A stretch of 64,000 nucleotides of DNA from Bradyrhizobium diazoefficiens. Lineage in GTDB: Bacteria > Pseudomonadota > Alphaproteobacteria > Rhizobiales > Xanthobacteraceae. How positions within the stretch are numbered: the stretch's first letter is position 1; every line of letters begins with the position of its first letter. Below, in pieces: positions 1 through 64,000 of the stretch. Under the pieces are notes generated by a model. That model did not search any database. It saw only the letters and a list, made by a program, of their open reading frames with translations, and was not told the DNA's origin. The stretch lies in contig NZ_JAENXS010000002.1 in assembly GCF_016612535.1 (NCBI RefSeq), positions 806,001 through 870,000 on the forward strand, in the 5' to 3' direction. The position numbers were made by a program, and so were the translations under genes.

Positions 1-1
1 C

Positions 2-961
2 GCGTCGATGACCGGCATCGGCTCCGGCCTCGTAGTGGTGTTCGCCCTGCTCTCGGTCTGGCTGGTGAGGCGCTCTGCCGGCGCCCGCGACGACGCCGAG
101 ACGCGCCTACGCGAAGCCAACCTCAATCTCGAGGCCACCGTCGACGATCGCACGGCAGATCTGCGCGAAGCCAACAACGAGATCCAGCGCTTTGCCTATA
201 TCGTCAGCCACGATCTGCGCTCGCCGCTGGTCAACATCATGGGCTTCACCAGCGAGCTCGAAGAATTGGGCAAGAACATTTTTCGACGGATCGGAGGGCT
301 CACCGGCGTGCCGGCGGACGGTCCGTCCCTGGATGTCGGCGACATGCCGCTCGACGGCCCCGACAAGCAGCTTTCGGCGGACTTTTCCGAAGCGCTCGGC
401 TTCATCAAATCCTCGATCGCCCGGATGGACCGGCTGATCTCTGCGATCCTCAACCTCACCCGCGAGGGTCGGCGTGAGTTCCAGCCGGAGAGGATCGATA
501 CGCGCGACTTCGTCGAGACCATCGTGTCGTCGCTGGCGCATCAGACCGCCGAAGCGCACGCCGAGATCCACATCGAGCCGCTGCCGAATATCGTCAGCGA
601 CCGCCTTGCGCTGGAGCAGATCTTCTCCAATCTGATCGATAACGCGATCAAGTATCTGAAGAACGGCGTGCCCGGCGAGATCAGAATTCGCGGGCGCACC
701 AAGCTCGGCTACGCTATCTTCGAAATCAGCGATAACGGCCGCGGTATCGATCCGAAGGATCATCAGCGGATTTTCGACCTGTTCCGCCGGGCGGGAACCC
801 AGGACAAGCCCGGCCAAGGCATCGGTCTTGCGCATGTACGTGCACTCGTGCGTCGTCTCGGCGGCACGATGTCGGTATCGTCGGAACTGAACGCGGGCAG
901 CACCTTCACGATCACGCTGCCCATCAACTGGAACGCCAGCAACCGGAACGCGGACCAATGA
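2..961 (+). CDS. Sensor histidine kinase, 5' end cut by window
   Basis: The frame is open from base 2, so the true start is probably upstream; the first internal ATG is at 8. The visible part (317 residues from that ATG) has a membrane helix (about residues 5-20), a charged coiled linker, a HisKA phosphoacceptor block with motif SHDLRSP (His about 68) and a HATPase domain with an N box (NLIDNAIKYL), a G1 box (DNGRGI) and a G2 box (GQGIGL). It autophosphorylates on His and passes phosphate to a response regulator, most likely one of the next two genes, which overlap head-to-tail. The sensor domain lies outside the window. An insert of about 45 residues follows the HisKA H box. Confidence 0.9.
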   Translation, partial: ASMTGIGSGLVVVFALLSVWLVRRSAGARDDAETRLREANLNLEATVDDRTADLREANNEIQRFAYIVSHDLRSPLVNIMGFTSELEELGKNIFRRIGGLTGVPADGPSLDVGDMPLDGPDKQLSADFSEALGFIKSSIARMDRLISAILNLTREGRREFQPERIDTRDFVETIVSSLAHQTAEAHAEIHIEPLPNIVSDRLALEQIFSNLIDNAIKYLKNGVPGEIRIRGRTKLGYAIFEISDNGRGIDPKDHQRIFDLFRRAGTQDKPGQGIGLAHVRALVRRLGGTMSVSSELNAGSTFTITLPINWNASNRNADQ

Positions 962-1398
962 CACTGCCGGTCACCATCATCATGATCGAGGACGACGAGG
1001 GCCACGCCCGGCTGATCGAGCGCAATATCCGCCGCTCCGGGGTCAACAACGAGATCGTGTCGTTCACCAACGGCACCGAGGCGATGAAGCACATGTTCGG
1101 CGCCGACGGCAGCGGGCTGGCCCAGAAGGGCAACGCGCTCCTGATCCTGCTCGACCTCAACCTGCCCGACATGAGCGGGATCGATATCCTGAAGCAGATC
1201 AAGGAAAACAAATATCTCAAGGCTTCGCCCGTGGTGGTGCTGACCACGACCGACGACAGCCAGGAGATCAAGCGCTGCTACGAGCTCGGCTGCAACGTCT
1301 ACATCACCAAACCCGTCAACTACGAGAATTTCGCCAACGCCATCCGGCAGCTCGGCCTGTTCTTCTCGGTCATCCAGGTCCCGCCCGCCGCCTCATGA
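958..1398 (+). CDS. Single-domain response regulator
   Basis: 146 residues, only a receiver domain: acidic pair EDD (11-13), phosphoacceptor Asp about 66 in LLDLNLPD and the conserved Lys about 118 in ITKPV. There is no output domain. This class (Rcp1/CheY-like) often serves phytochrome or CHASE3 kinases as a phosphate shuttle. The ATG overlaps the kinase stop by 4 bases and its own stop overlaps the next start by 4 bases, so the three genes form a translationally coupled operon. Confidence 0.92.
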   Translation: MTLPVTIIMIEDDEGHARLIERNIRRSGVNNEIVSFTNGTEAMKHMFGADGSGLAQKGNALLILLDLNLPDMSGIDILKQIKENKYLKASPVVVLTTTDDSQEIKRCYELGCNVYITKPVNYENFANAIRQLGLFFSVIQVPPAAS

Positions 1399-2507
1399 CC
1401 CAGCCCATGCCAACACTGCTCTATATCGACGACGACGCAGCACTGGCGCGCCTGGTCGATCGTGGCTTGACGCGACGCGGCTACAAGGTCGTTCATGCCG
1501 CGAGCGGCGAGGAAGGCCTCGATCGCATCCGCCGCGCCAGCACCCAAGGCTCCGAGGGCTGCATCGATGTGGTGGCGCTCGATCAGTACATGCCGGGTCT
1601 CGACGGGCTCGAGACGCTCGAGCAGATCATGGCGATCCCGGACGCTCCGCCGGTGGTCTTCGTCACGGCCTCGCAGGATTCCAGCATCGCGGTCACCGCG
1701 CTGAAGGCGGGTGCGGCCGACTATCTGGTCAAGGACGTCAAGGGTGACTTCATCCCGCTGCTGCATGTCGCGGCCGAAGGCGCGCTGCGCCAGGCCGCAT
1801 TGCAGCGCGCGCGCGAGGAAGCCGAGGCCGAGATCCATGCCTCGCGCGACCGCTACGCGGCGCTTGCCGCCGAGCGCGAACTGCTGCTGCGCGAGGTCAA
1901 CCACCGCGTCGGCAATTCGCTCCAGATCATCGCCTCGCTGCTGCATTTGCAGGCGAGCTCCGCCGCCCGGGAAGAGGTCAAGGCCGCGCTGACCAACGCG
2001 ATGGGCCGCGTCGCCGCCGTCGCCCAGGTGCACCGCCGCCTCTACACCTCGCAGGATCTGAAGAGCGTGGTGCTCAACCAGTATCTGGACTCCCTGCTCG
2101 AGGATCTCAGGCGTTCCGCCGAAGGCAACCGGATGTCGCGCCTGACGGTGAAGGCCGAGCCGATCGAGATCGACCCGGACCGTGCCGTCGCCGTCGGTAT
2201 CATCGTCAACGAGCTGGTGATGAACGCGGTGAAATACGCCTATCCCGACGGCGCCGGCCCCATTCATGTCGAGCTGACCTCGCAGGGAGACGATCTGCTG
2301 CTGTCGATCAGCGATGACGGCGTCGGCGACAAGGTCAAGGCCGACCCGCGCTCCACCGGCATGGGCCAGCGCATCGTCGCGGCCATGGCCTCCAAGCTGG
2401 ACGCCACTGTCGAGCGCGATCCCAACCATTCCGGAACCCGCATCATCCTGCGGTTCCGCCGCACCCCCGCCGCAGCCGACAAGGCGAACAGCGCCGCTGT
2501 GGGTTGA
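1395..2507 (+). CDS. Receiver plus HisKA_2-type histidine kinase
   Basis: 370 residues. N-terminal receiver domain (about 5-125, phosphoacceptor Asp about 63), a coiled-coil linker (about 130-160), then a HisKA_2 dimerisation/phosphoacceptor domain with His about 170 in EVNHRVGNSLQ and a HATPase domain (NELVMNAVKYAYPDG; DDGVGD). HisKA_2/HWE kinases in alphaproteobacteria often act in the general stress response or light signalling. Here a receiver-controlled kinase ends a three-gene phosphorelay operon, so it is probably a relay step fed by the upstream kinase. The start overlaps the preceding stop (ATGA). Confidence 0.9.
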   Translation: MTQPMPTLLYIDDDAALARLVDRGLTRRGYKVVHAASGEEGLDRIRRASTQGSEGCIDVVALDQYMPGLDGLETLEQIMAIPDAPPVVFVTASQDSSIAVTALKAGAADYLVKDVKGDFIPLLHVAAEGALRQAALQRAREEAEAEIHASRDRYAALAAERELLLREVNHRVGNSLQIIASLLHLQASSAAREEVKAALTNAMGRVAAVAQVHRRLYTSQDLKSVVLNQYLDSLLEDLRRSAEGNRMSRLTVKAEPIEIDPDRAVAVGIIVNELVMNAVKYAYPDGAGPIHVELTSQGDDLLLSISDDGVGDKVKADPRSTGMGQRIVAAMASKLDATVERDPNHSGTRIILRFRRTPAAADKANSAAVG

Positions 2508-2571
2508 TTTTTACGCATCCGGAATTGCCCCCCATCGCACGCGCATCGCGTTCCTGCTATGATCGGGCACT

Positions 2572-3252
2572 ATGAATTCGCGCGACTCCGCCTCGTCTGA
2601 AATCACGCCGGCCGTGCTGCTGCGCGCCTATGCCTGCGGCATCTTTCCAATGGCCGAGAGCGCCGACGACCCGACCTTGTTCTGGGTCGAGCCGGAAATG
2701 CGCGGCGTGATCCCGCTCGATGGTTTTCGCATTGCCTCGCGGCTTGCGCGCACCGTGCGCTCGGACGCGTTTCGCGTCACCGTCAACACCGCGTTCAAGG
2801 CGACGATCGCCGGCTGCGCCGCGCCGCAGGCCGGACGCGAGGACACCTGGATCAACAAGCGCATCCGCGACCTCTATGGTGGCCTCTACGAGCTCGGCCA
2901 TTGCCACAGCGTCGAGGCCTGGCAGGGCGACGACCTCGTCGGCGGGCTCTACGGCGTAAGCCTGGGGCGCGCCTTCTTCGGCGAGAGCATGTTCCACACC
3001 GCCCGCGACGCCTCCAAGGTAGCGCTGGTGCACTTGGTCGCGCGTCTCATCCATGGCGGCTTCGAGCTGCTCGACACGCAATATGTCACCGAACATCTGA
3101 AGAGCTTTGGTGCGGCCGAGATCTCGCGGCGACGCTACACCGCGCTGCTCGACAAGGCGCTCGCCGGCGAGCCCGGGGATTTCCTGAAACTGCCGGCCGG
3201 TGACGCGATCCCGGGCGCACGCGCGCTCGAGATCATCGCCTCACGTCAATAG
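2572..3252 (+). CDS. aat: Leucyl/phenylalanyl-tRNA--protein transferase
   Basis: 226 residues, normal length for the family. It transfers Leu or Phe from aminoacyl-tRNA to N-terminal Arg/Lys of proteins, creating N-degrons for ClpS/ClpAP in the cytoplasm. Family signatures visible: the N-terminal block [11 protein letters not shown] followed by [13 protein letters not shown], the central TWINKRI, and the GNAT-like core around [17 protein letters not shown] and [14 protein letters not shown]. It stands alone on the plus strand, convergent with the DUF2155 gene. Confidence 0.96.
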
Positions 3253-3272
3253 ACCCACGCCAAGCCTGGCGG

Positions 3273-3344
3273 CCAGACCCTCGGGAATTTGGTCTAGCAC
3301 CAAACCCGGGGGATTTGGCCTAGCGGCCAAACCCGGGGATACCG
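3273..3344. repeat. 27-nt imperfect tandem repeat at gene 3' end
   Basis: Three head-to-tail units start at 3273, 3300 and 3327 with an exact period of 27 bases (core CCAAACCCGGGGGATTTGG). The third unit encodes the last residues and stop of the DUF2155 protein (minus strand, ending GFGR); the other two lie just past the stop. They probably arose by duplication of the gene end. Confidence 0.6.
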
Positions 3345-4306
3345 AACAGACCCGGCCGTTGCTCCGGCGGCGGAGGCGGCGGTGGCGCCGGCTGCTGCTG
3401 GATCGGCGGCAGAGGCTGCGGCGGACGCTGCTGCACGGCCTGCTTCGGCGCAGCCCTCTTTTGCGCCGGAGGCGGCGGCGGTGCGGGCTTGGTCGCGGGA
3501 TCTGGCGCCGCGGTCGCGATGGTCTGCTGCGGCTCTTTGCAGTCGGTGAGCCAGATGTCGTAGATCGGGTGCTCGACGCCGTGCAGGCCCGGGCTCGCGG
3601 CATACATCCAGCCGGAGAAGATCCGCTTCACCTCGCCCTGCAAGGTGATCTCGTCGACCTCGACGAAGGCGTCGGTGTTGGCGGCTTCGGTCGCGGGCCG
3701 GGTGTAGCAGGCGTCGGTCTTCACGCGCAGCGCGCCGAACTGCACGGTCTCGCCGATATCCTCATCGAAATTGATGATGCGGCCGGTGATCTTGTCGAGG
3801 CCCGAGAAGGTCGCCTTCTTGTTCACGATCTTCTGGGCCGGCGGCTCGGTGACGACCTCGTCGCCCGGCTGGAGGCTTGCCGACGCCTGCGGTACGGCGC
3901 CCTGCTGCGGCCCGCCCTTCTGCGGCGGCTGATGCTGACCAGGCCCGCCTGGCGGTGCCACGGCGACAGCCGGCGGCTGATTCTGTGGAGCGACGGTCGT
4001 ACCGGGCGGCGGCGCCAGCGGCTGGCTCTCGACCGGCCCCGGCATAATATTTCCTTGCCGGCTTTGCGGTGGCATTGGGCGCGACGGCAGCACGCGGCCC
4101 TGCGGCGGCAGCTCGGGCACCTCTTCGTCGTCGTCCGGGGTCGGCTGCGGTTGCGGCTGCCCGCCACGGGGGATGCTCCCCGGCGGCCGCAGCGGCGGCG
4201 GATCGGAGAAAATCGTGCCGATCTGCGCCTGCGCAGGCGTCGCCACCGTCAGCGCGGTGGCGGCCAAAAGCGCCGCAAGACCTGTCAGGGTAAGGGTTCG
4301 AAACAT
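3320..4306 (-). CDS. DUF2155 domain protein, exported, proline-rich
   Basis: 328 residues. A signal peptide (about 1-27, ending PAQA) points to the periplasm. Residues about 30-135 and 265-328 are proline/glutamine-rich and look disordered. The core (about 150-255: KKATFSGLDKITGRI, LRVKTDACYTRP, RIFSGWMYAASPGLHGVEHP, DIWLTDC) matches DUF2155, an alphaproteobacterial family of unknown biochemical role. The two conserved Cys could form a disulfide. It is convergent with aat. From memory, aat, DUF2155 and NDUFA12 genes are often neighbours in Rhizobiales. Confidence 0.88.
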   Translation of the reverse strand: MFRTLTLTGLAALLAATALTVATPAQAQIGTIFSDPPPLRPPGSIPRGGQPQPQPTPDDDEEVPELPPQGRVLPSRPMPPQSRQGNIMPGPVESQPLAPPPGTTVAPQNQPPAVAVAPPGGPGQHQPPQKGGPQQGAVPQASASLQPGDEVVTEPPAQKIVNKKATFSGLDKITGRIINFDEDIGETVQFGALRVKTDACYTRPATEAANTDAFVEVDEITLQGEVKRIFSGWMYAASPGLHGVEHPIYDIWLTDCKEPQQTIATAAPDPATKPAPPPPPAQKRAAPKQAVQQRPPQPLPPIQQQPAPPPPPPPEQRPGLFGIPGFGR

Positions 4307-4561
4307 ATCTCGCGCGGCTTCAACAGCGAATCGGGCTTGTTGGACATTCTACAGGGCATACCGCCGCTCGCAGGCCATCCGGTTAACACGGCGAATACGG
4401 CGGGGAAAGGGCGGCATTCCTGCCCTGCCCGCCGCCTTCTGGCCAGACCGGCCCACGGATGGGATAGTCCAAGGCTCTTCAGTCCCAAGGCTTCTCAGTC
4501 CCAAGGCTCCTTAGTCGGATGGCTCCTCCCCGGGGGGCCGACGCGGGCATTGTCCCCGAAA

Positions 4562-5605
4562 ATGACGTCCAACCATGACAACGCCATCATCAAAATGTCG
4601 TCCGCGCTTCCAACTCTCCTTGCCCTTCCCCTCCGCGGCCTGACCTGGCTTGGCGGCCAGGGCACCCGCGCGGTGGCGACCGTCGTGTTCATCGCGCTGG
4701 CGGTGCCGCCGCTCGGCATGCTGCTGCGGCCCTATGTCACCGAAGCGATCCTCGTTCTGCTCTGCATCTCCTTCATGCGGGTCGATCTGGCGGCGCTTTA
4801 CGGCCATCTGCGCCGGCCGGCGCTGGTGGCGACCGCCACGGCCTGGACCACGATCGGCGTGCCGTTGATCGTCGGGCTGACCGCGCATGTCACGGGGCTC
4901 ACCGACCGCGCGCCCGGCCTGTCGCTCGCGCTGATGCTCCAGAGCATGGCCTCGCCGATGATGGCAGCACCTGCGCTCGCAGCGCTAATGGGGCTCGATG
5001 CCACACTCGTGCTGGTCACGCTGGTGACCGCGACCGCGGTCGTGCCTTTCACCGCGTCGTTGTTCGCGAGCCTCTTCCTCGGCGGCATGCTGAGCATCTC
5101 GCCGCTCACGCTCGGGCTGAAACTGCTCGGCATTCTCGCGGTATCGCTGTTCGCAGCGACCATGATCCGCTGGATTTTCGGCGCCGAGGCGATCCAGCGT
5201 CACAAGCAGCCGATCGACGGCTTCAACATCGTCATCCTCTTGATGTTCGCGTCCGCGGTCATGGGCGACGTCGCGCATGACTTCGTCGTCGATCCCCTGT
5301 TCACGGTCGGCATCGCCGCGCTCGCCTTTGCGGTCTATTTCACGCTGCTCGCGGTGACGACCTTGCTGTTCCGCCGCAACGGCTATGAGCGCGCGCTGGC
5401 CTTGGGGCTGATGGTATCACAGCGCAATCTCGGCCTGATGCTGGCCGCGACCGCCGGCGCGCTGCCGCCGGCCACCTGGCTCTATTTCGCGCTGACGCAG
5501 TTTCCGATTCATCTTGCGCCGTACATGCTGACGCCGATCGCGCGGCGGCTGACCGTAAGGGCGGACCTCTCAGGCACTGCGGCTCCGACCAACTCGCCGG
5601 GCTGA
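4562..5605 (+). CDS. BASS-type (bile acid:sodium symporter-like) transporter
   Basis: 347 residues from the ATG at 4562; a second in-frame ATG at 4595 is also possible. About nine to ten hydrophobic helices are visible (for example residues 40-75, 85-125, 140-200, 210-260, 270-320). Polar breaks such as QSMASPMMAAP and SQRNLGLML resemble the crossover motifs of the bile acid/Na+ symporter superfamily. The substrate cannot be told. The same frame stays open back to 3200 but only as antisense of the DUF2155 gene, so the longer start is rejected. Confidence 0.72.
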   Translation: MTSNHDNAIIKMSSALPTLLALPLRGLTWLGGQGTRAVATVVFIALAVPPLGMLLRPYVTEAILVLLCISFMRVDLAALYGHLRRPALVATATAWTTIGVPLIVGLTAHVTGLTDRAPGLSLALMLQSMASPMMAAPALAALMGLDATLVLVTLVTATAVVPFTASLFASLFLGGMLSISPLTLGLKLLGILAVSLFAATMIRWIFGAEAIQRHKQPIDGFNIVILLMFASAVMGDVAHDFVVDPLFTVGIAALAFAVYFTLLAVTTLLFRRNGYERALALGLMVSQRNLGLMLAATAGALPPATWLYFALTQFPIHLAPYMLTPIARRLTVRADLSGTAAPTNSPG

Positions 5606-5696
5606 CGGCCGCGCGAGACCCACCTTTTCCGCTCAGCTCTCGCAAGCGGACACCTCTAAGTCGCGTTGTGGGTCAGCTAAGGGCCAGCGCCGACCA

Positions 5697-6218
5697 TCAA
5701 TCAGCTACCCCCAGGCGCCGCAGGAGAGTGGCGGCGTTCGGCTGCCTCGTAGCCCACGCCATATTATGTTCGCCGTCGACCTGCACCCAATATGTATGTT
5801 CAGGCATGTCGCTCCCATCAAGTGAGTTGAAAATGCATGTTGCCCTTTCACGAATGATGGCTCCGACGGAGTCCTGAGCTTGATAGTCGATGAACGCGAC
5901 ATACTGAACCGGCGGCACTCGTGCGACTTGGACCATCGCTTTCCTTGTGGCTTCGGACGCAGCCCGTATCGGGTCCGTGAAGAACTCGTCGAACGTGATT
6001 GTCTTCCGAGACTCGTCTACACCAATCCGTTCATAGGTGGATGGAACCACCAGCCGCTCCTTGATTGCTCTATCACACGTTTGCACAAATTCAGATGTGA
6101 ACGGCGGGTACCCACGAACGCGCGTATAGCCTAGAGCGAGCACACCGAAAATCAGAAGCACTAAGATCGAGACCTTTGTTCTCATCTTCCTGGTCGTTGC
6201 CGATATCCTACGCGGCAT
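5697..6218 (-). CDS. Hypothetical exported or membrane-anchored protein
   Basis: 173 residues, not recognised. A basic N-terminus (MPRRISATTRKMRTK) is followed by one hydrophobic helix (about 15-31), so it is exported or inner-membrane anchored. The rest is soluble and has two Cys (about 49 and 128) that could pair outside the cytoplasm. The ATG at 6218 is supported by AGAGGGG six bases upstream. Base composition is somewhat less GC-rich than its neighbours, which hints at acquisition, though weakly. Confidence 0.65.
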   Translation of the reverse strand: MPRRISATTRKMRTKVSILVLLIFGVLALGYTRVRGYPPFTSEFVQTCDRAIKERLVVPSTYERIGVDESRKTITFDEFFTDPIRAASEATRKAMVQVARVPPVQYVAFIDYQAQDSVGAIIRERATCIFNSLDGSDMPEHTYWVQVDGEHNMAWATRQPNAATLLRRLGVAD

Positions 6219-6385
6219 TCTGCACCCCTCTGATCACGGAAGCAAAAAACAAAGGCAGAGGATTTTTCGAGCAGCCGTTACGAAATGATAATAATGTCAG
6301 CTACGGGTCAAAAGTCGAAGAGCAGAGTTGACCATCTAAGTCTGCTTTGCCCACCAAGGCGGACCTCCTCAAATCGATTGGCGCC

Positions 6386-7330
6386 CTAACCGGCCCGCGC
6401 TGCGCGCCGCAGCGCTTGCGGCGGCTGGCCAAAGGCGCGGATGAAGGCGCGGCGCATTCGCTCGGGATCGCGGAATCCGGTCGCCTCTGCCACGAGCTCG
6501 ATCGCCTCGCGCGAGGACTGCACGCGCTCGCGGGCGACCTCGATCCGCAACCGCTCGATCGCCTTCGACGGCGTCGTGCCGGTCTCCGCGGCAAACGCGC
6601 GGGCGAAATGCCGCGCGCTCATGCCGGCGCGGTCGGCGAGATTTTCCACCGTCAGCGGCGCGTCGAGATTTTCCCGTGCCCAGGACAGTAGCGCACCGAA
6701 CCGGCCGTTCGGCGTCTTCAATTCCAGCAGCGATGAGAACTGCGACTGGCCGCCGCTGCGGCGATGGTAGAGCACGAGCTGGCGCGCGGTCTGTTGCGCG
6801 ATCTCCTCGCCATGGTCCTCGGTGACCATCGCGAGCGCGAGGTCGATGCCGGCCGTGATGCCCGCCGACGTCCAGACATTGCCGTCGCGGGTGAAGATCT
6901 GGTCCGGCTCGAACTTGACCTGCGGATAGCGCGCGACGAAGTCGCGCGTGCGGCCCCAATGTGTGGTGGCGCGACGGCCGTCGAGCAGGCCGGCTTCGGC
7001 AAGCACATAGGCGCCCGAGCAAACGCTGGCGATCCGGACGCCGCGCCTGGCCAACCGCTGGATGAAGGCGAGCGTGGTCGGACAGCGCGCCGCCGCCGCG
7101 ACGCCGGCGCCGCCCGCCACCACCAGCGTCATGATCGCGTTCGCCGATTTGAAATCGCGCGCCATCATCTCGACGCCGGAGGACGAGTGCACGGCTCCCG
7201 CCTTCACCGCCAGCACCCGCAGCGCAAGCGGCTTGTCGCTGGCGCGCGCCGCGATCTCGAACACCGAGATCGGGCCTGCCGCATCGAGCAGCTGAAAATC
7301 CGGGAAGATCAGGATGCCGATCATGCTCAT
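6386..7330 (-). CDS. GlxA-family AraC-type regulator with DJ-1/PfpI domain
   Basis: 314 residues. N-terminal class I amidotransferase-like DJ-1/PfpI domain (about 3-170; VCSGAYVLAEAGLLDGRRAT holds the nucleophile-elbow Cys) used as ligand sensor, then a C-terminal AraC double helix-turn-helix (about 210-305; DRAGMSARHFARAFAAE). It is divergently transcribed from the isonitrile hydratase gene 86 bases away and is probably its regulator. A perfect 9-bp inverted repeat lies between them and touches this gene's start codon, suggesting autoregulation. Confidence 0.9.
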   Translation of the reverse strand: MSMIGILIFPDFQLLDAAGPISVFEIAARASDKPLALRVLAVKAGAVHSSSGVEMMARDFKSANAIMTLVVAGGAGVAAAARCPTTLAFIQRLARRGVRIASVCSGAYVLAEAGLLDGRRATTHWGRTRDFVARYPQVKFEPDQIFTRDGNVWTSAGITAGIDLALAMVTEDHGEEIAQQTARQLVLYHRRSGGQSQFSSLLELKTPNGRFGALLSWARENLDAPLTVENLADRAGMSARHFARAFAAETGTTPSKAIERLRIEVARERVQSSREAIELVAEATGFRDPERMRRAFIRAFGQPPQALRRAARAG

Positions 7331-7364
7331 GTCCGAAAGTGAGGGAAATACGCCATTTCGGACA
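7330..7364. promoter_or_regulatory. Inverted repeat, candidate GlxA-type operator
   Basis: TGTCCGAAA (7330-7338) and its exact reverse complement TTTCGGACA (7356-7364) are separated by 17 bases, between divergent genes starting at 7330 (minus) and 7417 (plus). The spacing puts the arms on nearly the same helix face, as expected for a dimeric regulator. The left arm abuts the regulator's start codon. Confidence 0.55.
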
Positions 7365-7416
7365 GGATGGCATCATGCCAATTTGCCCGCGTCAAGCTCT
7401 TCATTTGGAGGTTTTC

Positions 7417-8103
7417 ATGCCGGCACCGCTCCAGATCGGACTTCTGGTGTTCCCGCGCGTCACCCAGCTCGACTTCACCGGCCCTCTGCAGGTGTTCGCC
7501 TCCGTCCCCGGCGCAAAACTGCATCTGATCTGGAAACGGATCGAGCCCGTGCCGAGCGATTCCGTCCTCACGCTGACACCAACCACGACATTTGCCGATT
7601 GCCCGCAGCTCGACGTGATCTGCGTGCCCGGCGGCGGCGGCACCAACGATCTGCTCAACGACGAGGAGGTGCTGAACTTTCTGCGCACGCAGGCCGAGGG
7701 CGCCAAATACGTCACCTCGGTCTGCACGGGATCCCTGGCGCTCGGTGCGGCCGGCCTGCTGAAGGGCTACCGCGCCGCCACCCATTGGAGCGCGATGGAG
7801 ATGCTCGGCCAGTTCGGTGCGACGCCGACCAAGACCCGCGTCTGCGTCGACCGCAACCGCATCACCGGCGGCGGCGTCACGGCAGGAATCGATTTCGCGC
7901 TGACGCTGGTGTCGATCATGATCGACCGCACCACGGCGGAGACGATCCAGCTACAGCTGGAATACAATCCGGCCCCGCCGTTCAATTCCGGCTCGCCCGA
8001 CACGGCGCCTGTGGAAGTGCTCGCCCTGCTCAAGGAGCGCGGCGCGCAAAGACAGGCCGACCGGCTCGAAGCGGTCAAGCGGGCGGCCGCGCGGATGATG
8101 TAG
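7417..8103 (+). CDS. inhA: DJ-1/PfpI protein, likely isonitrile (cyclohexyl-isocyanide) hydratase
   Basis: 228 residues, the length of Pseudomonas InhA, which hydrates isonitriles to N-substituted formamides in the cytoplasm. The ATG at 7417 is preceded by GGAG at a good distance; the upstream in-frame extension is rejected. Visible blocks: GLLVFPRVTQLDFTGPLQV, DVICVPGGGGTNDL, SVCTGSLALGAAGLL (nucleophile Cys), ATHWSAMEML, GGGVTAGIDFALTLV and LEYNPAPPFNSGSPDTAP, all typical of the isonitrile hydratase subgroup. It is paired with a divergent GlxA-type regulator. The exact substrate is inferred. Confidence 0.82.
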   Translation: MPAPLQIGLLVFPRVTQLDFTGPLQVFASVPGAKLHLIWKRIEPVPSDSVLTLTPTTTFADCPQLDVICVPGGGGTNDLLNDEEVLNFLRTQAEGAKYVTSVCTGSLALGAAGLLKGYRAATHWSAMEMLGQFGATPTKTRVCVDRNRITGGGVTAGIDFALTLVSIMIDRTTAETIQLQLEYNPAPPFNSGSPDTAPVEVLALLKERGAQRQADRLEAVKRAAARMM

Positions 8104-8119
8104 CGCTGTTCCGCGGTAC

Positions 8120-8247
8120 TCGTGCCCCGGACGCAGCGCAGCGCGTCTTCAGCGGTGCGCTGCAGAGCCGGGGCCCACCTGCACGGGAAGCGTGGGTCCC
8201 GGCTCTGCGGCGCAGCGTTGCACGCTGCACCGCGTCCGGGACACGAG
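8120..8247. repeat. Intergenic palindromic repeat (GTGCCCCGGACG family)
   Basis: Long imperfect inverted repeat whose outer arms read CGTGCCCCGGACGC and GCGTCCGGGACACG, with inner arms around CAGAGCCGGG and CCCGGCTCTG. A second copy of the same design lies at 57131-57269. It looks like a non-autonomous repeat of the kind scattered through Bradyrhizobium genomes. Confidence 0.7.
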
Positions 8248-8266
8248 CCAAATCATCCCATCAGAA

Positions 8267-8296
8267 AAAGGCCGCTCGGTTTCCCAAGCGGCCTTT
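8267..8296. terminator. Bidirectional rho-independent terminator
   Basis: Perfect 10-bp stem AAAGGCCGCT / AGCGGCCTTT with a 10-base loop, flanked by A-runs on the left and T's on the right. It lies between the converging inhA-like gene and NDUFA12-like gene and can serve both. Confidence 0.75.
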
Positions 8297-8586
8297 CCTG
8301 TCTCACGGCGGCGCACATTCTCATCGGGCGATGTCGGAGCTTCCAGACCGGGGGCCTATCTCCCGATCGAGTCCTTCCTCGGCGGCCGCTGCATTTCGGG
8401 GCAGTCGCGAACTGTTGCCCGAACCGAACGCGATGGTTTCCCATCTCCGTAAGATGGGTTCATTGAGCCGGATCGCTGGCGCAGGCGCAACGGGCGTGGG
8501 TGCACCGTCCCCGCTGTTCCCGTTGTCCACAGCGGAGCGAGGCGGATGCGTTTGCATCCAATCCAACGATGGAAGAGCGCGACCGG

Positions 8587-8994
8587 TTAGCCGGGCGTCC
8601 AGGGCTGATAGTCGCCGGTCGCCTTGGGGCGCTTGCCGCTGGCCAGTGTCGAGCCAGAGGGCCGGTAGGCCCTCGCCGTACCGGTCAGGTTCGGCTGATG
8701 CGGCTTTTCCCATTCGCGCGGCTGATAGTTCTCCTGCGTCGGCGGCACGTCGACGGTATGGTGCATCCAGCCGTGCCAGGACGGCGGAATGCGGCTCGCT
8801 TCCGCATAGCCGTTGTAGATCACCCAGCGCCGTTCGAAGCCGAGCGTCGGGTCGATCTTGCCGCCAATCGTGCGGTAGTAGCGGTTGCCCTGCTCGTCCT
8901 GACCGACCAGCTCCCCGAACCGGCTGGTCCAGAGTTGCGTGCCAAAGGTCTGGCCGTTCCACCAGGTGAAGAGCTTCAGGAAGAATTGTTTCAT
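8587..8994 (-). CDS. NDUFA12-like complex I-associated protein
   Basis: 135 residues from the ATG at 8994. Signatures FFTWW-like N-terminus (KQFFLKLFTWWNG), GTQLWT, GELVGQDEQGNRYY, ERRWVIYNGYAEASRIPPSW and HGWMHHTVD match the NDUFA12/B17.2 family, an accessory subunit or assembly partner of respiratory complex I shared by alphaproteobacteria and mitochondria. A longer open frame to 9177 lacks family similarity. Confidence 0.92.
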   Translation of the reverse strand: MKQFFLKLFTWWNGQTFGTQLWTSRFGELVGQDEQGNRYYRTIGGKIDPTLGFERRWVIYNGYAEASRIPPSWHGWMHHTVDVPPTQENYQPREWEKPHQPNLTGTARAYRPSGSTLASGKRPKATGDYQPWTPG

Positions 8995-9241
8995 GCGGCA
9001 AGGGCCCTGCTTCGTGGGGTCCTGATGCCATCCGGACGGCCAAATGTCCAGTTCGCCCAATGCGGCGGTGCTCCATCCCAAACGCGGTGTCGCCAGCGCG
9101 GGAGGCCGCCGCAAATCGGACGCGATCCATTCATGCCCGGTACAGCCGCGGCGTGGAAATCTGCACCCCGTGCGCAAACCGGCGTGATCCCAGGAACTGT
9201 AGCCCTTTCAAGGGATTTGCTTCCGGGAAAGGAGTTTGATC

Positions 9242-9847
9242 ATGAACAGTCTGAGAGTTTTGAGTGCGGCCGCAGCGCTGGCACTGGTTCTTCCGATGGC
9301 GACCCCGAGCTTTGCACAGGGCCATGTCGGTCACGGCGGCGGCGGTGGTGGCGGTCATATCGGCGGTGGCGGAGGCGGTGCGCACTTCGGTGGCGGCGGT
9401 GGTGGAGCCCATTTCGGCGGCGGCGGCTTTGGAGGCGGCGCCCGGATCGGTGGTGGCGGCGGCAATTTCGCAGCCGGCGCGGCTGTGCGTCCGAGCGGCG
9501 GAGCCGCCTTTAACGGCGGCGGCCGCAACTTCGCAGCGGCCGGAGGCCACTGGAACGGCGGAGGCAACTGGCACGGCGGCGGCTGGCATCATCGCGGCGG
9601 CGGCTTCTGGCCAGGCGTCGCGGCAGGTGCAGCCATTGGCGGCCTCGGCTCATATGCTTATTACGGCGGGGGGTATTACGACGATCCCTACGCCTATGCT
9701 GATGACAGTTATTATGACGAGCCGTCAGTCGCCGTGGTCACCGAGGGCGGCGGCGATCCCGCGTACTGCGCTCAGCGCTACCGCTCCTACGACCCGGCGT
9801 CCGGCACCTATCTCGGCTATGATGGCCTGCGGCATCCCTGCCCGTAA
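9242..9847 (+). CDS. BA14K family protein, glycine-rich, exported
   Basis: 201 residues. Signal peptide about 1-25 (ending PSFAQ), then a long Gly/His-rich low-complexity stretch (about 28-120), a hydrophobic helix (about 122-140), an acidic Tyr-rich linker and a C-terminal BA14K motif (CAQRYRSYDPASGTYLGYDG, ending RHPCP) with paired Cys. BA14K proteins of Rhizobiales are surface immunogens with lectin-like activity reported in Brucella. The ATG at 9242 has the ribosome site GGAAAGGAG seven bases upstream; an in-frame TTG at 9236 is unlikely. Confidence 0.85.
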   Translation: MNSLRVLSAAAALALVLPMATPSFAQGHVGHGGGGGGGHIGGGGGGAHFGGGGGGAHFGGGGFGGGARIGGGGGNFAAGAAVRPSGGAAFNGGGRNFAAAGGHWNGGGNWHGGGWHHRGGGFWPGVAAGAAIGGLGSYAYYGGGYYDDPYAYADDSYYDEPSVAVVTEGGGDPAYCAQRYRSYDPASGTYLGYDGLRHPCP

Positions 9848-9883
9848 GGCGGCCTGAAGATCATCATTCGTGGGCGGCGCCGA

Positions 9884-10090
9884 CTAAGGGCGCCGCTCAT
9901 GCATTTTGGCCGCCTCGGCGACCGTCACGTTGCGGTCGTGAATCCAGAAGCTCGCGAACAAGACCGCGAGAACGATCGCATAGAACGCGCCTGAGCACCG
10001 CGCCCATCGTCGATACGTCGTGCGATCTTCGGCGCTGAGCTCTTGCATGTCTCGCTGCGAACGCAGTCCATGAAGCGCGAGTCTGGTCAT
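9884..10090 (-). CDS. Small single-pass membrane protein, unknown
   Basis: 68 residues from the ATG at 10090, chosen because AGAGG stands just upstream; the frame continues to 10138. A polar basic N-terminus (about 1-34) precedes one hydrophobic helix (about 35-52, FYAIVLAVLFASFWI) and a short charged tail. No family recognised. A protein of similar build lies at 40216-40437. Confidence 0.55.
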   Translation of the reverse strand: MTRLALHGLRSQRDMQELSAEDRTTYRRWARCSGAFYAIVLAVLFASFWIHDRNVTVAEAAKMHERRP

Positions 10091-10399
10091 CGCAGAACCT
10101 CTGGGATCACGGTTCGGCAATATTCGACCAGTGCCCACGCGTCATCATCCCGTCGGGTGACTTGGGCGCTCCGCACCTCATGACGGGGCGGCTTTTGCTG
10201 ATCGCGCGGATTTGTCTCAACCTGTCATTGAAATCCGACGAAATTCGCCTGGCGCCGCGCCGGCTGATGCTTGGAACCCGCAGGGGGTGCTATGCATTGC
10301 GCCGTGCATACCCATCTTGGCCTAATCCAAAATTGACCCGACACACGATTCGCGGATATCACCAATCGCTGTGGGGACTTGGATCTACTGGGAAATGTG
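10091..10399. other. Intergenic region, divergent promoters expected
   Basis: 309 bases between a minus-strand and a plus-strand gene. No convincing gene, operator or RNA element was seen; short frames here lack ribosome sites. It must hold the promoters of both neighbours. Confidence 0.4.
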
Positions 10400-10822
10400 A
10401 TGCCGCGTATCCTCGTGGTAGACGACGATCCGATGGTCGGCGCGACCATCGAGGTCCTCCTGCAACGTCAGGGCTTCGACGTCACGTTGGCCGATGGCGG
10501 CGAAACGGGGCTCGCGGCGCTGGAAGCGCAGGCGTATGACGTGATGCTGGTCGACATCTTCATGCCGCACATGCGCGGCTTCGAATCCATCCGCATCTTT
10601 CACGAGCGCGCGCCGGCGATTCCGCTGATCGCGATGTCCGGCTACGCCTTCGCCTCGTCTGCCTCGCCCTCCCCTGACTTTCTCCGCATGGCGCTGGAGC
10701 TCGGCGCGACGCGCTGCCTTCGCAAGCCGTTCACGCCGGACGCGCTTCTGACCTCGATTCGGGAATGCCTCGCCGGTCGCGGCGAAAACGCACCGCCGAA
10801 GGACAAGAAAGAAGTCCCTTGA
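10400..10822 (+). CDS. Single-domain response regulator
   Basis: 140 residues, receiver domain only: acidic cluster DDD (8-10), phosphoacceptor Asp about 52 (VDIFMP), conserved Lys about 109 (CLRKPF). The ATG at 10400 follows GGGAA; an in-frame TTG at 10379 is less likely. The stop TGA overlaps a TTG start of the hybrid kinase downstream, so both are likely one operon and signalling pair. Confidence 0.88.
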   Translation: MPRILVVDDDPMVGATIEVLLQRQGFDVTLADGGETGLAALEAQAYDVMLVDIFMPHMRGFESIRIFHERAPAIPLIAMSGYAFASSASPSPDFLRMALELGATRCLRKPFTPDALLTSIRECLAGRGENAPPKDKKEVP

Positions 10823-13080
10823 TCCCCTCGCAGCGCGTCATTCTCGGTGCCGGACTTGCCATCCTCCTGATCATCACCGCCGCCTCGATCGGCCTCGACG
10901 TCAAGTCGCGGTCGGACGCCGCATGGGTCAACCACACTGTCGAGGTGCTGAAGAAGATTTCGGACGTGCGCCTTCTGGTCCGGCGGACCGAGAGCGCGGC
11001 GCGCGGCTACGAGCTCTATCGCACGGCGGGCTTCATCGACGAATTCCAGACGGCGAAGAGCCGGATTGCACCAGCACTTGGCGATCTCAAGCTCGCCGTG
11101 CGCGACAACGGCACCCAGGTCCAACTGCTGGAGGCGACCGAGCCCCTGATCCTGCGCCGGGTGGAGGTGGCCGCCGAGGTCGTCCGCCTGCGCGCAAGCA
11201 GCGATCAGGCCGCGGTCGCGGAGCTGCAAGGCAAGGCCGAGGGGCGCGGACTGATGGAAACGCTCTCGGCCAATCTCGAGCAGATGGCCGCGAACGAAGA
11301 GAAACTGCGCGCCAGCCGTGAAGCGGACTCGCGCCGGACCGGCATCGTGCTGCTCGGCATCGACGTGATTGGCGCTCTGGTGATCCTGCTGCTGGTCGCC
11401 ATGCTGCTGCGCGAAGGCCAACGCACCACCGGACAACTCAAGAGCTCTCTGCACGAGACGCAGGCCGCCAAGGAAGTGCTCGAGGCGGCTGTCGCCGAAC
11501 GCACCGAACACCTCGTCACCGCGCATGACGAGCTGCGTCTCTCGGTCAACGTGCTCCAGAGCACGTTCCGCAGCATGGCCGAGGCGGTGCTGGTGATCGA
11601 TGCGGAGGGCAATGTCCTTCTGTCCAACCCGGCCGCAGAGCGCATGCTCTTGCATCGCACCGGCATGAATTTGCGCAACCTGCGCGCCCTGTCCGACGTC
11701 TTCCACGGCGACGGCGTCACGCCGCTCAAGCCCGAAGAGCTGCCCTCCGCACGCGTGCTGCGCGGTGACGCATTCGAAGAGCTGGAGATGATCGTCCGCC
11801 CGCACAGCGGCAATTCCGCGCGCCATCTCATGATCAGCGGCCGACCGATGCGGGATGCGCACGGCGCGATCTCCGGCGCAGTGCTGGTCTATCACGACGC
11901 GACCTCGTCGCGCGACACCGAGCGGCAGCTATACCAGTCGCAAAAGCTCGACTCGATCGGCAAGCTGACCGGCGGCGTCGCGCACGACTTCAACAACATG
12001 CTGACTGTGATCTCCGGCAACACCGAGACGCTGGTCGCAAGCCTGAAGGAACAGCCCGAGCTGCAGCGCACGGCACGCCTGATCGACGATGCCGCCGAAC
12101 GCTGTGCCGAGCTGATCCAGCATCTGCTGGCGTTCGCGCGCAGGCAACCGCTGCAGCCGCGCAACGTGGAGATCAACGCCGCCATCGCCGACATCGCAAA
12201 GCTGCTCCGCCCCACCCTGGGCGAGCAGATCCAGATCGAGACCGTGCTCGAGCAGGGCCCGATGACCGCGCACATCGATCCGTCCAGGCTCACCAACGCG
12301 GTGCTCAACATGGCGATCAACGCCCGCGACGCCATGCCGAACGGCGGCAAGCTCCTGCTCGAGACCCACCGGGTGGTGCTGGACGAGGCGTATGCGCAGG
12401 CCAATGTCGACGTGCGGCCCGGGCCTTACGTGATGCTCGCGGTCAGTGACACCGGCACCGGCATGCCGCCCGACGTCCAGGAAAAGGCGTTCGAGCCGTT
12501 CTTCACCACCAAGGAGGTCGGCAAGGGCTCAGGCCTCGGCCTCTCCATGGTCTACGGCTTCGTCAAGCAGTCCGGCGGCCACATCAAGATCTACAGCGAG
12601 CAAGGCCACGGCACCACGATCAAGCTCTATCTGCCGCCGGGCGAAGGCACGGCGGACGTGGCCGCATCGGCCGCGCCGCACGCCGAAGGCGGCGCCGAAA
12701 CCATTTTCGTGGTTGAGGACGACACGCTGGTGCGCAACTTCGTCACCGCGCAGCTGCAGAGCCTCGGCTACAGGACGGTCGCCGCCGCCGACAGCAAGGC
12801 TGCGCTGCAATTGATCGAGGCCGGCCAGGCCTTCGACCTGCTCTTCACCGACGTCGTCATCCCCGGCGGCATGAGCGGGCGCGAGCTCGCCGAGGAGGTC
12901 GCGAAGCTGCGGCCGGGCCTCAAGGTGCTCTACACCTCCGGCTACACCGACAACGCCATCGTCCACCACGGCAAGCTCGACGACGGCGTGATGCTGCTGA
13001 CCAAGCCGTACCGCCGCAACCAGCTCGCCGAGATGATCAGGAAGGCGCTGAACGGCGCTGGTGGAATGACAGCCAGCTAA
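10819..13080 (+). CDS. Hybrid histidine kinase (CHASE3-PAS-HisKA-HATPase-REC)
   Basis: 753 residues from a TTG at 10819 that overlaps the preceding TGA (TTGA); an ATG at 10765 would add 18 basic residues and overlap the upstream gene by 58 bases. Order: membrane helix (about 5-25), CHASE3-like periplasmic domain (about 28-170), second helix (about 175-200), coiled coil, PAS (about 240-360), HisKA with VAHDFNNML, HATPase ([33 protein letters not shown]) and a C-terminal receiver (about 630-745, Asp in FTDVVIPGG). Such kinases sense envelope or small-molecule cues; the signal is unknown. Confidence 0.88.
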
Positions 13081-13973
13081 CGCGTCGCCAGCACCACGGC
13101 CGCAAGCGTGAAGATCAGCGACGCGATCTGCCCGGGCCCCAGCGGCTCGTGCAGCGCGACCGCGGAGGCCACGACGCCGATCACCGGCACGGCCATGGTG
13201 CCGATCGCGGCGACCGAGGCCGGCAGGCGCGAGAGCGCCGCGAACCAGCTGACATAGGCGATGCAGAACTGCACCACGGTCGAATAGACCAGGAGCCACC
13301 AGCCGATCGGCGTCACCTTGTCCAGATGCGAGGTCTCGATCAGGAGGCCGACGATCGAGATCGGCAGGCAGCCGATCCCGATCTGCCAGGCCGCGGCCGT
13401 GATCGGCGGCAGATGGATCGGGTACTTTTTCGAGAATACCGTGCCGACGGCGAAGCCGATCGCCCCGAACAGCGCCATGATGATGCCCGGCAGCTTGGCT
13501 TCGCTGGCGGCAAAGCCGTTGCCGCCCATGATCGAGGCGAGCCCTGCAAAGGCCATCACCAGCGCGATGGTGCGCAGCACCGTCGGCCGCTCGCCGAGCA
13601 CGGGCCAGGCGATCAGCGAGGCCCAGACCGGCATGGTGTAGGCGATCAGCGCCGCCTCGCTCGCCGGCAGCCAGAGCAGCGCCAGCCCCATCAGCACCAT
13701 CCAGCCGGTGACGTTGAGGATGGCGGCCGTGACCAGCCGCGGCCAGATGTCGGCTGCGACCTTCAGGCTGTCACGCCGGACCAAAGCGAGCACCGCCAGC
13801 AGCACCGCGCCCAGCACCCCGGTCACGCCGCGGAGCGTCAGCGGCGGCAGCTCGCCGAGCAGGAATTTCGTCACCGGCCAATTGAAGCCCCAGCCGATCG
13901 AGGTGATGGCGAGGAACATCAGGCCGGCCGGGGCGATGCGCGGCCGCAGGCCCGGTTTGGTCGAATCAAGCAT
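13077..13973 (-). CDS. DMT family (EamA) transporter
   Basis: 298 residues with about ten hydrophobic helices in two EamA halves (about 12-145 and 160-296). Markers include WGFNWPVTKFLL near the start, ASEAALIAYTMPVWASLIAW in the first repeat and LPASVAAIGTMAVPVIGVV in the second. It is probably an exporter of amino acids or metabolites, substrate unknown. Its stop overlaps the convergent hybrid kinase stop by four bases. Confidence 0.88.
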   Translation of the reverse strand: MLDSTKPGLRPRIAPAGLMFLAITSIGWGFNWPVTKFLLGELPPLTLRGVTGVLGAVLLAVLALVRRDSLKVAADIWPRLVTAAILNVTGWMVLMGLALLWLPASEAALIAYTMPVWASLIAWPVLGERPTVLRTIALVMAFAGLASIMGGNGFAASEAKLPGIIMALFGAIGFAVGTVFSKKYPIHLPPITAAAWQIGIGCLPISIVGLLIETSHLDKVTPIGWWLLVYSTVVQFCIAYVSWFAALSRLPASVAAIGTMAVPVIGVVASAVALHEPLGPGQIASLIFTLAAVVLATR

Positions 13974-14731
13974 GTGGGGTGTCCGACAAAATCGGCTTCA
14001 GCTTGGCGCGGATTCGGCGCCGCCACCACCACCTCGGCGGGCATGCCTGCCCTCACCTTCCGTACCCCTACGTGAGTCCCGCCGAGGCAACCCCGCGGCT
14101 CAAAAATATACCTGCCCTGTGAACAGCGGGAGGAAGCCTCCGTAGGGTCACGGCAGACAAATTTTTTCGGTTGGGAATCCCTGAGGACTCACCGATACTT
14201 GGCTCCACAACAGGTGCGGGCTTGCCCCCTGTTATCCCCCGCAATCCCCCATATTTAGTATTTGATTCAGGAACTCGCACTAGTTCTTGACGGGCGCAAC
14301 GGAGAGTCCTAGCTTTCGAACCGTTCGGCGCGAGTGTGTTTGCGTCCCGCCGGCACTCCCCCAAAGGGTTCGCAAAACTGCACTCCGCCAAGCCAGACGA
14401 AGGCAGCGGGATGAGGGCTTGTCTGCCCTCGCGAGGCGGATCTTTCGGGCGCCAGAACGGGCCGGAAACAGGCTCGGATGGCATTGGTTGAAGTGATGTT
14501 GTGGGGCGTTTGAACGCATGTCGGGCTCATCCCCTTGGGGCGGATGTGTCTGGACATGCCGGCGGATGGAAGGTGCACGCACCTGACACCCCCGGGAGAA
14601 CCAGAGCCGGAACCACCGGCTGAACTGCGAAGCCTTTGGGCCGATGAGGCCTTCGAGGACTCGCGAACTGAAATCGCGACCCGGGCGCCTTGCGGAGGCG
14701 GTCCGGTCAAAGACAAGGACGGGGCAAGACC
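13974..14731 (+). other. Long intergenic region and nrdJ leader
   Basis: 758 bases without a supported gene. The last 160 bases before nrdJ form a run of short perfect hairpins (listed separately). Upstream parts contain GC-rich blocks but no recognisable cobalamin riboswitch: no B12-box motif followed by the usual conserved core was found by eye. Open frames across it have no ribosome sites or coding character. Confidence 0.4.
14571..14700 (+). promoter_or_regulatory. Serial hairpins in nrdJ leader
   Basis: Five stem-loops follow one another: AGGTG/CACCT (14571-14584), GCCGG/CCGGC (14606-14620), CGAAGCC/GGCCTTCG with a bulge (14628-14655), TCGCGA/TCGCGA (14661-14679) and CGCCT/AGGCG with loop TGCGG (14686-14700). 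The last ends 31 bases before the nrdJ ATG. Such an array in an mRNA leader suggests a structured regulatory RNA. Confidence 0.5.
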
Positions 14732-17700
14732 ATGCGGATTGAGCGGCGCCACACCACCCAGGGACAGTCACCTTACGCCGGGATCGATTTCCGGCAGACC
14801 ACGTCGGAGATCAGGAATCCCGACGGCTCGGTCGTGTTTAAAATGGACGGCGTCGAGGTCCCGGCCGAATGGTCGCAGGTCGCCTCCGACGTGCTCGCCC
14901 AGAAGTATTTCCGCAAAGCCGGCGTCGCCGCGCGCCTGAAGAAGGTCGAGGAAGAGTCCGTCCCCTCCTTCCTGTGGCGCTCCGTGCCCGACACCGAGGC
15001 CCTCGCCACCCTCCCCGAGAAAGAGCGCTTCGTCAGCGAGCTCAGCGCCAAGCAGGTGTTCGACCGCCTCGCCGGCTGCTGGACCTATTGGGGCTGGAAA
15101 GGCAAATATTTCTCCTCCGACGAGGACGCCCAGACCTTCTATGACGAGATCCGCTACATGCTCGCCATGCAGATGGTCGCGCCGAACTCGCCGCAATGGT
15201 TCAACACCGGCCTGCACTGGGCCTATGGCATCGACGGCCCCGGCCAGGGCCATTATTACGTCGACCCCTTCACGGCCAAGCTGACCAAATCCAAATCGGC
15301 CTATGAGCACCCGCAGCCGCACGCCTGCTTCATCCAGGGCGTCGGTGACGACCTCGTCAACGAGGGCGGCATCATGGACCTCTGGGTCCGCGAAGCCCGC
15401 CTGTTCAAATACGGCTCCGGCACCGGCTCCAACTTCTCGCGCCTGCGCGGCGAAGGCGAAAAACTCTCCGGCGGCGGCCGCTCGTCCGGCCTGATGAGCT
15501 TCCTCAAGATCGGCGACCGCGCCGCGGGCGCGATCAAGAGTGGCGGCACCACGCGCCGCGCCGCCAAGATGGTCGTGGTCGACGCCGACCATCCCGATAT
15601 CGAGACCTATATCGACTGGAAGGTGAAGGAGGAGCAGAAGGTCGCCGCCCTGGTCACCGGATCCAAGATCAACCAGAAGCATCTGAAAGCGGTGCTGAAG
15701 GCCTGCGTCAATTGCGAAGGCTCGGGCGACGATTGCTTCGACCCCGAGAAGAACCCGGCGCTGCGCCGCGAGATCAAGCTCGCGCGCCGCAGCCTCGTGC
15801 CCGACAATTACATCAAGCGCGTCATCCAGTTCGCCAAGCAAGGCTACAAGGACATCCAGTTCGACGTCTACGACACCGACTGGGATTCGGAAGCCTATCT
15901 CACGGTATCAGGCCAGAACTCCAACAACTCGGTCTCGCTGAGGGACGACTTCCTCCGCGCCGTCGAAACCGATGGCGACTGGAATCTCGTCGGACGCACC
16001 ACAAAGAAGATCACCAAGACGCTGAAGGCGCGCGACCTCTGGGAAAAAATCGGTTACGCCGCCTGGGCGTCGGCCGACCCCGGCCTGCACTTCAACACCA
16101 CCATGAACGACTGGCACACCTGCAAGGCGTCCGGCGACATCCGCGCCTCCAATCCGTGCTCGGAATACATGTTCCTGGACGACACGGCGTGCAATCTGGC
16201 CTCCGCGAACCTGCTGACGTTCTACAACACCGCGACCAAGCAGTTCGACGTGAAGGGCTATGAGCACCTCTGCCAGCTCTGGACCATCGTGCTGGAAATT
16301 TCGGTCATGATGGCGCAATTCCCGTCGCGCGCGATCGCCGAGCTCTCCTACGAGTTCCGCACGCTTGGTCTCGGCTATGCCAATATCGGCGGCCTCTTGA
16401 TGACCATGGGTCTGTCCTACGACAGCAAGGAAGGCCGTGCGATCGCCGGCGCGCTGACCGCGATCATGACCGGCATTACCTACAAGACCTCGGCCGAGAT
16501 GGCGGCCGAGCTCGGCACCTTCCCCGGCTACAAGAAGAACGCCGCGCACATGCTGCGCGTGATCCGCAATCACCGCCGCGCCGCCCACGGCCAGTCCAAC
16601 GGCTATGAGGCGCTCAGCGTCAACCCGGTGCCGCTCGACCTCGTCTCCTGCCCGCTGGCCGACCTGGTCAGCCACGCGCAGGCGGCCTGGGACGCGGCGC
16701 TCGAGCTCGGCGAGAAGCACGGCTATCGCAACGCCCAGACCACGGTGATCGCGCCGACCGGCACGATCGGCCTCGTCATGGATTGCGACACCACCGGCAT
16801 CGAACCGGATTTCGCGCTGGTGAAGTTCAAGAAGCTCGCCGGCGGCGGCTACTTCAAGATCATCAACCGCGCGGTCCCCGCGGCGCTGCGCGCGCTCGGC
16901 TATCGCGAGAGTGAGATCGCGGAGATCGAGGCCTACGCCGTCGGCCACGGCTCGCTGTCGAACGCGCCGGGCATCAACGCCTCGACGCTGAAGGCCAAGG
17001 GCTTTACGGATGAGGCCATCGCCAAGGTCGAGAAGGCGCTGCCGACCGCCTTCGACATCAAGTTCGCCTTCAACAAATGGACCTTTGGCGAAGACTTCAT
17101 CCGCGACCAGCTCGGCATCGGCACTGATGCGATCGCGGCCCCCGGCTTCGACCTGCTCCAGGCCGTCGGCTTCACCAAGCGCGAGATCGAGGCGGCCAAC
17201 GTCCACATCTGCGGCGCGATGACGGTGGAAGGTGCTCCGCACCTCAAGGCCGAGCACTATTCGGTGTTCGACTGCGCCAACCCCTGCGGCAAGATCGGCA
17301 AGCGTTATCTGTCGGTCGAGAGCCACATCCGCATGATGGCAGCCGCCCAGCCCTTCATCTCGGGCGCGATCTCCAAGACCATCAACATGCCGAACGACGC
17401 CACGGTGGAGGACTGCAAGTCCGCCTACATGCTGTCGTGGAAGCTCGCTCTGAAAGCCAACGCGCTCTACCGCGACGGCTCCAAGCTCAGCCAGCCGCTC
17501 AACTCGCAGCTCATCAGCGACGACGAGGACGAGGACGATGCGGTCGAGGCGCTCTACGAGAAGCCGATGGCCGCGCGTACCGCTCAGGTCTCGGAAAAGA
17601 TCGTCGAGAAGCTGGTCGAGCGCATCATCGTGATGCGCGAGCGCGAGAAGATGCCGGATCGCCGCAAGGGCTACACCCAGAAGGCGGTCGTCGGCGGCCA

Positions 17701-18499
17701 CAAGGTGTACTTGCGCACCGGCGAATATGACGACGGCCGCATCGGCGAGATCTTCATCGACATGCACAAGGAAGGCGCCGCGCTCCGCTCCTTCATCAAC
17801 AACTTCGCCATCGCGGTCTCGCTGGGTCTCCAATACGGCGTGCCGCTCGAAGAATATGTCGACGCCTTCACCTTCACCCGCTTCGAGCCGGCGGGCCCGG
17901 TGCAGGGCAACGACAGCATCAAGTATGCGACCTCGATCCTCGACTACGTCTTCCGCGAGCTCGCGGTGAGCTACATGTCGCGCTTCGACCTCGCCCATGT
18001 CGATCCGACCGAGTCGAACTTCGACGCGCTCGGCAAGGGCGTCGAGGAAGGCAAGGAGCCGGAGGAGCCGAACCAGGCGACCAGGCTGGTCTCGCGCGGC
18101 CTCACCCGCTCCCGCACCGACAATCTGTTCGTGATGCGCAGCGGCTCCGCCGCGGTCGCCCAGGGCAATGACAGCGCGCCCGCCGGCGGCAGCAAGGTCA
18201 CCTCGCTCGCCTCCCACGGCGCCACCGCCCGCGGTGCCGGCGATGCCCTCGAAGGCGCGGTCGCGCTGAAGCAGGAAGTCAGCCACGACCTCTCGCCGAC
18301 GGAGAAGTTAGAGGCCCTCCAGTGGAGCAAGTCCGGCAGCGCCGCCCAGGCGGTGCCCAGCAAGGCCGAGCGCCGCGCGGAAGCGAAAGCCAAAGGCTAC
18401 GAAGGCGAGATGTGCGGCGAGTGCGGCAACTTCACGCTGGTGCGGAATGGGACGTGTATGAAGTGCGATACGTGCGGCAGCACGACGGGGTGTTCGTGA
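14732..18499 (+). CDS. nrdJ: Vitamin B12-dependent ribonucleotide reductase (class II)
   Basis: 1255 residues from the ATG at 14732. It reduces ribonucleotides to deoxyribonucleotides with adenosylcobalamin as radical source, so it works with or without oxygen. Visible: N-terminal [41 protein letters not shown], active-site block [41 protein letters not shown] and a C-terminal Cys-rich tail (CGECGNF then [13 protein letters not shown]) that acts as redox shuttle or zinc site in this long subclass. The leader upstream is unusually long and structured. Confidence 0.97.
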
Positions 18500-18541
18500 G
18501 GGGGTAGAGCGCGACGAGCGTCATACCCGGGCTTAAAGGGA

Positions 18542-18561
18542 GGGCGGCCGAAAGGCCGCCC
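18542..18561. terminator. Hairpin between converging genes, possible terminator
   Basis: Perfect 8-bp stem GGGCGGCC / GGCCGCCC closed by a GAAA tetraloop. There is no clear T-run on either side, so termination is probable but not certain. It separates nrdJ from the AT-richer kinase/HD island. Confidence 0.5.
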
Positions 18562-18595
18562 GAGTCGCAGACGAGAAATTCACTTCGATCAAGCC

Positions 18596-19693
18596 TTAAG
18601 ACGGACTGTCAACCATCTCCTTAAGATGTAACAGGGCGTTCCGAAGCGCGTTATCTTCGTCTAAAGGCGACTCCGAATTGTATTCAGAGATTATCCGATC
18701 TATCTGGCGACGTGTGAGGACCAACTCTTTACGCTCCGCCAGATTTATATGAGATCTGATCTGCCCCCACTTGTCGGAACGATGGCTTTCGCCAGCGCTG
18801 CCTAATTCTTCCGCCAACTTGCTCCAGGCAGCCTCAGCATCCTTCGTTGAAATTCTCTTTTGACGATCGAATTCGAGCATAGAATTCAATATCTCTTCCG
18901 ACCGCCCGCGCAAACTATGATGCACGCGAGCCCGCAGTTCTGAAGCGGCCGATTGATCTAAAATACGCCCAGCAACAACCTTATTAAGAGCCTCTTTCTT
19001 TAGCTTACCAGTGGCCTCATCAATTGCTTTCGTTCTCACTTGATCACTTATTATTTTTCGCTCGCGAATCTCGCTTGAAAACACGAACGGATAATCGCCG
19101 GTTCTTAACGCAAAAAGCGCCGCACCAAGAGCCCACACATCGGTTTGGTAATCACATTGAGCACCGCTCGAAATCGAAAAGAGCTCGGGCGCGCGCGTAA
19201 ATACAGTCCCGCGCACGTCCCCGCCATCGCTCGTAACTGATCCCAGATCAAAAATCTTAGCTCTTAGCTGATGATCCAAACCACAATTGTCGAGCTTGAG
19301 ATCTCTGTGCACTAGCTTGCTATCATGCAAACAAACCAGTCCTCTAGCAAGGTCGCGCGCTATACGTACGAACTGCACAATGTCGTTCAGGGGCGCCAGC
19401 CCCTCTAGCGGACGATCGAGCAACTCTTCAATGATAAAAAACCGCCCATCCTGCCCTTGCTGGAAGCCATAGAACTTAGCCAGATAGCCGGCGTATCGAT
19501 GCTTAGACATCGTGCGGATTAAACTGGTGACGTCCTTGACTACGATGTCAGGCTTCTCATCATCATGAAAAAAAAGGAGAGCTACATCTGCTAGACTGTA
19601 AGGACTCGTAGCGCGATAAGCACTCTTCCAATTTCCACCCCCAAGGTACTCTCGGACTTTATAACCCAATCCGGGATTTGGTAGCTCACCCAT
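18596..19693 (-). CDS. Hanks-type Ser/Thr protein kinase, WNK-like lysine placement
   Basis: 365 residues from the ATG at 19693, preceded by GGGAGG five bases away; upstream TTG/ATG starts (19732, 19723) lack such a site. Kinase core about 10-300: glycine loop LGGGNWKSAYRA (17-28), catalytic loop HRDLKLDN (129-136), metal site FDLGS (148-152, DLG for DFG) and APE (168-170). The beta-3 VAIK position reads VALL, with no lysine, while the third glycine of the loop is Lys 23, exactly as in eukaryotic WNK kinases. No membrane helix or extra sensor domain is seen. It follows the HD gene by 35 bases on the same strand and shares its AT-rich composition. Confidence 0.85.
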   Translation of the reverse strand: MGELPNPGLGYKVREYLGGGNWKSAYRATSPYSLADVALLFFHDDEKPDIVVKDVTSLIRTMSKHRYAGYLAKFYGFQQGQDGRFFIIEELLDRPLEGLAPLNDIVQFVRIARDLARGLVCLHDSKLVHRDLKLDNCGLDHQLRAKIFDLGSVTSDGGDVRGTVFTRAPELFSISSGAQCDYQTDVWALGAALFALRTGDYPFVFSSEIRERKIISDQVRTKAIDEATGKLKKEALNKVVAGRILDQSAASELRARVHHSLRGRSEEILNSMLEFDRQKRISTKDAEAAWSKLAEELGSAGESHRSDKWGQIRSHINLAERKELVLTRRQIDRIISEYNSESPLDEDNALRNALLHLKEMVDSPS

Positions 19694-19728
19694 CACAACC
19701 TCCCGATTCGACACGTTAGACATTGTAC

Positions 19729-21156
19729 TCAAATTCGATACTTCTTATCGACATACTCGCGAGACTCGGCCACAAAGTCTCTCGGAACATAAACTCGGTT
19801 CACCGAAAACGTCTCGAGCAAATTTTCGATATTAAAGCCAACACACATTGGATCAATCCGCTCCAAGGGAACAGCATTTCCTTGAAACGAAAATAGCAGG
19901 TCCGAAGGTGGCGCAGAGCTGAATGTTACTTGGTCGAAAGCGACTAGATATGTCGCTGCATCCTCAGGCACTTGATTGCTCTGGAACCGACCTCTTACGT
20001 ACTCCCTCAAATCTTCAGTAACAGACAGCAGGTCTGCCGGTAGAAACTCCTCCATTAGTACTCCCTGCCGTTCGGTCTCGGAAAACGGCTCGTCAGACAT
20101 TCTATATCGTTGAGAAAGAAGCTTATTCGACTTCGCTGAATCCAATACTGCCTTTGGAAATTGCCGTCGCACGAACATGTCGGCCAGCAATCGAAGTACC
20201 GCGTCCGAGTGATCGGAAGCAAAGCCTCGGATCATATAGGCGATCTCGATATCAGTTGTCTGAATGAAGTCATCCAATGATGGCTTTTGACCGGAAGCAA
20301 TACTATGCAGACATTTCGGCGCCAATCGGATGCTATCCGAATGCCCAGGAATGTCTTGCATGCGTGCAAAAATTCCTTTCAGCAGGAGCTGTGCTCCTCG
20401 GATCGTCGGGTGAAAGTAAACCTGCCGGTGCAGGTATCGACGGGCTGCGAGAAATTGTCTCAGAGCGTCCAGCCCGCGCGGCCCATCAAGGAGCAAGATC
20501 GGAAGCCCGAAATCGTTGGTCTCAACTGTAATGGCGTGAAAAAGCCACTTCAGATCGTATTTGCCGTATTCAACACCAGCCATTCGACTGTCGCGCAAGA
20601 TGTAGTCGCAGCGGTCTACGTCAAATGTGCTCGAAATCAATTCAACGAGCGCCTTGTTTGCATGCCGCTTCCTAAGCAGATTCTTCACGGCATCGATATC
20701 CGCAGCATCATTAATAGCTGAGGCAACCGGCGTATCTGCGGAAAGAATAGCCACGGTACAATCTTCGTGGTTCCGAATGCCATCCGGTAAAAGAATAGTC
20801 TCTAGTACATGTGAGAACGCGGAGTGACCAAGGTCGTGGCACAATGCAGCGATTCCAAACTCAGCCATCGCTTCATCGTCGAATCTCAAGCCTGGTGTCT
20901 GAAGATCGAGCGGCGCGGCCCTTTGCTGCAACAACCGAAACACCTGACTTGCGGTAGCGAACACACCTAAAGAGTGCGCAAATCTCGAATGTTCGGCGGT
21001 AGGGAAGACATATGACGATAGGCCCATCTGCCGAATGTTTCGTAGCCGCTGAAATTCTCGCGTATCGACGACGCGTCGGACGCGATCCGGCATCTCAATG
21101 AGACGATTACCTTCAATATTATCTCGAAAAACAGAATTATGAATTGATGCCAACAT
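19729..21156 (-). CDS. HD-domain phosphohydrolase (dNTPase/YdhJ-like)
   Basis: 475 residues from the ATG at 21156 (GGAG eight bases upstream); the frame runs to 21462 without homologous sequence. Metal site of the SAMHD1/dGTPase-like HD superfamily: His 61 in FAHSLGVF, His 107-Asp 108 in LCHDLGHSAFSH, and Asp in FDVDRCDYILRDS (about 181-184). The N-terminal block RVVDTREFQRLRNIRQMG is typical of this family. Likely a deoxynucleotide or nucleotide phosphohydrolase, but the C-terminal 200 residues are not recognised. First gene of a two-gene unit with the kinase; composition is visibly AT-richer than the flanks, suggesting horizontal gain. Confidence 0.85.
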   Translation of the reverse strand: MLASIHNSVFRDNIEGNRLIEMPDRVRRVVDTREFQRLRNIRQMGLSSYVFPTAEHSRFAHSLGVFATASQVFRLLQQRAAPLDLQTPGLRFDDEAMAEFGIAALCHDLGHSAFSHVLETILLPDGIRNHEDCTVAILSADTPVASAINDAADIDAVKNLLRKRHANKALVELISSTFDVDRCDYILRDSRMAGVEYGKYDLKWLFHAITVETNDFGLPILLLDGPRGLDALRQFLAARRYLHRQVYFHPTIRGAQLLLKGIFARMQDIPGHSDSIRLAPKCLHSIASGQKPSLDDFIQTTDIEIAYMIRGFASDHSDAVLRLLADMFVRRQFPKAVLDSAKSNKLLSQRYRMSDEPFSETERQGVLMEEFLPADLLSVTEDLREYVRGRFQSNQVPEDAATYLVAFDQVTFSSAPPSDLLFSFQGNAVPLERIDPMCVGFNIENLLETFSVNRVYVPRDFVAESREYVDKKYRI

Positions 21157-21554
21157 TGAGCACGCTCCAGACCAGAATCGAGGAGCATGTCTAGCGCCGC
21201 CTCGCAGCGCTATCAGAGTTTGCCAGCAGCCCCCCGCTTTACAAATACGCCGCCCTTTCCAGGAGCGATGTCGCCACGATGAGACACCACAACCAGAACG
21301 TTTGCAAACGGGAAACATGGTTGCGTTATAGAACAAACAAAGAACGCAGTCTATCGTCTCGATTCCAGCAGTTTTCAGCCTTTTACCCGCTCGCCACGCC
21401 ATAATGCCCCTGTTTTGACCTACTGGTGGCCGCAGCGAAGCGATATCCATCAGCCCTCCCACAAACCCATGCCAAGAAAAACCCAGCGCCTACTCCCTCG
21501 CCTTCGCAGCATCCGGCGGGGCGCCCGATGGGTACGTTCGCGCGGGCACCGCGG
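21157..21554. other. Gene-free junction of the island
   Basis: 398 bases. The left half keeps the AT-richer composition of the HD gene, the right half returns to GC-rich host sequence, so the island edge probably lies near 21420. No tRNA, integrase or direct repeat marking an attachment site was found by eye. It should contain the promoter of the HD-kinase pair. Confidence 0.4.
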
Positions 21555-21781
21555 ATGGTTCGGATCCCGTGCACCGTCGTGATCCTTCTTGCCGCCGCCG
21601 CGCTCCTGAACGTCGCTTATCAAATGATCCGCAAGCCGACCGGGCTGTTCGTCCTCGTCGACAACGCCCTCGACAAGGATCCATAAGAGACTTGGCGTCC
21701 GGGCCGCTCTCCCGCAAGCTTTCCACCGCTTCGATCACGCCCGAATTGCTGGCCGCGCTGGCGCAGGTCGAGAGCTCGTAG
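21555..21781 (+). pseudogene. Decayed lytic transglycosylase (SLT) fragment
   Basis: An N-terminal membrane helix (VVILLAAAALLNVAYQMIRK) and VLVDNALDKDP are read in one frame, then a TAA at about 21684, then ETWR, then a frame change to SRKLSTASITPELLAALAQV plus ESS, the start of an SLT transglycosylase domain with its catalytic Glu (AQVESS). The reading ends exactly where a palindromic repeat begins (21777). The gene thus carries a stop, a frameshift and a 3' truncation. Identification rests on remembered family sequence. Confidence 0.6.
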
Positions 21782-21858
21782 GATGGGTAGAGCCCTTGCG
21801 AAACCCATCATTCGACGATCAGCGTTGATCGGTTTCGCTCCGTTCTACCCATCCTACG
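21777..21858. repeat. Palindromic repeat, GTAGGATGGGTAGAGC family, copy 1
   Basis: Outer arms CGTAGGATGGGTAGA and TCTACCCATCCTACG (one imperfection), inner CGAAACC/GGTTTCG. A nearly identical copy lies at 24821-24901. It abuts the truncated transglycosylase fragment and supplies its new stop codon. Confidence 0.75.
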
Positions 21859-21909
21859 AATATCTGCATGTGATTGAGAACAACCGCGATCTTCTTCTGA
21901 AAGCCTGTC

Positions 21910-22158
21910 ATGACCATTTCGGCAACTTGCGTTCGCTTCGACGACCACACGATGCGGGTCGAGCTGTGCGATGGACGAATACTCGGGATCCCGCTCGCAT
22001 GGTTTCCGCGCCTGCTGCATGCAACGCCTGAAGAGCGCGAGCAGGTCGAGCTGAGCCGGGGCGGACTGTCCTGGGAAGCCTTGGACGAGGATATTTCCGT
22101 CGCGGGCCTCCTCGCCGGACGCGGCGACGTGACACGATCAACCGAACATGCGCAGTAA
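21910..22158 (+). CDS. DUF2442 domain protein
   Basis: 82 residues. The block VRFDDHTMRVELCDGRILGIPLAWFPRL followed by ATPEEREQVEL and a C-terminal LDEDISVAGLLAG matches DUF2442, small proteins often found beside DUF4160 or toxin-antitoxin genes. No DUF4160 partner is present here. The function is unknown; a DNA-binding/antitoxin-like role is only a guess from family context. Confidence 0.8.
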   Translation: MTISATCVRFDDHTMRVELCDGRILGIPLAWFPRLLHATPEEREQVELSRGGLSWEALDEDISVAGLLAGRGDVTRSTEHAQ

Positions 22159-22310
22159 CGGTGCACTAAGTTCGTTCGCTATCGCATGTGACCCTGATTA
22201 AGTGCACACCGTAATTCGCCAGAATTGCCTTTGCGGTCGAGCCCTTCCCTCCTAAACTCCCAATCCCACCGGCATGGGTTCCGACGGGCCCGGTAGAAGC
22301 GGAGTCAAAT

Positions 22311-22826
22311 ATGCCCAAACCGGAAAGCTTCCCGATCGAGAAGATCTTCGTTCCCACCAAGCAGAAGAAGGCCATCAGGCCCGAGACCGTCGGCGAGATC
22401 GCGGAAAGTATGCTGGACATCGGACAACAGGCCCCCATTTCCGTTCGGCTCGACGGAGACCGCCTCGTTCTGGTCGAGGGACTGCATCGGCTCGAAGCCT
22501 GCAAGGCGCTCGGCGAGACGAACATCATCGGTGTCCTGGTCCCGGCGGAGCTTGCTCAACACAAGCCGCAGCTCGCCGAACGACCCGAAGTCGAGGCCGA
22601 GCGCATCAAGATGGCGCGATTGAAACAGCTGCGGCTCGAGAGGGAAGCCGCAGAGGCATCGACTGCTGCCTTGAAGAGCGTCAACGCAACGGAAGCGCCG
22701 CGCACCCGTTCGACGAACGGCGTCCGCGACAATCCGAAGGCAGTGCCGGGCCGGACCGCAGGATCGACACGGAAAACATTGTCGGACTGGATCACGCAGC
22801 AGAAGGGCAGCGGCGGCCGCTATTGA
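22311..22826 (+). CDS. Orphan ParB/sulfiredoxin-fold nuclease-like domain protein
   Basis: 171 residues. The N-terminal half (about 5-90) is a ParB N-terminal domain: KIFVPTKQKKAIRPETVGEI, DIGQQAPISVRLDGDRLVLV and the GLHRLEACKALGE motif, equivalent to the CTP-binding GEHRxxA box of ParB. The C-terminal half is charged, helical then disordered, without the ParB helix-turn-helix. It is not beside parA or a replication origin, so a chromosome partition role is unlikely; similar orphan proteins occur on mobile DNA. Not otherwise assignable. Confidence 0.78.
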   Translation: MPKPESFPIEKIFVPTKQKKAIRPETVGEIAESMLDIGQQAPISVRLDGDRLVLVEGLHRLEACKALGETNIIGVLVPAELAQHKPQLAERPEVEAERIKMARLKQLRLEREAAEASTAALKSVNATEAPRTRSTNGVRDNPKAVPGRTAGSTRKTLSDWITQQKGSGGRY

Positions 22827-22841
22827 TGCGCGATTGCGGCT

Positions 22842-22932
22842 CGTAGGGTGGATTAGCGAAGCGTAATCCACCACACTTCTCGTTCCGGGACACACGGTGG
22901 TGGGTTACGCCTTGCGGCTAACCCACCCTACG
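22842..22932. repeat. Palindromic repeat, GTAGGGTGG family
   Basis: Outer arms CGTAGGGTGGATTAGC and GCTAACCCACCCTACG, nearly perfect, with an inner AATCCACCA/TGGTGGGTT pair. Related copies are at 26064-26205 and 27399-27477. It is followed by three tandem TACGCGC units (to about 22950). Confidence 0.75.
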
Positions 22933-22949
22933 CGCTACGCGCTACGCGC

Positions 22950-23216
22950 TCACGCCGCTTTCGCCTGCTCCGGCTGTGCCGTCTCCATCGCGCGCATGTA
23001 GAGGTCGAGCAGGCTTTCGCGCTCGTCGCGCTCGTTCTTGTCTTCCTTGCGCAGCTTGATGATCTCCTTGAGGATCTTGACGTCGAAGCCGTCGCCCTTG
23101 GCTTCCGCAAAGACTTCCTTCTTCTGCTCGCTCAACTCCTGCATTTCGCTGTCGAGGTTCTCAATCCGCTCGACGAAGGAACGGATCTTGCCGCCGGGAA
23201 TGGTGATGTCGGACAT
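22950..23216 (-). CDS. gapR: GapR-family nucleoid-associated protein (DUF2312)
   Basis: 88 residues from the ATG at 23216 (AGAGG just upstream). The whole protein is helical and charged: GGKIRSFVERIENLDSEM, LSEQKKEVFAEAKGDGFDVK and LKEIIKLRK are the conserved DUF2312 blocks. In Caulobacter GapR binds overtwisted AT-rich DNA ahead of replication and transcription and aids topoisomerases. Length and sequence agree with a full protein. Alphaproteobacteria may carry several paralogs, so equivalence to the essential GapR is inferred. Confidence 0.88.
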   Translation of the reverse strand: MSDITIPGGKIRSFVERIENLDSEMQELSEQKKEVFAEAKGDGFDVKILKEIIKLRKEDKNERDERESLLDLYMRAMETAQPEQAKAA

Positions 23217-23341
23217 GGTGCCTCTTTGCTGACTGAGGTCGTGAAAATGACCGCAAAGACATGACCAATGTATTAACCGCGCCGCCGGGCATGGCTCGCA
23301 GCAATGCAGGGGCGCAATTTCGGGAGTTGTGTGGCGCAGCC

Positions 23342-23983
23342 CTACTCCCGCGCGCGGCGAAGGGCCTCTTGCAACTTGATCCGCTGCTTGTCCCAACGGG
23401 CCTCCTCCGCCGCCGCACGTTCATCAAGCGCGGCGCGCTCGGTTTCGATCGCGTCGGCGCGCGCCTCATGGTCACGCCTCGCCTTCTCCAGCACCGCCTC
23501 TGCGGCTGCGACCGCTTTCTCCCGGCGCGCACGCTCTTTGGCGCGGGCGGCCTCTTCCTTCCGGCGCGCGCTCTCGCGTCGCTGCTCCTCCTTTGCAAAT
23601 GCAGCGGCGGCCTTGCGCGCGTCCTGATCGTCGATTCCAGACCTCGCTGCGGTTTTGGCGAGACGCTTCTTCGACTTGGACTTTGGCTTAGGCTTCGCCT
23701 TGGACCTCGCTCTCGGCTTGTCCTCGTCATCGGCGAGATCGGTCGGCAGTTCGGCATGCTCGGTGAACGGGCCATCCGATCCGACCGGGCGCCTGAGCAC
23801 GACACCGGGGGCCGCCATGGTCGCCGCGACGATATCGGAATCGTCGGTCTCCTTCGCGAGACCCTGATGGAACAGGTTGGACTTGGCGCCCCAGGCCTCC
23901 AGCGCCGCCTTCATCGAGGGTGCGGCGACCGCCTGGTCGTAGAAGCCGAGCGAGGTCTGATAGGTCTTCAGCTTTCTTGGCAT
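23342..23983 (-). CDS. TolA-like coiled-coil protein
   Basis: 213 residues. A folded N-terminal part (about 1-85: KTYQTSLGFYDQAVAAPSMK) precedes a Lys/Pro-rich linker (KPRARSKAKPKPKSKSKKRL) and a long Ala/Glu/Arg-rich helix (about 125-210) like the TolA stalk, which explains frequent labelling as TolA. There is no membrane helix or signal peptide, so it is not a real TolA. In related genomes the N-terminal part is conserved, its role unknown. It is upstream of gapR on the same strand, 125 bases away. Confidence 0.7.
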   Translation of the reverse strand: MPRKLKTYQTSLGFYDQAVAAPSMKAALEAWGAKSNLFHQGLAKETDDSDIVAATMAAPGVVLRRPVGSDGPFTEHAELPTDLADDEDKPRARSKAKPKPKSKSKKRLAKTAARSGIDDQDARKAAAAFAKEEQRRESARRKEEAARAKERARREKAVAAAEAVLEKARRDHEARADAIETERAALDERAAAEEARWDKQRIKLQEALRRARE

Positions 23984-24109
23984 GTCGCCTCACGGCCTGG
24001 TATTGCGGTCTCAATGACGGTGATAGTGCACTAGCTCTCTAGCTCGAGCTTACCAACGCACGAGTTCCAGTGCGAAAGACGCACTGATCGCATCACGCGA
24101 GCGAGACGT

Positions 24110-24490
24110 TCAGTCGATTCCCAGCAACGCCGCCAAGCGTTCGCGGACCTCGCTGAGCAGAATGTCAGGTGCCCGTCCGGCATGTGCGATTGGCCGTTTC
24201 TCCCAGGAGATGCTCCGGGGCTGGTCGGCAAGAACGGCGCCGCGAAGGCTCGAATTGTCTGAAAGCACGGCCTCGAATGGATAGCCGCGCACGCGGTTGG
24301 TGATCGGGCAGATCACGCAGAGGCCCGCTACCGAGTTGTAGCTGTGCGGCGACACCACGATGGCCGGTCGCCGGCCGCTTTGTTCGTGGCCGACCGTGGG
24401 GTCCAGATCTATCCAGATGAAATCGCCGGCCTCCGGACAATAGTCACCAGACTTCGTTGCCAACGGCCGGCCCCCAATCGATCTCGTCAT
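24110..24490 (-). CDS. mazF: MazF/PemK-family mRNA interferase toxin
   Basis: 126 residues from the ATG at 24490; a TTG at 24463 is an alternative giving a more typical N-terminus. Conserved MazF blocks: PEAGDFIWIDLDPTVGHEQS, GRRPAIVVSP (catalytic Arg), CVICPITNRVRGYPFEA and VLADQPRSISW. It cleaves mRNA at short motifs and is neutralised by the upstream antitoxin. The gene overlaps the antitoxin 3' end by 47 bases, giving tight coupling. Confidence 0.9.
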   Translation of the reverse strand: MTRSIGGRPLATKSGDYCPEAGDFIWIDLDPTVGHEQSGRRPAIVVSPHSYNSVAGLCVICPITNRVRGYPFEAVLSDNSSLRGAVLADQPRSISWEKRPIAHAGRAPDILLSEVRERLAALLGID

Positions 24491-24698
24491 GACGGTTGTC
24501 CGGCGTTATCCCGGCAACCAGTTCGTCGAGCGCATAGCGGCGTTTGCGCCGCTTGGGCAGCGCGATCTCGATCACCAGCTTTCCGTTGTTCACGGTCATC
24601 TCCGCGGCCCGGCCGGCGCGCGCCCCGATTTCATCGGCGAATGCTTTCGGCACGCGCAGCGCGAGGCTGTTGCCCCACTTCTGAAATGCCACCTTCAT
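24444..24698 (-). CDS. mazE: MazE/AbrB-type antitoxin
   Basis: 84 residues from the ATG at 24698. The N-terminal swapped-hairpin DNA-binding domain is clear: MKVAFQKWGNSLALRVPKAF, then ELVIEI-like NGKLVIEIALPKRR. The C-terminal tail (YALDELVAGITPDNRHDEID) matches the toxin-binding segment of MazE proteins paired with MazF. It is transcribed first and represses its own promoter in characterised systems. Confidence 0.9.
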   Translation of the reverse strand: MKVAFQKWGNSLALRVPKAFADEIGARAGRAAEMTVNNGKLVIEIALPKRRKRRYALDELVAGITPDNRHDEIDWGPAVGNEVW

Positions 24699-24820
24699 CC
24701 TCGGCCTCCGGCAAATTGATGATACAATGTAGATACGATCTCGAAGCCGGTCAATGGATGGCGTCCGCAGCCTTTCCGGGAATTTCCGTGACACCCGGCC
24801 GGTCGTCGAGCTCGCAGCCC

Positions 24821-24901
24821 GTAGGATGGGTAGAGCCCTTGCGAAACCCATCATTCCGTGACGGTTATTGATGGATTTCGCTGCCGCTCTACCCATCCTA
24901 C
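24821..24901. repeat. Palindromic repeat, GTAGGATGGGTAGAGC family, copy 2
   Basis: Outer arms GTAGGATGGGTAGAGC and GCTCTACCCATCCTAC are exact inverted repeats; the inner part GCGAAACCCATCATTC is shared with copy 1 at 21777-21858. It lies between mazEF and the desaturase gene. Confidence 0.78.
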
Positions 24902-24906
24902 AGGAT

Positions 24907-25911
24907 TCAGACCATCGCTTCCGGCTCTGACCGTTTTCCGCCGTCCGCACCAGGCGTCCGGCTTCGCGCCGAGAAAATGTCGTGCACCAGCCCGAGCTTC
25001 CCGAGCCCCAAAATGATCAGCCCGTTGATATCGATCTCGTACCAGGCGTGCGAGAGATAAGCGTCGCGCGGAAAGCGGTGATGGTTGTTGTGCAGGCCTT
25101 CGCCGAAGGTGAGGATCGTGGTCACCAGCTCGTTGGTGGTGCCGTCGTCGAGCTCGAAGCGGCGATAGCCCCAGCGGCCGTCGCTATGGCAGACCGAGTT
25201 GACCAGCGACGTCGCCATGGTCATGAGGTAGCTGCGGAACAGACCGGAGAACAGCACGCAGCCGATCATCGCATGCACGCCGCCGAAGGCGTAGCCGAGG
25301 GCCGCCGGAATGATCAGCGCCGACAGCGCGTACCAGTACCAGCGCGTCCTCGTGAAGAACATGGCGATCGGGTCGGCCAGAATGTCCCTGGCGTAGTATT
25401 CGGCATCGGTGGTGGCCTTGTCCCACACCCAGCCGCCCTGCGCGTGTCCCATGCCCTTGGCGAAGCCTTCGATGCTGTTGCCGAAGCCGTCATAGTAGGG
25501 GCTATGGACGTCGCCGGGCTTGTCGGAGTGAAGATGGTGCCGGCGATGGTTGCTCACCCATTTGAGGATCGAGCCCTGCACCGCCATCGTGGCGATCGCA
25601 GCGAGGATCGTCCGCATCACCGGACCGCAGCGGTAGCTGCGGTGGACGAAGTAGCGATGCATGAAGCCGATGCCCATCGTGGTCATCACGAACATGCCGG
25701 CGAAGACCGAGATCTCCACCCATCCGATGCCCTGCGTGAAGGCCCAGATCAGCGCCCCGATCGAACCCGCGATCATCATCGCGAACGAGATGTAGGAATC
25801 GCGAAATTTTGCGTCGACCACCGGGCCTTCGACCACCACGCCCGGCGGCATTTTTGGCGGCGTTGTCCGGTCGGCACCTTGCTCCGGAACCACGCTCTCG
25901 ATGACGGTCAT
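24907..25911 (-). CDS. Acyl-CoA/fatty acid desaturase (delta-9 type)
   Basis: 334 residues from the ATG at 25911; upstream frame to 26010 has no family sequence. A membrane di-iron enzyme introducing a double bond into an acyl chain. Three histidine boxes are present: HRYFVH (about 85-90), HRRHH (about 122-126) and HNNHH (about 278-282), with paired membrane helices between (IAGSIGALIWAF, FAGMFVMTTMGIG, ALSALIIPAALGYA). The extra His in HRRHHLHSDKPGD and the PRDA motif fit stearoyl-type desaturases. Probably membrane-lipid adaptation. Confidence 0.93.
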   Translation of the reverse strand: MTVIESVVPEQGADRTTPPKMPPGVVVEGPVVDAKFRDSYISFAMMIAGSIGALIWAFTQGIGWVEISVFAGMFVMTTMGIGFMHRYFVHRSYRCGPVMRTILAAIATMAVQGSILKWVSNHRRHHLHSDKPGDVHSPYYDGFGNSIEGFAKGMGHAQGGWVWDKATTDAEYYARDILADPIAMFFTRTRWYWYALSALIIPAALGYAFGGVHAMIGCVLFSGLFRSYLMTMATSLVNSVCHSDGRWGYRRFELDDGTTNELVTTILTFGEGLHNNHHRFPRDAYLSHAWYEIDINGLIILGLGKLGLVHDIFSARSRTPGADGGKRSEPEAMV

Positions 25912-26063
25912 TGCAGCCGATCCATTCCCGAAAATTAGCTCTTGTGTCGCGCTCAGCGTACAGTTGCAGGCTATTTCGAGCAAGGATTGGGCGAGCCCTG
26001 CGGCGATCACCTCGTCGCAAGTTGCCTCGGGGGTTAACGCGATGGGGCGGCGATTTCAGCCAT

Positions 26064-26205
26064 CGTAGGGTGGGTTAGCCCTGCAGATGATGCGCAAAGC
26101 GCATCTGCTCGGCGTAACCCACCACTTCTGCCGCCGCAGAGATCAAAGAGGTGGGTTACGCCGCGAACAGCGCTTCGCGCAGTCGCGGGGCTAACCCACC
26201 CTACG
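26064..26205. repeat. Palindromic repeat, GTAGGGTGG family, longer copy
   Basis: Outer arms CGTAGGGTGGGTTAGCCC and GGGGCTAACCCACCCTACG match, inner arms CGTAACCCACC/GGTGGGTTACG also pair. It is 142 bases, longer than the copy at 22842-22932, and lies between the desaturase gene and a small exported protein gene. Confidence 0.75.
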
Positions 26206-26215
26206 CACTATCCCT

Positions 26216-26503
26216 TCACCACCAATACGGCCACCGCCACCCTTCATAGCGAATATAGGACGGCACCAGCGGCGGGCCGTTGGGATCGACGCGGTCGTCT
26301 TCAGGGCGATAACGATAGCGCGGAACAACATTGTAATCCCACGGCGTTGGCCGGAGCACCGGGACTTCCACCCTCAGCCGTGATTGCGGAACGATTTCAC
26401 GAACCACGTGCACCCTTCGCACCCGGGCTTCGGCACCAGAAATCCCGAGGTTGCACAGCACCAGAGCGGTTCCAAGCGCGCACGCGATGGTCATGATTTT
26501 CAT
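26216..26503 (-). CDS. Small exported protein, unknown
   Basis: 95 residues with a signal peptide (about 1-26, MKIMTIACALGTALVL then SGAEA). The mature part is basic then rich in Tyr, Pro and Trp (PRYRYRPEDDR, YEGWRWPYWW at the very end). No family recognised. GTCTCC-rich sequence on the opposite strand gives an AAGGAGAC-type ribosome site upstream of the ATG. The role is probably envelope-related, by location only. Confidence 0.6.
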   Translation of the reverse strand: MKIMTIACALGTALVLCNLGISGAEARVRRVHVVREIVPQSRLRVEVPVLRPTPWDYNVVPRYRYRPEDDRVDPNGPPLVPSYIRYEGWRWPYWW

Positions 26504-26705
26504 GCGTTGGTCTCCTTGCCTCCAGAGTGCAAAAGGACGGAAAGCAAGGCAAGCACTTTCGCGACGCCACGTCGATTTCCTAAAGGCCTCGGCGTCGGGC
26601 CTGCAACGCGGACCGCGCGCTCAACCGCCTCTCAGGCGCGACATCATCCCGACCTCGCCTTCGCTTCGGATGGTTGGTAAACGTAGGTCGGCGCGCCAAC
26701 GAAAC

Positions 26706-26719
26706 TTGATCTGCATCAA
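26706..26719. promoter_or_regulatory. FNR/FixK-type binding site
   Basis: TTGATCTGCATCAA is a perfect 14-bp palindrome matching the FixK/FNR consensus TTGAT-N4-ATCAA. Its centre is 64 bases before the ATG at 26777, which suits a class II activation position about 41 bases before transcription start. It implies oxygen-limited induction of the small membrane protein gene downstream. Confidence 0.72.
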
Positions 26720-26776
26720 GAGCGTACGGCGAAGTTCATAGGAAGAAATGACGCGTCATCTTCCGGAAGGATCACC

Positions 26777-26950
26777 ATGAACGGCAATCGCTATTACGGC
26801 GTCCGTGTCGAAGGCGCGAAATACGGTGTGGGCTTCGGCTCGGCGCTCGCCATCGCGATCTCCTACACCAACAACCATTCGATTCCATGGGCGATCATCC
26901 ACGGCATCCTGGGCTGGCTCTACGTGATTTTCGTCGCGCTGTTTCGGTAA
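26777..26950 (+). CDS. 57-residue membrane protein under a FixK-type box
   Basis: ATG at 26777 with GGAAGGA six bases upstream, TAA at 26948. Sequence starts [20 protein letters not shown], then a hydrophobic segment (LAIAISYTN) and a clear membrane helix (about 37-56, [19 protein letters not shown]). Coding is supported by the ribosome site, GC-rich third positions and the regulatory box 58 bases upstream. Not assigned to a named family; the layout suggests a small inner-membrane protein used at low oxygen. Confidence 0.75.
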
Positions 26951-27045
26951 AATCAGCCCACTGCGCGCCCTTGCTTTTCCCTCCCCTTGCTTTCCTGGTC
27001 CTCGCCCCTACGGTGCGCCGCGCACCGACCGGAGACGAGACCACC

Positions 27046-27396
27046 ATGGACGACTCGACAAAATGCCCGAACTGCCAGTCGGAGCATGCCTATCAGGACC
27101 GCGATCTCTGGATCTGCCCGGAATGCGCCCATGAATGGAGCGCCGCGGCGGGCGCTGTGGCGGATGCGCCGCACGAGGCCGGCGTGCGCGATGCCCATGG
27201 CAATGTGCTGGCCGACGGCGACAGCGTCATCGTGATGAAGGACCTCAAGATCAAGGGATCCTCATCGGTCGTCAAGGGCGGCACCAAGGTCCGCAACATC
27301 CGCCTTCAGGATGCCACCGACGGACACAACATCGCCTGCAAGATCGACGGCATCGGCGCGATGAACCTGAAATCGGAGTTCGTGAAGAAGGCGTGA
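27046..27396 (+). CDS. PhnA/YjdM-family zinc-ribbon protein
   Basis: 116 residues from the ATG at 27046 (GGAGACGAG upstream). N-terminal zinc ribbon with [10 protein letters not shown] and CPECAHEW (Cys pairs about 7/10 and 26/29), then the conserved C-terminal beta domain: [34 protein letters not shown], and [18 protein letters not shown]. The name PhnA is historic; it is not phosphonoacetate hydrolase and its role is unknown. It follows the small FixK-box gene by 95 bases on the same strand and could be co-transcribed. Confidence 0.93.
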
Positions 27397-27398
27397 TG

Positions 27399-27477
27399 CG
27401 TAGGGCGGATTAGCGCAGCGTCATCCGCCATCCATGTCGCGCAGATCGACGGATGACGCTTGCGCCAATCCGCCCTG
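27399..27477. repeat. Palindromic repeat, GTAGGGCGGATTAGC type
   Basis: Arms GTAGGGCGGATTAGCGCA and TGCGCCAATCCGCCCT pair with one mismatch, inner GCGTCATCCG/CGGATGACGC is exact. It belongs to the same repeat family as 22842-22932 and starts one base after the stop of the PhnA-like gene. Confidence 0.72.
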
Positions 27478-27483
27478 CCCGCT

Positions 27484-28296
27484 TCACGCCGCCGCGGCGC
27501 CTTGTTGCGGGTTGATATCCTTCAGGCTCGCATCGCTGCGATGGACGGCGAGAATGTTGATGCCGAGCGCGAAGGGCCGGTAGCCATTGTCCACGAGCCA
27601 TTGCTCGAGTTGCCGGATATCCGTCTTGATCTTCTCGATCAGCAGGATCGGGCGATATTTTCTGATCGTCTCCCGGGCGCCGTTCAGCGCCTCCATCTCC
27701 ATGCCCTCGATGTCGATCTTGATGAAATCGGCGCGCGGCAGATTGAGCTCGTCCAGCGTCATCTTGCGCACGACGACGGTATTATCGGTGTAGTCGATCG
27801 GCTGACCAATGAATTCGTTGCTCGGGCGCGGCCGCAATTCCAGGCTGCCGAAGCTCGACGGCGTGAAATAGTCCGGATTTGGAATTTGCATCGTGCCGGC
27901 TTCGGAGGACACGGCCGCATGCACCGCCAGCGCATTGAAGCAGTTGTTGATGGCAATGTTGCCGGCCAGCGCATAATAGATCCGTTCCTGCGCTTCGATC
28001 GCGATCACCGAGCCCCAGCCCGTCATCGACGAGGCCCATTCGATCGTGTGCACGCCGATATTCGCGCCGCAGTCGACGGCGATCACGCCGTCACCATGGT
28101 GCTTTCGCCGCAACGCCAGCAATTCGAGCGCGATCTTGACTTCGCCGGGATCGAACGCAGCCGCTTCGAGGATCTGATACCCCACGCCGTAACCGCGGCC
28201 GGGACCGACCATGCGATAGTCGAAGCGGTTGACGATCATCGTTCCGTGATTGGACGAGGCCATGACGAAGGCCAGTTTTTGCCCCGCGATCGGCAT
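27484..28296 (-). CDS. FkbM-family SAM-dependent methyltransferase
   Basis: 270 residues from the ATG at 28296 (GAGGAG eight bases upstream). Rossmann SAM site: VIAVDCGANIGVHTIEWA (motif I) and SVIAIEAQERIYYALAGNI; FkbM core block FIKIDIEGMEMEALNGA and DELNLPRADF. FkbM enzymes O-methylate sugars or small metabolites. There is no adjacent polysaccharide or antibiotic cluster to indicate a substrate. Confidence 0.88.
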   Translation of the reverse strand: MPIAGQKLAFVMASSNHGTMIVNRFDYRMVGPGRGYGVGYQILEAAAFDPGEVKIALELLALRRKHHGDGVIAVDCGANIGVHTIEWASSMTGWGSVIAIEAQERIYYALAGNIAINNCFNALAVHAAVSSEAGTMQIPNPDYFTPSSFGSLELRPRPSNEFIGQPIDYTDNTVVVRKMTLDELNLPRADFIKIDIEGMEMEALNGARETIRKYRPILLIEKIKTDIRQLEQWLVDNGYRPFALGINILAVHRSDASLKDINPQQGAAAA

Positions 28297-28384
28297 TGCA
28301 GAATCTCCTCGAACCCAGAGTGAGATGCCACTATCGCAATGCCCGCTTATGCGGGGCTTGTCCCGGCGCATCTGCTCACCCTGG

Positions 28385-28495
28385 CATCATGCGCCTGTTT
28401 TGCCCGACAGGTCAAATATTATTCTGTTTCGCCGAAATTCGAAATTCCTCAGGCGTTTCTACTGTGCATGGGGTTGTTTTCGCGATTCCTGATCG
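28385..28495. repeat. Possible dispersed repeat remnant
   Basis: The stretch from TGCGCCTGTTTTGCCCGACA to GCATGGGGTTGTTTTCGCG resembles, from memory, a non-coding sequence found in many Bradyrhizobium intergenic regions. Only one copy is in this window, so the call cannot be confirmed here. Open frames across it are not considered genes. Confidence 0.3.
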
Positions 28496-28514
28496 GACCA
28501 GCACGAGGCCTGCT

Positions 28515-29435
28515 CTACCTCTGCCTTTGCGCGAGGTAGAACCCGCACAGCACCGTCACAAGGCCGGCGGCCTGCAATGCCGTCGGCGGCTCGCCGAGCA
28601 GCAGCCATCCCGTGAGCAGCGTCAGCGCCGGCACGCACGCCGGGAACACGGCCGCGCGCGCGACGCCGAGGCGCTGGACCGAGACGGCGAACAGATAGAG
28701 CGCCGCGGGACCGGCGAGCACGCCCTGCGCCAGCGCCTGGATGGCGTTTTCGGTGACGCCGATCGCCGCGACGCGCGCGAGCCCGCCGCCGGCGAGGTAG
28801 ATCGGCAGCAGCAGCAGCGACAGCACGTTGATGACGAGCGCAGCCGACACGGCGGAGACGCGCCAGTGGCGCAGCAACGCGCCGAAGCCCGCGAACATCA
28901 AGCCGGTCAGCACGAAGATCAAATCGCCCTGGACGCCGTCGATGCCGATATGGCCGATCGATTCCGCGCCGATTACGCCGAGCCCGCCGACGATGACGAT
29001 CGCGCCGGCCAGCCGCGAGGCCGAGATCTTCTCTTTCAGGAACAATGCGGCAAGCAACAGGCCGCCGAGCGTCGCGCAGGACGGCTGGATCACGCTGCCG
29101 TGGCCGAGCGGCACGAACAGGAACCCGGTGTAGGAGATCAGCGACATCACGGGACCGCCGAGCACCATCAGCACGAGCCCCCTGCTCCAGCCGATGCCGC
29201 AGAGATCGGAGATGCCGGCGCGCAGCACCAGCGGCAGAAAGGCGATGCCCGACCAGACATAACGATGCGCCAGCAGATCGACCGGTGTAAAGCCGACCTT
29301 CAGGCCGTGCCGGGTGCCGGCAAAGCCGAGCGCCCAGAACAGCGCTGCCGACAGCCCCGAGAGGACGCCGAGCAGCGCCTGCGTCGCATCGTTCGTTTGA
29401 GTGAGAGCGTCAGCGCCGCTCGTCCGCTGATCCAT
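28515..29435 (-). CDS. EamA/DMT family transporter
   Basis: 306 residues, ten hydrophobic helices in two EamA repeats (about 22-155 and 165-302). Markers: ALFWALGFAGTRHGL in the first helix, PLGHGSVIQPSCATLGGLLL in helix four region and VARAAVFPACVPALTLLTGWL in the second repeat. Likely a metabolite exporter of unknown substrate. It is monocistronic by spacing and shares strand with the flanking genes. Confidence 0.87.
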   Translation of the reverse strand: MDQRTSGADALTQTNDATQALLGVLSGLSAALFWALGFAGTRHGLKVGFTPVDLLAHRYVWSGIAFLPLVLRAGISDLCGIGWSRGLVLMVLGGPVMSLISYTGFLFVPLGHGSVIQPSCATLGGLLLAALFLKEKISASRLAGAIVIVGGLGVIGAESIGHIGIDGVQGDLIFVLTGLMFAGFGALLRHWRVSAVSAALVINVLSLLLLPIYLAGGGLARVAAIGVTENAIQALAQGVLAGPAALYLFAVSVQRLGVARAAVFPACVPALTLLTGWLLLGEPPTALQAAGLVTVLCGFYLAQRQR

Positions 29436-29509
29436 GGGGGCAAGCCTTATGTCAGTGCGAGGGTCGGCTCAACCCACGCGGCTGCAGGGCTGGCACGCGA
29501 TGGCCCAAA

Positions 29510-29929
29510 TCATCGTGCCTCGTCGCCAAACACCATGCGCCATCCCTTGCGCGTATCCATGTACTCCCGCACCTCGCGGATACGGTCGCCGGCCAGCGTG
29601 AATACGAAGCAATAGTCGTTGTCGTAAGCCTTGCCGCCGGCAAGCGTCGCGCGCATCCGCTCCTCCACGATCACGACATCGCCATCCGCGTAAACGCCGC
29701 GAAAACTGATATCGACGCCGGAGAACATCCGGTGCATCTCCTGCGCGATGAAGCGCGCGATCTGCTTGGCTCCGACCATGTGGTCGGTGTGATCGAGTGC
29801 GACCGCCGTGGCATTGCCCTTCGGCGCGATCCACTCGGCATCGTCCGTGAACAGCGCGGCGATGCGCTCGGTGTCGCGCGACGAAAAGGTCTTCCAGGCG
29901 TTGAGTACGATGTCCTTCGAGCTGATCAC
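29510..29929 (-). CDS. NTF2-like (SnoaL-type) protein
   Basis: 139 residues from a GTG at 29929 (GGGAGC upstream); a longer frame to 30016 overlaps the divergent gene and lacks similarity. A cone-shaped NTF2 fold is indicated by VLNAWKTFSSRDTERIAALF, DDAEWIAPKGNA, GAKQIARFIAQEM and EYMDTRKGWRMVFG at the end. Such proteins are ketosteroid-isomerase-like enzymes or ligand binders; the substrate is unknown. Confidence 0.8.
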   Translation of the reverse strand: MISSKDIVLNAWKTFSSRDTERIAALFTDDAEWIAPKGNATAVALDHTDHMVGAKQIARFIAQEMHRMFSGVDISFRGVYADGDVVIVEERMRATLAGGKAYDNDYCFVFTLAGDRIREVREYMDTRKGWRMVFGDEAR

Positions 29930-30060
29930 GATGCGCTCCCTCGGCTTGCGTTGATCGCAGGGGCCCCTTCTAGGCCGTGATGCGTGGCGCGGCTCGCCGC
30001 AATCGGACTCGGTCATCCCGCGGCTCTTCCGCCCGCGCCGGCATGCGCTATCATCCGCTG

Positions 30061-30624
30061 ATGTTGAGCTTCGAGACCTGCAACGCCGCGCGGCTACGCC
30101 GCGATCCCCGCTATGACGGCCGCTTCTTCACGGCGGTGAAGACGACGGGGATCTATTGCCGTCCGGTCTGCCCGGCCAAGCACCCGCTGAAGCGCAACGT
30201 TGCGTATTATCCGACGGCGGCAGCGGCCGAGGCGGCGGGCTTTCGGCCTTGCCTGCGCTGCCGGCCTGAGACCGCGCCGTTCTGCCCGGCCTGGAACGGC
30301 ACGCGTTCGACGGTCGCGCGTGCTCTGAAGCTCATCAATGAAGGTGCGCTCGACCAGGACTCGGTGGTGACCCTCGCGACGCGGCTCGGCATCTCGTCGC
30401 GTCACCTCGCACGCCTGTTCGAGCGCCACCTCGGCGCGACGCCACAGCAGCTTGCCAAGACGCTTCGCGTCCAGCGCGCCAAACGCCTGCTCGACGGCGG
30501 CGATCACACCATGACGGACATTGCGTTCCAATCCGGCTTCGCCAGCCTGCGCCGCTTCAACGCCGCCTTCGCCGAGCTCTATGGCCGCTCGCCATCGAGC
30601 CTGCGCGCACAGCGCAGGCCGTGA
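30061..30624 (+). CDS. Ada N-terminal zinc domain plus AraC-type HTH
   Basis: 187 residues. N-terminal Ada metal-binding domain (about 1-80) with four Cys: GIYCRPVCPAK and FRPCLRCRPE; then an AraC-type double helix-turn-helix (about 90-185: LATRLGISSRHLARLFERH and DIAFQSGFASLRRFNAAFAE). This is the promoter-sensing half of the adaptive response to DNA alkylation, where Cys methyl transfer from phosphotriesters turns on transcription. The usual C-terminal partner, an AlkA glycosylase or Ogt methyltransferase domain, is absent and no such gene follows. Confidence 0.88.
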   Translation: MLSFETCNAARLRRDPRYDGRFFTAVKTTGIYCRPVCPAKHPLKRNVAYYPTAAAAEAAGFRPCLRCRPETAPFCPAWNGTRSTVARALKLINEGALDQDSVVTLATRLGISSRHLARLFERHLGATPQQLAKTLRVQRAKRLLDGGDHTMTDIAFQSGFASLRRFNAAFAELYGRSPSSLRAQRRP

Positions 30625-30808
30625 TCGCTCGGAAAAACCCGGGGCTGAGGTCGAGCCCGTAAGTCAGGCTCACACGAACACGAACAGCGCGGCGGCTGCG
30701 AACAATGCGAGATGCCGGATCAGGACAAATGAAATGGCCGGGACAAAGCGCGGCCATGACGTCGTGGAAGCTTCGGCACTGAGCTCTCGGCTGAGTGCAA
30801 TGTCGGTC

Positions 30809-31060
30809 TTAGCGGGCGGAGCCCGTGGTCACGGTCGCCGTCTTCAGCTTGCGCGGCGTCAGCACGCTGGCCTGGAGCGGCGTCACGCTGATGGCGGGCG
30901 CGGTCACTTGCTGCTCGACGTGGGCAGCGCCGAGCACGCGGACCTGCACGGGCGAGACCGGAATACCGTTCGCCTCATAGACCGGCAGTTCGGCAGCGAA
31001 GGTGGCAGTCGAGCCCGCAAGAGTGAGGACGGCGGCTGCGATCGACAAAGTCTGATTCAT
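30809..31060 (-). CDS. Small exported protein, unknown
   Basis: 83 residues. A classical signal peptide (about 1-23, MNQTLSIAAAVLTLAGSTATF then AAE) leads a short mature part with repeated Val/Pro segments (PVYEANGIPVSPVQVRVLGA, VTAPAISVTPLQASVL). A proline-beta pattern suggests an extended envelope protein. No family was recognised. It is divergent from the M15-like gene across a 382-base region with direct repeats. Confidence 0.6.
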   Translation of the reverse strand: MNQTLSIAAAVLTLAGSTATFAAELPVYEANGIPVSPVQVRVLGAAHVEQQVTAPAISVTPLQASVLTPRKLKTATVTTGSAR

Positions 31061-31442
31061 GGTGATGCTCCAAAGAGAAGTTCGGAGCACATCTAATCCT
31101 GATTTGCTGCATTGCGATATGCGTCGCTGCAATGCAATATCGCGCCTCGTGCATGGCGATATGTTTAACGCGTCCATCGCCTTGGACAAACCCGCTCTGC
31201 CGCCTGCGTTGAAGGATGCAGAACTGCTTCGCCTCGCTCGCAACGATGAGGCCACAACGACCCTACTTCAGCGCCGCCGCCAGCCACGCGGGAACCGGAG
31301 TTGCATTCGGGCAACACTGGCCTGAAAAGCCCGTTTTGGGAGATTTGCGCCATTGCGTCGCCACACCGTCCGCCGAACAATTGACGCGCCGCGTGCTTGG
31401 CTGTGCAATCTGGTTCGCTCACGAACCTTGGAGGCAGGGATC
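31061..31442. other. Divergent intergenic region with direct repeats
   Basis: 382 bases between divergent genes. It holds three imperfect 15-mers (listed next) close to the minus-strand gene; the remaining 280 bases show no supported gene or RNA element. Confidence 0.4.
31106..31162. repeat. Three 15-nt direct repeats, candidate regulator sites
   Basis: GCTGCATTGCGATAT (31106-31120), GCTGCAATGCAATAT (31126-31140) and CGTGCATGGCGATAT (31148-31162) share the core GCAT-GC-ATAT at 20 to 22-base spacing, that is two helix turns. This placement, 46 to 100 bases upstream of the minus-strand gene at 31060, is typical of repeated operator sites. Confidence 0.45.
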
Positions 31443-32765
31443 ATGAATGATCGGCGGTCTCTTCTTGTGGCGGTCTCGTGCCCTTCGGCCGTAATGGCCG
31501 GTTGGCTGGCACTCTCGCTCTCTGCTTATGCCCCCGCCCTGATCGAGAACGGCGGCGCCAACGCGGCCGCGGTCTCCCGCGCGAAAGATCTCACCCGCCT
31601 CGAGCTTGCCGATATCCCGCGCGCGGCCACGATTGACGATGGCATCGCGCTCACCGCCGACATTGCCGCCGCCGCGGCTGCGACGCCGAGTGCGGCGATG
31701 ACCGAACCGGCCATGCCCGAGACACCGGCCCCCGGCGTGCAGCTCGCCTCGGCCGATCCGACCGAGATGCTTCCGGCGCCGCCCTCGCCCACATCTCAGA
31801 TTTCGCCCGCCCCCTCTTCCATCGAGAGCGAAGCCGCTCCCGTTGCCCGCGAGGCTGAGCCCACGCCGGAGCCCACCGTCAAGCTCGCCTCCGCCGATCC
31901 CGGCGACGTTGTGCCATCGGACGCGCTGTCGCCTGCAACGATCGCGAGCGGGCCCCTGGTGGAGAGCAAGGCGTCGCCGCCCGCCGATACCGTGGCCGTG
32001 CTCGATGAGTGCTTCGCCATGGATGCCTGCATCGACCGCTATCTCTGGGCGCTCTATCAGCGCACGCCGAAGGAAGATTCCATCAAGGTCGAGGACCGCC
32101 GCGCGGTCACCATCAAGCGCAAGGGCAAGATGATCACGGTGATGCGCAGCTTCACCAAGCTCGTCGACGAGGATTTTGCCTGGAAGGATCCGAAGGCGGC
32201 CGAGCACGCCAACATGGCGCTGATGGATTACGTCATCGGCGGCATGGACAAGAGCTTCAAGCAGAAGCTGTTTCGCACGCTGCTTGCGGCCGAAGCCGCC
32301 GGCCTTTCGCCGGGTATCACCAGCGCGTTCCGTGACGACTATCGGCAATCGATCGCAAGCGGCCTCCACGCAGCCTCCAACCGCTCTTATCACGGCGGCA
32401 GTCTTCGCGGCGGCTACGGTCACGGCATGGCAGCCGACATCGTCAGCACCAAGGGCGGCAACCGTGCGCAGCGCTGGGTCTCGACCGAAGTGTTGTGGAA
32501 GTGGGTCGATGCCAACGGCAAGGCGCTCGGCATCGGCCGGCCTTATCTGGACCACGATCCGCCGCATGTTGGTCCGATCGACGGCGCGGAATACATTTCG
32601 AAGCGTGGCATTGCGACCGACCGCAGGGAAGCCGCCAACGCCAAGTCGAAAAAGGCGCACGCTGTGGTCGGCGCCAAGCCGCCGAAGGCGCAGACCGCGC
32701 GCGAGCAGAAGAGCCCGGCTAAGCCACAGAAATCGGCCCAATCCGCCACGAAGCGGACGACCTGA
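31443..32765 (+). CDS. Envelope protein with D-Ala-D-Ala peptidase (M15)-like end
   Basis: 440 residues from the ATG at 31443 (GGAGGCAGGG upstream). A signal/anchor helix (about 8-32), then a long Ala/Pro/Glu-rich linker (about 40-185), then a folded domain (about 190-385). In it FRDDYRQSIASGLHAASNRS, YGHGMAADIV and LDHDPPHVGP carry His/Asp residues in the order expected for M15 (VanY-like) zinc peptidases, though spacing is not canonical. The tail is Lys/Ala-rich. Probably acts on peptidoglycan or binds it; catalytic activity is uncertain. Confidence 0.62.
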   Translation: MNDRRSLLVAVSCPSAVMAGWLALSLSAYAPALIENGGANAAAVSRAKDLTRLELADIPRAATIDDGIALTADIAAAAAATPSAAMTEPAMPETPAPGVQLASADPTEMLPAPPSPTSQISPAPSSIESEAAPVAREAEPTPEPTVKLASADPGDVVPSDALSPATIASGPLVESKASPPADTVAVLDECFAMDACIDRYLWALYQRTPKEDSIKVEDRRAVTIKRKGKMITVMRSFTKLVDEDFAWKDPKAAEHANMALMDYVIGGMDKSFKQKLFRTLLAAEAAGLSPGITSAFRDDYRQSIASGLHAASNRSYHGGSLRGGYGHGMAADIVSTKGGNRAQRWVSTEVLWKWVDANGKALGIGRPYLDHDPPHVGPIDGAEYISKRGIATDRREAANAKSKKAHAVVGAKPPKAQTAREQKSPAKPQKSAQSATKRTT

Positions 32766-32772
32766 TCCGGGG

Positions 32773-33585
32773 TTACGTGCGTGACGCCAGCAGCGGCACG
32801 AGACTCATCTCGGCCGATCCCGCCGCTTGCGTGCGGACGAGCACGGCAAAGACGGTTTCGACCGCAAGCCGCACCGCCGCTTCGATCGCCGTGCCCTTGG
32901 CGAGGTGCGCCGCGATCAGGCCGGTGAGGAGATCACCGGTGCCATAGGGCCGGATCGGCAGAAGTGGCGTCGCAAAGCGCGACAATTGGCCGTCGGCACA
33001 CAGGATCGTCTCCACCTGTCCCGCCGGCGTCTCGGAGAGAGTGCAGCCGGTGGCGACGACGTCGGTCCGGCGCTGCCCCGCAATCGCGGCCGCCGCAGCG
33101 CGCAAGCCATCCGCGTCCGCGATCTTGACGCCGGAGAGCAGCTCGAGCTCGAATTGGTTCGGCGTGATCAGGTGTGCCGCCGGCAACAGCCGGTGTCGCA
33201 CCACATCCAAAATACCGTCGGCGACATAGATGCGGCCGTCATCGCCGATGACGGGATCGCAGAGATAGACGAGCTTCGAATTGCGCGACAGCGCACGCCC
33301 GACGAAGTCGGCGATGACAACGGCGTTGTCGGACGAGCCGAGATAGCCGGTGACGAGCACGGCGGCCTCATCGACGAGGGCCCGCTCCTCGACGCCCTTC
33401 AGCAGATCCGCAACGAGCTCCGCGTCCAGCACGCGTCCACGCAAGGTCGGATAGCGCGGATGATTCGACAGCAGCGTCGTCGGCACCGCCGCGACGTTGA
33501 CGCCTTCGGCCTGCATGGCATGGACCGCGGCGCTGTTGCCGACATGACCATGGACCACCTGGCTTTGAATGGAGATGACGAGCAT
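32773..33585 (-). CDS. pdxY: Pyridoxal kinase
   Basis: 270 residues from the ATG at 33585. It phosphorylates pyridoxal to PLP in the salvage pathway. Ribokinase-fold markers: N-terminal SIQSQVVHGHVGNSAAV typical of PdxY/PdxK, substrate loop ending VPTTLLSNHPRY, CDPVIGDDGRIYVADG, ITPNQFELELLSG and the anion hole motif RPYGTGDLLTGLIAAHL (catalytic Asp). A longer frame to 33849 has no homologous sequence. Confidence 0.94.
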   Translation of the reverse strand: MLVISIQSQVVHGHVGNSAAVHAMQAEGVNVAAVPTTLLSNHPRYPTLRGRVLDAELVADLLKGVEERALVDEAAVLVTGYLGSSDNAVVIADFVGRALSRNSKLVYLCDPVIGDDGRIYVADGILDVVRHRLLPAAHLITPNQFELELLSGVKIADADGLRAAAAAIAGQRRTDVVATGCTLSETPAGQVETILCADGQLSRFATPLLPIRPYGTGDLLTGLIAAHLAKGTAIEAAVRLAVETVFAVLVRTQAAGSAEMSLVPLLASRT

Positions 33586-33818
33586 GGAGAGGTCCGTAGG
33601 ATCAATCGCGCCGCAAGGCAAGCGCTGCCGGGTCGCGAAGGCGCGGCGCTCGATCGCTCGGGCGTAGGACTGGGCCAGGTTAGCGATTCGTCGCGGGTTC
33701 GTCACGTCCGAGTGGTATGCCTCCCGGGCAACGGCAGCCGACCGAAAGCCACGATCGGCGTTGAACATACCTACCGTGCGGTATCTTTTCTCCTTCCTGC
33801 ACCTGCTCCAAGCCGACC

Positions 33819-34163
33819 ATGACGTCCACCTCCAATGCCTATGCAGCACTTGCCCTCGCCATCGTGCTCGAGGTGACTGCGTCCGCCTTTTTGCAGCAAT
33901 CCGCGCAATTCACCCGGCCCTGGCCGACGCTGGCGATGGTGCTGTTCTACGTCGCCTCGTTCTACGCGCTGTCAGTCGCGATCCGGGTCATTCCCCTGAG
34001 CGTTGCGTACGCGATCTGGGGCGGGGTCGGCATCATCCTGACCGCCACCGTCTCCTTCGTTCTGTTCCGCCAGATGCTGGACGCCGCAGCCTTCGTCGGA
34101 ATCGCCCTGATCGTCTCCGGGGTCCTGGTCATCAACCTGTTCTCACAGACGACGGCGCATTGA
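33819..34163 (+). CDS. Small multidrug resistance (SMR) efflux protein
   Basis: 114 residues, four membrane helices (about 8-26, 35-54, 60-82, 88-107). The essential membrane Glu of EmrE/QacE is present in LAIVLEVTASAFL (about residue 18), and YALSVAIRVIPLSVAYAIW is the typical second/third helix signature. It exports cationic drugs or guanidinium-like compounds using protons. The stop TGA shares its A with the next start (TGATG), so it is coupled to the TetR gene. Confidence 0.92.
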   Translation: MTSTSNAYAALALAIVLEVTASAFLQQSAQFTRPWPTLAMVLFYVASFYALSVAIRVIPLSVAYAIWGGVGIILTATVSFVLFRQMLDAAAFVGIALIVSGVLVINLFSQTTAH

Positions 34164-34732
34164 TGCCGGCGAGTGCCTACACCCGCGCCAAACAGCCCGA
34201 GCACGTGCGGCGCGCGCTGCTCGACTGCGCAGCCGCCATCGCCATGGACCACGGCGTCTCCGGCGTCACGGTGCAGGCGGTCGCGGCGGCGGCCGGCGTC
34301 ACCAAGGGCGGGCTGTTTCATCATTTTGGGAGCAAGCAGGCGCTGATCGAGGGCCTGTTCGCCGATCTGCTCGCCCGCGTCGATGCCGAGATCGACGCGG
34401 CCGTCGAGGCGGACCCGAAGCCACGCGGCAGTTTTACGCGCGCTTATGTGAATGCGGTATTCACCGGAAAAGCCTTCGGCTTCGCGACGCCGTGGGCAGC
34501 GCTGAGCATGGTCGTCGTCACTGATCCGTCTTTACGCACACTCTGGAACGAGTGGATGAAGGCGCGCCTGAAACGCCACCGTCCGACTGACGCCGCGCCA
34601 GAACTCCAGATCGTGCGTCTCGCCGCCGACGGCGCCTGGCTGTCGTTCGTCACCACGGGACAGACCCGCATGAGCGCCGATCTGCGAGCCGTGCACGACC
34701 GCCTGATCGCGCAGACGTTTCGGCGAGGGTAG
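34163..34732 (+). CDS. TetR family regulator
   Basis: 189 residues. N-terminal helix-turn-helix (about 12-60: VSGVTVQAVAAAAGVTKGGL then FHHFGSKQALIEGLF) and a C-terminal ligand-binding domain typical of TetR_C_6-like proteins. It overlaps the SMR gene by one base, so it probably controls the pump it is co-transcribed with. The frame is open far upstream (33761) only because it runs antiphase through the SMR gene. Confidence 0.9.
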   Translation: MPASAYTRAKQPEHVRRALLDCAAAIAMDHGVSGVTVQAVAAAAGVTKGGLFHHFGSKQALIEGLFADLLARVDAEIDAAVEADPKPRGSFTRAYVNAVFTGKAFGFATPWAALSMVVVTDPSLRTLWNEWMKARLKRHRPTDAAPELQIVRLAADGAWLSFVTTGQTRMSADLRAVHDRLIAQTFRRG

Positions 34733-34743
34733 CCGGACGACGT

Positions 34744-35121
34744 CTACTGGCTCTGCACAGGCCTTGACGGACGTGGTTTGGATCGGGCTGACTTTGCGCC
34801 AGACTTCGCCGGCGTACCTGGGGGCGGTGTATCGACCGACACCAGATAAGCCGCGAGCGCCTTGGCGGTGTCCGAACCCGCCGAATAATGGTCCTGGAGG
34901 AACCAGGACAGCGTGAGGGTGTAGCGCCCCTTCGCAAGCCCCCGCGGGCTACGATGGCAGGTCGCGCAGCCATCGGCAAAGAGCTTTTCGACCGATTTGC
35001 CGGCGTCGAGATTTTGCGCGGCCGCAAGGCTCGCCGTCAGCACGACGCTCGCTGCAGCAACAGTCCCAAGAATCACCAGAGGCGCGATGACCTCGCGCCC
35101 CGATCGAAATAGCGATCTCAA
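34744..35121 (-). CDS. Monoheme cytochrome c-like protein
   Basis: 125 residues. An N-terminal signal or anchor helix (about 10-35, ending LAAAQ), then one heme site CATCH (about 52-56) preceded by FADG. A possible distal ligand region is HYSAGSDTAKALAAYLVSVD. The tail is Pro/Lys/Arg-rich. It is smaller than a typical class I cytochrome c and lacks a clear Met ligand, so redox partner and role are unknown. Periplasmic. Confidence 0.75.
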   Translation of the reverse strand: MRSLFRSGREVIAPLVILGTVAAASVVLTASLAAAQNLDAGKSVEKLFADGCATCHRSPRGLAKGRYTLTLSWFLQDHYSAGSDTAKALAAYLVSVDTPPPGTPAKSGAKSARSKPRPSRPVQSQ

Positions 35122-35148
35122 TGTCGTCCCCTAGCCCGCGCCTCGCGG

Positions 35149-35328
35149 TTACGCCGCCAGCAACTGATCGAACTCCGGCGGGGCGTAAGCCTTGCCGTCC
35201 TGATCGGTAATGACGACCCGCCATCCTTCGCTCGCCCACACTTTTGCCTTCGCCACGATCAGCAACCGGCTCTCGCGGGCAAAACTGTACTTCTCATTCT
35301 CGCGTTCTGCGATCATCTTATAGGCCAA
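35149..35328 (-). CDS. Small conserved hypothetical protein
   Basis: 59 residues from a TTG at 35328, chosen for AGGGGA six bases upstream; an ATG at 35316 gives 55 residues without a ribosome site. Sequence AYKMIAERENEKYSFARESR is followed by LLIVAKAKVWASEGWRVVIT and a short acidic end. No membrane helix. The compact alpha/beta look suggests a small soluble protein, not assigned to a family. Confidence 0.55.
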   Translation of the reverse strand: MAYKMIAERENEKYSFARESRLLIVAKAKVWASEGWRVVITDQDGKAYAPPEFDQLLAA

Positions 35329-35473
35329 TGCGCATCCCCTTGCGGTGCCCTGCACCCGTTCTGGTCGTGGCAGCGGGCTTTGGCGGCAATTCGCCGGGAG
35401 CGTGGCAATTTCGTGCCGTCTACGGCAGCATTGTGCGCCAGCACCGGTTCCAGCCGAGTGACGGAGGTCAATC

Positions 35474-35593
35474 ATGCGGCGCATCATGAATGCGAGTCTG
35501 CTTGTCGGGAGCTTGTTCGCGGCCGCTCGCATCCGCGCCGCGCGGATCCGCCAGCCCGGCCCAAGCCCATCGCCGCCGCGACGGAACCGATAG
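35474..35593 (+). CDS. Possible 39-residue exported peptide or degraded gene
   Basis: ATG at 35474 with GGAGG seven bases upstream and a signal-like start (MRRIMNASLLVGSLFAAAR), then an Arg/Pro-rich tail with no plausible fold, ending at TAG 35591-35593. The strong ribosome site and export-like N-terminus suggest a real start; the odd tail suggests a frameshift remnant. Low confidence. Confidence 0.3.
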   Translation: MRRIMNASLLVGSLFAAARIRAARIRQPGPSPSPPRRNR

Positions 35594-35607
35594 CGCCCGC
35601 GATCCGC

Positions 35608-35886
35608 TCAGTGGACGCGGATGACGTGTGGGCGGCCGAGGTCAATCAGCCCCTGCACGGCCGACAGACGATCGTCCAGCGCGGCAATGGTGAGCAACAG
35701 ATTGTTGCGGCGCTCGTCGAGCAGGCCCATCTCGGCGCCGGAGAGCTTTGCACTCGTCCGCTCCTTGTGGATGCCGTCGAGGGATTTGCGCAAGCCGGCG
35801 ATCAGGCCGGCCAGTTGCTTGGCCTCTTTGGTCATCGACCGCTTCGCGACATTTTGGCGGCGCGTTTCCGCCTGTCCTTGTCTCAT
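35608..35886 (-). CDS. Small coiled-coil protein, unknown
   Basis: 92 residues from the ATG at 35886, chosen because GGGAGG lies six bases upstream (two nearer upstream ATGs overlap that site). Nearly all helical: KQLAGLIAGLRKSLDGIHKE, LSGAEMGLLDERRNNLLLTI and AALDDRLSAVQGLI have heptad-like hydrophobic spacing. No cysteines, no export signal. Function unknown. Confidence 0.55.
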   Translation of the reverse strand: MRQGQAETRRQNVAKRSMTKEAKQLAGLIAGLRKSLDGIHKERTSAKLSGAEMGLLDERRNNLLLTIAALDDRLSAVQGLIDLGRPHVIRVH

Positions 35887-36005
35887 CGTCATCCTCCCGT
35901 GCCCCACTGCCCCGGTTGGATGCTTACAGCTTTCGATAGAGATATTACGATCGATGAAATCTGCGCGCGAAGAACTGCTTTAAATTGTAAGGGCCTTTCC
36001 GTGCA

Positions 36006-36031
36006 AAAGCCCGGCGCGAAGGCCGGGCTTT
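36006..36031 (-). terminator. Rho-independent terminator after SH3 gene
   Basis: Perfect 10-bp stem AAAGCCCGGC / GCCGGGCTTT with a 6-base loop, followed on the minus strand by TTTTGC. It ends transcription of the SH3-domain gene that stops at 36045. Confidence 0.8.
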
Positions 36032-36044
36032 CGTTGATAAAATG

Positions 36045-37019
36045 CTAGTGCTTCTGGTGTCCGCCACCAGGGCCGCCGGCTGGCCCGCCGCCGTGCGGCG
36101 CGGCATTGATGTGCGGAGCGCCACCGCCGCCACCTGGATGCGGCATCGCAGGCGCGGCCGCGCGCGGCGCCGGCATCTGCGCATGGGCATTCATCGGCGC
36201 ACCACGGCTGACGTTCGGCCGTGCCATGTGCGGCATCGCGGGCCTTGCCCCAGGCACGGCCGAGACACGCGGCGCTTCATGCGCCCGCGCCATCGGTTGC
36301 GCACGCACCGCAGCGCGACCCGCAGCCTGTTCGTGCATCATGCGCGCTTGCGCATCGCGGGGGTTGCGCCCCTGCACGCCGGTCCGCTCATTGACGAAAC
36401 GCTGGCTCCGCTCGGCGCGGGTCCGATCGACGCCTACCGCAGCGCCGCGCCTTGCGATGGCCGCGTCATGCCGGGCCGTAGCGGCATCGCGCCCGGAGAC
36501 AGCGACATTGCCCTTGCCGTGCGCATCGTTGCGGCCCAGCGCGACCGCTGCATCACGCGTCGCCGCGCGACCAATGCGGGCCGCATGCGGATCGATCGTC
36601 ATCCGCGTCGCGAAGCGCTCGTGCGAGCTCCAGTAGTTATTCCAATAGGCGTGCCGGCGATACCAGGGGCGCCCCTCATAGTAACTCGACCAGTACGAAC
36701 TCAGCACGAAGGGGACGACGGGCACGTCGACCTCGTCGGCATAGTCTGGCAGATAGACGTAGTGATTGCGGTAGAGATATTCGAGATATTGCGACGACAC
36801 CCAGCCGCGGTCGTCGGAGAAGCTCACGTCGCACCACGCATTGCCACGCAGGCAACCATGGATGTTGACACGAGCGCCCTCGGGGACGCGGTCGACCAGC
36901 GGAAAGCCCGCACCCGGGCCGGCGCGCAGACCGGTCGAGACGGTGACGATGCCAGGCGCGGCCAATGCGGCCGTCGGCGCGAGCAGCAATGCTGCAACCA
37001 AAGCGGTTCTCAATCTCAT
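36045..37019 (-). CDS. Exported SH3b-domain protein with His/Ala/Pro-rich tail
   Basis: 324 residues. Signal peptide about 1-20 (ending ALA). Bacterial SH3 domain about 22-80: VSTGLRAGPGAGFPLVDRVP, GARVNIHGCL, WCDVSFSDDRGWVSSQYL, a typical cell-wall or peptide binding module. A Tyr/Trp-rich segment (about 81-130) and a long low-complexity tail rich in Ala, Arg, His, Met and Gly follow (about 140-324). Likely an envelope protein; the His-rich end could bind metal, which is inference. Confidence 0.82.
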   Translation of the reverse strand: MRLRTALVAALLLAPTAALAAPGIVTVSTGLRAGPGAGFPLVDRVPEGARVNIHGCLRGNAWCDVSFSDDRGWVSSQYLEYLYRNHYVYLPDYADEVDVPVVPFVLSSYWSSYYEGRPWYRRHAYWNNYWSSHERFATRMTIDPHAARIGRAATRDAAVALGRNDAHGKGNVAVSGRDAATARHDAAIARRGAAVGVDRTRAERSQRFVNERTGVQGRNPRDAQARMMHEQAAGRAAVRAQPMARAHEAPRVSAVPGARPAMPHMARPNVSRGAPMNAHAQMPAPRAAAPAMPHPGGGGGAPHINAAPHGGGPAGGPGGGHQKH

Positions 37020-37172
37020 GGCGTAGTCCTCCTCTGAGAGAAGGAACGCGCGAGCGGATCAAGGCGTTCCGCGTGCAAACGTCGCATCAGCCAAAAGTTT
37101 GAGAGCTACGCCGCGCGCAGAGTTCAATATTCATCCGCCATTCATCGGCGGAGCAGGACTCGCAATTGAGTC

Positions 37173-39095
37173 TCAATTCAGCCGCAGCATGAAGCCATCG
37201 AAATATGCGGCAAGGGCAGCGAAATCATTGAGCGGCAGCACCTGCGCGACATATTGATCCGGCCGCACCACGACCATGCAGCCGGCCTTCCGATCGATAC
37301 CGCGCGTTGCGAAAACGTCGTGACCGCTCTTGAGGTCCGGACAGAACATCTTTTCGTAGTCGAGCAGGCCGTAACGGCCTTTGCGCGGGAGCAACAGCGG
37401 CGGCATCGCCTCGATGGCGAGCTCGCGATGATCCTGCTGGAAGACCGCGCGCAGGTCGATCACAGAATCGATGTCGGCGCTGGCCGACGTGTATCGCTTG
37501 AGCGGCGATTCCCTGGCTTCAGCGAGGAAGTTGCATAGCGCGCGAATGGCGGAGCCGGCCGCGGCCGGATCTTCGGCGCCGGAGAAGGCATAGATACGGA
37601 AGCGGCCATCCGCTTTCCCCGCATGTCCAAGATGCACCGGCTTGGCGTCCCCAAGCCGAATCACCGGCGCGGAATGGAAGCGCGTGCCGATGATGAAGCC
37701 TTCGGCGAGATGCTGATGAGACGTCGCGCCTGTCAGGATCGACGCGCGGTAATGCGTCGCCGTGCCCGCGGTGTAGCGGCCGTGCCTGACAAAATAGTCC
37801 TGCGTCTTCGCTGCATCGCCGCCGCCGGCCTTGGCCGCGGAGGCCAAGATTCCGGCCCATTCGCGATCGAAATCGATCAGCTCCTTCGCCACCGCCTGCC
37901 GCTCGGCCGAATAGGAATGCAGCAGGCTCGGCGCACTCCGCTTCCGCAGCACGGCGGCGAGCTTCCAACCGAGATTGAAGGCGTCCTGCATCGAGACGTT
38001 CATGCCCTGCCCTGCCTTCGGGCTGTGGGTATGGCAGGCGTCTCCGGCAATGAAGATACGCGGCAAGCGCGCATCGATCTCCGCTTCCGGCACGTCGTCG
38101 AACTTATCGGTCAGGCGCTGGCCGATCTCGTAGACCGACCACCAGGCGACCTCCTTCACCTCGAGCTTATGCGGCTTCAGGATCCGCTGCGCTTTCGCAA
38201 TCACGTCATCGGCGGTGATGTTGCGGTTGGCGACGCGCTCGCCGATGTCGAGCTTGGCGAGCTCGACATAGAGGCGGACCATGTAGCCGCCCTCGCGCGG
38301 GATGATGAGAAGGCTGCCGTCCTTGGCCGACTGGATCAGGGCCTTGAAGCGGATGTCGGGAAAATCGGTCACCGCCAGCACGTCCATCACGCCCCAGGCG
38401 TGATTAGCGGAATCGCCGTGCAGCTCACGGCCGATTGATTTGCGCACCGTGCTGCGCGCGCCGTCGCAACCGACGACGTAGCGCGCCTTGATGGTCTTGA
38501 CCTTGTCCTCGTTCGCGGCATCGACGCGTTCGAGACGCACGGTCACGGCATGGTCGGCAGGACCCGCCGCCGGGTCGACCTGAAGGTCGAGCAGGCGCCG
38601 GCCGTAATAGGGTTCGAGCTTGGCCTGTGATTTGCGCATGACGTCGAGAAAGCCGTCATGGATGCGGGCCTGGTTGAGAATGACATGCGGGAATTCCGAC
38701 AGTCCGTCCTCGACGTCCTGCACCCGGCCGCTGCGGACGATCTGCTCCGGCATCCGCTCATCCGGCTTCCAGAACGTCGTCTCGTTGACCCAATAGGCTT
38801 CCTTCAGCACGCGCTCGCTGAAGCCGAAAGCGTGGAACATCTCCATGGTGCGGCAGGCGATGCCGTCGGCCTGCCCGACCGAAAGCCGGCCCGGCTTCTG
38901 CTCGACGATGCAGGTCTTGATGTCGCCGAATTGCGCAAGCTGGGCAGCCAGCGTCAAACCGGCAGGCCCGCAGCCGACGATGAGGACATCGACCTCGTCG
39001 GGCACGGCGCCCGCAGCGCCCGCGGCCTGAACGCGCTCGGCGGGATCGGCTATCTCGGGGTCGCCCGGCTGGAATCCATTGAGATGGAATTGCAT
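37173..39095 (-). CDS. FAD-dependent aromatic hydroxylase (phenol 2-monooxygenase/MobA type)
   Basis: 640 residues from the ATG at 39095 (GGGAGAGG upstream). Class A flavoprotein: FAD Rossmann motif VLIVGCGPAGLTLAAQLAQ, DG motif VVGCDGARSTVRK and GD motif IFIAGDACHTHSPKAGQGMN. The C-terminal thioredoxin-like domain (about 450-640) is typical of phenol hydroxylase and 3-hydroxybenzoate 4-monooxygenase. It hydroxylates an aromatic ring with NAD(P)H and oxygen; MobA-like action is likely from length and N-terminus (MQFHLNGF), but the substrate is not proven. A divergent MarR gene is the probable repressor. Confidence 0.88.
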   Translation of the reverse strand: MQFHLNGFQPGDPEIADPAERVQAAGAAGAVPDEVDVLIVGCGPAGLTLAAQLAQFGDIKTCIVEQKPGRLSVGQADGIACRTMEMFHAFGFSERVLKEAYWVNETTFWKPDERMPEQIVRSGRVQDVEDGLSEFPHVILNQARIHDGFLDVMRKSQAKLEPYYGRRLLDLQVDPAAGPADHAVTVRLERVDAANEDKVKTIKARYVVGCDGARSTVRKSIGRELHGDSANHAWGVMDVLAVTDFPDIRFKALIQSAKDGSLLIIPREGGYMVRLYVELAKLDIGERVANRNITADDVIAKAQRILKPHKLEVKEVAWWSVYEIGQRLTDKFDDVPEAEIDARLPRIFIAGDACHTHSPKAGQGMNVSMQDAFNLGWKLAAVLRKRSAPSLLHSYSAERQAVAKELIDFDREWAGILASAAKAGGGDAAKTQDYFVRHGRYTAGTATHYRASILTGATSHQHLAEGFIIGTRFHSAPVIRLGDAKPVHLGHAGKADGRFRIYAFSGAEDPAAAGSAIRALCNFLAEARESPLKRYTSASADIDSVIDLRAVFQQDHRELAIEAMPPLLLPRKGRYGLLDYEKMFCPDLKSGHDVFATRGIDRKAGCMVVVRPDQYVAQVLPLNDFAALAAYFDGFMLRLN

Positions 39096-39127
39096 GAGCA
39101 CCTCTCCCGTTGACGCCTCGTTCGATA

Positions 39128-39162
39128 TTGATCAGTATGCTGACTATCAGTATACTTGTCAA
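39128..39162. promoter_or_regulatory. Candidate MarR operator
   Basis: Imperfect inverted repeat TTGATCAGTAT (39128-39138) and ATACTTGTCAA (39152-39162), two mismatches in eleven. It also contains the direct repeat ATCAGTATGCT/ATCAGTATACT (39131 and 39146, 15 bases apart). It lies between the divergent hydroxylase and MarR genes, where it could control both. Confidence 0.55.
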
Positions 39163-39198
39163 TGTTCGCCCGCCGTCCCTGCACGCGAGGAGAATTCG

Positions 39199-39663
39199 GT
39201 GAAAGACAACAATGATATGCCCGGACATCTGGCGCGGCGGTTTCAGCAGATCGCGGTCGCCGTGTTCCTGGCCGAGGTCGGCGAAGCCGGATTCGATCTC
39301 ACCCCGGTGCAATACGCAGCCCTTGCGACCATCAAGGCAAATCCCGGGCTCGACCAGGTTACGCTCGCAGGATTGATTGCCTACGACCGGACCACCATCA
39401 CCGGCGTGATCGACCGCTTGGTGCAGAAAGGCCTCATCGAGCGCCGCGCCAGTAGCCGCGACCGCCGTGCCCGCGAGCTCGAGATCACCGACGAGGGCCG
39501 CCGCACGTTGCGCAAGATCACGCCGGCCGTCGAATCCGCCCAGCACATCATGCTGCGCGGCCTCAGCGCCAAGGAAGGCGAAGACCTGATGCGGCTCTTG
39601 CGCAAGGCCATCGCCGCCGGCAACGAGCTCAGCCGCGCCCCGCTGCGCGATATGCAGGCATGA
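39199..39663 (+). CDS. MarR family regulator
   Basis: 154 residues from a GTG at 39199, supported by GAGGAG six bases upstream; a longer frame from 39079 would run over the operator region. Winged helix: LTPVQYAALATIKANPGLDQ, TLAGLIAYDRTTITGVIDRL, VQKGLIERRASSRDRRAREL (wing with conserved DxR). MarR proteins of this kind are released by phenolic ligands. It is divergent from the aromatic hydroxylase gene and probably represses it. Confidence 0.9.
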   Translation: MKDNNDMPGHLARRFQQIAVAVFLAEVGEAGFDLTPVQYAALATIKANPGLDQVTLAGLIAYDRTTITGVIDRLVQKGLIERRASSRDRRARELEITDEGRRTLRKITPAVESAQHIMLRGLSAKEGEDLMRLLRKAIAAGNELSRAPLRDMQA

Positions 39664-39784
39664 GCTCGTATTTTTGTACGTATTTGTCGCAGCGCCGCGA
39701 AACCAGGAACTAACGTTCGGATGCTACCGTCACGGCCAATTCTGCGCTTAACGCGCGATTAACTTTGCCGGTTTGGAGTTTCGG

Positions 39785-40219
39785 ATGCTCAGGTTCGTCA
39801 TTGTGGCCGCAATCATCGCGTTGTCCGCCGGTCATGCGTTCGCGAACGGGCATGGCGGCGGCGAAGCCGCTCCTCCGCCGAAAGCAGAGGCCACGACCGC
39901 GCCTGCGCGCGCGGTCCTGACCAAGCAGGGTTCCAAGCTCGTCGATCTCAAGGGGATGACGCTCTATTTCTATGAGCGCGACACCAGCGGAAAAACATCG
40001 AGCTGCAACGGCAAATGCGCCGAGAGCTGGATTCCCCTCGCGGCTCCGGGAGACGCCAAGGCGATCGGCGATTTCACGCCGATCACCCGCAACGACGGCA
40101 GCAAGATGTGGGCCTTCCGCTACCGCCCACTCTACACGTCGGTCAGCGACAAGTCGCCGGGCGAAGCCAACGGCAACGCCACGACCCTGCAATGGCGCGT
40201 GGCCCGGCCCGAGGATTAA
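39785..40219 (+). CDS. Exported COG4315-type lipoprotein-like repeat protein
   Basis: 144 residues from the ATG at 39785 (TTGGAG upstream). Signal peptide about 1-21 (ending AFA). The mature part carries the secreted repeat family pattern: LVDLKGMTLYFYERDTSGKT, CNGKCAESWIPLAAP with paired Cys, and RNDGSKMWAFRYRPLYTSVS. Members are periplasmic or surface proteins of unknown role. There is no lipobox Cys, so it is likely soluble. Confidence 0.82.
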   Translation: MLRFVIVAAIIALSAGHAFANGHGGGEAAPPPKAEATTAPARAVLTKQGSKLVDLKGMTLYFYERDTSGKTSSCNGKCAESWIPLAAPGDAKAIGDFTPITRNDGSKMWAFRYRPLYTSVSDKSPGEANGNATTLQWRVARPED

Positions 40220-40437
40220 GGCTGGAACGGCGCGCGTCCGTCGTTACCTGACGTGCCCACGAGCTTGGCGTGGGCCGCGGAATCGGCCGAGGCGTAATTG
40301 ACCTGCGGATTCGAGTGCAGCGCCACGTACACGACCATGCCGGCCAGGATGGACCCATAGAAACCGACGGTCACCAACCGCCATTTCCGTACAATCCGGC
40401 GGTCCGTCTCGTTCAATTGATCAAGAAAATTTCGCAT
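40216..40437 (-). CDS. Small single-pass membrane protein
   Basis: 73 residues from the ATG at 40437 (TGGAGG upstream). Polar N-terminus (RNFLDQLNETDRRIVRKW), one membrane helix (about 22-42, VGFYGSILAGMVVYVALH) and a short exposed tail. Its layout resembles the protein at 9884-10090 (polar basic head, one helix, short tail). Convergent with the COG4315-type gene by a 4-base overlap of stops. Function unknown. Confidence 0.55.
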   Translation of the reverse strand: MRNFLDQLNETDRRIVRKWRLVTVGFYGSILAGMVVYVALHSNPQVNYASADSAAHAKLVGTSGNDGRAPFQP

Positions 40438-40572
40438 GATGCCTCCAATGGCAACGAGCCATTGAGGCATAGCGCAACAGTAGCAATTTGCCTGTGAAGC
40501 AATTCACCTTTGAAAGACGGGGTAAGACGCGCGCAGTCACGCTTCGGTGAGCGTGACGGCGAGTCGCTCCGC

Positions 40573-41226
40573 TCACCCGCGCCAGCCAGGCCCGGCTTCA
40601 ATCTGCGCGCTTTGTCCGGGCGGCAGCACCACGACGGTCGCGTTGAGCTTCACCCGATCGAACAGGTCGATCACGTCCTCGTTGCGCATCCGGATGCAGC
40701 CCGACGAAATCGCCTGCCCGATATATTCCGGCTGGTTGGTGCCGTGGATGCGGTAGAGCGTGTCCTTGTTGCCGGCATAGAGATAGATGCCGCGCGCACC
40801 CAGCGGATTGGCGGGGCCACCCGGGACGCGCGCGGGATACGGTCCGAGCCGCGCCTGGATTTCCGGCGTCGGCACCCAGTCCGGCCATTCCGCCAGACGA
40901 CCGACCCGCGCAACGCCCGAGAAGGCCATCGCCTGCTCGCCGACCGCGACGCCGTAGCGGATCGCCTTGCCGTCGGGCAGCACGTAGTAAAGGTAGCGCG
41001 CATCGGTATCCACCAGGATCGTGCCCGGCTGCTCCTTGCGAGGATAATCGACGACGTGGCGGAGAAATTGCTCGGGCACGCTGGCCTGGGCGTAAGGCGC
41101 GTGCGCCAGCAACTGCCGGTCGCGCGGCGTCATGCTCGCGTCGGTCGACGGCGACAGCGTTGCCTGCATGCAGCCGCCGAGCGGCAGCAAGGCAACGACG
41201 AAAATAGCGATTGAATGTCTTGGCAC
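40573..41226 (-). CDS. L,D-transpeptidase (YkuD) lipoprotein
   Basis: 217 residues from a GTG at 41226, preferred because it yields a lipoprotein signal with lipobox LPLGGC (Cys about 19); the frame extends to 41379. YkuD domain about 65-205 with catalytic motif HGTNQPEYIGQAISSGCIRM (His then S-S-G-C-I-R). It makes 3-3 cross-links in peptidoglycan or attaches lipoproteins to it, in the periplasm, anchored to a membrane. Confidence 0.9.
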   Translation of the reverse strand: MPRHSIAIFVVALLPLGGCMQATLSPSTDASMTPRDRQLLAHAPYAQASVPEQFLRHVVDYPRKEQPGTILVDTDARYLYYVLPDGKAIRYGVAVGEQAMAFSGVARVGRLAEWPDWVPTPEIQARLGPYPARVPGGPANPLGARGIYLYAGNKDTLYRIHGTNQPEYIGQAISSGCIRMRNEDVIDLFDRVKLNATVVVLPPGQSAQIEAGPGWRG

Positions 41227-41506
41227 CGCCGGCCCCCCGATAGCGGATAGCAGCGCCCCCAGCGTCGTCAAATGCTGCCCAAATCGTGCTGAAAACAAGG
41301 CAGCGCGGAACACGTGCCTGTGTTCAAAAAATCCGGTTCCATCACCACAAACGGCGGAAGACGGTCGCGATGTCTCCATCGCCTTGCCTTGCTTTGGTCA
41401 AACCCGGCTGGACTCGTGCGTCATCTGGCCCATGAGACTTGGGATGGGCTCGACCAACCGATCGGCTCGCGCCAATGCGGACGACTAACGCTTTAAGGGA
41501 GCTGCG

Positions 41507-42490
41507 ATGCTCGCGACGCTGAACAGCCGGCAAATCGTCGATGAGATCGTGAAGGACGCGGTCAAGGACAACGATCCGCACGATGCCGTCCAGATTTCGC
41601 CTGACATAGTGCGGGCCTCGCGCGTGAGCAGCGAGGCGCCAACGCTTGCACCTGAGTTCACGAGCCGTCCGGAGCCAAAGTTCGCGCCGGAGCCCAGAAT
41701 TCATCCGGAGCCGAAGGTCAGTCCTATCCCGCAAGCGGCGGCGCCCGCGGTCGACACTGCCGTACGCGTGACGGCCAGCGATGATCACCGACAGAAGCGA
41801 TCCTCCGCCGGCAAATGGTTGCGCGGCGCGTTCGTCACGTTTCTGTTTGCAGGCGGCAGCGCGGCCGCCACCATCGCCTGGGAGCAACATGGCGACACCG
41901 CAACCCGGCTGCTCGCCGAATGGACACCGACATTGGCGTCGCTGCTGCCTTCGACATCGGAGCCGGCGGCTGCGCAGGCTACGCCGCCCGTCACGCAGGA
42001 TCAGACCGCCGATCAAACTACGGCGCCACCGGCAGCACAGGTCGCGCCCGCTGCTACACCTGCCGCGACACAAGCCGACGCCACGCCATCGGTGGAATCG
42101 ATGACGAGCGACATCGCCGCAATGGCGCAGCAGATCGAACAGCTCAAGACTGACATTGCCGAGTTGAAGGCCGGTCAGGAGCAGATGGTGCGCGAGATGG
42201 CCAAGCCCGCCGCGCCAAAGCCGGTCGCTGAGGCGAGACCGCCGGTCGATCCACGCGCGCGCGTGTCGGCACTTCCGCCGCGAGCTCCGGCTCCGATGCC
42301 GCCGGTTCGCAAACCGAAGCCGGTCGTATCGCACACCTACAGGCCGGCCTATTCGCCCGCGCCGCTCGCGGTTCCACCGCCTTCACAGGCTGCCGCGGTT
42401 CCGCCGCCGGTGGCACCACCGGCTGCGACGACACAAACCGTTGCCGATGATGACGGACCAATCGTGCGTCCGCCGATGCCGCTGCACTAG
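41507..42490 (+). CDS. Membrane-anchored Pro/Ala-rich protein, unknown
   Basis: 327 residues, start supported by AAGGGAG. A charged proline-rich cytoplasmic part (about 1-100, with repeated PEP-K motifs), one membrane helix (about 107-125, GAFVTFLFAGGSAAATIAW), a low-complexity Ala/Thr/Pro stretch, a short coiled coil (about 195-230, IAAMAQQIEQLKTDIAELKA) and a proline-rich end. No family assigned; related proteins seem common in Bradyrhizobium, from memory. Confidence 0.6.
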   Translation: MLATLNSRQIVDEIVKDAVKDNDPHDAVQISPDIVRASRVSSEAPTLAPEFTSRPEPKFAPEPRIHPEPKVSPIPQAAAPAVDTAVRVTASDDHRQKRSSAGKWLRGAFVTFLFAGGSAAATIAWEQHGDTATRLLAEWTPTLASLLPSTSEPAAAQATPPVTQDQTADQTTAPPAAQVAPAATPAATQADATPSVESMTSDIAAMAQQIEQLKTDIAELKAGQEQMVREMAKPAAPKPVAEARPPVDPRARVSALPPRAPAPMPPVRKPKPVVSHTYRPAYSPAPLAVPPPSQAAAVPPPVAPPAATTQTVADDDGPIVRPPMPLH

Positions 42491-42851
42491 AGTTGCGTTG
42501 AGCACCCGCTGTCCGAGTCGGTGCGATGTATTGAGTCCGTGCAACTGCGGTGATGCGCCGCCGTGCGCAAAGAGAAAAGGCCGTCGGGATCTATGCCGCC
42601 GGCCTTCTCTTGCAGCTGCCGGTTCCCGGAGCCCGGTTCTGCTGCAATTCCATGCCTCATGATCAGGCGGATATATTTAATAAAATCTTAATGCATCCCA
42701 ATGCTGCACATCATTTCTGCGCCATAAGCACAGAGATTGCGCGGTCCGTTCATTCGATAGATATCGACTCAGTGGTACTATCCAGCATGCTTTGAAGACT
42801 TCCGTTGAAGGCTTCGTTTGGAAATTTGGGTCGTCACACCGGGGAATTCGG
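42491..42851. other. Intergenic region with terminator
   Basis: 361 bases. Apart from the terminator near 42571 there is no supported gene; the downstream half is AT-richer and should carry the promoter of the DUF6894 gene. Open frames here lack ribosome sites. Confidence 0.4.
42571..42610 (+). terminator. Probable terminator hairpin
   Basis: AGAGAAAAGGCCG (42571-42583) pairs with CGGCCTTCTCT (42600-42610) with two bulged A's and a 16-base loop. It follows the membrane-anchored Pro/Ala-rich gene by 80 bases. Confidence 0.5.
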
Positions 42852-43082
42852 ATGCCGTACTATTCCTTCGATCTCGTGGTTGGTGAAGAGTTCAAGAACC
42901 AGGGCGGAATCATCCTCGAGGATATCGAGGTCGCCTCTGATCGCGCCGTTCAACTGGCTACGGAGCTGTCGCAGGTGAAGCCTGAGTTGCAGCGGAAAGG
43001 TTGCGCGGTGCGCGTCACCGATCGCGATCACAACGAGGTCTATCGCACGCCGCTCGATCCCGTGCCGGCCTGGCGACGCTAG
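42852..43082 (+). CDS. DUF6894-type small protein
   Basis: 76 residues from the ATG at 42852. Starts MPYYSFDLVVGEEFKNQGGI and continues LEDIEVASDRAVQLATELSQ, the pattern of small rhizobial proteins that begin MPxYxFD and have an aromatic N-terminal strand plus a helix (DUF6894). Such genes are numerous in Bradyrhizobium and have no known role. The longer frame from 42792 is rejected. Confidence 0.75.
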   Translation: MPYYSFDLVVGEEFKNQGGIILEDIEVASDRAVQLATELSQVKPELQRKGCAVRVTDRDHNEVYRTPLDPVPAWRR

Positions 43083-43204
43083 GTCATCTTCGAGCAGAAT
43101 CCGCGACAAAGCCGCATGTAGTCTGGCGCCCAATCGGCGCAGCCACCATTGCGAAGCGGCCTGCCGGACGCTAGCCTCCCAAAAAAACGAGGAGGTTACC
43201 AAGG

Positions 43205-43597
43205 ATGCGCTACCCCATGCTGATGGCAGGCCTGTTGCTGATCGCAGCTCCAGCCCAAGCGGCTGACGATCATCCGCGCTCGACCTATGTGACGATGGTC
43301 TTGCAGGCCTTTGCCGCCAAAGTCGAATGCCCGAACACGGACGTCGTCTACCAGGATCTGGTGCAGAAGGCGCAGCAAATGCAGTTGCCCGACGGCACCA
43401 CCGAGCAGGTGCGCAAGGCGATCGCCTGGTTGCACACCGGCGGCAAGATGGGCGAGAAGCAGGCCGACGACATCATGGCGGAGGTTGCAGTCGCCACCCA
43501 GATGACCGATCTCGATCAGCGTCGGCTCGGCATGAGCAATTGGTGCGAGAAGCAGAAGACCAGCCTTGCCGGCCTGATCCGCAGCAAGGGCGGCTAG
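43205..43597 (+). CDS. Exported small protein, unknown
   Basis: 130 residues. GAGGAGG lies upstream of the ATG. Signal peptide about 1-19 (ending AQA). The mature part is helical (QAFAAKVECPNTDVVYQDLV, VRKAIAWLHTGGKMGEKQAD, ADDIMAEVAVATQMTDLDQR) with two Cys (about 42 and 113) that may pair. No recognised family. Confidence 0.65.
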   Translation: MRYPMLMAGLLLIAAPAQAADDHPRSTYVTMVLQAFAAKVECPNTDVVYQDLVQKAQQMQLPDGTTEQVRKAIAWLHTGGKMGEKQADDIMAEVAVATQMTDLDQRRLGMSNWCEKQKTSLAGLIRSKGG

Positions 43598-43702
43598 CCG
43601 TTCGATCGATCGGCGTTAATCACACCGCGGCGGAACCCTCGGCGCGGCCAAGAATCGTCACAATCTTCGCCAGCATGCGGCTTCTTTGAACAGGAGATCC
43701 CC

Positions 43703-43951
43703 ATGCGAATTGCCCATCTCGTTTTCGCCGGTGCTCTCGCGGCCAGCACCGTGCTGACCGCTCCGGCCGTCGCGAAGAATTCCGATGCCCAGAAGGGCGA
43801 GGACAAAGCGACGTCGTCATCCTGCAGCGCCTATCAGCAGGCAGCCGACGGATCCTGGGAGCAGCTCCCCTGCAAGGAGACGGGCGAACGTGCACAGCCA
43901 CAGACGCAGCACAAGCCGGTGACACCAGGCGCCGATCAGGGCGAGCGCTGA
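43703..43951 (+). CDS. Exported small protein, unknown
   Basis: 82 residues with ribosome site AGGAGA and a signal peptide (about 1-24, ending VAK). The mature part is hydrophilic with two Cys (SSSCSAYQQAADGSWEQLPC), likely a disulfide, and a Gln/Pro-rich tail. Function unknown; several such short exported proteins cluster in this part of the window. Confidence 0.62.
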   Translation: MRIAHLVFAGALAASTVLTAPAVAKNSDAQKGEDKATSSSCSAYQQAADGSWEQLPCKETGERAQPQTQHKPVTPGADQGER

Positions 43952-44002
43952 TCTGCCCGATTGCAGGGGGATCAAGGACGGAACCGAACCGGGGCCAGTG
44001 CA

Positions 44003-44188
44003 TCAGCTGTGATGCGGCCCGCGCATGATCTTCATGGCGTCTGCGATGTGACGCCATTCTTTGGCGTCATCCGCTTCCCCACGGCCCTCGCAGGCCTGAG
44101 CCTGTTCGGCAGCCTTCGCAATCGCAGCGAAACCATGCCGTTCCAGCATCTGCCGCGCGACGGTGTGAACCTGGACCTCGGACATCAT
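44003..44188 (-). CDS. Small helical hypothetical protein
   Basis: 61 residues. GGAGAG five bases upstream of the ATG supports it. All helical: VQVHTVARQMLERHGFAAIA, KAAEQAQACEGRGEADDAKE then WRHIADAMKIM. No export signal. Resembles short proteins common in Bradyrhizobium genomes; no function known. Confidence 0.6.
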   Translation of the reverse strand: MMSEVQVHTVARQMLERHGFAAIAKAAEQAQACEGRGEADDAKEWRHIADAMKIMRGPHHS

Positions 44189-44294
44189 GGGCGCTCTCCG
44201 GTTCTAAGGAAACCGCGGCGCCCGGCTCGGCGCTCCGCGGGTCTCGGACAACGATCGAATCGCGAATCTCGTTCCGCTCGAGCGCCCCTACGAC

Positions 44295-44327
44295 AAAGGC
44301 GGCCCGCTATGCCCAGCGGACCGCCTT
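44295..44327 (-). terminator. Terminator of the minCDE operon
   Basis: On the minus strand AAGGCGG-TC-CGCT pairs with AGCG-GG-CCGCCTT around a 6-base loop, followed by TTGT. It lies 32 bases past the minE stop. Confidence 0.72.
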
Positions 44328-44358
44328 CTCACCCACCCCAAAGTCTTCGGCCGGGTCC

Positions 44359-44640
44359 CTACCCGACCGCCGCTTTCTTGCGCTCGAAGTCGTTCGGCAC
44401 CTCGATGTCGACTTCGAGGGTCGAGACCTCATCGCCGCGCTCGAGCCGCACGATCACCTTGGTCGGGTCCAGCGTGACGTGCCTGGACACGACGGCGAGA
44501 ATTTCCTCACGCAGCACACCGAGCAGATCGGGCTGGCCGCGCAGTCCGCGTTCATGGGCAAGCAGGATCTGCAACCGCTCGCGAGCGACGGGTGCAGAGG
44601 CCTTGTTGCCGCGGAGAAGCCGGAGCAGACCCATGCTCAT
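44359..44640 (-). CDS. minE: Cell division topological specificity factor MinE
   Basis: 93 residues from the ATG at 44640, overlapping the minD stop (ATGA); a second Met is two codons on. N-terminal membrane/MinD-binding part ([29 protein letters not shown]) and the C-terminal topological domain ([37 protein letters not shown]). It stimulates MinD ATPase and drives pole-to-pole MinCD movement, keeping division at midcell. Third gene of minCDE. Confidence 0.96.
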
Positions 44641-45452
44641 GCAGCCCTCCGTCGCAGCAGACGATCCATGAAACCCTTGCGCTCCGTCGGCACCTGCATC
44701 GGCACGGTGTCGCCGCACAGCCGCCGCGCCGCATCGATATAGGCTCGGGCGGGCGCGCCTTCGGCGTTCGACAGCGTCACCGGCGTGCCGACGTTGGAGG
44801 CGCGCAGCACGTCCTGGCTCTCGGGGATGATACCGAGCAAGGGCGTCGCGAGAATCTCCAGAATGTCGTCGATCGTCAGCATCTCGCCGCGTGCCGCGCG
44901 CGAGGGATCGTAGCGGGTGATGAGAATGTGCTTCTCGACCCGCTCGCCCTTCTCGGCCCGCACGGTCTTGGAATCGAGCATGCCGATGATGCGATCGGAA
45001 TCGCGCACCGAGGACACTTCCGGATTGGTGACGATGACGGCCTCGTCGGCAAAGCGCATCGCCATGGAGGCGCCGCGCTCGATGCCGGCCGGGCTGTCGC
45101 AGATCACCCAGTCGAAACGGCTGCGTAGATCGGCGATGACCTTGCCGACGCCCTCTTCCGTCAGCGCATCCTTGTCGCGGGTTTGCGAAGCCGGCAGCAG
45201 CCAGAGGTTCTCCAGCCGCTTGTCCTTGATCAGCGCTTGCGGGAGTTTCGCGACGCCCTGGACCACATTGATGAGGTCGAACACGACGCGGCGTTCGGCG
45301 CCCATCACCAAGTCGAGGTTGCGCAAGCCGACGTCGAAATCGACGACGACGACCTTGTCGCCGCGTTGCGCCAGCGCAGCCCCCAGCGCAGCGGTCGTGG
45401 TCGTCTTGCCGACGCCGCCCTTGCCTGATGTCACGACCAGTACCTTGGCCAT
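44637..45452 (-). CDS. minD: Septum site-determining ATPase MinD
   Basis: 271 residues. Deviant Walker [15 protein letters not shown] (about 11-24), switch I region [18 protein letters not shown], Walker B-like [14 protein letters not shown] and a C-terminal amphipathic helix ([11 protein letters not shown]) for membrane binding. ATP-bound MinD recruits MinC to the membrane to block FtsZ ring assembly near poles. Between minC (19-base gap) and minE (4-base overlap). Confidence 0.97.
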
Positions 45453-45471
45453 CTCAAATATCTCCTTCTGG

Positions 45472-46170
45472 TCAGTTCAGCGCGGTAATTCGCATGGTGT
45501 TGCCCTGCAGCCAGGCTTGAGCCGGCTTGCCGCGCAGGGCCTCGTCGATATCCTCGGCGGTCTGATAAAACCCATCGATCGCAAGCAGTTCGGCCTCAAT
45601 CTTCTGGCAATAGATGCGCGCGCTCGTGTGACCGTTCACGCCCGCCATGGCACGGCCGCGCAACGCGCCGTAGATGTGGATGGAACCGCCGGCAACGACC
45701 TCGGCGCCGGAGCCGACCGAGCCCAAAATGGTGACATCGCCCTCGGGGAAGATCACGGTCTGACCGGAGCGCACCGGGCTCTCGAGCAGCAGCGAGGTCG
45801 GCTTGGTCTCCGCCTTCGCCTCAGGCTTCTTGGGCGCGCTCGGCTCGATCACGCAGCTGCGCCCGCCCGAGAGCAGCGGCGGCATGGACGGCGTCAGCCG
45901 CGCCTCCTCCACGCCCTCGATGCCGAGCACGCGGATGTTGCGGTCTTGAAGACTGGTCAGCAGATGGCCAATGCCGGACTGGCTGAGATCGACCGATGAC
46001 AGGTCGATCACCACGGGGCGGCCGGCGAAGAAGCCCGGCGAGCGCGCGATGGTGGTGTCGATTTCCTGGAGCCAGTCCTGGATCGGAACCGTCGGGACGA
46101 ACACGAAAGCCACGTAGGAGCGCCCGCGCAGGCGCACCATTTGGCGTTGAATTTTTGCTGCAGCCTCCAT
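45472..46170 (-). CDS. minC: Septum inhibitor MinC
   Basis: 232 residues. N-terminal FtsZ-inhibitory domain (about 1-105: RGRSYVAFVFVPTVPIQDWL, VVIDLSSVDLSQSGIGHLL), a linker, and the C-terminal right-handed beta-helix (about 125-225: VRSGQTVIFPEGDVTILGSV, GSGAEVVAGGSIHIYGALRG, RIYCQKIEAELLAIDGFY). It binds MinD and inhibits FtsZ polymerisation. First gene of minCDE. Confidence 0.95.
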   Translation of the reverse strand: MEAAAKIQRQMVRLRGRSYVAFVFVPTVPIQDWLQEIDTTIARSPGFFAGRPVVIDLSSVDLSQSGIGHLLTSLQDRNIRVLGIEGVEEARLTPSMPPLLSGGRSCVIEPSAPKKPEAKAETKPTSLLLESPVRSGQTVIFPEGDVTILGSVGSGAEVVAGGSIHIYGALRGRAMAGVNGHTSARIYCQKIEAELLAIDGFYQTAEDIDEALRGKPAQAWLQGNTMRITALN

Positions 46171-46285
46171 AGCGGCCGACTCGTTCCCTGTTATTGAATG
46201 GTTAACGATGCCGCGGATATGGTTAATGGCCGGTTAATTTCTCCGTGGGGTTACGTAGGTGAGATGGCTTGGGCTGGCGCTGGTT

Positions 46286-46373
46286 CGTAGCCCGGATGGA
46301 GCGAAGCGCAATCCGGGAGGCACTCGCCGCAGATGCTCCACCCCGGATTTCGCTTCGCTCCATCCAGGCTACG
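46286..46373. repeat. Palindromic repeat, GTAGCCCGGATGGAGCG type
   Basis: Outer arms CGTAGCCCGGATGGAGCGAA and TTCGCTCCATCCAGGCTACG pair almost fully, inner AATCCGGG/CCCCGGATT also pair. It is the familiar type of dispersed palindrome and sits between minC and the substrate-binding protein gene. Confidence 0.75.
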
Positions 46374-46379
46374 GGGGCC

Positions 46380-47384
46380 CTACTTCTTCACCTTGCTCGC
46401 ATCCATCTTGATGCTCGGATCCAGCATCTTGGTCGTGAACGCCGTCGTCACGTCGAACGGCTTTTCCATGCCGAGGTAGGTCTGGACCAGCTCGTAGTCC
46501 TTCTTCATCCGCTCGCCGTCGATCCAGCCGAGACCCTTGGTCGTCGTGAACTCGTCGGTCATCAGGAACTTGATGCGCTCCCACTGGCGCTCCTGGTTCT
46601 GCTTGTCGAGACCGGAGACCTGGTCGAGCAGCGCTTTCAGGCACGGCGTGACGTCGGCGACGCAGGCGGCAAAGGCCTTCTGCGTGACGCGGACGAAGTC
46701 TTCGACCAGCTTCGGATTCTTCTGGAGATAGGCGCCGTTGACGATCAGCGAATTGCCGTAGGGGTTGAGGCCGATGTCCTTCCAGTTGATGTAGCCGAGG
46801 TCCTGTCCGAACTCGATCACCTTCAAATCATGCTCGTTGTAGAAGTCGCTGATGATGTCGACGGTGTGGCTCTTGAGCGCGGCGATCTTCGCGGTCGGCC
46901 CGATATTGACGAAGCTGACGGAGTCGGGCGCGAGACCGGCGGCCTTCGCAAACGCCGGCCACATCACGCGCGACGCATCACCCGGCGGATTGCCGATCTT
47001 GTGGCCGGCAAAATCCTTCACGCCGTTCACGCCATAGCTCTTCAGCCAGTAGAACGTCTGCCCGGTGTTGGCGTAGATGCTCATCAGCGCGACATCGTCG
47101 GCGCCCTTGCTCTTGGCCACCAGCATGGTGGCGAGATCGGCGATGCCGAAGGGCGAGCCGCCTGAGCCGACCTTGGCGGCGGAGACGCCGGAGCCCTTGC
47201 CCACCTCGATCGTCAGGTCGATGCCTGCTTTCTCGTACCAGCCTTGCGCCTTGGCATAATAGAACGGCGAATGGTCGGCCGTCGGCGTCCAGTTCAGGAT
47301 CAGGTTGACCGCCTCGCCCGCGCTCGCCGGCATTGCCGGCAAACCCAGGGCCAGAGCCACAATCGCCGCCTGCAAACGTTTCAT
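46380..47384 (-). CDS. NMT1/THI5-like ABC substrate-binding protein
   Basis: 334 residues from the ATG at 47384 (AGGAGAGA upstream). Signal peptide about 1-22 (ending ASAG). NMT1/THI5 fold: VNLILNWTPTADHSPFYYAK, GWYEKAGIDLTIEVGKGSGV, GIADLATMLVAKSKGADDVA and VNIGPTAKIAALKSHTVDII. Relatives bind pyrimidines, riboflavin, taurine-like or aromatic compounds, so the ligand is open. Its permease and ATPase are encoded 0.8 and 4.5 kb away on the other strand, beyond a TetR gene; shared operators link them. Confidence 0.9.
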   Translation of the reverse strand: MKRLQAAIVALALGLPAMPASAGEAVNLILNWTPTADHSPFYYAKAQGWYEKAGIDLTIEVGKGSGVSAAKVGSGGSPFGIADLATMLVAKSKGADDVALMSIYANTGQTFYWLKSYGVNGVKDFAGHKIGNPPGDASRVMWPAFAKAAGLAPDSVSFVNIGPTAKIAALKSHTVDIISDFYNEHDLKVIEFGQDLGYINWKDIGLNPYGNSLIVNGAYLQKNPKLVEDFVRVTQKAFAACVADVTPCLKALLDQVSGLDKQNQERQWERIKFLMTDEFTTTKGLGWIDGERMKKDYELVQTYLGMEKPFDVTTAFTTKMLDPSIKMDASKVKK

Positions 47385-47466
47385 CGCATCTCTCCTCGTT
47401 GCCGCGACCCGGCTTGTCGCTCTCCCCATGTGAGGCTACCAATGCAACAAGCCCACCCTCAACTTG

Positions 47467-47482
47467 TCAACTGTTTGGTTGG
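47467..47482. promoter_or_regulatory. TetR operator 1, CAAC-N6-GTTG
   Basis: TCAACTGTTTGGTTGG contains CAAC and GTTG six bases apart, located between the divergent substrate-binding gene and tetR, two bases before the tetR ATG. The same CAAC-N6-GTTG spacing recurs in the stronger palindrome at 48133-48148. Confidence 0.55.
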
Positions 47483-47484
47483 AA

Positions 47485-48132
47485 ATGCCGGCAAAACGAT
47501 CAGGCGACACCGTGCCGCAGCGGCGCGACCCCGTTGCCACCCGCAAGAAGCTGCTCACCGCGGCGCGCCTGGAATTCGCCCGGCACGGTTTTGCGGGCGC
47601 CCGCGTCGACGAGATCGCGGAGCGCGCGGGCGTCAACAAGCAGCTGGTCTATCACTATTTTGGCGACAAGGACGCGCTCTACCTCGCCGTGCTCGAATGG
47701 GTCTATGAGGACATCCGCGAGCAGGAGCGCAAGCTCAATCTCGAGGGCCTGCCGCCAGACAAGGCGATCCGCAGGCTGATCGAGGCCTCGTTCGATCATC
47801 TGGCGGAAAACCCCGATTTCATCGTGCTTTTGAACGACGAGAACCGCGGCGGTGCCCGCCACGTCCGCGGCTCGACCCGGCTGGAGGCGATGCATTCGCC
47901 GCTGGTCAAGAGCGTCTCCCACATCCTGCACGAGGGCGTGCGCGCCGGGATCTTCCGCAAGGGGATCGATCCCGTCCAGCTCTACATCTCCATCGCGGGA
48001 TTGAGCTATTTCTTCTTCTCCAACACCCCGACGTTGTCGGCGATTTTCGGCAAGGACCTGTCGAACCGGGCCCAACGCCGCGCCCGCCGCCGGCACGTCG
48101 TCGATCTCGTGCTGCAGTCGCTCCGGCCATAA
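47485..48132 (+). CDS. TetR family regulator of ABC/enzyme cluster
   Basis: 215 residues from the ATG at 47485; a TTG at 47464 would put the operator inside the gene. Helix-turn-helix about 20-65 (FARHGFAGARVDEIAERAGV then NKQLVYHYFGDKDALYLAVL). The C-terminal domain resembles TetR proteins of the RutR/TetR_C_15 type (FLVLLNDENRGGARH-like block FIVLLNDENRGGARHVRG). It sits between the substrate-binding gene and the permease operon, with a matching operator on each side. Confidence 0.9.
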   Translation: MPAKRSGDTVPQRRDPVATRKKLLTAARLEFARHGFAGARVDEIAERAGVNKQLVYHYFGDKDALYLAVLEWVYEDIREQERKLNLEGLPPDKAIRRLIEASFDHLAENPDFIVLLNDENRGGARHVRGSTRLEAMHSPLVKSVSHILHEGVRAGIFRKGIDPVQLYISIAGLSYFFFSNTPTLSAIFGKDLSNRAQRRARRRHVVDLVLQSLRP

Positions 48133-48148
48133 TCAACCAACTGGTTGA
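48133..48148. promoter_or_regulatory. TetR operator 2, near-perfect palindrome
   Basis: TCAACCA-AC-TGGTTGA has perfect 7-bp arms. It starts one base after the tetR stop and 67 bases before the permease start codon, well placed to overlap the operon promoter. Confidence 0.65.
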
Positions 48149-48214
48149 AACTTGCAGCGGGGACGGCTAGGCTCAGCGTTGCGGCAGTGAGGCCGCGGCA
48201 ATTGGGAGCAGACG

Positions 48215-48985
48215 GTGGCGGGTGACGGAGCAAGGCCAGCGCGCAACTTTGCGATCGTCCTGATCGTGCACCTTGCCGTGCTCGTGCTCTGGCAGGTCCT
48301 GGTCGATGCCTTCCACGTGCCCAAATTCATCCTGCCCTCACCGCTCGCGACGGTGCAGACGCTGGGGACGGCGAGCTACGCCTGGGCGTCCAATACGCTG
48401 GTGACGGCCGTCGAGATCCTCGGCGGCTTCGCGCTCGGCGCCCTCGTCGGCGTGACGCTGGCCGTGATCTTCAGCTGGGCACCGCTGGTGAGCGTCGTAC
48501 TGTTGCCGCTGTTCGTGACGCTGAACATGATCCCGAAGGTCGCGCTCGGCCCGCTCCTCATCGTCTGGTTTTCTTACGGCATCGTGCCGAATATCCTGAT
48601 CGCCTTCAGCATCTGCTTCTTTCCGATCCTGCTGACCACCGCACGCGGCCTGCGCGAGGTCGAGCCGGACCTGCTCGATCTCGTCAAATCGCTGCGCGGC
48701 TCGCGCTGGACGCTGTTCCGCAAGATCCAGCTGCCGGGCTCGCTGCCTTACGTGTTCTCCGGCATGAAGGTCGGCGCCATCCTGGCGGTCGCCGGCGCCA
48801 TCGTCGGCGAGTTCATCGCCTCCGAGCGCGGGCTCGGCTACCTCATGATCCAGGTGCAGTCGTCGCTCGACACGCCCGCGATGGTGATGGCCGTCGTGCT
48901 GCTCACGCTGCTCGGCGTCGCTCTCTATGGCCTGGTGCTCGCCCTCGAACGCATGTTCGTGGTCGGCGACGCCAGGCAGAACTAA
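48215..48985 (+). CDS. ABC transporter permease (SsuC/TauC type)
   Basis: 256 residues from a GTG at 48215 (GGGAG upstream). Six hydrophobic helices and the cytoplasmic EAA loop (about 155-180: LLDLVKSLRGSRWTLFRKIQ then LPGSLPYVFSG). N-terminal PKFILPSPLATVQTL is typical of BPD_transp_1 permeases that pair with NMT1-like binding proteins. First gene of a five-gene operon. Confidence 0.92.
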   Translation: MAGDGARPARNFAIVLIVHLAVLVLWQVLVDAFHVPKFILPSPLATVQTLGTASYAWASNTLVTAVEILGGFALGALVGVTLAVIFSWAPLVSVVLLPLFVTLNMIPKVALGPLLIVWFSYGIVPNILIAFSICFFPILLTTARGLREVEPDLLDLVKSLRGSRWTLFRKIQLPGSLPYVFSGMKVGAILAVAGAIVGEFIASERGLGYLMIQVQSSLDTPAMVMAVVLLTLLGVALYGLVLALERMFVVGDARQN

Positions 48986-49003
48986 CTGACGAAGGACCGA
49001 TCC

Positions 49004-50041
49004 ATGCTGCTCACCCGCGAGACGCTGCCGAAGACCATCCCTGATATCGCAGCCCTCGACGATCTCCTGTGCCGCCCGAGCCAGGCGCTGATCGACGACC
49101 TCGCCAAGGTCGAGGGCGACATCATGATCCTCGGCGTCGCCGGCAAGATGGGACCGACGCTGGCGGGGCTGGCGAAAGCTGCCGTGCCCGATCGTCGCGT
49201 CATTGGCGTGGCGCGCTTCAGTGACGCCGGCGTCAAGGACTGGCTGCACGCGCGCGGCGTCGAGACCATCAATTGCGATCTGCTGGACGAGGCCGCGATC
49301 AGCGCACTGCCGAAGGCGCCGAACATTGTCTTCATGGCCGGCCGCAAATTCGGCGCCGAGGGCGATCTGTCGCTGACCTGGGCGATGAACGCGCACGTGC
49401 CGTCACTGGTGGCGCAGGCCTTCCCGTCGTCGCGGATCGTGGCGTTCTCCACCGGCTGCGTCTATCCGTTCGTGCCGGTCGACGGCAAAGGCGCGACCGA
49501 GGACATGGCGCCGAACCCGCCCGGCGAATACGCCCAGTCCTGCGTCGGCCGCGAGCGCATGTTCGAGTATTTTTCGCGCAAGTTCGAAACACCGGGACGC
49601 CTGTTCCGGCTCAATTACGCGATCGACATGCGTTACGGCGTGCTGCACGACATCGCGACGAAGGTGCTGACTGGCGCCCCGATCGACGTCAGCCTTGGTC
49701 ATGTCAATTTCATCTGGCAGGGCGATGCCTCCGCGCAGGCGCTGCGGTGCCTGGCCCATTGCACCGCACCGGCCTCGCCGATCAATGTCAGCGGCCACGA
49801 GATTTTGGCGGTGCGCGACCTCGCCGCGAAGTTCGGCGCAAGGTTCGGCCGCGCACCCGTGCTGGTTGGCGAGGAAGAGCCGACTGCATGGTTGACCGAT
49901 ACATCGCAAGCCGTGGATCTGTTCGGCCTGCCGGTGGTGGACACCGAGCAGCTGATCGCCTGGACCGCCGACTGGGTGTCACGCGCCATGCCGAGCCTCG
50001 GCAAGCCGACCAAATACGAGGTGCGCGATGGCCGCTACTGA
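49004..50041 (+). CDS. NAD-dependent epimerase/dehydratase family protein
   Basis: 345 residues; GAAGGA precedes the ATG. Extended SDR: cofactor loop GDIMILGVAGKMGPTLAGLA (a glycine motif variant), FMAGRKFGAEGDLSLTW, serine/catalytic region VAFSTGCVYPFVPVDG and GEYAQSCVGRERMFEYF, where the usual YxxxK reads YAQSCVGRE, so the catalytic pair is altered. This suggests a divergent subfamily or a different reaction. Second gene of the operon; substrate is probably the imported compound or a product of it. Confidence 0.82.
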   Translation: MLLTRETLPKTIPDIAALDDLLCRPSQALIDDLAKVEGDIMILGVAGKMGPTLAGLAKAAVPDRRVIGVARFSDAGVKDWLHARGVETINCDLLDEAAISALPKAPNIVFMAGRKFGAEGDLSLTWAMNAHVPSLVAQAFPSSRIVAFSTGCVYPFVPVDGKGATEDMAPNPPGEYAQSCVGRERMFEYFSRKFETPGRLFRLNYAIDMRYGVLHDIATKVLTGAPIDVSLGHVNFIWQGDASAQALRCLAHCTAPASPINVSGHEILAVRDLAAKFGARFGRAPVLVGEEEPTAWLTDTSQAVDLFGLPVVDTEQLIAWTADWVSRAMPSLGKPTKYEVRDGRY

Positions 50042-50846
50042 CGAGCTGCCCATCATCAAGCTCGGCCCGGAGGATGCAATGGCCGGGCTCGTGCTCTCGA
50101 CGGAAGCGCGCTGGAACCAGACCGAAGAGGATTGGCGCGTCTTCCTGCGCGAGGGCGTCGTCTTTGGCATCCGCACCGGCATATTGTTGGTCGCAACCGC
50201 CGCGCTGCTGCCCTACTCCGGCAACAACGCCTGGATCAGCATGGTGCTGGTGACGGCCGGCCACCGCCGGCGCGGCCTGGCGACGCGCCTCGTCGATGCG
50301 TGCCTAGAAACCGCGCGCAAGAACGGCCTGACCAGCTGGCTCGACGCGACGCCGGACGGAGTCGCCGTCTACGGGCCGCTCGGGTTCACGCCGACGCTGC
50401 AATTGCGGCGGTTGAAGCTGGCAAAATCAACGCAAGCCGCGCCGGCGCCGCCGGCCGCGACGCTCGACGCGCTTCGCGCACGCGATTGCCGCGCCACCGG
50501 CTTCGACCGGACGGCTCTCCTGACCGCCTTTGCGCAACGCTCCGGATCGCGCATCGTCGCAACGCGCGGATCCATTGGCTTGATTCGCGACGGCAGGACC
50601 GCGCGCCATATCGGTCCGCTGTTCGCCGACAATGCCGCCGAAGCGCTGGGCCTGGTTCAGGCGATCGCGCGATCCGAGACCGGACCGTTGCTGATCGATG
50701 CGCTCGCCCCGCAGGCCGCGTTCCTGGACGGAATGACAGCATCGGGCTGGATCATCGAGCGGCCGTTCCAGCGCATGCGGTTCGGCCCCGCCACGACTCA
50801 GGCTGAGGAATTGCCATTCGCCGTCGCCGGCCCTGAATTCGGATAG
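50028..50846 (+). CDS. GNAT family N-acetyltransferase
   Basis: 272 residues, start overlapping the previous gene by 14 bases. GNAT core about 15-130: acetyl-CoA binding motif VTAGHRRRGLATRLVDACLE (R/Q-x-x-G-x-G/A) and GLTSWLDATPDGVAVYGPLG. The second half (about 140-272) carries a degenerate GNAT-like segment seen in two-domain acetyltransferases (GPLFADNAAEALGLVQAI). It may acetylate the imported substrate or an intermediate. Confidence 0.87.
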   Translation: MAATDELPIIKLGPEDAMAGLVLSTEARWNQTEEDWRVFLREGVVFGIRTGILLVATAALLPYSGNNAWISMVLVTAGHRRRGLATRLVDACLETARKNGLTSWLDATPDGVAVYGPLGFTPTLQLRRLKLAKSTQAAPAPPAATLDALRARDCRATGFDRTALLTAFAQRSGSRIVATRGSIGLIRDGRTARHIGPLFADNAAEALGLVQAIARSETGPLLIDALAPQAAFLDGMTASGWIIERPFQRMRFGPATTQAEELPFAVAGPEFG

Positions 50847-50852
50847 GACATC

Positions 50853-51908
50853 ATGCACCACAGCCAGATCGACAGCGACATCCGCAAGCTGATTGCCGAG
50901 GGCACCGTGCTGCCGGCGCACCCACTTGCGCTCACCGCCGAGCGCCAGCTCGACAAGACACATCAGCGCGCGCTGACGCGCTATTATATCGACGCCGGCT
51001 CCGGCGGCCTTGCTGTCGGCGTCCACACCACGCAATTCGCGATCCGCGATGTCGGCCTCTATCGTCCCGTGCTGGAGCTTGCGGCCGAGACCGCGGCGAA
51101 TTGGACCAAGCGGCCGCTGGCGATGGTCGCAGGGCTTGCCGGTCCCACCCAACAGGCCACAGCTGAAGCCCGCACTGCGCGCGACATCGGCTATCACGCC
51201 GGTCTGCTCAGCCTCGCTGCGATGAAGAGCGCCTCGGACGACGAGATCATTACACATTGCACGGCGGTCGCCGCCGAGATCCCGCTGGTCGGGTTCTACC
51301 TTCAGCCGGCGGTGGGCGGCGTCGTGCTGTCGAGCCGGTTCTGGCAGCGCTTTGCCTCGATCGACAACGTCATCGCGATCAAGATCGCGCCGTTCAACCG
51401 CTACCGGACGCTGGATGTGCTGCGCGGCGTCGTAGCCGCGGGCGCGCTCGACCGCGTCGCGCTCTACACCGGCAATGACGATCACATCCTGCTCGATCTG
51501 ATGCTGCCGTTCGACTTGCGCGACAAGGGCGTCACCACGCGGACCTATTTCAAAGGCGGCCTGCTCGGCCACTGGTCGGTGTGGACGGCAAGCGCCATCA
51601 AGCAGTTCGAGCGCTGCAAGGCGGCGCGGCACAAGGACAACGTTCCGGCCGACCTGCTCGCGCTCGATGCCCGCGTCACCGACTGCAACAGCGCCTTCTT
51701 CGACGTTGCCAACAATTTTCACGGCTGCATCGCCGGCTGCCACGAGGTGCTGCGGCGCCAGGGCCTGATGCAGGGCCTGTGGTGCCTCGATCCGAATGAG
51801 GGCCTGAGCCCCGGCCAGAAGGACGAGATCGATCGCGTCACGCGCGAGCATGCCGACCTCAGCGACGATGCCTTCGTCGCCGCCAATTTGGATAAATGGC
51901 TGGCATGA
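50853..51908 (+). CDS. Dihydrodipicolinate synthase family aldolase
   Basis: 351 residues. DapA/NanA-like TIM barrel: VLPAHPLALTAERQLDKTHQ, YIDAGSGGLAVGVHTTQFAI and the Schiff-base Lys in NVIAIKIAPFNRYRTLDVL. The usual GTTGE loop reads GVHTTQF, a divergent active site. It likely cleaves or condenses a pyruvate-linked or dicarboxylic intermediate; real substrate unknown. It follows the GNAT gene by six bases and overlaps the ATPase gene. Confidence 0.85.
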   Translation: MHHSQIDSDIRKLIAEGTVLPAHPLALTAERQLDKTHQRALTRYYIDAGSGGLAVGVHTTQFAIRDVGLYRPVLELAAETAANWTKRPLAMVAGLAGPTQQATAEARTARDIGYHAGLLSLAAMKSASDDEIITHCTAVAAEIPLVGFYLQPAVGGVVLSSRFWQRFASIDNVIAIKIAPFNRYRTLDVLRGVVAAGALDRVALYTGNDDHILLDLMLPFDLRDKGVTTRTYFKGGLLGHWSVWTASAIKQFERCKAARHKDNVPADLLALDARVTDCNSAFFDVANNFHGCIAGCHEVLRRQGLMQGLWCLDPNEGLSPGQKDEIDRVTREHADLSDDAFVAANLDKWLA

Positions 51909-52678
51909 GCCCAACACCCTTCATCAGCCTGCAAGGCGTCCGGAAGGTCTATCGCAGCGGCGGCGCGGAATTTCTCGCGGTGTCCGATGTCACCATGGAC
52001 GTGCAGGCAGGTGAGCTCGTCTCGCTGGTCGGCCCCTCCGGCTGCGGCAAGACCACGGTGATGAAGATCTTGGCTGGCCTGCACGGCACCGACGGCGGCA
52101 CGGTGACGATCGGTAACGCCAACAGCCCGTTCGATCCGACCCGCGACATCGGCATGGTGTTCCAGCAGGCGCTGCTCTTGAAGTGGCGCACCATCCTGGA
52201 CAACGTGCTGCTGCCGGCTGAGATCGTCGGCCTGCCGATGAAGGCGGCGCGCGAGCGGGCGCGCGATCTGCTCAATCTCGTCGGGCTCGCCGGCTACGAG
52301 CAGAAATATCCGCGAGAGCTGTCCGGCGGCATGCAGCAGCGCACCGCGATCGCGCGCGCCTTCATCCACGATCCAAAACTGATCCTGATGGACGAGCCGT
52401 TCGGCGCGCTGGATGCGCTGACGCGCGAGCAGATGAATCTGGAGATGCTGCGGATCTGGCGCGAAAGCGGCAAGACCATCGTCTTCATCACGCACTCGAT
52501 CCAGGAGGCCGTGTTCCTGTCCTCGCACTGCGCGGTATTGACGGCGGGCCCTGCGAAGATGGCCGATTACTTCCCGATCGACCTGCCCTTCCCGCGCGAC
52601 CTTCCGCTCAAGACCACGGATGCATTCGGCGCCTATGCAAGGCGGATTTATTCGAGGCTGGGATTGGGTGCTGCATAG
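51905..52678 (+). CDS. ABC transporter ATP-binding protein
   Basis: 257 residues from the ATG at 51905 (ATGA overlap with the previous stop); an in-frame ATG at 51896 would add three residues. Walker [11 protein letters not shown]-loop [11 protein letters not shown], signature [14 protein letters not shown], Walker [13 protein letters not shown] and H-loop ITHS are complete. SsuB/TauB-like, energises the permease encoded at the head of this operon. Last gene; an IS110 element follows. Confidence 0.95.
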
Positions 52679-52739
52679 GCTGCCACACGATGGACCCCGT
52701 AGCAACCATTAAGTATGGCGTCCCGATAGCCTTGAGGCT

Positions 52740-52839
52740 GACGCCGCGCGCCGCGGCCGTCAAGGCGTGGCCTGGCGGCAGTTGATGTGAGGTGAGACGC
52801 GCGCGACGGCCATCCTTGACGGCCGCGGTGCGCGGCGTC
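52740..52839. repeat. 26-bp inverted repeat beside transposase
   Basis: GACGCCGCGC-x-CCGCGGCCGTCAAGG at 52740-52765 and its reverse complement at 52814-52839 differ at one base; the spacer is 48 bases. The resulting long stem lies 57 bases past the transposase stop. It may be part of the element's non-coding RNA or its end. Confidence 0.65.
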
Positions 52840-52896
52840 GTCTTGACGGCAGGTCGGGACGAAGAAACGGTCGCCTGGTCGAACCAAGAAACGCGA

Positions 52897-53868
52897 TCAG
52901 GTGACGGACACACTCACGGTTTTGGGCGGTTCAGCGACCCACGGTGTTCCGCGGGCGACGACGGCGTTGATGATGACGATCAGCTTTCTGGCACAGGCGA
53001 CGAGCGCGCGCTTGTGGCCCTTGCCGGCGGCGATCAGCCGGCTGTACAGGGCCATGAGCTGCGGGTTCCAGCGGAAGGAGGCCGGAAGAGCTGCGGTGTA
53101 GAGTGCCTGACGCAAGCGCTGGCGTCCGCCGTCAATTCGACGGGCGCCGATATGCTTGCCGCTGTCGTCATCGTAAGGCGCAAGTCCGGTGAGGGCTGCG
53201 GCTTGCTCGCGGGTGATCCGACCGATCTCGGGCATCCTGATCAAGATGGCAACCGCGGTCGGCAAGCCGCTGCCGCCAACGCTGTAGATCAGATCGAGAC
53301 GTGCGGCGAGATCGCGATGCTTGCGGATCGCTGCCACCAAGGCCTTGAACTCGGCTCGTCTGTGCTTGGCCAACAGAGCAATCTGCTCCTTCCAGAACTT
53401 CTGGATACGCTCGTCACGGCAGCTCTCCAGCCGATTTTTGAGCTTTGCGATGTCCTCCTTGATCTGGTCGATCATCGTCAGATGCACGGCAAAGGGCTGC
53501 AGCCGGGGGTCTGGAGCGGGATGGATGTTCTTGACCGCGGCGGTGCAGGCCGCAATCAACGCAGCATCGATCTTGTCGTTCTTGGCCCGTTGCAAATGGA
53601 ACGTGGCATAGGCACGGACCTGGATCGGCTGAAATACGATGACGACAAACCGCTTGCGTCGCAGTTCGGCAACCGCCGCCTGCTCATAACCACCGCTCGC
53701 CTCGATCCCAACCCTCTTGACCTTGTGGCGCTTCAGCCACTCCACCAACTCCTGGTGACCTTCCGCCGTGTTCTTGACCTGCAGCTCCTCCGAACTGCCA
53801 TCGAGCGCCACGTCGAGCTTGTCTTTGCTAGTATCGATTCCGGCACAGATCGTGTTACGTTTGGCCAT
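52897..53868 (-). CDS. IS110-family transposase (DEDD)
   Basis: 323 residues from the ATG at 53868 (GAGGAAG upstream). N-terminal RuvC-like DEDD domain: Asp in CAGIDTSKDKLDVAL, Glu in RVGIEASGGYEQAA, Asp pair in AKNDKIDAALIA. C-terminal Tnp domain with catalytic Ser region GGSGLPTAVAIL and AALTGLAPYDDDSGKHIGA, RRIDGGRQRLRQALYTAAL. Intact. Members are now known to be guided by a bridge RNA encoded in the element's non-coding end. Confidence 0.95.
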   Translation of the reverse strand: MAKRNTICAGIDTSKDKLDVALDGSSEELQVKNTAEGHQELVEWLKRHKVKRVGIEASGGYEQAAVAELRRKRFVVIVFQPIQVRAYATFHLQRAKNDKIDAALIAACTAAVKNIHPAPDPRLQPFAVHLTMIDQIKEDIAKLKNRLESCRDERIQKFWKEQIALLAKHRRAEFKALVAAIRKHRDLAARLDLIYSVGGSGLPTAVAILIRMPEIGRITREQAAALTGLAPYDDDSGKHIGARRIDGGRQRLRQALYTAALPASFRWNPQLMALYSRLIAAGKGHKRALVACARKLIVIINAVVARGTPWVAEPPKTVSVSVT

Positions 53869-54002
53869 CTTCCTCGACCCTCCCTTGTGATGCGAACCTG
53901 AAGTTCGTTCAACCATGCGGGTCCCGATGAAGTGCCGACCGCGATCTTGCTACGAAACGCAGCTCTCAGGGGCTTCGGTGGGCATCGATCCGATCGATCG
54001 GC

Positions 54003-54034
54003 GGCCCAGCCCGGGTGGCCACCCGGGCTGGGCC
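54003..54034. repeat. 32-bp perfect palindrome
   Basis: The 32 bases beginning GGCCCAGCCCGGGTGG are their own reverse complement. It lies 135 bases upstream of the transposase ATG, between the IS110 gene and a dispersed repeat. It could be a stem of a non-coding RNA, an element end or a terminator without T-run. Confidence 0.7.
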
Positions 54035-54077
54035 ATTCCTCACGGAACCAGCCCATCATAGCCCGGCCCGCCAATAC

Positions 54078-54165
54078 AAGGGTGGGCAAAGCGAAAGCGT
54101 GCCCACCACGGCAAGTGAAGCAAGGAGTGGTGGGCACGGCGCAAGTGCGCCTTGCCCACCCTACG
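54078..54165. repeat. Palindromic repeat, AGGGTGGGCAAAGCG type
   Basis: Outer arms AGGGTGGGCAAAGCG and CGCCTTGCCCACCCT, inner GTGCCCACCAC/GTGGTGGGCAC pair exactly. Related in design to the other dispersed palindromes of this window. Confidence 0.72.
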
Positions 54166-54217
54166 AGAGCGAGGGCGAGCATCCAGGCGCCCGCCGCGGC
54201 ATGGCGTCCCAGATCGC

Positions 54218-54775
54218 TCAGGCGTCGGCGACAAAGATCGACAGCGCCCGCTGCAATTCCTTGTAGGCGCGCGGTCCGATCTTGGCCGCCAGCGCCTTAT
54301 CGCTTTCGGCGGCCGCTGGCCTCAGCCGGTCCAGCAGCGCCGTGCCCGCCTCCGTCAGGTAGAGCACGTAATAGCGACGGTTGACCGCCGACGCAGTGCG
54401 TCGCACCAGGCCACGGCCTTCCAGATGATCCACCAGTCTGCCGAGCCCGGCCCGTTCGATCGACAGCAGCTGCGCAACGGCGAGCTGGTTGACGCCGGGA
54501 TTGGCGTCGATGACGCAGAGCACGGAAAACTGGGCGGGACTGATCTCGAAGGCCGCCAATTGCCGGCTGAACTCCCTGAAGATCCAGAGCTGCGCCCGGC
54601 GGATGGAGTAGCCCAGCAGTTGCGAGAGGTCCCCGAGCGCAAGCGGTTTTGCCCGGGCCGGCTTGGTGTCGGACACGATGCGGGGCGCCGATCGCGACGG
54701 TTTTGTCACGCCGGCGGCCTGCTGCGGTCGCTTGGCGGCGATCCGCTTCGTCACCTTTGCCTTGGCTGGCCGCAT
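54218..54775 (-). CDS. MarR family regulator
   Basis: 185 residues from the ATG at 54775; the frame goes on to 54811. A basic, disordered N-terminus (about 1-45, Lys/Arg/Pro-rich) precedes the winged helix (FEISPAQFSVLCVIDANPGV, QLLSIERAGLGRLVDHLEGR, LVRRTASAVNRRYYVLYLTE). It is divergent from the tannase-family esterase gene and could respond to a phenolic product, by analogy only. Confidence 0.87.
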   Translation of the reverse strand: MRPAKAKVTKRIAAKRPQQAAGVTKPSRSAPRIVSDTKPARAKPLALGDLSQLLGYSIRRAQLWIFREFSRQLAAFEISPAQFSVLCVIDANPGVNQLAVAQLLSIERAGLGRLVDHLEGRGLVRRTASAVNRRYYVLYLTEAGTALLDRLRPAAAESDKALAAKIGPRAYKELQRALSIFVADA

Positions 54776-55222
54776 TGACGCGCATCTTTCGCAAAGCCGG
54801 TCGAGGTGCATCCGGCCATGTCTTGAGGATTCGGACAGCTAACCTAACGCAACGCCGTCGAATCGAGAAGCCGAGCGAAGCCTGGCCCGCCGCATACAGC
54901 TTCTACGACAGGTTGCACAGCAATATCGCGCAGTGCGTCATGTTGACACGGCAACATCGTTCGCCTAAGGATCGTGAAAGCCTGCCGTACCACGAGCGGG
55001 CTCAAGGGGAGCGAACGTCCGTGCCGTCATCAGGGGTGGGCGCCGATCCGCATGCCAAAGCGCATCGCGGCGAAATGGTTTTGCGCGCAGCGCATCGCAA
55101 TGGCGAGAGCGACTCTCCCGACAACAGCAATTCTGCAACTGTTTCCGACCACGCCTCGCCGGCCGCCGGCCGCGTCGGGCGCTTTCGTTCAATTATCAAC
55201 GATGAAACTGGGAGGGTATGAC
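54776..55222. other. Divergent intergenic region
   Basis: 447 bases between the MarR and esterase genes. Open frames cross it but without ribosome sites; no clear operator palindrome or RNA structure was recognised. Confidence 0.4.
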
Positions 55223-57079
55223 ATGAAACGACTTTTCCTCGCCTCGACGATCGTAGCCACATGGGCGTCGCTCGGCGCGCAGGCCGCAGCACACGGACTG
55301 CCGCCGGGCGGCGTCGCCCCGCGCTCGTCCTGCACCGGCCTCACCGGCCTTACTTTGCCGAATACACAGATCCTGAGCGCGACGCAGAAGTCGGGCTATT
55401 GCAACGTGATCGGTATCATCAACAAGCGCGTCTCCACGCAGGACCCCGATCACTTCACCTACGGCATCGGCTTTGCGCTCAATTTGCCCACCACCTGGCA
55501 TGGCCGCTTCGAGATGATGGGCGGCGGCGGCACCGATGGCAGCCTGCAAAGCGATCCGCAAGGCGCTGCCGGCGTCGAGCTCGGCCAGGGCTGGGCGGTC
55601 GCAGCCGACGACGGCGGCCACGAGGACAACGCGACCAATGTGGTCGGCGGCTATCAGGACGACGACGCCAATGCCGGCGGCTCGGCGCATTTCGCCATCG
55701 ATGCGCAAGCGCGCAGGGACTACGGCTACAACGGCATCGAGAAGACCGCGACGACCGCCAAGCAGATCATCTCCTATTTCTACGGCCTCGACACCGTCTA
55801 TTCCTACATCATGGGCTGCTCGAACGGCGGCCGGGACGCGATGGTCGCGTCACAACGATCGCCCTGGCTGTTCGACGGCGTGATCTCGCAAAATCCCGGC
55901 TTCAACCTGCCGCAGGCGGGCCTTGCCGAAGCCTGGAACGAGCAGGTGCTCGGCACGCTCGCAACCAGCAAGGACATCAACGGCCAGCCGTATATTCCCG
56001 ACACCTTCCCGCAGCAGGACCTTCAGGTCGCGTCGGCTGCGATCCTGAGCGCCTGCGATGCGCTCGATGGCCTCGTCGATGGCATCATAGACAATTACCA
56101 TGCCTGCACGGCGAAGAAGGTGTATCCGGCGCTCGCGAGCTACACCTGCAGCACCGGTTCGCACGGCAGCACGCCACATGGCGGCACTTGCCTGAGCAGC
56201 GGGCAGGTGGATGTGCTGAAGAAGATCTATGCCGGCCCAGTGAATTCAAAAGGCGAGCGGCTCTATTCGAACTGGTTCTGGGATGCCGGCATCTGGACGC
56301 CGCCCACCGCGCCCGGCGCGGGCTGGCAATTCTGGAACGTCGTCACTGCGCCGGTGCCTACCGTCAACACCGCGATCAACCTGACGCTCGGCGCCGGCGC
56401 GATTCCGATGATCTTCCAGACGCCGCCCGTGGTTACGCCCGTCGACGGGCCGACCGGCCAGGAAGCGTTCGTGTTCAAATTCAACTTCGACACCGACGCG
56501 CCGAAGATCTTCACGAAGACCGCGGCCTATCCGGAAAGCGCGATGGACTTCATGGCGGCGGTTGCAACGGATCTGCGTCCGTTCCGGGCGCGCGGCGGCA
56601 AGCTGATCATCTCGTCCTCGGTCAATGACGGCATCTTCTCGGGGGCTGCGATCGCCCGCTGGTACCGCAAGATGAACCAGCGCATGGACGATCGTGCGAC
56701 CGACTTCGCGCGGCTGTTCATGGTGCCTAACATGGCCCATTGCGGCGGCGGCGCGGCCACCGCGAGCTTCGCGACAAACGAGCTCAAGGCGATCACGGAC
56801 TGGGTCGAACACGGCGTCGCGCCGGAGCGCATCGTCGCGGCCAACACCAACACCACCTCGCCCTACCCGACCGGCGGCGTGTTCGATCCCCGCATTGCCC
56901 AGAACTTTCCGACCGGAGGCACGCGGCCGCTTTGCGTCTATCCCAGGATTGCGGCCTACAAGGGCAGCGGCCTGACCAGCGATGCGGCGAACTTCGCGTG
57001 CGTCGATCCCGGCTTCAAGCCAGGCGGTGACCACGACTTCCACGACGATGACGACGGGCACGGCGGCGACAGGCACTGA
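55223..57079 (+). CDS. Tannase/feruloyl esterase family hydrolase, exported
   Basis: 618 residues from the ATG at 55223, six bases after GGGAGG; an ATG at 55202 precedes that site. Signal peptide about 1-26 (ending AQAAA). Tannase-type nucleophile motif MGCSNGGRDAM (Ser), acid region SSVNDGIFSG and catalytic His in PNMAHCGGG. Several Cys suggest disulfides. It hydrolyses ester bonds of plant phenolics (gallate or hydroxycinnamate esters) or related compounds outside the cytoplasm. The extreme C-terminus is a His/Asp run (DHDFHDDDDGHGGDRH) that may bind metal. Confidence 0.88.
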   Translation: MKRLFLASTIVATWASLGAQAAAHGLPPGGVAPRSSCTGLTGLTLPNTQILSATQKSGYCNVIGIINKRVSTQDPDHFTYGIGFALNLPTTWHGRFEMMGGGGTDGSLQSDPQGAAGVELGQGWAVAADDGGHEDNATNVVGGYQDDDANAGGSAHFAIDAQARRDYGYNGIEKTATTAKQIISYFYGLDTVYSYIMGCSNGGRDAMVASQRSPWLFDGVISQNPGFNLPQAGLAEAWNEQVLGTLATSKDINGQPYIPDTFPQQDLQVASAAILSACDALDGLVDGIIDNYHACTAKKVYPALASYTCSTGSHGSTPHGGTCLSSGQVDVLKKIYAGPVNSKGERLYSNWFWDAGIWTPPTAPGAGWQFWNVVTAPVPTVNTAINLTLGAGAIPMIFQTPPVVTPVDGPTGQEAFVFKFNFDTDAPKIFTKTAAYPESAMDFMAAVATDLRPFRARGGKLIISSSVNDGIFSGAAIARWYRKMNQRMDDRATDFARLFMVPNMAHCGGGAATASFATNELKAITDWVEHGVAPERIVAANTNTTSPYPTGGVFDPRIAQNFPTGGTRPLCVYPRIAAYKGSGLTSDAANFACVDPGFKPGGDHDFHDDDDGHGGDRH

Positions 57080-57130
57080 GCCGCCCTGCACTTGGAGTGA
57101 CTGAGCAAGCAATATCGTCGGCATTCACTC

Positions 57131-57269
57131 TCGTGTCCCGGACGCGCTGCAACGTCTCTTAGCGTTGCTGCGCAGAGCCGGGACCCAGAAGCCACCAGTC
57201 CTCTGCGGCATGGGCCCCGGCTCAGCAGCGCACCGTCGAAGAGACGCTGCGCAGCGTCCGGGGCACGAG
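57131..57269. repeat. Palindromic repeat, GTGTCCCGGACG family, copy 2
   Basis: Outer arms CTCGTGTCCCGGACGC and GCGTCCGGGGCACGAG, inner GCAGAGCCGGGACCC/GGGCCCCGGCTC. Same design as 8120-8247. Confidence 0.72.
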
Positions 57270-57303
57270 AGGAGAGCAATGACGCGATAGAAGAAGCGCG
57301 GCT

Positions 57304-57561
57304 TCAGAGCAGCTTCGCGCTCACGAACAGTGCGCGCACGGCGTTGGTCGCCTGCACTGCGAGCATGGCATTGCCGGCGGCGCCCTCGAGCGCAGCAACC
57401 GCATCCTCATGCAGCGAGCGGAATTCCATCCACTCGACCGATTTGAAGTTGGTGAGAAATTGATAGGCCTGGCCGACCGTCGCGATCGCCAGCGTGTCGC
57501 CGTTCAGCTTGATCTTGAACGTCGTGCGCAGCGGGGTCTCGGAGCTTGCTGGATCACTCAT
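57304..57561 (-). CDS. Small hypothetical protein
   Basis: 85 residues. The first half has a beta pattern (TTFKIKLNGDTLAIATVGQA), followed by YQFLTNFKSVEWMEFRSLHE and an Ala-rich helix (AALEGAAGNAMLAVQATNAV). No export signal, no Cys. Likely a real gene from composition and position after the repeat; function unknown. Confidence 0.6.
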   Translation of the reverse strand: MSDPASSETPLRTTFKIKLNGDTLAIATVGQAYQFLTNFKSVEWMEFRSLHEDAVAALEGAAGNAMLAVQATNAVRALFVSAKLL

Positions 57562-57626
57562 GGGCTGCTTCTGGACGACAACGGCTTAAGGAAGGGAAAA
57601 CGGCAGCCCTGCCGCCCGGGCGGATA

Positions 57627-58661
57627 TCAGGAATCGGTGCTGGCGCGCTGCGACGCAGTGGTCGCCCCGTTCAAGCTCGGCACCACGACCAGGCGGTTGA
57701 ACTCGCCATTGTCGTAGGCCTTCATGAAGCGATCATAGTCCTTGATCGAAACGCAGCCGTTGGAATCGCCGCGCGGTCCGAGCATGAAGGTGTGCGTGAG
57801 CAGGCCGACGCGGCCGAGCGCACTCGTACCGTCCGTGGGTGTCAGGCGCAGCGCCCGGACGCCGTGGAACAGTTTTTCGCGCGGCTTGAGGTCGTAGGTT
57901 GCAGGCGGGGTTGCGCCCACCATGCGCTGGTCGACATGGTCGGGGTCGTCCATCAACGCGCCCATGCCGGAATGAGCTTCCAGCGTGACGCCACTCGGCA
58001 AATACAGCGCCTTGGCCTTGATGTCATAAACCGCCGTGCGCGAATCGTAGCCGAGCGCCGCCAGATCCGGCGCCTTGCCGAACAGGCCGCTGTCGGGCGT
58101 CAGCGAGGCCAGCCTGATCTTGTCCGTGAATTTTTCGAAGAAGTTGCGGTTGTCGACCCTGGGATTGGTGTCGGCAAAGGCCTGGCTCGACGCGATCTGG
58201 GCAGAGAGATCGGCCTGGACCGGCCTGGAGCGCGGCATCGGGACTGCGTCGGCACGCTGTGAGGGCCTTGTCTCGTCAACCGCAGGCTGCTCGTTGTCGG
58301 TCAGCGTCGAGCGCCAATCATCACCCTGAAGCTTTTGGGCGAGCATCGCCTTGGCGTCGCGAAGCTTGAGCTGGACCGCATTCAGGGCCGATCGCTCCAG
58401 CGTCCGCAGGCCGAGCTCCCGCGCAGGCGGGTTGCCCGACAGCGAGGCGAAACGATCCTCAAACGAAGGCGAATTGGCCGGCGGCAGCGCGGCTGTGACC
58501 AGCGGAGTCGAATCGCCCAAATTCGAATCGCCCAAGTCCGCGACCCACGCGGCGGCGCCCAGCGCCAGCGCGATGGCAGCCATAGACAGCAATATTGTCT
58601 CGGCTCGCCCAACGCGGCGGCGCGGCAATAGCCTCTCGGCTCGTGCGCGGTCGGAAACCAT
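57627..58661 (-). CDS. DUF2778 (L,D-transpeptidase-like) membrane protein
   Basis: 344 residues; GGGGATCTG precedes the ATG. A membrane helix (about 22-42), a long linker, and a C-terminal DUF2778 domain (about 200-335): GVTLEAHSGMGALMDDPDHV, RVGLLTHTFMLGPRGDSNGC, VSIKDYDRFMKAYDNGEF. The S-N-G-C-V-S motif with upstream His resembles the YkuD active site, so cell-wall remodelling is likely. Confidence 0.86.
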   Translation of the reverse strand: MVSDRARAERLLPRRRVGRAETILLSMAAIALALGAAAWVADLGDSNLGDSTPLVTAALPPANSPSFEDRFASLSGNPPARELGLRTLERSALNAVQLKLRDAKAMLAQKLQGDDWRSTLTDNEQPAVDETRPSQRADAVPMPRSRPVQADLSAQIASSQAFADTNPRVDNRNFFEKFTDKIRLASLTPDSGLFGKAPDLAALGYDSRTAVYDIKAKALYLPSGVTLEAHSGMGALMDDPDHVDQRMVGATPPATYDLKPREKLFHGVRALRLTPTDGTSALGRVGLLTHTFMLGPRGDSNGCVSIKDYDRFMKAYDNGEFNRLVVVPSLNGATTASQRASTDS

Positions 58662-58784
58662 CAGATCCCCAAAAACGACCCCCGGGGGGACCCACCCCCA
58701 CCCGGAGACTCTTTACCAGCTACCACATTGGGAGCCAAAAGTTAGGCATAATCGCGGCCGTCGAGGCACCCCAAAAGGTATTCC

Positions 58785-59222
58785 ATGACCGATCCTTTTC
58801 ACCTGGACCGGTTCGTCCAAGCCCAGAACCCGGTTTTTGGCGCCGTCCGGGCCGAGCTGTCCCGGGGCCGGAAGCAGACTCACTGGATGTGGTTCGTCTT
58901 CCCGCAGATCGCCGGCCTCGGCTTCAGCGCGATGTCGCAGCGCTACGCCATTGCCTCGCGCGCAGAGGCCGAAGCCTACCTGGCCCACCCCGTCCTCGGC
59001 CCGCGCCTGGTCGAATGCACCCGTCTCGTGCTCGCCGTCGAGGGCCGGACCATCAACGCCATCCTCGGCGCGCCTGATGACGCCAAATTTCGCTCGTCGA
59101 TGACGCTGTTCGGCGCGGTGTCCGGCGCACCCATTTTCGACGCGGCGCTCGCCAGATATTTCGCAGGCCAGCCCGACGGTGCGACGCTGGAGATCCTCGC
59201 CGCCCTTGACCGAAAGGCCTAG
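58785..59222 (+). CDS. DUF1810 family protein
   Basis: 145 residues. Typical blocks: [40 protein letters not shown] and [20 protein letters not shown], with C-terminal [11 protein letters not shown]. The family (calpastatin-named in old annotation) is small, soluble and of unknown function, distantly like NADAR folds. Divergent from the DUF2778 gene. Confidence 0.93.
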
Positions 59223-59323
59223 CTGCCCCGCTTGTCGCGCGCAGCAGCGTAAACCCGCGCTTAATACGCTCCCCCTATTTTTCGGAGAATATCTTTCTCC
59301 CCGCGCCAATTGCCGGACAGATC

Positions 59324-61405
59324 ATGAAAATCGGTACGCTTCTGACCACCGCCATCGTTTCGCTCTCGACCGTCGGCGGCGGCCTCGCCATCTACGTTGC
59401 GGTCACGAAATACCAGACGATGGAGAGGGTAGCCGAGGCGCAGGGCCGGCTGACGATCGTCCGCGCCGTCAGCGACATCCCGCGCTATCTCAACCCCGAG
59501 CGCGGCTTTGCCACCAACATCCTCTACGGGCCCGCGACCTACGACCCCGCGCAGCTTTCCGAGCATGACAAGCTGCGCAAGCAGACCGACGGCGCCCGCG
59601 ACAAGATGAACGCCCTGCGAAAGGCGCTGCCCGGCTCCCTCGACGACGGCAACGCCATCGGCAGCAACATCGACGGTATCAATTCGAAATTCACCGCGCT
59701 GCGCGAGGCCATCGACAAGGCGATGGCGGGACCGGCGGAGGTGCGCAAGGACGCCGCCAAGAAGATCGTCACCGACAATTCGGTGCTCAACGGCAGCGTG
59801 ACCGCCCTGCTCAACGAGCAGGTCCGCCGCATGGCGATCCTCAATGGCGATGCCTACCGCCAGGCCAGCTATGCCAACATCGCGATGACGCTCCGTGACG
59901 TCGGCGGCCTCAACTCCAGCCTGCACAAGAATCTCGTTGGCGGCAAGAAACCGGCGACTGACGCGGAGAAGGCCGACATCAGCCGCTCGCAGGGCCGCAA
60001 CGACCAGATCGTGATGACGCTGCAGGAATTGCGCGGCAATCCGACAACTCCGGCGAACGTCGCCGCTGCGCTGGAGAAGTTCAACTCGATCTACATCGAG
60101 GAGTTCGGCCGCGAGCTCAAGCTGGTGAAGGACGGCGCGATCAGCGGCAAGTACGAACACGACGTCGATACCTATTTCACTGCCACGCAGCGCGGCCTCG
60201 GCACCATCATCGACGTCCGCGACGCGTTCTACGACAACGCCGAACAGATCCTCGCCAGCGCTTCCTCGGCCGCACGCACCAGCTTCACGATCGCGCTCGC
60301 TGGCCTTGTTGCCGTGCTGATCGCCAGCGCCGGTCTGATCGTGATGGTGCGCCGCCGCGTCTGCGCCCCGATCGTCAGCCTGACGACGCGGATGTCACGG
60401 CTTGCCGACGGCGATCTTGCGGAAGAGATCCCCGGCGCCGAGCGCTCCGACGAGATCGGGGCGATGGCCGCGGCCGTCCAGGTGTTCAAGGACAACATGA
60501 TCCGGGCCGACCGGCTCGCGGCCGAAAAGCAAGCTGAGAACGACGGCAAGATGCGCCGCGCCCAGGCGCTCGACGAACTGACCCGCGGCTTCGAAGCCAA
60601 AGTCACCGAGCTCGTCGGCGGTCTCTCGCGCGCCTCCTCCACCATGGAGACCACCGCGCAATCGATGACTTCGACGGCATCCCAGACCAACAGCCAGGCT
60701 GCGGTCGTCGCCGCCGCCTCGCAGCAGACCTCGACCAACGTGCAGACGGTTGCCAGCGCCACGGAAGAGCTGACCTCGTCGATCGCCGAGATCGGCCGTC
60801 AGGTCGCCCAATCCACCGAAATCGCGGCCCGCGCCGTCGACAACGCCCGCCGTACCGGCGACACCGCCCGCACGCTCGCCGAGGGCGCACAGAAGATCGG
60901 CGACGTCGTTACGCTGATCCAGAGCATTGCCGAGCAGACCAACCTCCTGGCGCTCAACGCCACCATCGAGGCCGCCCGTGCCGGTGACGCCGGCCGCGGC
61001 TTTGCCGTGGTCGCCTCCGAAGTGAAGTCGCTGGCCGGCCAGACCGCCAAGGCCACCACCGAGATTTCCGAGCAGATCACGGCGATCCAGGCCGCGAGCG
61101 ACGAGACCGTGGCCGCGATCCGCAACGTCGCCGACGTCATCGCCGAGATCGACCAGATCGGCACCGCGATTGCGGCCGCGATCGAGCAACAGGGCTCGGC
61201 AACCCGGGAGATTTCCCGCAGCGTCCAGGAAGCCGCCCGCGGCACTCAGGAGGTCAACACCAATATATCGGGCGTGCAGCACGCCGCCGACGATACCGGT
61301 GCGGCGGCAAGGGAAGTGCTGGGCGCAGCCGAGCAGCTCTCGACGCAGTCGCGCGACCTCGCCGGCCAGTTCGAGCGCTTCCTCGGCGAAGTCAGGGCGG
61401 CGTAA
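59324..61405 (+). CDS. Methyl-accepting chemotaxis protein
   Basis: 693 residues. Membrane helix 1 (about 6-28), large helical periplasmic sensor (about 30-315), helix 2 (about 318-342), HAMP (about 343-395: [20 protein letters not shown]), and a signalling domain (about 430-690) with the hairpin tip [20 protein letters not shown]. It has no CheR-binding pentapeptide at the end. It controls CheA in response to an unknown ligand. The start is close after a GGACAG element. Confidence 0.95.
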
Positions 61406-61410
61406 GCAGC

Positions 61411-62001
61411 CTAGTAAGGCGGCGCCTTGCGCGCGCGTTGCGCTTTCGCCGCCTCGATCCACCAAAGCAGATCATCCGCGAAGCGCGGGAACGACCGTTC
61501 CAGCGCCTTGCCGCCCTCGCCGATCGGCTCGCTCTCGGCCGACAGCGTCTGCGCGATCGGCCCGACGCCGATCGTGCTCGAGATCACCACCATGCCCATC
61601 TCCGACAGCGTGCCGTGCCAGGCCGTCGAGGCGCGTGCGCCCGACAGGCGGCCGGCGGAATAGCTCACGATCGCGGCAGGCCGCCAGAACCACTCCTCCA
61701 GGAAGTGGTCGGTGAGGTTCTTCAGGCCGGGCTGAATGCCCCAATTGTATTCGCCGGTGACGAAGACAAAGCCGTCGGCGCCACGGATCTGTCCGGCCAG
61801 CTTCTCCAGCGCCTCCGGCGCTTCTCCCTTGGGATGTTCCTTGTACATGCGGTCGAGCATCGGCAGGCCGATCGCCTTGGCGTCGATGAACGCGACCTCC
61901 TCGCCGCGGCTGCGCAGGCGATCGATGACGAAGTTCGCAAGGCGGATGCCCATGCGGTCGGAACGGTAGGAACCGTAGAGGACGAGGATGCAGTTGCTCA
62001 T
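61411..62001 (-). CDS. NADPH-dependent FMN reductase family protein
   Basis: 196 residues from the ATG at 62001 (a GTG at 62010 is less likely). Flavodoxin-like fold: ILVLYGSYRSDRMGIRLANF (phosphate loop) and FVTGEYNWGIQPGLKNLTDH, the conserved flavin/NADPH site. Similar to ArsH/azoreductase-type quinone or FMN reductases. Three bases from the chemoreceptor stop, convergent. Confidence 0.88.
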   Translation of the reverse strand: MSNCILVLYGSYRSDRMGIRLANFVIDRLRSRGEEVAFIDAKAIGLPMLDRMYKEHPKGEAPEALEKLAGQIRGADGFVFVTGEYNWGIQPGLKNLTDHFLEEWFWRPAAIVSYSAGRLSGARASTAWHGTLSEMGMVVISSTIGVGPIAQTLSAESEPIGEGGKALERSFPRFADDLLWWIEAAKAQRARKAPPY

Positions 62002-62052
62002 GGCCGGCACGTTAGCACGGGACGCGGCAACTGACCCAGCCTGTTTGTCGTG

Positions 62053-63000
62053 CTAACGCCTTCGTCCACGCTCCAGCGTCTCCGACGGCGCCTCGCCGAA
62101 CTGGTCGCGATAGCTTCTGGAGAAATCGCTGAGATGCCAGAAGCCGAACGCCAGCGCGACGGCCTTCACGCTCTCCGCGCCCGCCAACAGCCGCTGACGG
62201 ACCAGCCAGAGCCGGCGCAGCCGCAAATAGCGATGCAAGCTCATGCCGCGATAACGCCGGACGACGTCGTGCATGGTGCGAACGGAAAGACCAAGCTTGC
62301 GCGCGAGGTCCTCGCTGTAGATGGGCTGGGCGAGATCGCCGGAAAGCAGCGCGCGGATCTCCTGAAAAATCTTGAAGTTCCGCTGATCGTTCGGCCAAAG
62401 CGTCCATCGCGCCGGAACGATTTCGGCGATGGCCGCATCGACGGCACCGAACAGGGACTCCTTCATCGCCGCGGCCTTCATCGGCACTTCTGCGGGATCG
62501 ATGGCTTCGGATGCGGCTGCCACCGCTTCCGTGACGATTCGCCGCAACCGATCCAGCGCCCCAGCACTGGTCTCGAAGACCTTGAAGTTCGGCTTGGCCT
62601 CCGGCCAGCCGCGATCCTTCACCTCCGGCCTGAACACCACCGAGGCGACCTGACGCGGCACCTCCTCGATCGTGTTGTAGGCCGCGCCGCTGCTGCCGAC
62701 GACGATGACCGAGCGATCGCGCTGCGCCCCGTTGAAGCGAATGGGCACGTCGAGATCGTCCATCGCAAATCCGATCGCCGTGCAATCCGCGGTCAGCTGC
62801 GCATCCACGACGCGTGGAAACGCGCGCGTGACGTTCACGTCGCAGCCCGGCAGACGCAAGATGATCTGCTCAGTCGAAATCCTTCGCACGAGCGGCGTGA
62901 ACTCGATGTTCAGGCCGCGGATGGAACTGCGAAACTCATCGACGTCTGAAAAACGAAATATCTTTGGCGCCAACGCTGGCGCATCATCATCATTGGTCAT
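62053..63000 (-). CDS. AraC family regulator
   Basis: 315 residues from the ATG at 63000; a longer frame to 63135 has no similarity. N-terminal half is an AraC-binding-like domain (about 10-175). C-terminal double helix-turn-helix (about 215-312): SEDLARKLGLSVRTMHDVVR, RYRGMSLHRYLRLRRLWLVR, ALAFGFWHLSDFSRSYRDQF. Neighbouring FMN reductase, same strand 51 bases downstream, may be its target. Confidence 0.9.
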   Translation of the reverse strand: MTNDDDAPALAPKIFRFSDVDEFRSSIRGLNIEFTPLVRRISTEQIILRLPGCDVNVTRAFPRVVDAQLTADCTAIGFAMDDLDVPIRFNGAQRDRSVIVVGSSGAAYNTIEEVPRQVASVVFRPEVKDRGWPEAKPNFKVFETSAGALDRLRRIVTEAVAAASEAIDPAEVPMKAAAMKESLFGAVDAAIAEIVPARWTLWPNDQRNFKIFQEIRALLSGDLAQPIYSEDLARKLGLSVRTMHDVVRRYRGMSLHRYLRLRRLWLVRQRLLAGAESVKAVALAFGFWHLSDFSRSYRDQFGEAPSETLERGRRR

Positions 63001-63299
63001 GGCAAAATGAAAAGCAGCGTCACGAAGCGACGCGCCACCGGCGACAGCACCGGCTGATTTCCCCCCTTTCGGCTGCCCGCTCCACCGAAGACTCACGCGA
63101 GCGTCTCTCGACCAATTGGCGGGGATCGACTTCAAAGAACAAGCCGGTCAATCAGGTCCTGCCAAATTTCGATAGCGTTTCCAGCAAAGCGGATGGTGCG
63201 TTGATACCCGGCAACCCCAAGTTTAAGAACCAAATTAACAACTCTGGGGCGAAATGAGCCCGTTCATTTGTCATAATTTTTTCAGTTCAGGCTCCTGCC
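63001..63299. other. Divergent intergenic region
   Basis: 299 bases between AraC-type and DUF2336 genes. The end near 63220-63290 is AT-rich (CATAATTTTTTCAG) and should hold the plus-strand promoter. No other element recognised. Confidence 0.4.
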
Positions 63300-64000
63300 A
63301 TGGCGGCAAATTCGCCTGCCGATATTCTAGTTGAGTTGGAAGAAGCGGTCGCAGCCTGCTCGCCGGAGCGCTGCGCCCGCATCCTCTCGGGCATTGTGCA
63401 CCTGCTCGCATCCGGCCGCGACAAGCCTCAGCACCTGCTGGTCAATGTGGTCGACGGCGTCTTGCTTCGATTGACGGGGCGGGTCACGCCCTCCGCATTG
63501 ACAGAACTGAGCGAGGCACTCGCTGGTTTGAACATTGCGCCGCAGGACACGTTGCGGCATCTGGCATCCCACGAAGACCCCTCCATCGCTTGCCCGGTCC
63601 TGCTCAAATCGCGAGGGCTCTCTGCCGCCGACCTGACGGCGGTCGCGACAGCCTGCGGCGAAACGCATCAGCTCGCGATCTCGGCCCGTCACGAGATCGA
63701 AGCGGCCGTGGCTGAAGCGCTGGTCACGCGCGGCACGCGCGCGGTCCGCCTCGCCCTGATCAAGAACCCCGGAGCCCAATTCTCCGATGCGGCTTACGCT
63801 TCGCTGATCGAGACGGGTGCTGCGGACGACGAGATCGCAAAGGCGCTGGCGCTCCGGCCCGGCACGCCCGACATCGTCTTGCGCAAGCTGCTTTCCGCTT
63901 CACCTGAGCCAAAGCCCGCGGCCAAGCCCAATGCCTCCGCCCTGCCCCCGGCACAGGGGCCCGCGATCGTTGCGCCGAAGCGGCCTTGCTCGGCCGACTA
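63300..64000 (+). CDS. DUF2336 domain protein, 3' end cut by window
   Basis: ATG at 63300, frame open to the last base (233 codons visible), stop outside the window. Begins MAANSPADILVELEEAVAAC and continues with helical repeats: VNVVDGVLLRLTGRVTPSAL, SEALAGLNIAPQDTLRHLAS, SHEDPSIACPVLLKSRGLSA, RLALIKNPGAQFSDAAYASL. This fits DUF2336, a HEAT-like alphaproteobacterial family of unknown function. The visible end is Pro/Ala-rich, likely a linker. Confidence 0.78.
   Translation, partial: MAANSPADILVELEEAVAACSPERCARILSGIVHLLASGRDKPQHLLVNVVDGVLLRLTGRVTPSALTELSEALAGLNIAPQDTLRHLASHEDPSIACPVLLKSRGLSAADLTAVATACGETHQLAISARHEIEAAVAEALVTRGTRAVRLALIKNPGAQFSDAAYASLIETGAADDEIAKALALRPGTPDIVLRKLLSASPEPKPAAKPNASALPPAQGPAIVAPKRPCSAD

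Follow-up and report, generated by a model that had tools for sequence, protein, structure and literature searches.

Organization of the locus

The window analyzed here is a stretch of 64,000 nucleotides from the 8.0-Mb genome of Bradyrhizobium diazoefficiens (contig NZ_JAENXS010000002.1, positions 806,001 to 870,000). It contains a gene for a Hanks-type serine/threonine kinase on the minus strand at positions 18596..19693, which encodes 365 residues, from an ATG at 19693 to a stop ending at 18596. The coordinates agree with those of the original prediction, which named no strand; the plus strand of the interval contains many stops. An in-frame TTG at 19732 is an alternative start of the kinase, which adds 13 residues. 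The Pfam family Pkinase matches the protein with an E-value of 1.6e-20, and a complete kinase fold is present in its AlphaFold2 model (pLDDT of 91.8); domain and fold are both those of Hanks-type Ser/Thr kinases.

Directly upstream of the kinase, at 19729..21156 on the minus strand, is a gene for a 475-residue HD-domain protein, a SAMHD1-like probable dNTP triphosphohydrolase. The stop of the HD gene overlaps the possible TTG start of the kinase by four bases. On its other side, the kinase gene is positioned tail to tail with nrdJ, which encodes a B12-dependent ribonucleotide reductase (14690-18499, plus strand). A maker of dNTPs, the reductase, has their probable destroyer, the HD protein, in its neighborhood. 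On the strand opposite the reductase gene, an open frame of 792 codons (15908-18286, minus strand) is probably a by-product of codon bias. Beyond the HD gene, the window contains an open reading frame without a Pfam match (22311-22826, plus strand) and a gene for a GapR-like DNA-binding protein (22950-23396, minus strand, PF10073).

Lysine position and catalytic residues of the kinase

The glycine loop of the kinase, LGGGNWKSAYRA (L17-GGGNWK23-SAYRA), carries Lys 23 (19625..19627) in place of the third glycine of the loop, at the position of Lys 233 of WNK1 in the alignment. The lysine is thus located in the glycine loop and strand beta-2. Strand beta-3 reads ADVALLFF (V37-A-L-L40), and the position of the VAIK lysine is occupied by Leu 40 (19574..19576). 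The acid at the position of the alpha-C glutamate is Asp 54 (19532..19534), which belongs to the helix formed by residues 48-61 in the model. The catalytic loop HRDLKLDN extends from His 129 to Asn 136 (19286..19309), the DLG motif from Asp 149 to Gly 151 (19241..19249), and the gatekeeper position is held by a glutamate, Glu 89 (19427..19429); all of these features are on the minus strand. The original prediction had described a loop lysine combined with VALL instead of VAIK, as well as intact HRDLKLDN, DLG, and APE motifs. Both descriptions hold.

A lysine at the VAIK site other than Lys 23 would speak against the relocation, and none is present. In an alignment of 95 family members, each of the beta-3 columns 33-42 has a lysine in at most 5 of the 95 sequences; it is absent from positions 36-40 and 42 (0/95) and occurs once at position 41 (1/95), which rules out an alternative lysine at this site by sequence. 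Among nearby positions, lysine is found at position 47 in 8/95 and at position 53 in 41/95 members. Residue 49, which had been proposed as an alternative lysine, is an aspartate.

Conservation of the lysine swap in a bacterial kinase family

A phmmer search against 5.8 billion proteins returned 165 proteins with E-values of at most 1e-3, including the query, of which 120 were listed. Among these 120 of 165 matches, the loop lysine is present in all 108 relatives that span the loop, and none of the 108 has a beta-3 lysine. Where the corresponding positions are present in the same listed matches, the alpha-C residue is acidic in 110 of 110 (56 Asp and 54 Glu), the gatekeeper is a glutamate in 112 of 112, and the HRD aspartate, the catalytic asparagine, and the DFG aspartate are retained in 118/118, 119/119, and 120/120 proteins, respectively.

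The alignment of 95 members was drawn from the listed phmmer relatives. All 95 have the loop lysine, and the beta-3 site contains leucine (65), alanine (22), valine (5), or isoleucine (3), never lysine or cysteine. The alpha-C residue is an aspartate in 49 members and a glutamate in 46. His 129, Asp 131, Lys 133, Asn 136, and Asp 149 are each invariant (95/95), as is the gatekeeper Glu 89, the register of which is a reading of the alignment anchored on an aromatic residue three positions earlier in the sequence and on the acid of the hinge that follows. The third position of the DxG motif is a glycine in 93/95. The loop lysine, the missing beta-3 lysine, the alpha-C acid, the gatekeeper glutamate, the HRD aspartate, the asparagine, and the DFG aspartate occur jointly in all 95 sequences. 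Of the residues that characterize Hanks-type Ser/Thr kinases, the HRD aspartate, the asparagine, and the DFG aspartate are therefore retained throughout the family and the beta-3 lysine is missing throughout. A profile-based search identified 320 proteins with E-values of at most 1e-3 among 8000 scored candidates. It added 16 listed members, of which 12 keep the loop and have the lysine there (12/12), and four start past the loop.

The control set consisted of 45 further bacterial kinases, taken from genomes that share the class, order, or phylum of the window; being the top matches in the respective searches, they lean towards ordinary kinases. The loop position of the control kinases is occupied by glycine (33), alanine (7), serine (4), or glutamine (1), and by lysine in 0/45, whereas the beta-3 lysine is present in 45/45. 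The swap is absent from PknB and other bacterial Hanks-type kinases as sampled here. The gatekeeper of the controls is a methionine in 37, a threonine in 4, and a glutamate in 1 of 45. The lysine swap is thus a feature of a whole, so far uncharacterized bacterial kinase family and not a quirk of one sequence. The family-wide conservation lends good support to the original reading of a WNK-type swap within an otherwise intact catalytic core.

Comparison with WNK1 and origin of the swap

WNK kinases also lack the beta-3 lysine, yet they are counted as kinases. The sequence of WNK1 used here is identical to that of PDB entry 6cn9 over 290/290 residues. The alignment pairs Lys 23 of the bacterial kinase with Lys 233 of WNK1, Leu 40 with Cys 250, Asp 54 with Glu 268, Asp 131 with Asp 349, Asp 149 with Asp 368, Leu 150 with Leu 369, and Ser 152 with Leu 371. 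The absence of gaps claimed for this alignment holds from the loop to beta-3. The two designs share a lysine at the position of the third loop glycine, a beta-3 strand without lysine, an alpha-C acid, and the DLG motif. They differ at the beta-3 site, which is a cysteine in WNKs and leucine, alanine, valine, or isoleucine in the bacterial family, and at the gatekeeper, which is a threonine in WNK1 and a glutamate in the family. In addition, the segment after the hinge is shorter in the bacterial proteins. Leu 369 and Leu 371 of WNK1 have been tied to its chloride site (PMC13397483). The position of Leu 369 is a leucine in 87/95 family members, whereas that of Leu 371 is a serine in 72/95 and a leucine in 11/95, so the second of these residues is not retained and chloride sensing is not predicted for the family.

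The shared loop lysine, the missing beta-3 lysine, the DLG motif, and the gap-free segment could be explained by a WNK kinase gene acquired long ago from a eukaryote instead of by convergence. Such kinship is consistent with the score of WNK1 against the family profile, 73.6 bits at row 37 among the best 60 rows from the PDB. In the scores of the family profile against individual kinases, BRAF reaches 84.4, STK24 74.6, the bacterial kinases L056, L061, and L060 73.6, 72.7, and 71.3, and WNK1 71.3. When the trait positions 23 and 40 are removed, however, WNK1 drops to 7th place with 68.3 bits and is then outscored by BRAF, STK24, and four of the bacterial kinases.

Phylogenetic trees were calculated by a quick method with positions 23 and 40 left out; their branches are long, and they sample a single WNK and five eukaryotic rows. 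The bacterial family forms a single clade (support 99-100), which is placed on the side of the five eukaryotic kinases, apart from the bacterial kinases in the sample (support 84, 88, and 96). AU tests do not reject a clade of the family and WNK1 (p-AU of 0.469, 0.665, and 0.361), and in the run with a p-AU of 0.665 the constrained tree surpasses the quickly built free tree by 6.5 log units. Both results are compatible with a WNK transfer. However, WNK1 pairs with BRAF in the free trees (support 97, 93, and 96), and other sisters of the family fit as well as WNK1: BRAF with a p-AU of 0.366, CDK2 with 0.493, and STK24, which is already the sister (support 71). These placements and the different gatekeepers speak against a transfer from a WNK kinase, which we regard as unlikely, although the trees reject neither transfer nor convergence. 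The bacterial design is WNK-like, and we lean towards convergence as likelier than WNK kinship. WNK1 is absent from the 50 Foldseek and 50 VIA matches listed for the kinase model, which is uninformative on kinship.

Comparison with other kinases lacking the beta-3 lysine

Loss of the beta-3 lysine is one of three motif losses that define a pseudokinase (PMC12599244). The same source, of which a part was available, describes several families with which the bacterial kinases can be compared. In POMK, a lysine of the G-loop takes over in the absence of the beta-3 lysine; POMK has no alpha-C glutamate, and its lysine pairs with the glutamate of a DLD motif (PMC12599244). The bacterial family shares the loop lysine and the missing beta-3 lysine with POMK and differs in having an alpha-C acid in 95/95 members. 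A divergence of all three motifs is ascribed to the group of ActPs1-3 and GLW: ActPs2 has lost the HRD aspartate and most of DFG, and GLW pseudokinases have GLW instead of HRD, whereas DLHK pseudokinases keep HRD and have a degraded DFG site (PMC12599244). As far as the available part of that account goes, ActPs1-3, DLHK, and GLW resemble the bacterial family in the missing beta-3 lysine, whereas the family keeps the HRD and DFG aspartates. The invariance of His 129 and Asp 131 separates the family from GLW, and that of Asp 149 separates it from DLHK. Many DYD kinases lack the beta-3 lysine and are thought to bind ATP; they have an arginine at beta-3, no alpha-C glutamate, and a DYD motif (PMC12599244). 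The aliphatic beta-3 residues of the family, its alpha-C acid, and its DxG glycine (93/95) do not fit DYD membership. WNK is mentioned solely as a eukaryotic comparison in the available part of PMC12599244. A literature search with subscription papers mostly outside its scope found no bacterial WNK-type family; the 42-family bacterial kinase atlas may hold it under another name.

By the beta-3 criterion, with a lysine there in 0/95 members, the family could be read as pseudokinases that bind ATP via Lys 23 without transferring phosphate and serve as allosteric subunits through which the HD enzyme senses nucleotides, and the pairing of the two genes would suit such a subunit. However, the strict retention of the HRD aspartate, the catalytic asparagine, the catalytic-loop lysine, and the DFG aspartate would be unexpected in a pseudokinase, which makes this reading unlikely. 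The conserved motifs would also be compatible with an ATP-binding regulator. Motif-based surveys could misfile proteins of this kind as pseudokinases. The fold could alternatively have been turned to another ATP-dependent reaction, such as the transfer of AMP, of which SelO is an example (PMC12599244). The odd ATP site, with a gatekeeper glutamate in every member and no beta-3 lysine, would suit a changed reaction; the phosphotransfer motifs of ordinary Ser/Thr kinases are retained, however, and we regard such a reaction as very improbable. The kinase is probably catalytically active, as judged from its conserved residues.

HD-domain partner and pairing of the genes

The only Pfam match of the protein encoded upstream is the HD domain. 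By sequence, its best match in the PDB is 2o6i (E-value of 6e-40), and SAMHD1 follows at about 1e-20. The AlphaFold2 model (pLDDT of 93.8) is most similar to 2o6i, 3irh, and 4lrl, with TM-scores of 0.72-0.83, and the next matches are a Bacteroides phosphohydrolase and SAMHD1. The three best entries are structures of EF1143, an HD protein of Enterococcus that hydrolyzes dNTPs, determined together with dGTP and either dATP or dTTP. Among 76 relatives of the partner, His 107 and Asp 108 are invariant, and His 61 and Asp 181 are present in at least 90%. The partner therefore has the H...HD...D motif and the fold of SAMHD1-type HD dNTPases. Motif and model indicate that it probably hydrolyzes dNTPs. 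It shares the HD motif and fold with the Enterococcus protein and SAMHD1, and differs from them in being encoded beside a kinase.

The gene pair is directly seen in two genomes. In Bradyrhizobium sp. JYMT SZCCT0180, where the kinase is 86% identical, the HD frame ends at 7965 and the kinase frame starts at 7962, with the same four-base overlap as in the window. Pairing elsewhere was judged from exactly equal contig sizes, since the protein search gives the longest contig of each cluster. We compared 134 kinases with 119 HD proteins, the latter among the 120 of 693 matches listed; P0001, P0108, and P0172 were not counted. At least 44 kinase-HD pairs have an identical contig size with room for both genes, and they comprise 43 kinases, 43 HD proteins, and 42 sizes. 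The expectation by chance, from 2000 trials in which sizes were jittered with a standard deviation of 5%, is a mean of 1.3 and a maximum of 7 pairs. Contigs shorter than 7 kb account for 29 of the 44 pairs, and those shorter than 4 kb for 15. All 44 pairs fall within the first 86 listed HD proteins, and none in the other 33. The contigs of 101 kinases are large enough for an HD gene as well; 42 of these kinases were matched and 59 were not, with 120 of 693 HD matches listed. Some pairs have probably been missed in this count, yet family members without a partner may exist. The kinase genes of the family thus often appear to be located beside a SAMHD1-like HD gene, for which the evidence beyond the two genomes is indirect.

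The pairs include Mesorhizobium amorphae (P0046 and P0158) and Bradyrhizobium WBOS4 (P0004 and P0122); in WBOS4 the tags of the HD and kinase genes are 21105 and 21115. P0004 and P0005, from WBOS4 and others, are annotated as proteins of 279 and 260 residues without the N-lobe, and in these strains the start of the kinase gene may be misannotated or the gene may be disrupted. Two further combinations, P0146/P0023 and P0157/P0118, have equal sizes that are too short for both full genes and were set aside; they represent coincidence, or partial or overlapping genes.

Distribution and genomic context

The kinase-HD module is rare in sequenced genomes. With the genome of the window counted in each case, the kinase was found in 1/146 genomes of the genus (E-values up to 1e-40), 1/398 of the phylum, and 2/397 of the order, the second being the JYMT genome. 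Most listed relatives are located on short contigs, which suggests a metagenomic origin. The ribonucleotide reductase was found in all 16 genomes of the genus that were searched. In six of six other stretches from the genus, 8.3-8.6 kb each, no match of at least 150 bases to window positions 18562-21456 is present beside nrdJ, and each of these stretches matches the end of nrdJ and at least one flanking piece beyond. The absence of the pair from all six indicates that it is an accessory beside nrdJ, gained or lost. Window positions 22222-22827 are present near the reductase in four of the six stretches, with 88-95% identity.

A search of plasmids gave no match to the kinase. On viral contigs, 3 and 21 stretches fitted a pattern, and none of them encodes a relative. 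Eight phage records match 34-53% of the kinase sequence at identities of 23-32%; we took them as probable generic kinases and, on these searches, rejected a phage or plasmid origin. The defense profiles mad6 and PD-T4-6 match the kinase, among 25 of 30 families listed. One profile of each also matches kinases in 70/150 and 114/150 genomes, respectively, and we therefore treat these matches as generic.

Proposed function of the kinase-HD module

We propose that the lysine that anchors ATP has been relocated from beta-3 into the glycine loop and beta-2, in the fashion of WNKs. Lys 23 would probably contact the phosphates of ATP and form a pair with Asp 54 at alpha-C, and perhaps with the gatekeeper Glu 89 as well. 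The most likely route by which the kinase would act on its neighbor is phosphorylation of the HD enzyme, which would alter its dNTP-destroying activity. Phosphorylation of human SAMHD1 at T592 is reported to lower its antiviral activity and not its dNTPase function (PMC8319325), and so a phosphorylated partner need not change in hydrolysis. Taken as a whole, the reading of an active Ser/Thr kinase that anchors ATP by Lys 23 and works with the SAMHD1-like enzyme encoded upstream is the one we favor, with some reservation.

If this reading is true, the WNK solution exists outside eukaryotes as well, and the family is a second example from nature in which the benefit of relocating the lysine can be studied. 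The kinase and the SAMHD1-like enzyme would also form a bacterial model in which the control of a probable dNTP hydrolase by a kinase can be tested. More tentatively, bacteria may have arrived independently at WNK-type catalysis, in an active family with a loop lysine and a glutamate gatekeeper that is coupled to SAMHD1-like dNTPases in a nucleotide switch of two genes under control of the kinase, possibly in stress or anti-phage responses. In the anti-phage system Clover, the HD dNTPase CloA is restrained by its own regulator, CloB, a nucleotidyltransferase that makes p3diT (PMC12265719). Clover resembles the module proposed here in that an HD dNTPase, probable in our case, is encoded with a dedicated regulator, the role of which would be taken by the kinase.
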